Source: a virus
Reading direction: 5' to 3' (one strand)
DNA length: 30,002 nucleotides
Virus record (IMG/VR): IMGVR_UViG_3300044633_000775
Coordinates: 1 to 30,002 of that record
Positions 1 to 30,002 of the stretch are shown piece by piece. Both the position numbers and the translations under genes were made by a program. Below the pieces are notes generated by a model that did not search any database, was not told the DNA's origin, and saw only the letters and a list, made by a program, of their open reading frames with translations. How positions within the stretch are numbered: position 1 is the first letter of the stretch; every line of letters starts with the position of its first letter.

Positions 1-383
1 CATGTGTACCAAATCCAGGTAAAGGCGGATGGGGTGCTACTATGCAATACAGAGACGTCATTAAAGAATTTTCTGGAACAGAACCACAAACTACTAACAA
101 TCGCATGGAAATGCAAGCTGCTATTGAAGCACTATCGCGTTTAAAAAGACCATGCAAAGTTAGGATTTATTCTGATTCAAAATATCTTGTTGACGGTTTT
201 ACACAATGGTTTCCTAATTGGAAAAAGAAAGGGCGCACTGATTACTTAAATCGTGATCTATGGCTTAAATTAGAAACCGTTGCTGCTGCACACACTATAG
301 ATTGGCAATGGGTTAAAGCCCATGCAGGTAATCCTGGTAACGAACGCGCAAATGATTTAGCAGAAGCTGCTGCTCGCATTTAG
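1..383 (+). CDS. rnhA: Ribonuclease HI, 5'-truncated by window edge
   Basis: RNase HI degrades the RNA strand of RNA-DNA hybrids, for example Okazaki primers during phage replication. The frame is open from base 3 (CVPNPGKGGWGAT...), so the gene starts left of the window and the ATG at 42 is internal. Only about ten N-terminal residues, including the first catalytic Asp of the TDGxC motif, are missing. The other family residues are visible: Glu in NNRMEMQAA, Asp in YSDSKYLVDG, the loop His in WVKAHAGNPGNE and the last Asp in ERANDLAEAA. The WFPNWKKKG stretch matches the basic protrusion of the E. coli enzyme. T4's own RNase H is a FEN-type nuclease, so this is the cellular-type enzyme and not a T4 rnh orthologue. 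No gene follows closely downstream. Confidence 0.95.
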   Translation, partial: CVPNPGKGGWGATMQYRDVIKEFSGTEPQTTNNRMEMQAAIEALSRLKRPCKVRIYSDSKYLVDGFTQWFPNWKKKGRTDYLNRDLWLKLETVAAAHTIDWQWVKAHAGNPGNERANDLAEAAARI

Positions 384-413
384 CCACTTTTAATCCCTTG
401 TTCAAAACACATT

Positions 414-421
414 TGTAAATA
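414..421 (+). promoter_or_regulatory. Candidate late promoter box TGTAAATA
   Basis: TGTAAATA differs by one base from the T4 late -10 TATAAATA. The same variant stands upstream of the prohead core gene at 9028-9035. It would start transcription near 428, just before the hairpin-rich block at 461-860. A single AT-rich octamer can occur by chance. Confidence 0.3.
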
Positions 422-429
422 CTGAACAA

Positions 430-925
430 AACACACAAAACACTTTTATTTTAACACTAACATAAGGTTGGCAGGCCAGTTTGTAATACTGCTGAGTTAA
501 GTTCTGGAAGGAGAACCGCTGCTCAAACCGTTGATTGTGCAACGGCTTTTAAACACTACCCTCACGCGAGAGGATGCCAAAAGCAACATCCATTGATGTC
601 AATGCTTTGTTTAATCGGAATGGTGGACTAGCTGTATTTGAAACAGAATACATAGTTCTTAAATCTGTAGAATACTAGTAATAGTAACAATCTTGCAATG
701 ATATACGAAGCACCTGAAAGTTATATCTTAAAAATACCTGTAAGTGGCGGTTGGGAGGTAGCCGATAACAAGAGTCTACAGTCAGATAAATTCTTACTGC
801 GATTCCATGGCGATGGGGTGATTTCTTGCATCCAGTTTTATTAGGGTGCATCTGACTTCAAAAGTGATATCTCTTTAAATAAAATAATTAAATTATAATA
901 TTTCAGTTATAATTTAATTTTTTTC
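430..925 (+). ncRNA. Candidate large structured noncoding RNA
   Basis: No convincing gene lies between 384 and 1055. The core at about 461-860 has roughly 41% GC by hand count, while 861-1050 has about 19%. Stems I can pair: 501-505/512-516 (GTTCT/AGAAC), 528-533/540-545 (CCGTTG/CAACGG), 560-563/570-573, 580-585/603-608 continuing into 586-590/595-599, 627-630/653-656 with 634-638/647-651, 740-744/793-797, 781-787/850-856 (GTCAGAT/ATCTGAC), 805-808/813-816 and 827-833/844-850 (one G-U pair). TTGGC 468-472 could pair with GCCAA 576-580 and enclose three hairpins. A strong AT hairpin with a T-run ends the block. I recognise no Rfam family; I looked for tRNA, tmRNA, RNase P and group I intron hallmarks and did not find them. 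It could instead be a decayed coding region: two short ORFs (574-678 and 698-844) overlap it. Confidence 0.35.
886..924. terminator. AT-only hairpin terminator, possibly bidirectional
   Basis: A perfect 13-bp inverted repeat (886-898 with 907-919) has an 8-nt loop and runs into seven T residues at 918-924. On the minus strand the hairpin is followed by ATTTTATTT, so it could also stop leftward transcripts from the gp26-like gene. An all-AT stem is weaker than usual, but the length and T-run are persuasive. Confidence 0.65.
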
Positions 926-969
926 ATTATAGCTTTTAGAGAAAACAATATTGAGCGAAAGCGAAATAT

Positions 970-992
970 AGATGAACGATAGTTCATCTTTT
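970..992 (+). terminator. Hairpin terminator AGATGAAC/GTTCATCT
   Basis: An 8-bp perfect stem (970-977 with 982-989), loop GATA, overlaps and runs into TTTT at 989-992. It is a second stop signal 46 bp past the first and insulates the gene at 1056. Confidence 0.6.
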
Positions 993-1011
993 AATATGAG
1001 ATTTATTTTTT

Positions 1012-1019
1012 AATAAATA
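1012..1019 (+). promoter_or_regulatory. Candidate late promoter AATAAATA
   Basis: A T4-late-like octamer lies 36 bp before the ATG at 1056 and downstream of two terminator-like hairpins, so the gene at 1056 needs a promoter here. The surrounding DNA is very AT-rich, which limits confidence. Confidence 0.45.
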
Positions 1020-1055
1020 TTCATATTATATAAGGGATATCCTGAAAGGAATATT

Positions 1056-1904
1056 ATGAAAATTCGAGAAATTATAACACCAGCAAATCTTTATGAAGCA
1101 CCTACATTTGGTCAATCACTCGATAGCGCATTAGCAGCTGGAGCAAGTCGTTTAAGGAATGCAACCGGAACAGGATCTGCACTTAGCACAGTTGATAGAT
1201 ACATGAACCTGTTAAAAAAATCAACATACAGTGTGATCTTTGTTAAACCAATTGCTGATTATTTTTTAAATATGGAACAATGGGAAAGTAAATTAAAAGA
1301 TAAACCAGATGAGCTTGAACAAAGAAGACAGATAGAACGTGGTTACTTAATTACCGAATTAGCAGCAATTGCTGGAACATTATCCATGGGCGAAGTTGGT
1401 ATATTTTTATTATCTGAGCTATTTGGATTTATACCTATAATAGGTCCATTAATTGGAAGATTATTTAAAGTCCTGGGGCCAGCTGTACAATCTGCTGCTA
1501 TGTTATGGTTATCATCAGATGCAGGAAGAATTGCTATCGCAAATTTATTAGCAAGTCCACTAATAAACATACACATGGAAGATATTCCTGGTTACGGATC
1601 AGATATAATTGAAATGTTTAAGAAAGGATTTGAATGGGCAAAACAACATGTAGAACAAGGTTATCATGATATAACTACTCCTGCAGACCCAAATGCAAAA
1701 CCATCTACAAACGATGCAGTTGATCCGTCTGCAACAGATCCAAACGATCCATGGACTATTAAACCGAAAACACCAACTGAACCTCCAAAGAAAAAACTCG
1801 ACCCATCTCAAATGAAACAAATTGTAGCATCAACAGATGATAGTGCGTATACTTCTTTAGATAGAGTTGTAAGAGGTCCAGATGGCCAATTGCACTTAAA
1901 GTAG
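1056..1904 (+). CDS. Candidate packaged internal virion protein with hydrophobic core
   Basis: I do not recognise a family. The start is supported by AAGGA five bases upstream. The N-terminus is short, with two early basic residues, and leads to NLYE|APTF at residue 14. L-x-E|A is the cleavage consensus of the T4 prohead protease, and T4 internal proteins carry such a leader (for example FIAE|A in IPIII). I infer that it could be packed into the prohead and cut by the gp21 encoded here. Residues about 95-170 form long hydrophobic helices rich in Gly, Ile and Leu (ELFGFIPIIGPLIGRLF), which suggests membrane interaction, perhaps on ejection. Residues about 205-250 are a Pro/Asp/Thr-rich linker, followed by a charged tail. 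It overlaps the convergent minus-strand ORF by 9 bp. A membrane protein expressed in the host is an alternative. Confidence 0.8.
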   Translation: MKIREIITPANLYEAPTFGQSLDSALAAGASRLRNATGTGSALSTVDRYMNLLKKSTYSVIFVKPIADYFLNMEQWESKLKDKPDELEQRRQIERGYLITELAAIAGTLSMGEVGIFLLSELFGFIPIIGPLIGRLFKVLGPAVQSAAMLWLSSDAGRIAIANLLASPLINIHMEDIPGYGSDIIEMFKKGFEWAKQHVEQGYHDITTPADPNAKPSTNDAVDPSATDPNDPWTIKPKTPTEPPKKKLDPSQMKQIVASTDDSAYTSLDRVVRGPDGQLHLK

Positions 1905-2111
1905 CGGCATCCTTGATACTTTAGTTAATTCAATGTTGTCTTTAACAATATCATACATAATATCGCGATCTTCTGATCCTAGAGTATACAGAAGATCGTT
2001 AATATTAACACCACCTCGCATATACCAACATAACCTATAAAGTTCAAGTTTAAATTGTTTAATTTCGTTTACAAGCCTAACTAGATAATTAACAATTTCG
2101 TTATATGACAT
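1896..2111 (-). CDS. Small tail/baseplate assembly protein, likely -1 frameshift extension of the gp26-like protein
   Basis: This 71-codon ORF begins five bases after the gp26-like stop and lacks a clear Shine-Dalgarno (TTAG only). The body is helical: an amphipathic N-terminal half, the CWYMRGGV motif near residue 28, then SEDRDIMYDIVKDNIELTK and a short SRMPLL tail. Small phage proteins with a YMRGG-type motif and a tail of this kind are, to my memory, common after gp26-type genes in environmental T4-like phages; I cannot assign it to T4 gp51 with confidence. The frame is open upstream through RSRLIR to the slippery U UUU UUC in the gp26-like gene, so the main product may be a fusion. The ATG could also be used by coupled reinitiation. 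Its 3' end overlaps the plus-strand gene at 1056-1904 by 9 bp. Confidence 0.8.
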   Translation of the reverse strand: MSYNEIVNYLVRLVNEIKQFKLELYRLCWYMRGGVNINDLLYTLGSEDRDIMYDIVKDNIELTKVSRMPLL

Positions 2112-2116
2112 TCTAA

Positions 2117-2941
2117 TTAGGCGGCTGCGAAAAAATTTGATTGATCTAAATCGATTGACAATTCAGCAGCGTGACCACATGACGAACATTTAACTTTAAC
2201 ATCTGGAACTCTCCAAACGTCTTTATTTTTATTAAATTGCTCGCGGATTTTATCAAATACATCTTTGTCGCAGTTTGTTAACCAATCGTAAATAAAATTA
2301 GGTTCGGTTACAACAACTGTTCCAGTATCAACTGACTCAACACTAGCAGAATAAATGTCGTTTTGTAATGCGCCTAAGTCTTTAAATAACTCCTCAATAA
2401 TCTTTTTCTGTTCATCAGCTGATTGAGCTGCAGCTGCTGATAAGTGTTGCTGTAAACGCATGTTACGAATTGAAAAATCAGTAGTTTGTTTATAAGTTAA
2501 CGGTTGTAATTTAATAATCAATCCATTATACTCAATAACACTATCATATTTGCACTGTGCAAAATGATTAACTACTGTAGTTAAGTCTACATCGTAGTCG
2601 TGTTCTGTTCCACATTTATCACATACATTTGTAATTTCTAAAATATTCCCAAATGTTGCAATACGAATTGCAACTAACAATAAATCAGTATCTAATGATG
2701 TTACTTCCCAACCGTTTTTAACATTTGGGCAACAGCTTTCAATAATCGATACTGTACTTTTCCCCGATACTAATGCATCAGGTGTTTTAACAATAATTTC
2801 ATCCATACCAGTCATGCTATAAATTGGCATGTGGGTTGCATCACCTGATAAACTTCCAAGTTTATTATAAATGCCGCCTGAAGGCAATGGAATATAAATT
2901 TTTGGTTGTCTGTAATATTGTTGTAAAGGATTTTGTGCCAT
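2117..2941 (-). CDS. 26: gp26-like baseplate hub/assembly protein with zinc ribbon (T4_baseplate family)
   Basis: The 274-residue length and the N-terminal pattern YYRQPKIYIPLPSGG match the gp26/T4_baseplate family of environmental T4-like phages; family proteins assist assembly of the baseplate hub. Two CxxC pairs, C107/C110 (CDKCG) and C252/C255 (CSSCG), each followed by an acidic beta strand, look like the two halves of a zinc ribbon that brackets a helical middle (about 150-200). The start is fixed by GGAG seven bases upstream, with a TATAAATA late box on the same strand 32 bases before the ATG. The C-terminus ends SNFFAAA; codons for FF form a U UUU UUC slippery site from which the -1 frame continues into the next ORF. 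It is divergent from the candidate tape-measure gene, a position that fits a tail-assembly role. Confidence 0.85.
   Translation of the reverse strand: MAQNPLQQYYRQPKIYIPLPSGGIYNKLGSLSGDATHMPIYSMTGMDEIIVKTPDALVSGKSTVSIIESCCPNVKNGWEVTSLDTDLLLVAIRIATFGNILEITNVCDKCGTEHDYDVDLTTVVNHFAQCKYDSVIEYNGLIIKLQPLTYKQTTDFSIRNMRLQQHLSAAAAQSADEQKKIIEELFKDLGALQNDIYSASVESVDTGTVVVTEPNFIYDWLTNCDKDVFDKIREQFNKNKDVWRVPDVKVKCSSCGHAAELSIDLDQSNFFAAA
2129..2135 (-). promoter_or_regulatory. Predicted -1 ribosomal frameshift site U UUU UUC
   Basis: On the minus strand the gp26-like frame reads AAT TTT TTC GCA GCC GCC TAA. T TTT TTC is a canonical X XXY YYZ heptamer, and both Phe codons can re-pair after a one-base slip. 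The -1 frame then reads CGC AGC CGC CTA ATT AGA ATG and joins the 71-codon ORF without a stop. The predicted fusion is 348 aa. I did not find an obvious downstream stimulatory hairpin. Confidence 0.6.
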
Positions 2942-2952
2942 GTTTATCTCCG

Positions 2953-2960
2953 GATAAATA
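2953..2960 (+). promoter_or_regulatory. Late promoter box GATAAATA for the tape-measure gene
   Basis: The T4-late-like octamer lies 45 bases before the ATG at 3006, with AGGA in between at 2994-2997. It forms a divergent pair with the minus-strand box at 2973-2980. Confidence 0.6.
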
Positions 2961-2972
2961 TATAATTAACCG

Positions 2973-2980
2973 TATTTATA
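2973..2980 (-). promoter_or_regulatory. Late promoter TATAAATA for the gp26-like gene
   Basis: An exact match to the T4 late -10 consensus on the minus strand (TATAAATACGG), 32 bases upstream of the gp26-like ATG. The Shine-Dalgarno GGAG follows. Confidence 0.7.
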
Positions 2981-3005
2981 TACTCAAAATTTTAGGAATT
3001 TTAAA

Positions 3006-6000
3006 ATGGCTCAAACAGAAACAGAACGACTTACTGAAGCGATAGAAGGACTTACTAGACAACTTAACGGTCGAGGCGGTAGTGGCGGAATTAGCTCTGC
3101 ACCTCGAACACCAATCTCGCAAGGTTCAAACTCTGGCTCAGGCGTAGTTGATAGATTTGTAGACATGGTAGGCGCAACAACCGGTGCTCTTAAAAATGTA
3201 TGGGAAGGTAGTGCAAAAGTAGCAGACGGATTTCATGTACTTACCGGTGCATTACAGAACAATGGGGGCTTGTTAGGTAAAACTTTAGGTGATTTAACCA
3301 AAAAAGTTGGCGACTCTGTACTTGATGCACATAAAAAGAATACTGAATTTGGTGAATACGGATCTAACTTTAATAATAATTTAGCTGACATGGATCGGTT
3401 AGTTAAAGGTGCAAGGTTAACACATGAAGAATACGGTGATATTCTTAAAAGAAATGCAACTGAACTAAATGGTTTAGGTTCAACTATGAACCGATCACAA
3501 GTAAACTTCTTAGAATTTACTAAAGGTTTACAAGAATCTGATGTAGTTGACAAATTAAAAGAATTTGGACTTCAAACTGAAGACGTTACTGAGGTAGCTA
3601 AAGCAGCAATGGGCAGTCAACGCGGTATTGACATGTCAGATATTGAATCTAAAAATGCTGCAATCGATTCTGCTATTCGAATGACCGCAGCAATGGATGA
3701 AACTACTCGAATAACTGGTTTAAGTAGGAAAGCGCAAGAAGATGATTTAAGAAAACGTAATGAAGATGCAGTTGTCCAAGTTGCATTATCAAGATTAGAC
3801 AAAGATGCTCGTAATAGATTTAATGAATCCATGCAAGACATGGCAGGCATGCCAGAAGCTGCTAAACGAGTATTCCAAGAAACGTTCACAGGCGGTTTGC
3901 GTACTAAAGAAGGCGCAGAATCTATGGCTGCAATGGGCGACGCTGGTCCAGAATTGCAAAAAGCTGCAGAAGCAATGAAATCTGCAAACACTCCAGAACA
4001 AAAAGCTGCAGCACAGATCCAAATGCAAAAAGCATTAGAAGCTGTTGATAGATGGCAAAATTCTGATGGCTTTAAAGATATGGTGCAATATGGCTCAGGC
4101 GGTGTTACACAACGAGCAATCGAAGCACAAACAAACAATAGAGAATTACCTCAGATTCAAACAAAAATTGATGAAGAGAGAAATAAAGGTAATAATATCG
4201 ACGAAGCTACTGCTAGACGAATGATTCGTGAAGAAGCTCATAATGCACAAAAAGGATTAGACGAAAAAGGTGAAAAATTTAAAGGTGCAGAGCTTGATAC
4301 TACACTAAACAAAGCCGATCGCACATTAAAAGACATGTCTGCAGGTGCATCTAAAATGTTTGGTGGGCTAGTTGACAGTGGTAATAAACTAATTGGAACT
4401 TTTGATGGTATTAATAATGCACTTAGACCTAGAACACAGGAACAAGCTACACCTGGTAACATGGCTAAGGAAATTACTGATGGATTTAAAGCATCACTTC
4501 CGTTATCTACTGCTCATCAAAAAGCTATTGAAGCACATAAAAACACTCCAACATTAACTCCAGAACAAACAGGTGCATCTCCAGTTAAGTATCATTTTGC
4601 TGACGGAACTCCTGACTTTGAAAAATTCTTATCAGGTGGTGGCGGATTTAAAGACATGTTTACGCACTTTGATCCAAAAGGTGAGCTTGCAGAACTTCAT
4701 GGTAACGAAATTGTAGCTAATGAAGATCAAATGAAACGGTTTGTACAGCAAATGATGCCACCTGGTGTAGCATCAGCTGATCAAAAACAAGCAAAAACAC
4801 CATCTCCAAGTACTACTGATATTAAAATTCCTACAACCACATCGGAAACAGTACCTGCTGCTCCGCAATTAACTGAATTAGGTAAAACATTTACAGATAT
4901 TAATACTGAAATGAAAAATGTTGCTAAACAGTTTACTGATATTGCTGAAAAATTTAAAAATATTACATTTGCTCCACAAGCAAAAGAAATGCACGAAACT
5001 GTTACTAAAGCAATTGAAAAAGCAACTCCTCAAACTAAGCCAGCCGAAGTAAAACCTGCTGAGCCACCTAAAGCAGAGGTTAAAGCCGAAGTAAAACCTG
5101 CTGAGCCACCTAAAGCAGAGGTTAAAGCTGAAGTAAAACCTGCTGAGCCACCTAAAGCAGAAGTAAAACCAGCTGAAAATCAATTTAAGTTTGTAGAACA
5201 ACAATCTATTGCACAATTAGGAGAACAATTTAACAAACTTATTAAACCAGCTACCCCTAAAGAACCACCAAAAATTACTACTCCTAATCTAGATGCAATT
5301 AAACTACCTAAGTCTCTAGAAGAATCGGCTATTACTGCATTACATCAGAATTTTGAACACCTAGGCAAAGCAGTATCAGGGTCATTAACTGAAGTTAAAA
5401 TAGCAAATGCTGAAAAACCTAAAACTACAATTGCTCCACTACCTAAACCTAAAGCTCCAGATGTTTCAAAGTTAGACGAAAGCTTAATAAACTTAGCTAA
5501 GTTTAAACAATCAATGAATTCTGGTGATATTTCTAAAATTGGTATGTCACAGATGGATCTTAGTGACTCAGGTAAAGCTGCTGAAGACAAATTAGGCCCA
5601 TCTGCTGCAAGAATGGCGTTACAAAAGAAAAGAGAAGCATTAGAAAACGCATCTTTTGACTACGAACAAATGAAAGCAGCTAATACTAAGCCAAATGCCG
5701 AAGCTGCAGAACGTTTAGCTAAGAAAAAAGAAGAAGTTGCAAAAATAGCACTCAGTTACGAAGATGATTTAATCAAAACTAAAGGTAAATTAAAACTTCA
5801 TGCTGAAGAAGAAGCTAAACATGCTGAAATTAAAAATAAAACCGCTCAAGAAGCTCATGCAAACCAAGTTGCGCAAGCATTAGAAGCCGAAAAGAAGTTT
5901 ATGAAGGAGCACGGTGCAAAAGAACCTGAAAAAACTGATAAATCTAAAGTAACTGATAAGTCTATTAAAGAAATGACAACTGCTGAGAAAGAAATGGTGA

Positions 6001-6941
6001 TTTATAGCAGTGGATCTAAAAAAGAACTACCGTCCACTGAAAGTATAAAACCTGATGTTAAACCTAAAGCATTTGAAGAATTAAGTAATCAGCTTGGAAG
6101 TTCTTTTAAATCGTTAGATGCTACTATTAAACCTGCAAGTATTCCAAAATTAGAAGATACTGCTATAAGGTATGAACCAACTAAAGAAGAACCTAAAGAA
6201 AAAGGGTTCTTTGATAGTATAACAGACACGTTTAGTGATGTAGGTTCGTCTATATCTGGATTATTTAAGAGTGATAACAAGCCATCATTTGCTAAAGGTA
6301 ATGTAAAATACGAAGAAATTTCACCAGAAGAACTAGCTGCTTCAGAAAAACGGTCTCAAGAAGGAATAGGTAAAATAGATCATAGTCCAGAAGCAACTGC
6401 AGCTCGTATTGCAGAGCTTAATAGACAACATTCAAGTTATTACAAACAAAAACCTAAAGTCGAAAGTGAAAAACCTGCAGAACCTGCTAATATTAACGAT
6501 AACTCTAAAGTTGAACCTCCTAAACCTGAACTTAAGAAGCCTGCAGAAACAAAAGAGCAAGCGCATATTAAAGAAATGTACAAAAAGTTTGGATTAGAAA
6601 CGTTTAATGACTATAATTCTAGAGTTTCAGCAGAAGTAAAACAATCGCATGCATCAATTAAAGACGTAAAATCAGATCATGCAGTATTAACAAAGAAAGA
6701 TGTAGAACCACCTAAACCTACACAACCTGTTAAACAACCAGAACCAGAAAAACCAGTTACGCCGCCACCTGCAACACCTGCACCGGTAGCACACGAGACA
6801 ACATTAAAAGATTTACATGATTCACTATTACAGTTAAATAAGACTATGATACAGATGGTTCAACATGCCGATACTATTAGCAGTAATAGTCATAAACAAG
6901 TTAGAGCAACTAAAAGTTTATCGGGTAATTTGTTGGGATAA
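3006..6941 (+). CDS. Candidate tail tape-measure protein, 1311 aa
   Basis: A tape-measure protein fills the tail tube and sets its length. The evidence is architectural. The protein is very long and mostly helical, with few aromatic residues. A Gly/Ser-rich start is followed by an amphipathic hydrophobic region at about 47-105. The stretch GELAELHGNEIVANED (about 560-575) resembles the 'LHGxE' element common near one end of tape-measure proteins. Residues about 620-830 and 1180-1260 are Pro/Lys/Glu-rich, with a perfect 14-residue repeat at about 681-722. Heptad-like Glu/Lys/Ala helices lie between, and the C-terminus (LLQLNKTMIQMVQH...KSLSGNLLG) is a coiled coil typical of long virion proteins of environmental T4-like phages. 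AGGA lies eight bases before the ATG. It is over twice the length of T4 gp29, so another long virion or ejected protein is possible. Confidence 0.65.
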   Translation: MAQTETERLTEAIEGLTRQLNGRGGSGGISSAPRTPISQGSNSGSGVVDRFVDMVGATTGALKNVWEGSAKVADGFHVLTGALQNNGGLLGKTLGDLTKKVGDSVLDAHKKNTEFGEYGSNFNNNLADMDRLVKGARLTHEEYGDILKRNATELNGLGSTMNRSQVNFLEFTKGLQESDVVDKLKEFGLQTEDVTEVAKAAMGSQRGIDMSDIESKNAAIDSAIRMTAAMDETTRITGLSRKAQEDDLRKRNEDAVVQVALSRLDKDARNRFNESMQDMAGMPEAAKRVFQETFTGGLRTKEGAESMAAMGDAGPELQKAAEAMKSANTPEQKAAAQIQMQKALEAVDRWQNSDGFKDMVQYGSGGVTQRAIEAQTNNRELPQIQTKIDEERNKGNNIDEATARRMIREEAHNAQKGLDEKGEKFKGAELDTTLNKADRTLKDMSAGASKMFGGLVDSGNKLIGTFDGINNALRPRTQEQATPGNMAKEITDGFKASLPLSTAHQKAIEAHKNTPTLTPEQTGASPVKYHFADGTPDFEKFLSGGGGFKDMFTHFDPKGELAELHGNEIVANEDQMKRFVQQMMPPGVASADQKQAKTPSPSTTDIKIPTTTSETVPAAPQLTELGKTFTDINTEMKNVAKQFTDIAEKFKNITFAPQAKEMHETVTKAIEKATPQTKPAEVKPAEPPKAEVKAEVKPAEPPKAEVKAEVKPAEPPKAEVKPAENQFKFVEQQSIAQLGEQFNKLIKPATPKEPPKITTPNLDAIKLPKSLEESAITALHQNFEHLGKAVSGSLTEVKIANAEKPKTTIAPLPKPKAPDVSKLDESLINLAKFKQSMNSGDISKIGMSQMDLSDSGKAAEDKLGPSAARMALQKKREALENASFDYEQMKAANTKPNAEAAERLAKKKEEVAKIALSYEDDLIKTKGKLKLHAEEEAKHAEIKNKTAQEAHANQVAQALEAEKKFMKEHGAKEPEKTDKSKVTDKSIKEMTTAEKEMVIYSSGSKKELPSTESIKPDVKPKAFEELSNQLGSSFKSLDATIKPASIPKLEDTAIRYEPTKEEPKEKGFFDSITDTFSDVGSSISGLFKSDNKPSFAKGNVKYEEISPEELAASEKRSQEGIGKIDHSPEATAARIAELNRQHSSYYKQKPKVESEKPAEPANINDNSKVEPPKPELKKPAETKEQAHIKEMYKKFGLETFNDYNSRVSAEVKQSHASIKDVKSDHAVLTKKDVEPPKPTQPVKQPEPEKPVTPPPATPAPVAHETTLKDLHDSLLQLNKTMIQMVQHADTISSNSHKQVRATKSLSGNLLG
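5046..5172 (+). repeat. 42-bp tandem repeat, three copies (last partial)
   Basis: Units begin at 5046, 5088 and 5130 and encode EVKPAEPPKAEVKA. The first two units differ from each other by one silent base (C5087/T5129), and the third breaks off after KAEVKPA. Near-identity of DNA as well as protein points to recent expansion by slippage or unequal recombination in the Pro-rich linker of the candidate tape measure. Confidence 0.9.
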
Positions 6942-6964
6942 GATAAAAACAAAGGAAAATATAT

Positions 6965-8713
6965 ATGACATGGCGAAAACACTTTTCACCGGTTGATGTT
7001 AACTATGAACATAATCGTTCTTCGAATACAACTCAAAATTCTAAAGCAGGTCCAGCTAGAACTAACTATTCTAGTTACCTACCTGACGTTTATACAGGTA
7101 GTCCTAACCGTGTAGAGCGTTATCAGCAATATGAAGTAATGGATAGTGATCCAGAAATTAATGCAGCACTAGATATTCTTGCTGAATTTTGTACACAAAA
7201 GCTAAAAGATGGTAAAAGTCCATTTACTGTTAGATGGAATAGCAAAGGTACTAACTCAGAAATACGAATTTTAGGCGAATACTTACAACAATGGAATAAA
7301 TTACAGCAATTTGATACCAAAATCTTCCGTATTGTTCGTAATGTATTCAAATACGGTGACGCTTTCTTTATTAGAGACCCAGAAACTCAAAAATGGAACT
7401 GGATTGATAACAGTAAAATAATTAAAATCATTGCAAATGAAAGCGATGGGAAGAAACCAGAACAATATATTATTAAAGACTTAGCCCCTAACTTTGAAAA
7501 CTTAGTTGTTACGCAGATTACACCTAACATTAATCCAAGACAAGCAGGCGGAGGTATGACATCCGGTGCAGGATATATGGGCGCACCTGGTGCTCAACGT
7601 GGGTCTTCTGGGCCGTTTCCTAGTTCAAGTAGCGGATCTAGATTTGGTTTAGCTGAAACCGAACACGCAATTAATGCTGAACACATTGTTCACTTATCAC
7701 TTTCTGAAGGTTTAGATAACAATTACCCATTTGGTAATAGTTTATTAGAGAATATTTTCAAAGTTTACAAACAAAAAGAGCTTTTAGAAGATGCTATTTT
7801 AATTTATCGTATACAACGAGCACCAGAAAGACGAGTATTTCATATTGACGTAGGTAATATGCCGAGTCATTTAGCCATGGCGTTTGTAGAAAGAGTTAAA
7901 AATGAGATTCATCAGCGTAGAATTCCAAGTCAAAGTGGTGGCGGACAGAATGTAATCGACAGTGCGTACAACCCTTTATCAATCAATGAAGACTATTTCT
8001 TTCCTCAAACTGCAGAAGGTCGTGGTTCTAAAGTCGAAACCCTACCAGGTGGCACTAATTTAGGCGAAATTGATGACTTAAAATTCTTTACAAACAAATT
8101 ATTCCGTGGTTTACGTATTCCGAGTAGTTACTTGCCAACAGGTGCAGACGATAGTCAAGCAAGTTTTAATGATGGACGTGTTGGTACAGCATATATTCAA
8201 GAGTTACGCTTTAACAAATACTGCGAACGATTACAAAGTTTAATTACAGAAGTGTTTACAGACGAATTTAAAATGTATATGTACTCAAGAGGAACAAATA
8301 TTGACTCTAATTTATTTGAATTATCATTTAATCCTCCTTTAAATTTTGCAAGCGCACGCCAAGCAGGATTAGATTCGGAAAGAATTAATACATTTAACAC
8401 TATTCAAACAGTTCCGTATATGAGTAAACGCTTTGCCCTTAAACGATTCTTAGGTTTAAACGAAGACGAAATAGCCGAAAACGAAAGATTATGGGGCGAA
8501 GAGCAAGGTAAAGGACAACCTACACATACAGATGCTGCTGGAGAACTTCGTAGCGCAGGTTTATCTGCCGCAGGGATGGAAGGCGATTTAGGAATGGCAG
8601 GAAATCTTTCTGCACCTGCCGATATGGGGATGGATTTAGATGCAAGTATGGGCGGTATGGGTTCAGGTATGCCGCCAGCAGCACCAATGGGCGGTGCTGC
8701 AGCCCCAATGTGA
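6965..8713 (+). CDS. 20: Portal vertex protein gp20
   Basis: The dodecameric portal nucleates prohead assembly and is the channel for DNA packaging and exit. Family signatures are clear: EVMDSDPEINAALDILAEF near residues 57-75, then EDAILIYRIQRAPERRVF (about 273-290), HIDVGNMP, and EDYFFPQTAEGRGSKVETLP followed by GGTNLGEIDDLKFF (about 342-375), all close to T4 gp20. The length of 582 aa is somewhat above T4 gp20 (524). There is a Gly/Ser-rich insertion at about 195-225 and a low-complexity Met/Gly/Pro/Ala tail at about 540-582 (MGGMGSGMPPAAPM). AAGGA lies eight bases before the ATG, 23 bases after the tape-measure stop. The stop codon overlaps the next ORF's GTG and an ATAAATA box. Confidence 0.97.
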   Translation: MTWRKHFSPVDVNYEHNRSSNTTQNSKAGPARTNYSSYLPDVYTGSPNRVERYQQYEVMDSDPEINAALDILAEFCTQKLKDGKSPFTVRWNSKGTNSEIRILGEYLQQWNKLQQFDTKIFRIVRNVFKYGDAFFIRDPETQKWNWIDNSKIIKIIANESDGKKPEQYIIKDLAPNFENLVVTQITPNINPRQAGGGMTSGAGYMGAPGAQRGSSGPFPSSSSGSRFGLAETEHAINAEHIVHLSLSEGLDNNYPFGNSLLENIFKVYKQKELLEDAILIYRIQRAPERRVFHIDVGNMPSHLAMAFVERVKNEIHQRRIPSQSGGGQNVIDSAYNPLSINEDYFFPQTAEGRGSKVETLPGGTNLGEIDDLKFFTNKLFRGLRIPSSYLPTGADDSQASFNDGRVGTAYIQELRFNKYCERLQSLITEVFTDEFKMYMYSRGTNIDSNLFELSFNPPLNFASARQAGLDSERINTFNTIQTVPYMSKRFALKRFLGLNEDEIAENERLWGEEQGKGQPTHTDAAGELRSAGLSAAGMEGDLGMAGNLSAPADMGMDLDASMGGMGSGMPPAAPMGGAAAPM

Positions 8714-8961
8714 TAAATAGATATATGATATTAAGAGAACTTTTTTATATTGATCCTAACACTCGGCATGTTGCAAGTGAGTTACGATATGATGCTGATA
8801 ACGATAATGGAAGTTTACATCGTTCAGATACTCGTAAAACTAGACTGTCACTTAGGCAAATTAACGAATTACGTAAGAGCAGTGAAGCTCATATTTTAGA
8901 ACAAGAAGTTGAATTACAATTTATTAACACAATGTATTCAACACCAGCACCTGCTGCATAA
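8710..8961 (+). CDS. Small conserved protein between portal and prohead core gene
   Basis: An 83-residue ORF from the GTG at 8710, which overlaps the portal stop as GTGA and suggests translational coupling. The ATG at 8725 (78 aa) is an alternative. Neither has a Shine-Dalgarno. The middle is basic (HRSDTRKTRLSLRQINELRK, about 40-60), followed by an acidic helix and an Ala/Pro-rich end (YSTPAPAA). Small ORFs with an 'RLxLRxxNxxRK' pattern occupy this slot in environmental T4-like phages as far as I recall; in T4 itself the slot holds the core proteins gp67 and gp68. A prohead-core or portal-associated role is inferred from position only. Confidence 0.75.
   Translation: MINRYMILRELFYIDPNTRHVASELRYDADNDNGSLHRSDTRKTRLSLRQINELRKSSEAHILEQEVELQFINTMYSTPAPAA
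8712..8719 (+). promoter_or_regulatory. Late promoter-like box GATAAATA over the portal stop codon
   Basis: The box shares its first two bases with the portal TGA stop (8711-8713). It sits five bases before the ATG at 8725, too close to give that start a leader, so it would serve the next gene or give a nearly leaderless message. Confidence 0.4.
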
Positions 8962-8964
8962 ATA
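8957..8964 (+). promoter_or_regulatory. Late promoter-like box CATAAATA over a stop codon
   Basis: The octamer contains the TAA stop (8959-8961) of the small ORF. It would serve the prohead core gene at 9078 with a leader of about 105 nt. It is an alternative to, or partner of, the box at 9028. Confidence 0.35.
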
Positions 8965-9004
8965 AATTTTAAAATATTAAAAAAAACACCGGTTTGACCC
9001 TGTT

Positions 9005-9033
9005 TTTACACTATTTTTAATAAGTAGTGTAAA
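9005..9033 (+). promoter_or_regulatory. 9-bp inverted repeat upstream of the prohead core gene
   Basis: TTTACACTA (9005-9013) pairs perfectly with TAGTGTAAA (9025-9033) around an 11-nt spacer. The right arm overlaps the TGTAAATA late box. There is no T-run after it, so it is not a standard terminator. An operator or an RNA hairpin is possible. Confidence 0.45.
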
Positions 9034-9035
9034 TA
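9028..9035 (+). promoter_or_regulatory. Candidate late promoter TGTAAATA
   Basis: A one-base variant of TATAAATA, 42 bases before the ATG at 9078, with AGGAGA between. It overlaps the right arm of the inverted repeat at 9005-9033. Confidence 0.45.
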
Positions 9036-9077
9036 TAAGACAGCCTTGTAGAAAACGAAACTATTCAGGAGATAAAC

Positions 9078-9944
9078 ATGACTGACCGTAAAAAATTTGA
9101 AGCCATGCTTGAGGCATTGATCAATGAAGATCATGAAGCAGCAAAAGACATATTTCACAATATTGTAGTAGCAAAATCTCGCGAAATTTATGAAAATTTA
9201 TTATCTGAAGAAGCCGAAGAAGAATTTGAAGAAGCGTTCGGCGACGATGATGAAGAAAGCGACGATGATGAAGAAGCCGATAACTTTGGTGCAGACGACG
9301 AAGAAAGCGATGACGAATTTGGCAGCGATGACGAAGAAGGCGATGACGAATTTGGTGCAGACGACGAAGAAAGCGATGACGACATCGGTGGCGATGACGA
9401 ATTTGGCGGAGACGAGTTTGGCGACGAAGAAAGCGACAGCGAACTAGAAGACCGCGTTCTTGATTTAGAAGATGCATTAGACGAATTAAAATCAGAATTT
9501 GAACAACTTTTAGCTGGTGAAGAAAACGAACCAGAACACAAAGACATGTTCGGTGATGACGAATTAGGCGGCGACCTAGGCGGATTTGACGACGAAGAAG
9601 GCGAAGAAGAAAACGAATTCCAAAGTATGTTTGAATACGTAAACAAAGTTGCATTACCTAAACACGGTGACAACGGTGTTAATAACAAAAGTATTTTTAA
9701 CAAACCTAAATACAATGACATGGGTGGTGTAGCTCCTAAATTTGGTAAAACTGCATCAGGCGAAGGTACAAAAGGCGGATTGTTAAACCCATCTACATCT
9801 AAAATGGATGGCGGAAACCAAAACGTTCCTGGAAATACAAAAGCACCTAAGTTGAAACCAGTTCCAAAAGGTCACGGCGCAGAGAAAAAATCTTCAGGTG
9901 ACAATGGTATTAACAAAAGAAGTTTAATCCCAGGCAGAAAGTAA
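9078..9944 (+). CDS. Acidic prohead core protein (gp67/gp68-like)
   Basis: Core proteins of this kind fill the prohead with the gp22 scaffold and are degraded by gp21. The identification rests on position between portal and protease and on the N-terminal helix ALINEDHEAAKDIFHNIVVA with SREIYENLLSEE, a pattern I associate with core proteins of environmental T4-like phages. Residues 44-120 are almost entirely Asp, Glu, Gly and Phe and include three 11-residue repeats at 71-103. Residues 121-147 form a coiled coil (ELEDRVLDLEDALDELKSEF). From about 190 the chain turns basic and Gly/Asn/Lys-rich, ending in RSLIPGRK. LLSE|E at residue 44 fits an L-x-E cleavage site. AGGAG lies six bases before the ATG. 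T4 gp67 has 80 aa, so this is a much longer relative or analogue. Confidence 0.8.
   Translation: MTDRKKFEAMLEALINEDHEAAKDIFHNIVVAKSREIYENLLSEEAEEEFEEAFGDDDEESDDDEEADNFGADDEESDDEFGSDDEEGDDEFGADDEESDDDIGGDDEFGGDEFGDEESDSELEDRVLDLEDALDELKSEFEQLLAGEENEPEHKDMFGDDELGGDLGGFDDEEGEEENEFQSMFEYVNKVALPKHGDNGVNNKSIFNKPKYNDMGGVAPKFGKTASGEGTKGGLLNPSTSKMDGGNQNVPGNTKAPKLKPVPKGHGAEKKSSGDNGINKRSLIPGRK
9288..9386 (+). repeat. 33-bp acidic tandem repeat, three units
   Basis: Units at 9288, 9321 and 9354 encode GADDEESDDEF, GSDDEEGDDEF and GADDEESDDDI. Degraded shorter units (GGDDEF, GGDEF) follow. The repeats build the acidic region of the prohead core protein. Confidence 0.85.
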
Positions 9945-9947
9945 TTT

Positions 9948-10574
9948 ATGTTACATCTCCGAGAAAACCTTAGCTTCAACGAAGCACAAATGATCGTTGA
10001 ATCTGACGAGCGGGACGGTAAAAGTTTGTATATGAGTGGTATCTGTATACAAGGTGGCATTCGTAATGCTAACCAACGTGTCTATCCTGTAAGTGAGATT
10101 AGCAAGGCTGTTAAAACCCTTAACGATCAGATTCAAAATGGTTATTCTGTGCTTGGAGAAGTAGATCATCCAGATGATCTAAAAATAAATTTAGACCGAG
10201 TATCACATATGATAACTAACATGTGGATGGAAGGACCAAACGGGTATGGTAAACTTAAAATTTTACCTACTCCAATGGGACAACTTATACGCACTATGTT
10301 AGAGAGCGGAGTGAAACTAGGCGTAAGTTCACGCGGATCTGGTAACGTTAGCGATAGCGGATCCGGTGAAGTGTCAGATTTTGAGATTATCACAGTAGAC
10401 ATGGTAGCTCAACCAAGCGCACCGGGAGCATATCCTACACCAATCTATGAACACCTTATGAATTCAAAAGGTGGTCTTAGTTCAATCCGTTTAGCGGAAG
10501 AGGTACGGGGTGATGCAAAGGCGCAAAAATACCTCAAAGAAAGTTTATTAAATATAATAAACGGACTCCAATAG
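9948..10574 (+). CDS. 21: Prohead core protease gp21
   Basis: gp21 is the serine protease (peptidase family S77) that cuts scaffold, core and capsid proteins after L-x-E or I-x-E during head maturation. The 208-residue length matches T4 gp21 (212). The catalytic His lies in GEVDHPDD (H74) and the nucleophile in GVSSRGSG (S127 or S128), followed by the family-typical DFEIITVDMVAQPSAPGA. The N-terminal half holds the GICIQGGIRNANQRVYP segment shared with cyanophage gp21 proteins. It begins three bases after the core-protein stop with only a weak purine stretch (AGAAAG), so coupling to the upstream gene is likely. An internal ATG at codon 15 is a less likely alternative start. A gp22 gene follows after 15 bases. 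Confidence 0.95.
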   Translation: MLHLRENLSFNEAQMIVESDERDGKSLYMSGICIQGGIRNANQRVYPVSEISKAVKTLNDQIQNGYSVLGEVDHPDDLKINLDRVSHMITNMWMEGPNGYGKLKILPTPMGQLIRTMLESGVKLGVSSRGSGNVSDSGSGEVSDFEIITVDMVAQPSAPGAYPTPIYEHLMNSKGGLSSIRLAEEVRGDAKAQKYLKESLLNIINGLQ

Positions 10575-10589
10575 AAAGGAGAATCACAT

Positions 10590-11684
10590 ATGTTGGATGC
10601 ATTAAAAACGTTATTTGAAAACAATGTGGTTTCGGCAGAAATCAAAGAGTCTATTGAGCAAGCATGGGAACAACGTATCGTTGAAAACCGTGAGGTAGTA
10701 GCTCAACAACTCCGCGAAGAGTTTGCACAGAAATATGAACATGATAAGAACACAATGGTTGAAGCAGTTGATCGTATGATCTCTGAACAACTATCAAGTG
10801 AACTTAACGAGTTTGTTTCTGATCGCAAACAGCTAGCAGAAATGAAAGTTAAATTTGCTAGAAAAATGACCGAAAGTGCAACAGTTATGAATAAATTCGT
10901 AACACGCCAATTGGCTTCTGAAGTTAAAGAACTCCACGAAGATCAAATGTCAATGGCTAATAAATTTAGCACATTAGAACATTTTGTTGTTGAAGCTTTA
11001 GCTCAAGAGATTACAGAATTTTATAAAGACAAACAGGATTTAGCCGAATCAAAAGTTCGTCTAATTCGTGAAGGTCGTCAAGAAATCAAACGAGTAAAAC
11101 AAGAATTTGTAAAACGCGCAGCTACAATGGTTGAAAGTGTTGTAGGTCAAACCTTAAACGCTGAAATTACTTCATTAAAAGAAGACATTGAGTCAGCTCG
11201 TCGTACAGACTTTGGTCGTAAGCTATTCGAAGCGTTTGCTGCTGAATACCAATCAAGTTACTTGAATGAGAAATCCGAAACTGCAAAATTACTCAAAGTC
11301 ATAGACATGAAAGATTTAGCCATCAATGAAGCTGCACATGCAGTTATCAAAGCTGAAAAAATATTAGAAAGTAAACAAGCAGAGATTCGTGCGCTGAAAG
11401 AGTCGCAAGAAAGAAAAGCAATCATGAGCGAATTGTTAGCTCCGCTAAGTGCAGAACAACGTTCTATCATGGGTGAATTGATGACGAGTGTAAAAACTTC
11501 AAAACTTAACGAAAGTTTTGAAAGATATTTACCAGCAGTAATGTCTGGTAAAGCAGCACCACAAAAAAGACAAGCTCTTGTAGAAGCTAAAGAAATAACC
11601 GGAAATAAACAAATTTCCAACACCACCCGTAGCAGCGAAGATGAATCGAATATCATCGATATCCGCCGCCTCGCTGGACTATAA
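10590..11684 (+). CDS. 22: Prohead scaffold (core) protein gp22
   Basis: gp22 is the main internal scaffold on which gp23 assembles; gp21 later degrades it. The protein is almost wholly charged alpha helix with repeated coiled-coil blocks (two similar stretches near 85-140 and 140-190, with QLAEMKVKFARKM and DLAESKVRLIREG). It ends with IDIRRLAGL, the basic/hydrophobic tail typical of T4-like gp22. At 364 aa it is longer than T4 gp22 (269). Candidate gp21 sites of the L-x-E type include KLFE|AF, KLNE|SF and ALVE|AK. AAAGGAG lies eight bases before the ATG. It sits between gp21 and gp23 as in T4. Confidence 0.93.
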   Translation: MLDALKTLFENNVVSAEIKESIEQAWEQRIVENREVVAQQLREEFAQKYEHDKNTMVEAVDRMISEQLSSELNEFVSDRKQLAEMKVKFARKMTESATVMNKFVTRQLASEVKELHEDQMSMANKFSTLEHFVVEALAQEITEFYKDKQDLAESKVRLIREGRQEIKRVKQEFVKRAATMVESVVGQTLNAEITSLKEDIESARRTDFGRKLFEAFAAEYQSSYLNEKSETAKLLKVIDMKDLAINEAAHAVIKAEKILESKQAEIRALKESQERKAIMSELLAPLSAEQRSIMGELMTSVKTSKLNESFERYLPAVMSGKAAPQKRQALVEAKEITGNKQISNTTRSSEDESNIIDIRRLAGL

Positions 11685-11702
11685 AAATTTAGGAGAATTT
11701 AA

Positions 11703-12878
11703 ATGTCAGAACTACTTAATGGCCGTTGGGCAGAAACAAAACAAGCACTTTTAGAAGGCTTGACAGGTACAAAAAAATCAGTAATGGGCGTAACACTTGA
11801 AAATACACGTAAGTATTTGATGGAATCTCCTACTGCTGGTGCTACATCTGCTGGCAACGTTGCAACTTTAAACCGCGTGATTTTACCAGTAATCCGTCGT
11901 GTTATGCCAACCGTTATTGCTAACGAATTAGTTGGTGTACAACCAATGACTGGTCCAGTTGGACAAATTCATACATTGCGTGTTCGTTATGCTGATAGTT
12001 CAAACAGCACAGTAGCTGGTGAAGAAGCATTAAGTCCATTCAAAATTGCAGAAAGCTATTCAGGTAATGACGTAGCTTTAACAGGAGCTGCTAAAGCTGC
12101 TTCAACTGCAACTTTAGAAGGACAAGCAGGCAAAAAAATGAGCATTCAAATCTTGAAACAAACAGTTGAAGCTAAAACACGTAAGTTGTCAGCTCGCTGG
12201 ACATTTGAATCTGCTCAAGACGCTCAAGCACAACAAGGTATTGACGTTGAAGCAGAAATTATGGCTGCTTTAGCTCAAGAAATCACTGCTGAGATCGATC
12301 AAGAAATTATCGCTTCATTGTTAACATTAGCTGGTTCAGATGTTGAAACATACAACCAAGCTGCAGTATCAGGTACAGCTACTTTCGTAGGTGACGAACA
12401 CGCTGCTTTAGCTGTTCAAATCAACCGTGTAAGCAACTTGATTGCACAACGTACACGTCGTGGTGCTGGTAACTATGCTGTTGTATCTCCATTTGCATTA
12501 ACAATTTTGCAATCAGCTACAACTTCAGCATTTGCTCGTACAACTGAAGGTACTTTCGAAGCTCCTACTAACACAAAATTTGTTGGTACATTAAACAATT
12601 CATTGAAAGTTTATGTTAATAGCTATGCTACTGACAACACTTCAATCTTAATTGGTTACAAAGGTGGTTCAGAATCAGACGCTCCTGCGTTTTACTGCCC
12701 ATACATTCCGTTGATGTCGTCAGGTGTTGTACTTGATCCATCTACATTTGAACCAGTTGTATCGTTTATGACACGTTATGGTTATGTTGAATTATCAAAT
12801 ACTGCATCATCTTTAGGTAATGCAGCTGACTACTTAGGTCGTGTTGGTATCACATACGCAAACGTTAAATTTAGCTAA
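11703..12878 (+). CDS. 23: Major capsid protein gp23
   Basis: gp23 forms the hexamers of the head. Family matches include LNRVILPVIRRVMPTVIANE with LVGVQPMTGPVGQ (about 55-90), RYADSSNST, KTRKLSARWTFESAQD (about 158-175), AEIMAALAQEITAEIDQEI and the C-terminal TRYGYVELSN. Only 391 residues are present against 521 in T4, so most of the T4 insertion is absent or reduced, as in distant environmental gp23 lineages. YLME|SPTAG at residue 41 fits the gp21 consensus L-x-E and would remove the N-terminal targeting peptide, leaving about 350 residues. AGGAG lies six bases before the ATG, 18 bases after gp22. A GC-rich terminator follows. No gp24-like vertex gene is seen in this window. Confidence 0.97.
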   Translation: MSELLNGRWAETKQALLEGLTGTKKSVMGVTLENTRKYLMESPTAGATSAGNVATLNRVILPVIRRVMPTVIANELVGVQPMTGPVGQIHTLRVRYADSSNSTVAGEEALSPFKIAESYSGNDVALTGAAKAASTATLEGQAGKKMSIQILKQTVEAKTRKLSARWTFESAQDAQAQQGIDVEAEIMAALAQEITAEIDQEIIASLLTLAGSDVETYNQAAVSGTATFVGDEHAALAVQINRVSNLIAQRTRRGAGNYAVVSPFALTILQSATTSAFARTTEGTFEAPTNTKFVGTLNNSLKVYVNSYATDNTSILIGYKGGSESDAPAFYCPYIPLMSSGVVLDPSTFEPVVSFMTRYGYVELSNTASSLGNAADYLGRVGITYANVKFS

Positions 12879-12903
12879 GATTTTCTTAACTTTATTTTAT
12901 ACT

Positions 12904-12928
12904 AAAGGGCTCTTAGGAGCCCTTTTTT
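12904..12928 (+). terminator. Rho-independent terminator after gp23
   Basis: AAAGGGCTC (12904-12912) pairs with GAGCCCTTT (12917-12925) around TTAG, and the T-run reaches 12928. The stem core is six pairs with five G-C pairs, followed by six T residues: a textbook terminator that ends the head transcript. Confidence 0.92.
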
Positions 12929-12929
12929 A

Positions 12930-12958
12930 TTGACTTACAACAAAATACATGCTATACT
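12930..12958 (+). promoter_or_regulatory. Sigma70-type promoter of the homing endonuclease
   Basis: TTGACT (12930-12935) and TATACT (12953-12958) are separated by exactly 17 bp; each differs from consensus by one base. The expected start, about seven bases on, falls at or next to the ATG at 12965, so the message would have little or no leader. No ATAAATA late box is present here, so this cassette would be read by the host holoenzyme. Confidence 0.75.
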
Positions 12959-12964
12959 GTTAAT

Positions 12965-14401
12965 ATGAAAACACAAATACTTCAAATAATTTTAGAAAAC
13001 CCAACATCATATCCTTCTATTTTTAAAAAAAATTTAGAAATGTTAAATTGGATCTATAAAAATTCACTTGTAACTTCAAACTCATTAAGCGAACATGCAT
13101 ATAGTGCAATATATCAACAAAATGGTGTCTGTAAATACGGTAATAATCAAAAGTTCAAACGATTTAATAGAGGATTTTACGGATGCGGTCCAGCATCATC
13201 GTGTACTTGTACCCGTGAAAACATTTGTAGTAGCGTAAAAAAAACAAAAGAACAAGTTTCTACTACATTACAATCTGAGATAAACAAAAAACGATCTAAC
13301 ACAATGATTAACAAATACGGAGTTGAATTTAATTCTCAACGTAATGATGTAAAACCTATGTTGTCTAAACCTAAAATTTCAGAATATTCACATGCTTGTT
13401 TAACAGATTATAATTGGTTAGATAATGAATATAACATTAATAAACGCAGCGCAGTTGATATTGCAGATGAGTTAGATGTATATTATTCAACAGTAATTGA
13501 ATATTGTAAAAAACATAATTTTACTATACGGTCAAACAGTAACTATTCTCTTATTGAAAAACAAATTGAATCTTATATTAACACATTACATGTTAAATCT
13601 ATTCCGCATGATAGAACTATTTTAGATGGTAAAGAGATTGATATTTTAATTCCATCACATAATTTAGGAATAGAGATTAACGGATTATATTGGCATTCGT
13701 TTAATCCAATGTCTACCCAAATTGAATATAAAAATCGCCATATGGACAAAACTAATCTTGCAAATTCAAAAGGAATTAATTTAATTCATATTAGTGATTG
13801 GGAATGGAATAATAAACAATCTATTATTAAATCAATATTAAGATCAAAGCTACAGTTAACTACTAAACTTTATGCTAGAAAATGCAAAATTATTGAGTTA
13901 GATACTATTCAAGCTAAAGATTTTTTTAATACTAACCATTTACACGGATTTGCTCCTGCAAAATATTATTATGGATTATTGTATAATAACCAACTTCAAA
14001 TGGCAATTTCAATTGGAAGAGATCGATTTTCAAAAATATCAGAATCATACGAATTAATAAGAATGGCTACTATACTTAATGTAACTGTAGTTGGTGGCGC
14101 AAGTAAATTAATTTCGTACGCAAAACGTCAAATTAATAATGCAACTATTGTTTCGTATTGTGATAGGAATAAATCAAATGGTACTGGGTATACTTCAATT
14201 GGGTTCTATTTAGAAAGAACTACCGGACCTGGTTTTTGCTGGACTGACGGAAATACTATTATATCTAGATATAAATGTCAAAAACAGAATTTAAAAAAAT
14301 GGTTACCTAATTATAATAATATGTTATCTCAAACTGAAAACATGTTTGCAAACAAATACCGACGACTATGGGATTGTGGCAATTATGTTTTTAAAATTTA
14401 A
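12965..14401 (+). CDS. Free-standing homing endonuclease-like protein (Vsr/EDxHD, PD-(D/E)XK fold)
   Basis: The nuclease core at about 220-290 reads GKEIDILIPSHNLGIEINGL then YWHS, followed by NRHMDK and GINLIHISDWEW. This is the E-x-D...E...H...K pattern of Vsr-like (EDxHD) homing endonucleases; likely residues are E224, D226, E238, H244 and K262. A cysteine cluster at residues 56-88 (C56, C74, C80, C82, C88) may bind zinc. KYGVEFNSQ (118-125) matches a motif often found in phage-borne endonucleases. A helix-turn-helix lies at about 163-185 (AVDIADELDVYYSTVIEYC). The C-terminal 300-478 resembles the GNAT-like domain attached to some of these enzymes. There is no Shine-Dalgarno; the gene has its own promoter and terminator between two late units. 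Such enzymes cut homologous phages lacking the insert and spread by repair. Target and activity are unknown. Confidence 0.85.
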   Translation: MKTQILQIILENPTSYPSIFKKNLEMLNWIYKNSLVTSNSLSEHAYSAIYQQNGVCKYGNNQKFKRFNRGFYGCGPASSCTCTRENICSSVKKTKEQVSTTLQSEINKKRSNTMINKYGVEFNSQRNDVKPMLSKPKISEYSHACLTDYNWLDNEYNINKRSAVDIADELDVYYSTVIEYCKKHNFTIRSNSNYSLIEKQIESYINTLHVKSIPHDRTILDGKEIDILIPSHNLGIEINGLYWHSFNPMSTQIEYKNRHMDKTNLANSKGINLIHISDWEWNNKQSIIKSILRSKLQLTTKLYARKCKIIELDTIQAKDFFNTNHLHGFAPAKYYYGLLYNNQLQMAISIGRDRFSKISESYELIRMATILNVTVVGGASKLISYAKRQINNATIVSYCDRNKSNGTGYTSIGFYLERTTGPGFCWTDGNTIISRYKCQKQNLKKWLPNYNNMLSQTENMFANKYRRLWDCGNYVFKI

Positions 14402-14422
14402 GGCGCAATTGCGCCTTTTTTT
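14400..14422 (+). terminator. Rho-independent terminator after the homing endonuclease
   Basis: GGCGC/GCGCC pair around AATT (14402-14415) and run into seven T residues. The stem overlaps the stop codon region of the endonuclease gene. Confidence 0.92.
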
Positions 14423-14424
14423 AT

Positions 14425-14432
14425 GATAAATA
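14425..14432 (+). promoter_or_regulatory. Late promoter GATAAATA just upstream of the ATG at 14437
   Basis: It follows directly on the terminator, as expected for the start of a new late unit. Only four bases separate the box from the ATG, so the transcript start would fall at or near the start codon. Confidence 0.55.
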
Positions 14433-14436
14433 CATT

Positions 14437-15009
14437 ATGAACACACAATTTTATAATCCTACATCAATCGTTGAATATATCGAACAAACAGATTTAATAC
14501 AACCTATAATTAGATGGGATATTAACGGATTAATAACACCAACTAACTGCGTTACTAGTAAACAACCTTTGTATACTATTAGCGGTTTGTGGATGGAAAA
14601 ATTTCTTAGCAACACTGCTGAATTACGGTGTACTAATCTTAATATACCAGATGAAGAACAATCAATAACTGGTATAGAATTTTATTTAGATATGCATCGA
14701 TTTTCAAGAATAGAAGATTTACGTATTCAACTTATACATAATAACAATTATATCGGTGTTGACATGGCTAGTCCAATTAACCCTGTTCAAAGCAATATGT
14801 ATACAGGTGAAAATAGTCCATTACTTCCTATTATCGGAGATGTAAATGTATACGGAGGACCTGCAGAAATGTGGGGAACTGCATTAACTAGTGCAGATGT
14901 TTCGTCTAATTCATTCGGAATTGCAATTAGTTTTAGAAGTAATCAAGTATATCCTCATCGTGATCTAGTTATTATAAATCAAATCGGTATAGGCATCACC
15001 TACGGATAA
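14437..15009 (+). CDS. Beta-sandwich virion structural protein
   Basis: Function is unknown, but the pattern is known from many tail and appendage proteins of marine phages. An N-terminal low-complexity section leads to LRCTNLNIPDEEQSITGIEF (the 'lxxtnfgfsIPsgatIdGIeV' strand), then LRIQLIHNNN, YGGPAEMWGTALTSADV and SSNSFGIAISFRS, ending in an INQIGIGITYG strand. This order fits a single jelly-roll or Ig-like domain that decorates or links virion parts. No Shine-Dalgarno precedes the ATG, which lies four bases after a late box, so leaderless or atypical initiation is expected. A downstream start is possible but would cut into the protein. The TAA stop lies within the next GATAAATA late box. 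Confidence 0.8.
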   Translation: MNTQFYNPTSIVEYIEQTDLIQPIIRWDINGLITPTNCVTSKQPLYTISGLWMEKFLSNTAELRCTNLNIPDEEQSITGIEFYLDMHRFSRIEDLRIQLIHNNNYIGVDMASPINPVQSNMYTGENSPLLPIIGDVNVYGGPAEMWGTALTSADVSSNSFGIAISFRSNQVYPHRDLVIINQIGIGITYG

Positions 15010-15012
15010 ATA
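15005..15012 (+). promoter_or_regulatory. Late promoter GATAAATA over a stop codon
   Basis: The box contains the TAA (15007-15009) of the preceding gene and is followed by C, as in TATAAATAC late promoters. The next gene's ATG at 15092 leaves a leader of about 70 nt, which includes a small GCAGT/ACTGC hairpin (around 15047-15060). Confidence 0.6.
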
Positions 15013-15091
15013 CTTTGTCAAATAAGTGTTGCACTTGCAAACTTATGCAGTACCCACTGCGTATGACATAAAACGTCAAAGGAGAAATCAA

Positions 15092-16048
15092 ATGGGACGT
15101 CCATTAAATAAAAAATATTTTGGTAACCGTAACACCGGTTCAACAACTACTACTGCAGATGACGGCATCGGCGGTAAAGGTGTGGCTAGTATTCCTGTAA
15201 CATCGGCTGGTTCGTATACCGTTCGCCCTGTTGTTACATTAACAGGTGCACCTAACTTGTTAAGCGGAGTAGCTGCTACTGCAACAATTACATCACAAGT
15301 TAATATAATTAGTTCATTTGTAGGCGGTACTAACTATACTACAGGTGATACATTTACTATCGGTAACGGCACTGTATTTACAGTTGGTACAGTTAACGGT
15401 TCTGGTGTAATTCAAACAATTACTACTACTGAACGTGGTTCATTCCCATATGCAGACGGTGCATTAGTTACCGGTGCTCGTGCAACTACTATTATTAATT
15501 CAGCTAACCCGTTAGCTACCGGAGCAACTGTTACATTAACATATAATGCTAAAGAAGTTTTAATCACTGATGCTGGTTCAGGTTACTCAACAACTGTACC
15601 AACTGCTGCTGCAACACAATCTGTAACTTTAGGTACTGTTGTTATGACAAGCCCAGTTGGAAATACTTCAGCAACTGGTACAGCATCTAATCCAGATGCA
15701 GGTATTATTGCTAAAGCATTTACTGGTTCTAGTGTTAAACAAGCTGATATTGTTAAACAAGTTTCAAAAAATCGTTACAGAATTAATACATCTGATACCT
15801 CTGGTACACCTATCGTTGCTGCATTAACAACAGTAACTGCAGCCGCAGTTGGTGAAATGACAATTACAGCATTTGATAGTGCAGCTAAAAAATATTTTGT
15901 TAAAAAATTAACAGCACACAAAGCTGTAATTGTTCCAGATCTTTCTGATACCGGACATCTTTTTCCTTTAATTAACGGCGAAGCTCAACAAGTACCATGG
16001 ACACTTAGTGCTGCAACAAGTACTACTGTACAAATTGAAAACGCGTAA
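15092..16048 (+). CDS. Virion structural protein of the 'MGRPLNKKYFGN' type
   Basis: I recognise the N-terminus MGRPLNKKYFGNRNTGS as that of an abundant, functionally unassigned protein in environmental T4-like phages. The reading frame is open back to a GTG at 15026, but AAAGGAG seven bases before the ATG at 15092 fixes the start there, giving 318 aa. A short basic N-terminus is followed by two or more beta-rich Gly/Thr repeats (GVASIPVTSAGSYTVRPVVT at about 32-51, and ITDAGSGYSTTVPTAA near 165-180), then a C-terminal domain with ADIVKQVSKNRYRI and KKYFVKKLTAHKAVIVPDLS. The pattern suits an extended surface or appendage protein. A GC-rich GNRA hairpin follows. Confidence 0.85.
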   Translation: MGRPLNKKYFGNRNTGSTTTTADDGIGGKGVASIPVTSAGSYTVRPVVTLTGAPNLLSGVAATATITSQVNIISSFVGGTNYTTGDTFTIGNGTVFTVGTVNGSGVIQTITTTERGSFPYADGALVTGARATTIINSANPLATGATVTLTYNAKEVLITDAGSGYSTTVPTAAATQSVTLGTVVMTSPVGNTSATGTASNPDAGIIAKAFTGSSVKQADIVKQVSKNRYRINTSDTSGTPIVAALTTVTAAAVGEMTITAFDSAAKKYFVKKLTAHKAVIVPDLSDTGHLFPLINGEAQQVPWTLSAATSTTVQIENA

Positions 16049-16061
16049 TTATGCAACAGTT

Positions 16062-16079
16062 GAGGGCCGCAAGGCCCTC
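16062..16079 (+). terminator. GC-rich GNRA hairpin between genes, weak terminator
   Basis: GAGGGCC (16062-16068) and GGCCCTC (16073-16079) form seven pairs around a GCAA tetraloop. Only CTTT follows, so termination would be partial. It may instead protect or separate parts of the late message. Confidence 0.55.
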
Positions 16080-16095
16080 CTTTAAAGGAATATAA

Positions 16096-17154
16096 ATGTC
16101 AAAAGTATTAAGAGTTAATGAAGGTAATTATAGAATTATAGTTGAATCTGGTAATAATATTACATTAGATACCGGTCTCTCTGGCACTGTATACATTAAC
16201 GGAAACCTTGACATACAAGGACAAACTACTACTATTGAATCAGTAAATGCTACTGTTAAAGATAATGTAATTGTATTAAATAGTGGCGAACCGGGATTAA
16301 GCGGGATTTCTTCACGTACTGAAAATGGAGTTGCTTCACGTACTTCTGGAATATTAATTGATAGGGGACAGATTAATTCACTAGTATCGTCTGCTTCATT
16401 ATTATTCGACGAAGAGGCACTGCATTATAATACAGCAACTACAACATATGATAGCGGTACGTTTGTACTAAGTACAAAAAGTGATTCAATTGTATCAGTT
16501 GCAAGTATGAAATTATACGGTGTTGAAGTTAAATCTGTATCAAGTAACGGCTCTGATAGTATACAATTTAATTTACATAACACTGACACATATTTGTCAC
16601 TAGTAAACTCAACATACGGCAGTACTACTTACGAAGATCGATTAATAGCTGGAAACTCTGATGCTAATCATGCAACTAACAACAGTCTTACTACTAAAAA
16701 ATATGTGAATACGTATGTAGTATCTGGTAAATTAACCGCTGGTATGGCAGATGTTGATAAAATTTATTATAAAGATTTTGTTAATAACATAATGAAATCA
16801 GAAATTTTAGCAACAAGCACATCACAGTTACAATTTACAATTAATGATTCACAACGTGCAGTTATAACTGCTACTGGTTTAAGTGTTGATACACTTAACT
16901 TATTTGGTACTACTCTTAAAAATACAGGTTCAAATCCATTAATTTTACAATCAGATATTAGTTTAGTAGAAATAAATTCAGTCTTAGCATTAGACGATCA
17001 AAGTTCTACTCCTGCAATATCTTCAGGGAAAACAAAAATATATTCAATTGCGACAGCAGGACCAGGAAAAAGTGGACTATTTTTTAGAAATAACACAACA
17101 TCTGACGAGCTAGTAGCAACAAACAGGGCATTACTTTTTAGTATGCTTTTTTAA
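16096..17154 (+). CDS. Tail fibre/appendage-type virion protein
   Basis: A beta-rich 352-residue protein. Residues about 28-65 (TVYINGNLDIQGQTTTIESV then NATVKDNVIVLNSGEPG) are the 'nGnL.vnGtttti...vtv.DN.ivLn.ge' element found near the start of many T4-like tail fibre or long virion proteins; a related element occurs in the giant fibre downstream. The rest alternates short strands and loops and includes ESVNATV, NSLTTKKYVNTYV (a 'tkkYVD' segment typical of fibre shafts) and a C-terminal ARG-free hydrophobic end (RALLFSMLF). AAAGGA lies eight bases before the ATG. It belongs to a co-directional series of structural genes. The exact place in the virion is unknown. Confidence 0.8.
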   Translation: MSKVLRVNEGNYRIIVESGNNITLDTGLSGTVYINGNLDIQGQTTTIESVNATVKDNVIVLNSGEPGLSGISSRTENGVASRTSGILIDRGQINSLVSSASLLFDEEALHYNTATTTYDSGTFVLSTKSDSIVSVASMKLYGVEVKSVSSNGSDSIQFNLHNTDTYLSLVNSTYGSTTYEDRLIAGNSDANHATNNSLTTKKYVNTYVVSGKLTAGMADVDKIYYKDFVNNIMKSEILATSTSQLQFTINDSQRAVITATGLSVDTLNLFGTTLKNTGSNPLILQSDISLVEINSVLALDDQSSTPAISSGKTKIYSIATAGPGKSGLFFRNNTTSDELVATNRALLFSMLF

Positions 17155-17163
17155 GGATAACAT

Positions 17164-17508
17164 ATGGCAATTTCAAACATAGCAATTGGATCAACAAATA
17201 CAGCAATTTATTCTAGTTCTGGTAACAATGCCATTACTACAATTATTGTGTGTAATACTGCAACGTTTGATTCAAATAATCCGCTAACAGGACAAACAAA
17301 CTTGTATTTATACGCAGTTCCGTCGGCTGATGTATCAGGCACAACGACTGCATCTAAACATACAATTGTAAATGGTTTACCTATTCCAGCTGGCGAAACA
17401 GTAAGTTTTGATCAAGAAAAAATGGTATTAGCAAATGGTGATAAATTATTTGCAAAAAGCGATAGTCCAGCTAATTTAGTAGTAACTGTAAGCACATTGG
17501 CGGTATAA
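17164..17508 (+). CDS. Small beta-rich virion protein
   Basis: A 114-residue protein with the pattern 'iy.ssg.nAitti..cNt...n...l.ly.vp....' then TIVNGLPIPAGETVSFDQEK and MVLANGDKLFAKSDSPANLV, ending VTVSTLAV. The same short protein occurs among tail genes of many environmental myoviruses to my knowledge; it probably forms one compact beta domain. AAGGA six bases before the ATG and a nine-base gap to the previous stop indicate cotranslation. No enzymatic residues are evident. Confidence 0.82.
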   Translation: MAISNIAIGSTNTAIYSSSGNNAITTIIVCNTATFDSNNPLTGQTNLYLYAVPSADVSGTTTASKHTIVNGLPIPAGETVSFDQEKMVLANGDKLFAKSDSPANLVVTVSTLAV

Positions 17509-17509
17509 C

Positions 17510-18526
17510 ATGAGATATTTACGTAAACAAGTTTTAAATCGCAGAGCACCATACGATCAAAGACTTTCAGTTGACATTAATAATGCTGTAGTTATGAATA
17601 CACCAAATAACTTAACACTTCCGTCGGGTACTACAGCACAACGTCCAGTATCTGCAATTTCAGTTAACGGTATGATTCGTTACAACACAACACTTGACGA
17701 AATTGAAGTTTATCAATCTAACAACTGGCGTAGTTTAAGATTTAAAGAACCTGGACTTATTACACAACAAAGTTTAGGAGCCGGCGACGGTAATAATTTG
17801 TATTTTGGTCCGTTATTTCCGGTACCCGTAACACTTGCCCAAAGTGGTGTTACTTGGGATTTAACACAGAAAGCTAAAAATATTTTAGTTATAGTCGAGA
17901 ACGTTCTTCAACTAGCAATAACTAACTATACAATTGTTCAAGATACTGCAATTACGAATGCAGCATATACACCAAAATTAAGTTATGCTGCAACTACCGG
18001 AGCAACTACTTTATACTTTAATAGTCACGTTTTAGGTACAGGCGCAAGCGCATCTGCAGGTACTGTAACATTAACATTTACTACATTAACGCAAACACCA
18101 TTTGCTGTTGGATCATCGATTGTTGTATCTGGATTTATACCAACAGGGTATAACGGTACGTTTACTGTTACTGCATCGACTAATAGTTCAGTTAGTTTTA
18201 CCGGTGCAGGTACCGGTACAATGACAGTTGCTGGCCAAATTAAAAGTGCTAATGCAATTTATACATCAGTTGATATTACCGGTGCAACCATTAACGGCCA
18301 TGCTAATATTCAAAGTAGTACAACCGTTGTATCAGCAATATCTGACCCAGACACTGATGCATTGATCAGTGTAGTAATTAGTAAACCAACTATTACAAGT
18401 ACTATTGCAGTAAACACTCAACTTACTATTACGGGAACACAAGCACCGACTGGATACTATTTAAAATTTGGTTCGCCTGTACCATTTGGAAAAATGGTAA
18501 CTGTGCTTCATGGGTTTGACAAATAA
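17510..18526 (+). CDS. Virion structural protein with Ig-like insertion
   Basis: Starts one base after the previous stop; only a weak GGCGG precedes the ATG, so translational coupling is likely. The N-terminal block (LTLPSGTTAQRPVSAISVNG then MIRYNTTLDEIEVYQSNNWR, about 36-75) is the 'receptor-binding/fibre adaptor' element found in many phage appendage proteins. Residues about 105-145 hold the conserved NILVIVENVLQLAITNYTI, and the last 25 residues (GYYLKFGSPVPFGKMVTVLH) complete that domain. Between them, at about 150-310, sits a Thr/Ser/Gly-rich insertion with Ig-like strands (TPFAVGSSIVVSGFIPTGYN). The split domain with an inserted module suggests acquisition of an extra surface domain. 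The function is otherwise unknown. Confidence 0.8.
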   Translation: MRYLRKQVLNRRAPYDQRLSVDINNAVVMNTPNNLTLPSGTTAQRPVSAISVNGMIRYNTTLDEIEVYQSNNWRSLRFKEPGLITQQSLGAGDGNNLYFGPLFPVPVTLAQSGVTWDLTQKAKNILVIVENVLQLAITNYTIVQDTAITNAAYTPKLSYAATTGATTLYFNSHVLGTGASASAGTVTLTFTTLTQTPFAVGSSIVVSGFIPTGYNGTFTVTASTNSSVSFTGAGTGTMTVAGQIKSANAIYTSVDITGATINGHANIQSSTTVVSAISDPDTDALISVVISKPTITSTIAVNTQLTITGTQAPTGYYLKFGSPVPFGKMVTVLHGFDK

Positions 18527-18552
18527 AATAAAATTTAGATAAAGGAATATAA

Positions 18553-21500
18553 ATGGCACTTGGTAAAATATCCGGACACATGTTGTCTTCGAATTTAATA
18601 CGTAATAATGTAGATCTTTCATTCGAAACAAACTTGTTGTATTTTAGTGTATCAGATGCAAACCCTACTAACTATAAAATTGGTATTAATACTGATTCAC
18701 CGGCATATTTGCTTGACGTTAGTGGAACTACTCGAACAACAAACTTTAAAAGTACTAATGTTGATATTGGAAATCTTAACGTTACGAACAATACACTTAC
18801 TAGTATTGGAGATTTAACAATCTCAGCAGTGTCTAATAACATTATTCTTTCTTCAAATTTAGTCAGTAATAATAAAGTATTAATTGGAAGTTCTGCTACT
18901 ACAACTAGATTCCCAAATGCAAAAGTTGCTATTTCAGAAACTGCTGCAGGTATTCAACAAAACGAAAATGGTAATATTGGTATTGTTGCTGAAGCTGTCG
19001 GTGCAGGGGCTACAAGAAATGCAGGCGTATATGGTGTAGGTTATACTGCAGGTTCATTTACTGGACAAGGCGTAGTAGGTGAATCACATGTATCTGCTAC
19101 TGGAGATACTGCTCCTGCAGTCGGTGTTCGTGGTTACGCTAATGATACACATGCTGGCGGGATAAACGTTGGGTTATACGGCGACGCAACCAACGGTAAT
19201 GCAAATTATTCCTTATACTTAAACAGTGGGGATATCTATTCTGCAGGTGCTAAAACTTGGTATCTAAACGGTAACTTAACATTTAACGGTGCATATAGCA
19301 TCACAATTCCAACACTTGCATTAACTAATGCGTTACCTGTTACTTCAGGAGGAACAGGTGTTACAACTTCAACCGGAACCGGTAATGTTGTTTTATCAAA
19401 CAATCCAACATTAGTAACTCCTACATTAGGTAATGCTACTGCTACTACTATTAATAAAGTTACAATTACTGCTCCTGCTAATAGCGCAACATTAACTCTT
19501 ATTGACGGTAAAACATTAACTGTTAACAATACTTTATCATTTACAGGTACTGATGCATCATCTGTTTCTTTTGGAACAGGCGGTACAGTTGTTTATGCAG
19601 CTGCAGGCTTAAGCCAATTTACTGCGTCGTCAACACTATCGTCAGCACTAGCTGCAATTATGTCAGACGAAACCGGTACTGGGTTACTTGTTTTTAACAA
19701 TGCACCAACATTTATAGCTCCAGTTTTAGGAGCAGCATCTGCTACATCATTAACATTATCAAATCCATTACCTGTTACTTCGGGCGGAACAGGTGTTACA
19801 ACTAAAACTGGTACAGGTAATGTTGTATTATCATCTAGTCCGTCACTTACCACCGCAATTACTACTACAAGTACTAGTTTTGATTTACTTGATACAACTG
19901 CAACTACTATTAACTTTGGTAGAGCAGCTACTACAATTACAATGGGTTCTAATACTAGTACTATTCATATGCAACATGATTTGCAAGTAGACGGCGACAT
20001 TTATTTTAATGGTACTGCTAACCAACTTAGTGCCACAAATTTAAGTGTTAACGATTCGTTGATCTACTTAGCAGTAAACAACGCCGCAGACATATTAGAT
20101 ATAGGTTGGGTTGGAGCATACAACCCAGCTGGTACACATTTACATACAGGTTTAGTAAGAGATGCAACTGACGGTGTTTGGAAATTTTATAGCAATATTA
20201 TTCCAGAACCAGATACAACCGTTGATTTTTCAAATGCAACATACGATTCTTTACAAATTGGTAAACTAATAGGTACATCTGCATTAATTGGAAGTGCAGC
20301 TACTTCAGCTAGATTCCCAAATGCAAAAGTTGCTATTTCGGATACTGCTGCAGGACTTCAACAAAGTGAAACGCATAATATCGGTTTAATTGCAGAAGGA
20401 ACTGCACACCCAACTAATACCGGTATTTACGGTATCGGTGTATACGGTGTTGGCTATACTAATGCTGCTACAAGATCAGGCGGTGTAGTAGGTGAAGGTC
20501 ATGTATCTGCTACAGGTGATACCGGAAGTGCAATCGGTGTCCGCGGTTATGCTAACGATACACACGCCGGCGGTATGAATATTGGTTTATATGCAGATGC
20601 ATCAAACAGTTCTATTAATAACTACGCATTGTATATGAATTCTGGTAATATTACTAACGTAGCTGCACAAACATGGACATTAGGAGGTAATTTATCTTTT
20701 AGTGGTGCATATACTGTCTCTGTACCATCGTTAACTGCAACCGGTGTAATTACTGCTAATACTACTACTAATAATCAAACATACACTACTACTAGCACTG
20801 GTACAATTACAATTAGTTCAGGTGCTACTGGTAATATTGATAATATGAATATCGGTAATACTACTGCTGCAATTGGTAAATTTACCACTTTATCTGCATC
20901 AAGTACAGTAAGCGGTACTGGTTTTAGTACATATCTTTCAAGTCCTCCAGCTATTGGTAACACTACAGCTAACACAGGTGCGTTTACTACATTAACTACT
21001 ACTAGCACAGCTACGATCGGTTCTGACTTAACCGTAACCGGAAATTTAACCGTTAACGGAACAACTACTACTGTAAATTCAACCACAGTAACAGTTGACG
21101 ACAAAAACATTGAATTAGGATCAGTTGCTACTCCAACAAATACAACTGCAGATGGCGGCGGTATTACATTGCGAGGAGCAACTGATAAAACTATTACATG
21201 GGATTCTACTAATACTAACTGGACATCTAGTGAAAATTGGAACATTGCTACAGGTAAAACTTATAAAATTAATAATGTTAATGTACTAACGTCATCTGCA
21301 GTGCTTAATGATTCAACTCAAACTACCGTGTCAGTTGGTAGTTATGCAACTACACTTAATTTAGGTGCATCGAATAGCGGAAACGCATTTATTAATAATA
21401 ACGTGTTATACGTAGGCGGCGCAACGGCATTATCAACTGCAACAGCTGGCATCGAAGTCGGTGGCGGCAGAACAGGTAGCGGTATTTCTTATATTGATTT

Positions 21501-24500
21501 AACATCAGATACTACGTATGCAGACTATAGTGCTAGATTTTTACGTAATGCAGGTGCAAACAGTAACACGATATTATCACATCGAGGGACCGGTAATCTT
21601 ATTATTGGTGCAGTTGAAGCGGGCGTTATAGAATTTGATACATCTAATACAGAACGTATGCGTATTGATTCTGTTGGTAATGTTGGCATTGGTACAACTA
21701 CTCCAAATACCGGGTTTGGGTTAAGTCTTCAGTTATATAATAATCAAAATACAGGTACAGTAGCATCAAACTCTTATATTAATGTACAAAGTGTTAACAG
21801 GAATGCAGTAGTCGAGCTATGCAGTAGTTCAACTGGTATATCTGCACTTAATTTTTCATCTACAGTAGGTACTACTCTTGCAGGTATTGCTGGCGATATT
21901 GCAAATCAAACGTTAATATTCAGAACCGGTGGTGCTATTGAAAGAATGCGTATTGATTCTGTTGGTAATGTTGGTATTGGAAATACTCCAGTAGCAGGTG
22001 CAACTGTAAGTGTTAGAAAAAACATAACCGGTGCAGTAAACAGTTATGGGATATTAAATTATGCTCAAATACAATCTGATGTTACTACGAATGCAAATAT
22101 ATTCCAGTCACAGCCATCAACTCAAGCTGCTATATTTACACTTGGCAGTATTAGACATTTTTATGCAAATCAAGACACATTTGGTGCTGGCTCAGTAGTA
22201 ACGTCTCAAATAGGGTTTGCAGCAGAATCTAGCTTAATAGGTGCAACATCTAACTATGGTTTTTACGGCGGCATTCCGGTAACTTCTGGTAAGACCTGTT
22301 TTAACTTATATATGGGTGGTACTGCTGATAACTATCTAGCTGGCAATTTAGGGATTGGAACAACTACTCCAGTATCTAAACTACATGTTCTTGCTACTGG
22401 GGCATCAAACGGAACTATAAATTCTCGTACTGCATTACACATCCAAAATAATAATGTTACTACTGGAAATGGTAATGCTCGTATTCAGTTTAGTTTTGAT
22501 CCTGCTACTCCAAAAGCATGGATTGAAGCTGGGGTATATGGCACAGATTATCTGGCATTTGGTTCATCTGCCGGTGCTACTGAAAGTATGCGTATCGATT
22601 CTAGTGGTCGCGTATTAATTGGCAATTCCACTGCCGCCGGCGTTGCAGGATTACAATTATGGGGTATTGATGCAGCGGCACAACAACATATTCGACGCTA
22701 CTCAAATGACGCTGCCGGAGCATCAATTAATCTCTTTAAAGGTCGGGGTGATGCAACAACATCTGCGATTGTACAAAATGGAGATTCTTTAGGTTACATT
22801 GGATTTTCCGGCCATGATGGCTCGTCTACCTTACCTACCGCAACTATTATCACAGCACGTATCGAAGCAGTAGTGGACGGTGTACCTGGTACTAATGATA
22901 TGCCTAGTAGATTGGTGTTCAGCACTACGCCCGATGGCTCGGCTACTATAACAGAACGTATGCGAATTAATTCTAGTGGAAATGTGTTAATTGGTACAAC
23001 TACAGATGATACTACTAGCAAATTACAAGTAACTGGGACAGTAAAAGCAACTGCGTTTATAGGTGATGCAACCGGACTTACTTATACCGGCGCAACTATT
23101 AGACCATCGTTGTTATTAGACTTTGCTAATAGTAAGTTTTTGGATCAAGGTATTACATTTACTAGATCATCTGCAGCAACTTATATAGGTTACGATGGAT
23201 TATTAAAAATTGCAGCAAGTGGTGAACCGCGTTTTGATCATGATCCAGTAACTAAAGAAAGTTTAGGATTATTAATTGAAGAACAACGTACTAATTTGCT
23301 GACGTATAGTGAGAATTTTGACAATGCGGCTTGGACTAAAGGTAATTCTACAATAACTGCTAATGCCACTACCGCACCAGACGGGACTTTCACTGCTGAT
23401 AAATTTGTAGAGAATACAACATCTAGCACTCATTATTTAGGTATAAACTTATCGGGACTAACAGCAACTAGTTATTATACCTATTCATTTTATGCTAAAG
23501 CAGGCGAAAGAACGCGACTTACTTTAGGTTCATGGGATGGTACATTAGGTACAGACTGGGTATTTAATTTGTTAACTGGCGTTGTTGATGTAGCAGGCGC
23601 GGTTGGCACTGCATCCATTACAAATGTAGGCAATGGTTGGTATAGATGTTCTGCCGCTAGAGCTATAGCATCTACGATATTACAAATATTCCCATATTTA
23701 GATTCAGCAACATCTGGCGCTGGCGCGAATAACTATACCGGCAACGGCACATCTGGCTTATACATCTGGGGTGCTCAATTAGAAGTAGGTGCATTCCCTA
23801 CAAGCTATATTCCCTCTGCCGATAGCTTTACCTCACGGGCATCAACTGGTACGTTCATTGGTTCAAACGGTTTAATTCAATCTGCTGCGACTAATGTAGC
23901 TAGATATAACTACAACCCATTGAATTTAGCGTTATCACCTAAGTTGCTCCTTGAACCTGCTTCAACAAATTTGCTGACTTATAGTGAGCAATTTAATATG
24001 TGGAGCGGATGGCAGTTGAATACTACAACTGCGAACGCAACAACTGCTCCAGATGGAAATGCAACTGCTGATAAAATAATTGAAAACTCAACAACTAACT
24101 CTCATAATATAGCACAGTCAGTTAACGTAACATCCGGAACAACTTATACAGTGTCGTGCTATATTAAAGCTGCAGAAAGATTTAAAGCAAATCTTGTATT
24201 TTGGACCAATAATAGCGCGTTTCCGCTAACTGGACTTACAATTGATCTTATCTCAGGAGCATTTAGTGTTAGCGGAAACCAAATTGCATATTCAGTTATA
24301 CCTCATAGTAGCGGTTGGTATAGATGTTCGATAACTCAAACTGCAAGTGCAACTGCTGCAGGAACACTGTATATAGGAATAATAAATGATTCAGGTGTTG
24401 AGTCATATACCGGCAACGGCACATCAGGTATTTATGTATGGGGCGCACAATTAGAAACCAGCACATCGGCAACTAGTTATATCTCAACAACTTCGACAAC

Positions 24501-25029
24501 AGCAACCAGATCAGCGGATGTATCTAGTTCAGCTCAAGCAACCCGCACAGTAGACATTGCGGTAATGACTGGAACTAACTTTAGTTCATGGTATAGACAG
24601 GATGAAGGATCGATTTTTGTCAAATCTGATACAGTGTACGCAACTCCAACTAGCCCAAAACATACAGTTATGTTTGCTAATTCTATAGATTATAGTAAAA
24701 TTGTTATAAAAAATTGCCGCCCGTCAAGTCTTACTGGATATACAATATGGAATAATAGCGACGTAGTTCAATCCGAACTTAGCAGTGCAACTACAGTTGC
24801 AGCTAATACTATGCATTTGATTGCAGCATCATATAAAACTAATGATTGCGCAATGTCAACTAATGGTGCTACTGTAGCAACTAACACTACGGCAGTAATA
24901 CCCACCGATGTGGTAAAACTGTACATTGGCGGGTTTACTAATTCAGAACAAAACGGTCACATCTCTAAATTAGCCTATTACCCAAAACGGTTATCAAATG
25001 CAGAATTACAATCAATTACAACAGGTTAA
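18553..25029 (+). CDS. Giant tail fibre/adhesin, 2158 aa, repetitive, with C-terminal lectin-like modules
   Basis: The N-terminus (about 1-60, SGHMLSSNLIRNNVDLSFET) is a fibre-type head. Two copies of a roughly 146-152-residue module lie at about 111-256 and 579-730 (RFPNAKVAIS, HVSATGDT, GYANDTHAGG). A LPVTSGGTGVTT element occurs at about 260 and 405. Residues about 830-880 carry the LTVTGNLTVNGTTTTVNSTT and DDKNIELGSV element. Four ERMRI/SMRI-type units (about 1034, 1130, 1343, 1468; DSVGNVGIG) resemble shafts of fibres that end in an S74 chaperone, but no such domain is present here. From about 1513 come GATIRPSLLLDF, EEQRTNLLTYSENF and GNGWYRCS, then a second copy (NLLTYSEQF), which look like lectin/jelly-roll modules. 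AAAGGA precedes the ATG. Host-receptor or polysaccharide binding is inferred. Confidence 0.88.
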   Translation: MALGKISGHMLSSNLIRNNVDLSFETNLLYFSVSDANPTNYKIGINTDSPAYLLDVSGTTRTTNFKSTNVDIGNLNVTNNTLTSIGDLTISAVSNNIILSSNLVSNNKVLIGSSATTTRFPNAKVAISETAAGIQQNENGNIGIVAEAVGAGATRNAGVYGVGYTAGSFTGQGVVGESHVSATGDTAPAVGVRGYANDTHAGGINVGLYGDATNGNANYSLYLNSGDIYSAGAKTWYLNGNLTFNGAYSITIPTLALTNALPVTSGGTGVTTSTGTGNVVLSNNPTLVTPTLGNATATTINKVTITAPANSATLTLIDGKTLTVNNTLSFTGTDASSVSFGTGGTVVYAAAGLSQFTASSTLSSALAAIMSDETGTGLLVFNNAPTFIAPVLGAASATSLTLSNPLPVTSGGTGVTTKTGTGNVVLSSSPSLTTAITTTSTSFDLLDTTATTINFGRAATTITMGSNTSTIHMQHDLQVDGDIYFNGTANQLSATNLSVNDSLIYLAVNNAADILDIGWVGAYNPAGTHLHTGLVRDATDGVWKFYSNIIPEPDTTVDFSNATYDSLQIGKLIGTSALIGSAATSARFPNAKVAISDTAAGLQQSETHNIGLIAEGTAHPTNTGIYGIGVYGVGYTNAATRSGGVVGEGHVSATGDTGSAIGVRGYANDTHAGGMNIGLYADASNSSINNYALYMNSGNITNVAAQTWTLGGNLSFSGAYTVSVPSLTATGVITANTTTNNQTYTTTSTGTITISSGATGNIDNMNIGNTTAAIGKFTTLSASSTVSGTGFSTYLSSPPAIGNTTANTGAFTTLTTTSTATIGSDLTVTGNLTVNGTTTTVNSTTVTVDDKNIELGSVATPTNTTADGGGITLRGATDKTITWDSTNTNWTSSENWNIATGKTYKINNVNVLTSSAVLNDSTQTTVSVGSYATTLNLGASNSGNAFINNNVLYVGGATALSTATAGIEVGGGRTGSGISYIDLTSDTTYADYSARFLRNAGANSNTILSHRGTGNLIIGAVEAGVIEFDTSNTERMRIDSVGNVGIGTTTPNTGFGLSLQLYNNQNTGTVASNSYINVQSVNRNAVVELCSSSTGISALNFSSTVGTTLAGIAGDIANQTLIFRTGGAIERMRIDSVGNVGIGNTPVAGATVSVRKNITGAVNSYGILNYAQIQSDVTTNANIFQSQPSTQAAIFTLGSIRHFYANQDTFGAGSVVTSQIGFAAESSLIGATSNYGFYGGIPVTSGKTCFNLYMGGTADNYLAGNLGIGTTTPVSKLHVLATGASNGTINSRTALHIQNNNVTTGNGNARIQFSFDPATPKAWIEAGVYGTDYLAFGSSAGATESMRIDSSGRVLIGNSTAAGVAGLQLWGIDAAAQQHIRRYSNDAAGASINLFKGRGDATTSAIVQNGDSLGYIGFSGHDGSSTLPTATIITARIEAVVDGVPGTNDMPSRLVFSTTPDGSATITERMRINSSGNVLIGTTTDDTTSKLQVTGTVKATAFIGDATGLTYTGATIRPSLLLDFANSKFLDQGITFTRSSAATYIGYDGLLKIAASGEPRFDHDPVTKESLGLLIEEQRTNLLTYSENFDNAAWTKGNSTITANATTAPDGTFTADKFVENTTSSTHYLGINLSGLTATSYYTYSFYAKAGERTRLTLGSWDGTLGTDWVFNLLTGVVDVAGAVGTASITNVGNGWYRCSAARAIASTILQIFPYLDSATSGAGANNYTGNGTSGLYIWGAQLEVGAFPTSYIPSADSFTSRASTGTFIGSNGLIQSAATNVARYNYNPLNLALSPKLLLEPASTNLLTYSEQFNMWSGWQLNTTTANATTAPDGNATADKIIENSTTNSHNIAQSVNVTSGTTYTVSCYIKAAERFKANLVFWTNNSAFPLTGLTIDLISGAFSVSGNQIAYSVIPHSSGWYRCSITQTASATAAGTLYIGIINDSGVESYTGNGTSGIYVWGAQLETSTSATSYISTTSTTATRSADVSSSAQATRTVDIAVMTGTNFSSWYRQDEGSIFVKSDTVYATPTSPKHTVMFANSIDYSKIVIKNCRPSSLTGYTIWNNSDVVQSELSSATTVAANTMHLIAASYKTNDCAMSTNGATVATNTTAVIPTDVVKLYIGGFTNSEQNGHISKLAYYPKRLSNAELQSITTG
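18883..19320 (+). repeat. Fibre internal duplication, copy A
   Basis: Encodes the module with RFPNAKVAIS, HVSATGDT and GYANDTHAGG. Copy B begins exactly 1404 bp (468 codons) downstream. Several stretches of DNA are near-identical, for example around 18907-18940 and 20311-20344. Confidence 0.85.
20287..20742 (+). repeat. Fibre internal duplication, copy B
   Basis: Second copy of the module at 18883-19320, in the same frame. It has a short insertion (GIYGIGVYGVGY against GVYGVGY) and diverges mainly in the middle. Confidence 0.85.
23087..23118 (+). repeat. 32-bp exact match to a second fibre gene
   Basis: Identical to 27473-27504 on the same strand and in the same reading frame, at the start of the shared lectin-like module (GATIRPSLLL). 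Similarity continues at protein level downstream. Confidence 0.9.
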
Positions 25030-25059
25030 TAATATGAAAATTAACAAAGGAGAATATTA

Positions 25060-27075
25060 ATGAGTAGCTTAATAGGTAATAGACCTAATCAAATCCCTAC
25101 AAACGCTGATTTAGGTAGATTAGCATTTTTAAATACATTGCCACCTACTACTGCTTCATTATCTATAAGTAGTTCACTTGTTGTTCCGACTACGTCAACA
25201 TTGCCTGTAACTCCTGCACAAGGTAATTTACGGTTTAATACTACGACTTTAAAATTTGAAGGTTATAATGGTACTCTATGGGGTGCCATTGCAGGCGGTG
25301 GCGGTAGTGGATTAACTGCAACTGCTATTAAAACATCAGCATATACGGCTGCAGCTAATGAATTAGTTAGGTGTAATACAACAGCAGGTGCATTTAGTGT
25401 AACACTGCCTGCATCACCGACTGATGGTGATTTAGTCGGAATTATCGATGCGTATAATACATTTACAACTTATAACTTAACAGTGTTACCAAATGGTAAA
25501 ACTATTGAAAGTGATAGTACATCATTAATATTAGATGTTAGTGGTACATTTGTATCTCTTATATACATTTCAGCAACTAATAACTGGAAAATAGAAAGTA
25601 CACCAAATCCATCAAGTCCATATAATACAATTGCAAGTACATCTGTATTAGGTTTAGTAAAAGTTGATGGTACTACTATTACCGTTAACGGTAGTGGTGT
25701 AATTAGTGCATCTGCTAGTGCAACTAAAACAATTTCAAATATAACAGGTGCATATACAGTTGTAGCAGGTGACTTAGGTAAGATTATTAACTGTACCGCT
25801 AATACGTTTACTGTTAGTTTAACAGCAGCAGCAACATTAGGCAGTGGATTTACTTGTACGATTTGGAACACCGGTACTGGAATAATTACCATTGACCCTA
25901 ACTTAACTGAAACGATTGATGGCGTTGCTACACTTACCCTAAGACAAGGAGAAGGTTTAGACATTGTGTGCGATAACACAAATTGGCAAACTGGTAGTAA
26001 AAAGACAATGCGTGGATATGCTGAGAATATAGCTTCATCAAGTACAAGATCAATTGCGTCAGGCAGCGACAGCATAGCATTACAAGGAGCTACATCCTCA
26101 GGGTTATTTTCAATAGCAATAGGTACTTCATGTACTACTTCAGCATATGGAGGGATAGCTATTGGCAGATCTATGTCATCATCAGGTACTTACACAGCTG
26201 CCATAGGAAATAGTTGCTCTGCAACTGGTTCTTACACAACTGCTATAGGGTCTAATGCCAGCGCGTCTGGTGCTCAAACAACTGCTATAGGAAGTAATTC
26301 AGGGGCAACAGGTTCAGTTACTGCAACTGGCTCAGGAGCAATGGCACTAGGCGGTTCTTATGCTTCTGGCACAGACAGTTTTGCAGCGGCTATTGCTAAC
26401 AATACGAGTAGTTATGGGGCGACTAGCACGCATAGTATTGCTATAGGTTACTTAGGCATAAGTAATGGATTATCTTCAGTAGCGATAGGGTCTTATGCTA
26501 ATAGTTCTGGGCAAGAAGCATTGGCAATCATAGGAGGAACCGCTAGCGGTGCAAGAAGTGTTGCCTGCGGATATTCGACATCTTCTGTTGGTAATTATTC
26601 AGTAGCTCTCGGTGGATGGTCAACCAGTAGTCAAATTGGTAAATTTGCATTTGCGTCGGGAATGTTTTTATCCAACGGGGATGCCCAATACGGTAAAATT
26701 GTTCTTCGTGCAGCTACATCAACCACAACAGCCGTAGTATTAACTTCAGATGGCGCAGCTGCAAGCACAAACAACCAACTTATTGTAGCAACAGGACAAG
26801 CAATGACATTCCAAGGAATGCTAATAGGAAAACAACCTGGATCTGGAACAATTGCAAGTTATATATTCAAAGGTGCAATAGTTAATCATGCAGGTACAAT
26901 AACATTATCGACTATATCTGTTGACACAATGATTGATAATATTGGATTAGCATCAGGACCAACATTTACTGCAGATACTACTAATAAAGCGTTAGCTGTA
27001 ACAAGTGGTGCAAAAGCAGCAACAAATATAAGATGGGTCTGTAATATAGATTCTGTTGAAGTAACATACGCATAA
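25060..27075 (+). CDS. Tail fibre with YadA-head-like repeats
   Basis: The N-terminal 25 residues (LIGNRPNQIPTNADLGRLAF) match the start of the partial gene at 29398 and are likely a common attachment segment. Residues about 50-80 are an adaptor-type element (QGNLRFNTTTLKFEGYNGTL W), followed by two similar domains at about 88-190 and 225-320 ('ktsaYTAaanelvrcnTtagaFsVtLPa' and 'ISNITGAYTVVAGDLGKIIN'). Residues about 335-530 hold repeated units of about 14 residues ending in AIG or similar (FSIAIGTSC, GIAIGRSM, TAAIGNSC, TTAIGSNA, SVAIGSYA), the pattern of the YadA head beta-roll of trimeric autotransporter adhesins. A distinct C-terminal domain follows. AAAGGAG precedes the ATG. A trimeric host-binding fibre is inferred. 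Confidence 0.87.
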   Translation: MSSLIGNRPNQIPTNADLGRLAFLNTLPPTTASLSISSSLVVPTTSTLPVTPAQGNLRFNTTTLKFEGYNGTLWGAIAGGGGSGLTATAIKTSAYTAAANELVRCNTTAGAFSVTLPASPTDGDLVGIIDAYNTFTTYNLTVLPNGKTIESDSTSLILDVSGTFVSLIYISATNNWKIESTPNPSSPYNTIASTSVLGLVKVDGTTITVNGSGVISASASATKTISNITGAYTVVAGDLGKIINCTANTFTVSLTAAATLGSGFTCTIWNTGTGIITIDPNLTETIDGVATLTLRQGEGLDIVCDNTNWQTGSKKTMRGYAENIASSSTRSIASGSDSIALQGATSSGLFSIAIGTSCTTSAYGGIAIGRSMSSSGTYTAAIGNSCSATGSYTTAIGSNASASGAQTTAIGSNSGATGSVTATGSGAMALGGSYASGTDSFAAAIANNTSSYGATSTHSIAIGYLGISNGLSSVAIGSYANSSGQEALAIIGGTASGARSVACGYSTSSVGNYSVALGGWSTSSQIGKFAFASGMFLSNGDAQYGKIVLRAATSTTTAVVLTSDGAAASTNNQLIVATGQAMTFQGMLIGKQPGSGTIASYIFKGAIVNHAGTITLSTISVDTMIDNIGLASGPTFTADTTNKALAVTSGAKAATNIRWVCNIDSVEVTYA

Positions 27076-27078
27076 ATA
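27071..27078 (+). promoter_or_regulatory. Late promoter-like CATAAATA over a stop codon
   Basis: The octamer includes the TAA (27073-27075) of the YadA-like fibre. The next ATG is 21 bases away, with AAGGA between, so a short-leader late message is possible. Confidence 0.45.
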
Positions 27079-27099
27079 TAAACATTACAAGGAATTATT

Positions 27100-27393
27100 A
27101 TGGCAATACAATTAGATTTAGCAACATCAAACTACGGTGTACCATTTGAAGGTGCATATTTTAGAGTAGTAACCGCGTCAGTAACAAGACAACGTAGTGC
27201 AACATTTTCAGTAATGATTGACGTAGTTGGATATGCTACTAAACCAACAAATGACGATACAAAAGACATTGATTTTCGTAGATATCATGCACCTTTAGAT
27301 CAAATTGAAGAACAAGACGGTACTGCATTTTTAGAAAAAGTGTATAACTGGGTAGCATTGCAAGATGATATGGCAGGCTCTACTGGAGTTTAA
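27100..27393 (+). CDS. Small tail-associated protein, unknown function
   Basis: A 97-residue protein with the pattern 'i.ldl.tsnYGvpfegAYfRVvtasvtrqr' followed by FSVMIDVVGYATKP and an acidic C-terminal helix (HAPLDQIEEQDGTAFLEKVY). The first part resembles small proteins encoded beside tail fibres in many phages, where they form a compact beta domain; I cannot assign a role. AAGGA six bases before the ATG is a good ribosome site. The next gene starts three bases after its stop, so the two are translated together. Confidence 0.75.
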   Translation: MAIQLDLATSNYGVPFEGAYFRVVTASVTRQRSATFSVMIDVVGYATKPTNDDTKDIDFRRYHAPLDQIEEQDGTAFLEKVYNWVALQDDMAGSTGV

Positions 27394-27396
27394 CAA

Positions 27397-29388
27397 ATGG
27401 CAATAAATTTTAATCATGCCACTGATACAATTAGTACATCTACTGGTAATTTTAATGTAGCTGCAAACTATCCCGGCGCAACTATTAGACCATCGTTGTT
27501 ATTAAATTTTGCTAATACTAAAAGATTAGATAAAAGAATTTCATTTGCTAGAGCTAGCATTGCAACACGCTATAATCAAGATGGATTAATTGAAATAGTA
27601 TCTGCTAATCAACCAAGATTTGATCATGATCCGAGTACTAAACAATCACTTGGGTTGTTAATGGAAGAACAGAAAACAAATTTATTAAAATATTCTAACA
27701 ATATGTTGTTTGATACAAGTGTATGGGTTCAAACAAGTTTATCTACTAGAAGTGCCGCATGTATTGCTCCAGATGGGTCATTATCTGGAGTACTTTTAAA
27801 TGCAACGTCAAATAGCGGAGTTATTGCGCAAAATCTAGTAATAACCGCAGGCGACACTACTATTAGGACATTTTCTGTATATCTTAAACAAGGTTCTGCG
27901 GCTACAACTGATTTTTATCTAGCGTATTATAACAGCGGAACTAGTAATTTCATGCAAGCAAAGTTGACTTGGGGTACTATGGTTGTTACTGCTGTAGTGC
28001 AAACTGCAGGTAATTCAACATTTACCCAACCTCAAAATGTAGGTAACGGGTGGTATAGAGTTTCCATAACTGGAAGTAACTCAGGTGGTGCAAATACTGG
28101 AATTCAAGTTGTAGTTTATCCAGCAGCTGCAAGCACTGGTTCTTGTTATGTATGGGGTGCACAAGTAGAAACTGGCGAATTTATGACTAGCTATATTCCA
28201 TCTAATGATACATTTACATCGCGTGCAAGTTTTGGCTCATATTATGATTCAACTGGATTAATTAAATATGCATCAACAAATGTTGCACGTTATACCTATA
28301 ATCCAGCTAATTTAAAATTAGCTCCAACATTATTGATAGAACCTGCCTCTACAAACTTATTTTATTATAGTGAACAATTTGATAATACTTCATACTGGAC
28401 GGTTAATACTGCAACAGTATCTGCTAATGTAACAACTGCTCCCAATAACCGTACTACTGCTTATAAACTAAATGAAACTGCAACAACTGATCAACATTTT
28501 GTTGCACAAAGCTTAGGTACAGTATCAAGCGGAGCTGTTTACACTATGAGCGTTTATGCAAAAGCTGCTGATCGGACTCAATTATCTCTTACAAGTAATG
28601 GCGAAGCATATGTAGCATTTGATTTAGTTACAGGAACGGTGATACAACAAGGTTCAAACAATGCAACAATAATTCCAGTTGGTAACGGTTGGTTTAGATG
28701 TACTGCAACATTTACTAAAACTAATACAGCCGGCGTGTTTTATTATATAGTATGGAATGGAACTAATTCATACCTAGGAACACTTAATTACGGTGTGTAT
28801 ATCTGGGGCGCACAAGTAGAATCCGGATCCTCGGCAACTTCGTATATTAACACTGCTTCCAGTACTGTTACTCGATCTTCTGATATTTGCACTTCTTCAC
28901 AGAATACTAGAATTGGTGAATTTGCTGCAATGACAGGCACTAACTTTTTAAATTGGTACAGACAAGATGAAGGCACATTGCATGCAACTTCAAGATTAAT
29001 GTCAACTACTACTGCAGTATCGGTTCCAACTATGGCATGGGTAGACAATGCAACAGGCGGTTCACCAACACTTATTTCATTAAGATATGTGAGCGGTAGT
29101 GGCAGCGCAGTTATTGATTCGTACGGATTTAATAACAGTGTTTCTCAATGGGATTTAAATGGACCTGCTGTTACATCACAAACTGTAATATCATGCGCAC
29201 TTGCATACGCAACTAATGATATTGCACTTTCAGTTTCCGGTAGCACAACTGAAACTGATACGTCTGCTGCAGTTGGACAAGGTATGAGTAGAATGTTAAT
29301 CGGACCTTATCAAAACTTACACATACTCAAACTAGCATACTACCCAAAACGCTTAACAAATGCTGAATTGCAAGCAATGTCAACTTAA
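27397..29388 (+). CDS. Tail fibre/adhesin with two lectin-like modules
   Basis: A short N-terminal segment (about 1-26) is followed by GATIRPSLLLNFANTK and FDHDPSTKQSLGLLMEEQ, then two tandem modules each with 'TNLL/FxYSxxxd', a VYxK strand, GNGWYRVS or GNGWFRCT, and YxWGAQVE (about 95-290 and 320-490). A final domain at about 505-663 ends with KLAYYPKRLTNAELQAM, as does the giant fibre. Similar modules in bacterial and phage proteins adopt a lectin-like jelly roll, so carbohydrate binding is inferred. Compared with the giant fibre it lacks the long shaft. GGAG eight bases before the ATG lies within the end of the previous gene. The 5' part shares 32 identical bases with the giant-fibre gene. 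Confidence 0.87.
   Translation: MAINFNHATDTISTSTGNFNVAANYPGATIRPSLLLNFANTKRLDKRISFARASIATRYNQDGLIEIVSANQPRFDHDPSTKQSLGLLMEEQKTNLLKYSNNMLFDTSVWVQTSLSTRSAACIAPDGSLSGVLLNATSNSGVIAQNLVITAGDTTIRTFSVYLKQGSAATTDFYLAYYNSGTSNFMQAKLTWGTMVVTAVVQTAGNSTFTQPQNVGNGWYRVSITGSNSGGANTGIQVVVYPAAASTGSCYVWGAQVETGEFMTSYIPSNDTFTSRASFGSYYDSTGLIKYASTNVARYTYNPANLKLAPTLLIEPASTNLFYYSEQFDNTSYWTVNTATVSANVTTAPNNRTTAYKLNETATTDQHFVAQSLGTVSSGAVYTMSVYAKAADRTQLSLTSNGEAYVAFDLVTGTVIQQGSNNATIIPVGNGWFRCTATFTKTNTAGVFYYIVWNGTNSYLGTLNYGVYIWGAQVESGSSATSYINTASSTVTRSSDICTSSQNTRIGEFAAMTGTNFLNWYRQDEGTLHATSRLMSTTTAVSVPTMAWVDNATGGSPTLISLRYVSGSGSAVIDSYGFNNSVSQWDLNGPAVTSQTVISCALAYATNDIALSVSGSTTETDTSAAVGQGMSRMLIGPYQNLHILKLAYYPKRLTNAELQAMST
27473..27504 (+). 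repeat. 32-bp exact match to the giant fibre gene
   Basis: Partner of 23087-23118. The match marks the module border; upstream of it the two proteins are unrelated. Confidence 0.9.
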
Positions 29389-29397
29389 GGAAAATAT

Positions 29398-30002
29398 ATG
29401 GGATTAATAGGAACAAATCCAAATCAAATACCAACAAATGCTGATTTAGGAACAATGGCATATGAAGATGCTGATAATTATGTCCCTGATTTAGGAGACA
29501 TAACACGCTCGTCTGTTATTCCAACATTAAATTTAGACTTTGCAAATTCTAAAACTCTTGATCCTAGGATTACGTTTACTAGAGCATCTATAGGATCATA
29601 TTATGACGAGGATGGTATTTTAAAAATAGCTGCAAGCGGAATTCCTCGTTTTGATCATAATCCAGTTACCGGTGAATCTCTTGGACTATTAGTTGAAGAA
29701 CAGCGTACTAATGTAGTAACTATAAGTGAAGACTTTAACGCGTGGACTACTGCTAACTCACGAGTTATTCCTAATGCTGCATTAGCGCCTGATGGATTTT
29801 GGACAGCTGATATGTTAGTTGAAGATAGCACTGCGTCAGCTGGCCATTTTATTTACCTTACTAGATCCGGATCAAACGAAACTGTTACTGCGTCAGTGTA
29901 TGCTAAATTAGTAGCATCTTCTAGACCTCAATTTGAAATACGAATGAGCAATTTTGTTAGTGCTTCGACTGGTGTAAGATTTGACTTACAAACCGGTACT
30001 AT
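29398..30002 (+). CDS. Tail fibre/adhesin, 3'-truncated by window edge
   Basis: Open from the ATG at 29398 to the window end (about 201 codons), with AAGGA seven bases upstream that overlaps the previous stop (TTAAGGA). The first 20 residues (MGLIGTNPNQIPTNADLGTM) match the N-terminus of the YadA-like fibre at 25060. From residue about 40 it follows the lectin-type genes: LNLDFANSKTLDPRITFTRA, YDEDGILKIAASGIPRFDHN and GLLVEEQRTNVVTISEDF, then a VYAKL strand. The gene therefore combines the anchor of one neighbour with the binding module of the others. An extra acidic linker (EDADNYVPDLGDIT) separates the two parts. Confidence 0.85.
   Translation, partial: MGLIGTNPNQIPTNADLGTMAYEDADNYVPDLGDITRSSVIPTLNLDFANSKTLDPRITFTRASIGSYYDEDGILKIAASGIPRFDHNPVTGESLGLLVEEQRTNVVTISEDFNAWTTANSRVIPNAALAPDGFWTADMLVEDSTASAGHFIYLTRSGSNETVTASVYAKLVASSRPQFEIRMSNFVSASTGVRFDLQTGT

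Follow-up and report, generated by a model that had tools for sequence, protein, structure and literature searches.

In phage lambda, genes G and T lie upstream of the tape-measure gene and on the same strand. PMC5009743 describes the roles of gpG and gpGT as those of a tape-measure chaperone and of a domain engaging tube assembly, and calls frameshifting between G and T a widely conserved feature 'except T4'. A table in PMC3004832 lists T4 gp26 and gp51 among the hub assembly chaperones, with gp51 as essential and absent from the particle; genetic work cited in the same review puts gp26 in the hub. The T4-like tail-assembly chaperones of Vladimirov, Gautam and Davidson (Vladimirov et al. 2022, Virology 566:9-15) are considered here through papers citing them. 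PMC12846349 calls polyT tracts known -1 signals in T4-like TAC-N genes, and according to PMC10885494 some T4-like phages have one short and one fused chaperone gene and no frameshifting. The polyT signal, and the short and long forms predicted for the locus described below, are common to it and these phages. The principle is therefore not new, and the statement of the sequence-only reading, that no frameshift had been described in a T4-type gp26 gene, is contradicted by PMC12846349. The latter also reports a conserved -1 frameshift at polyT in the chaperone of Adele (Vandenendeviridae), with the -1 frame open in all alleles; Adele differs from the present locus in its phage lineage and in having GTTTTT as the invariant motif.

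The literature search, which fell short of most subscription journals, found no paper on a frameshifted tail-assembly chaperone in jumbo phages, nor any on a frameshift in a baseplate hub assembly catalyst; for frameshifting and gp51 in cyanophages it gave a single paper, which concerns a siphophage. What is added here may be a deep jumbo-phage clade, a putatively ancestral frameshift and a degenerate site in the Ackermannviridae, the novelty of the jumbo-phage part being uncertain.

Slip site and reading frames

The window, i.e. the whole stretch of 30,002 nucleotides analysed, includes a gp26-like gene whose 3' end on the minus strand reads AAT TTT TTC GCA GCC GCC TAA (Table 1). This one gene very probably gives rise to a tail-assembly chaperone pair through a -1 slip at T TTT TTC, aided by a predicted hairpin, and the sequence evidence for a real programmed -1 frameshift is strong. 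After the slip the -1 frame continues through the six codons CGC AGC CGC CTA ATT AGA into the ATG of the 71-codon ORF and meets its first stop codon at 1898-1896, giving a predicted fusion of 348 aa beside the 274-aa zero-frame product. The sequence-only reading had pointed out the gene end, the heptamer with its phase, the six open codons before the ATG and both product lengths, and these details were found correct; its remark that the small ORF has no clear Shine-Dalgarno also agrees with the inspection by eye of the letters before the ATG (GCCGCCTAATTAGA), in which no such run was seen.

Table 1. Features of the gp26-like locus in the window.
Feature	Position	Strand	Description
gp26-like gene	2117-2941	minus	274 aa, putative short chaperone form (TAC-N); PF12322, phrog_150
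Slippery heptamer T TTT TTC	2135-2129	minus	in phase with the gp26-like gene, X XXY YYZ
Zero-frame stop TAA	2119-2117	minus	three codons past the heptamer
-1 frame, slip site to stop	1896-2135	minus	predicted C-terminal extension FFRSRLIRMSYNE..., 77 aa past the slip
71-codon ORF	1896-2111	minus	ATG 2111-2109 within the predicted hairpin, directly above its 11-bp stem
Predicted RNA hairpin	2075-2122	minus	candidate frameshift stimulator; outer stem 2122-2112 with 2085-2075
Divergent neighbour	3006-6941	plus	1311 aa, candidate tape-measure protein; synteny with relatives, RaK2 annotation

The 274-aa protein matched PF12322 with 57.4 bits (E 2.2e-15), above the Pfam curated cut-off of 24.5, and phrog_150 'baseplate hub' with an E-value of 1.8e-18. 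It would be the equivalent of T4 gp26 and, by analogy, of lambda gpG. An identical protein is encoded in a 372-kb viral contig (L003) that has one PF12322 copy, and the window therefore very probably belongs to a jumbo-phage genome.

The predicted hairpin begins 6 nt past the heptamer and has a z-score of -2.93, and only 4 of 200 shuffled sequences folded as well. An upstream Shine-Dalgarno-like stimulator, looked for by eye, is absent in the window; several marine members have GAGGG upstream, where it also codes for a conserved E-G. A plus-strand ORF of 282 aa (1056-1904) converges on the -1 frame and overlaps its last 9 nt; it had no family match above cut-off in PHROGs or Pfam.

Conservation of the junction among relatives

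A tblastn search with the window protein identified 62 phage records, each below 60% identity, and 19 of them, all annotated, were read. The heptamer and the open -1 frame were present in all 19, in the window itself and in two contigs that encode the identical protein; the slip site of RAS14 is T TTT TTT, with seven T. Conservation of the -1 peptide starts at the slip site with FFRxxLL (16 sequences), thus ahead of the ATG. The marine set was collected with S-CAM8 gp26 as query: of 88 confirmed T4-like loci 80 were covered and 79 of these read, L079 ending inside the gene, and 59 of the 79 are distinct at the junction. The slip site was T TTT TTC or T TTT TTA in 77 of the 79, and the -1 frame was open into one domain in every one, two frames running off the contig end. 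Two marine contigs that are alike at the junction, L105 and L106, have T TTT TTG. Heptamer and open -1 frame were also present in 15 of 15 jumbo contigs (L115-L129), some of which are the same phages as the annotated records, in four of four further contigs (L150-L153), and in S-CAM8, Bakedbeans, DLP6, AS-szw and S13. No relatives of Bakedbeans gp26 were found in the viral contigs.

The 141 genes formed 30 clusters at 60% identity, of which 29 were counted by their representatives. The one left out, L094, has a match length that is not a multiple of three, and its heptamer is present when read from its other end. T TTT TTN stood in phase at the slip position in 27 of the 29 clusters, 23 of these having T TTT TTC. 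The conservation of heptamer and open -1 frame, proposed as a check in the sequence-only reading, was borne out. Elsewhere in the representatives TTTTTT was in phase at only 2 of 6945 internal codons, and the frequency at the slip site thus exceeds chance. Also among internal FF dipeptides the coding NNT TTT TTY was rare (2 of 20). The product of codon-usage expectations over the clusters with the heptamer was about 1e-13, which, the clusters being related, serves as a guide and not as a probability.

The -1 frame is under purifying selection at the protein level. Changes were counted beyond the zero-frame stop in 16 disjoint close pairs of relatives, both jumbo and marine, drawn from 44 loci of which L090 was skipped; the window was left out, its relatives being identical or too distant. 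In the -1 frame 274 changes were synonymous and 133 nonsynonymous, a rate ratio of 0.11, whereas reading the same stretch in the two remaining frames gave ratios of 1.39 and 2.37.

The RNA downstream of the slip site was more structured than that upstream. In the 29 representatives the 60 nt starting 4 nt past the heptamer had a mean z-score of -1.72, with 12 below -2, while the means of six upstream control windows ranged from -0.48 to +0.13 (Wilcoxon p 1.4e-5 against the upstream mean). Two windows further downstream had means of -0.41 and -0.81, the latter 124 nt downstream. Several relatives have no downstream structure, z being above 0 in L010, L013, L046, L060 and others. One TTTTTT taken by itself would attract no notice in AT-rich DNA, and a heptamer with an open frame could come about by chance or be left by a decayed gene end, with no function; the conservation, the RNA structure and, most strongly, the selection on the -1 frame make such an origin hardly credible.

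The 71-codon ORF could also be a normal gene of its own, translated from its ATG, perhaps by coupling to the gp26 stop, with no fusion made. The ATG lies 5 nt past the TAA, and of the 27 annotated non-T4-type records read, 18 have a small CDS on the same strand directly following gp26 (frames checked in part), a joined gp26 CDS being present in none of the 27. However, the conserved FFRxxLL begins before the ATG, which itself is placed within the predicted hairpin and lacks a visible ribosome site, and the heptamer is retained between proteins less than 60% identical. Start codons in the -1 frame are likewise scarce: no ATG, GTG or TTG occurs within the first 12 post-slip codons in 20 of 29 clusters (including S-SCSM1 with its short frame), the frame of PA5oct has none at all, and those of RaK2, S-CAM8 and AS-szw none before codon 30. 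In T4 gp51, moreover, the domain is fused in frame. A separate gene is thus considered improbable, even though S-SCSM1 (L024) offers a case in its favour, with the domain outside the -1 frame and provided with an ATG. There (3170-3374) the heptamer is present, yet the -1 frame closes after a few codons and the gp51-like piece is found in the other frame, shifted downstream by some 11 nt, as judged by eye, relative to its place in the related L086. This could reflect either real uncoupling or a sequence error.

The heptamer was missing from CBA120, from 15 of 15 Ackermannviridae contigs and from Vibrio phage D510, which have ATT TTC or CTT TTC instead. In all these the -1 frame is still open and carries the C-terminal domain. 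The gp26 end in the Ackermannviridae (L132, which is CBA120, and L135-L149) reads GAR ATT TTC ATT TAA, and the 15 contigs share ATTTTCATTTAATTTTTGAAATTGATT without any change, although their proteins are down to 70% identical. This end may be an unusual -1 signal.

Polymerase slippage usually needs longer runs than six T. Slippage of RNA polymerase on the T6 run, producing a fusion mRNA, could nevertheless be favoured by six coding-strand T followed by a hairpin. For such slippage codon phase would not be needed, and the run would not have to be as uniform as it is: among the 27 clusters with T TTT TTN, exactly six T are present in 26 and seven in one (RAS14), and 23 close the run with C. The Ackermannviridae site, moreover, has four T only. 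Transcriptional slippage is accordingly given slightly less weight even than the separate gene, and a -1 slip of the ribosome is preferred.

T4 gp26 and gp51, copy number and descent

The predicted -1 extension occupies the place that the C-terminus has in T4 gp51. Residues 1-201 of T4 gp51 matched PF12322 (4e-52) and residues 147-246 matched phrog_634 'baseplate hub assembly catalyst' (1e-23), and the S-CAM8 -1 domain matched phrog_634 with 9e-30. The end-to-end alignment of gp51 was colinear through the slip site, with VF-KLLV...PAER opposite FF-RIAL...PWEK, and by this colinearity gp51 looks like an in-frame counterpart of the frameshift fusion and gp26 like the short form. The C-terminus of T4 gp26 (...GLKEFFELL) has FF at the position of the slip site, coded there as GAG TTC TTT GAG with no heptamer, and gene 25 overlaps its stop. 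T4 thus shares PF12322 with the window, and its gp51 carries an extension of the same family in frame, but it has two divergent genes and no heptamer. The suggestion of the sequence-only reading that a short and a C-terminally extended gp26-like protein form a pair comparable to G/GT is supported by the heptamer, the -1 frame, the RNA signal and the gp51 colinearity. No sequence or fold similarity between lambda gpG/gpGT and the window proteins was found with Pfam and Foldseek.

AlphaFold2 modelled the -1 domain as four helices (2-8, 11-39, 45-51 and 54-74; mean pLDDT 77, pTM 0.52) and the gp26-like protein as a mixed fold (mean pLDDT 80, pTM 0.77). Below E 0.001 Foldseek found nothing for the -1 domain in the viral library and nothing for the gp26-like model in the PDB, and the best match of the -1 domain among PDB sequences had an E-value of 0.12. 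The -1 domain of the window had no significant match in PHROGs or Pfam; among the -1 domains compared with PHROGs, 10 of 16 members matched phrog_18291, a family without assigned function. When nine genomes were searched with the phrog_634 profile, T4, S-CAM8 and AS-szw matched and five jumbo records and CBA120 did not. Aligning the jumbo with the marine/T4 C-terminal domain by hhalign gave 56%, and 16% in a local run, the local score being 22.0 against 13.4 for the best of 200 column shuffles. The jumbo and marine domains are therefore linked weakly by sequence, and mainly by position.

Copy number and heptamer were traded off against each other among the 35 records searched. Two PF12322 genes were present in five (T4, AM101, phiAS4 and two T4-type contigs), none of them with the heptamer, and one in 29, of which 27 have the heptamer, the exceptions being CBA120 and D510. 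SCTP-2 had no PF12322 match at the cut-off, but tblastn found its gene, with the heptamer. The heptamer was absent from all T4-type genes read, i.e. those of T4, AM101, phiAS4 and four of four T4-type contigs (of six). L113, a T4-type contig with two PF12322 copies, has the six-T run GAG TTT TTT AAA, one base out of slippery phase.

The maximum-likelihood tree of 28 proteins, which was rooted at the midpoint and includes some long branches, separated the jumbo clade from the T4-like clade with a support of 100/100. T4-type gp26 and gp51 grouped with AS-szw and S13, two Straboviridae that combine a single gene with the heptamer, at a support of 91/91, below the mark for strong support. The heptamer was found on both sides of the deepest split, in the giant-phage clade of RaK2, PA5oct, Atu_ph07, SCTP-2, RAS14 and the window as well as in T4-like phages. 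By parsimony on this tree, with its midpoint root and long branches, the frameshift would be ancestral and the duplication derived. The joint reading, namely that the entire PF12322 chaperone family inherited the -1 frameshift from its ancestor, that the Straboviridae exchanged it for the duplicated genes 26 and 51, T4 being a derived exception, and that the Ackermannviridae and the Vibrio phage keep the coupling at the non-heptameric ATTTTC or CTTTTC, has about an even chance of being right. If such coupling is true, it would be an unusual bacterial -1 signal.

Neighbouring gene and proposed roles of the two forms

In 14 of the 19 annotated relatives read, a large divergent gene lies at the place of the 1311-aa neighbour and is followed by a portal gene; in Munch the second gene of this pair is named capsid assembly protein. 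For the syntenic gene of RaK2 the record notes similarity to a tape-measure protein, and the 1311-aa protein itself had no significant family match in PHROGs or Pfam. It is a candidate for the tape-measure protein and thus for the client of the chaperones. The sequence-only reading had placed a candidate tape measure next door in divergent orientation; the position holds, and the protein stays a candidate, by the RaK2 annotation. The divergent orientation differs from that of lambda, and T4 gene 26 is likewise divergent from 51-27-28-29.

The slippage, as we infer its nature and efficiency, would be ribosomal: most ribosomes would pass T TTT TTC and terminate at TAA, so that the short form of 274 aa is made, and a minority, aided by the hairpin, would slip by -1 on the heptamer and make the 348-aa form with its extra helical domain. 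By analogy with lambda gpG/gpGT the proteins would act as chaperones also in the phage of the window. Both forms would bind the tape-measure protein, the short form as its bulk chaperone, and the rarer long form would use its extra domain to bring in tail-tube subunits or to initiate tube assembly. T4, AM101 and phiAS4 would make the two forms from paralogous genes, 26 for the short and 51 for the long, in-frame form.

In giant phages and marine T4-like phages, the small ORF that follows gp26 and is named 'hypothetical' or 'gp51' would then be the second half of a frameshifted chaperone. The results also suggest how a duplicated gene carrying a fused domain can take the place of frameshifting as a device for making two forms, and mutants of T4 genes 26 and 51 provide a ready genetic test of the role of each form. 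The PA5oct record marks the portal protein and the neighbour, and not gp26, as detected by ESI-MS/MS, and in the CBB record gp26 is named 'structural protein'. In the AM101 record (L027, MH165274.2), gp26, gp28 and gp51 are all labelled 'tape measure protein assembly chaperone'.
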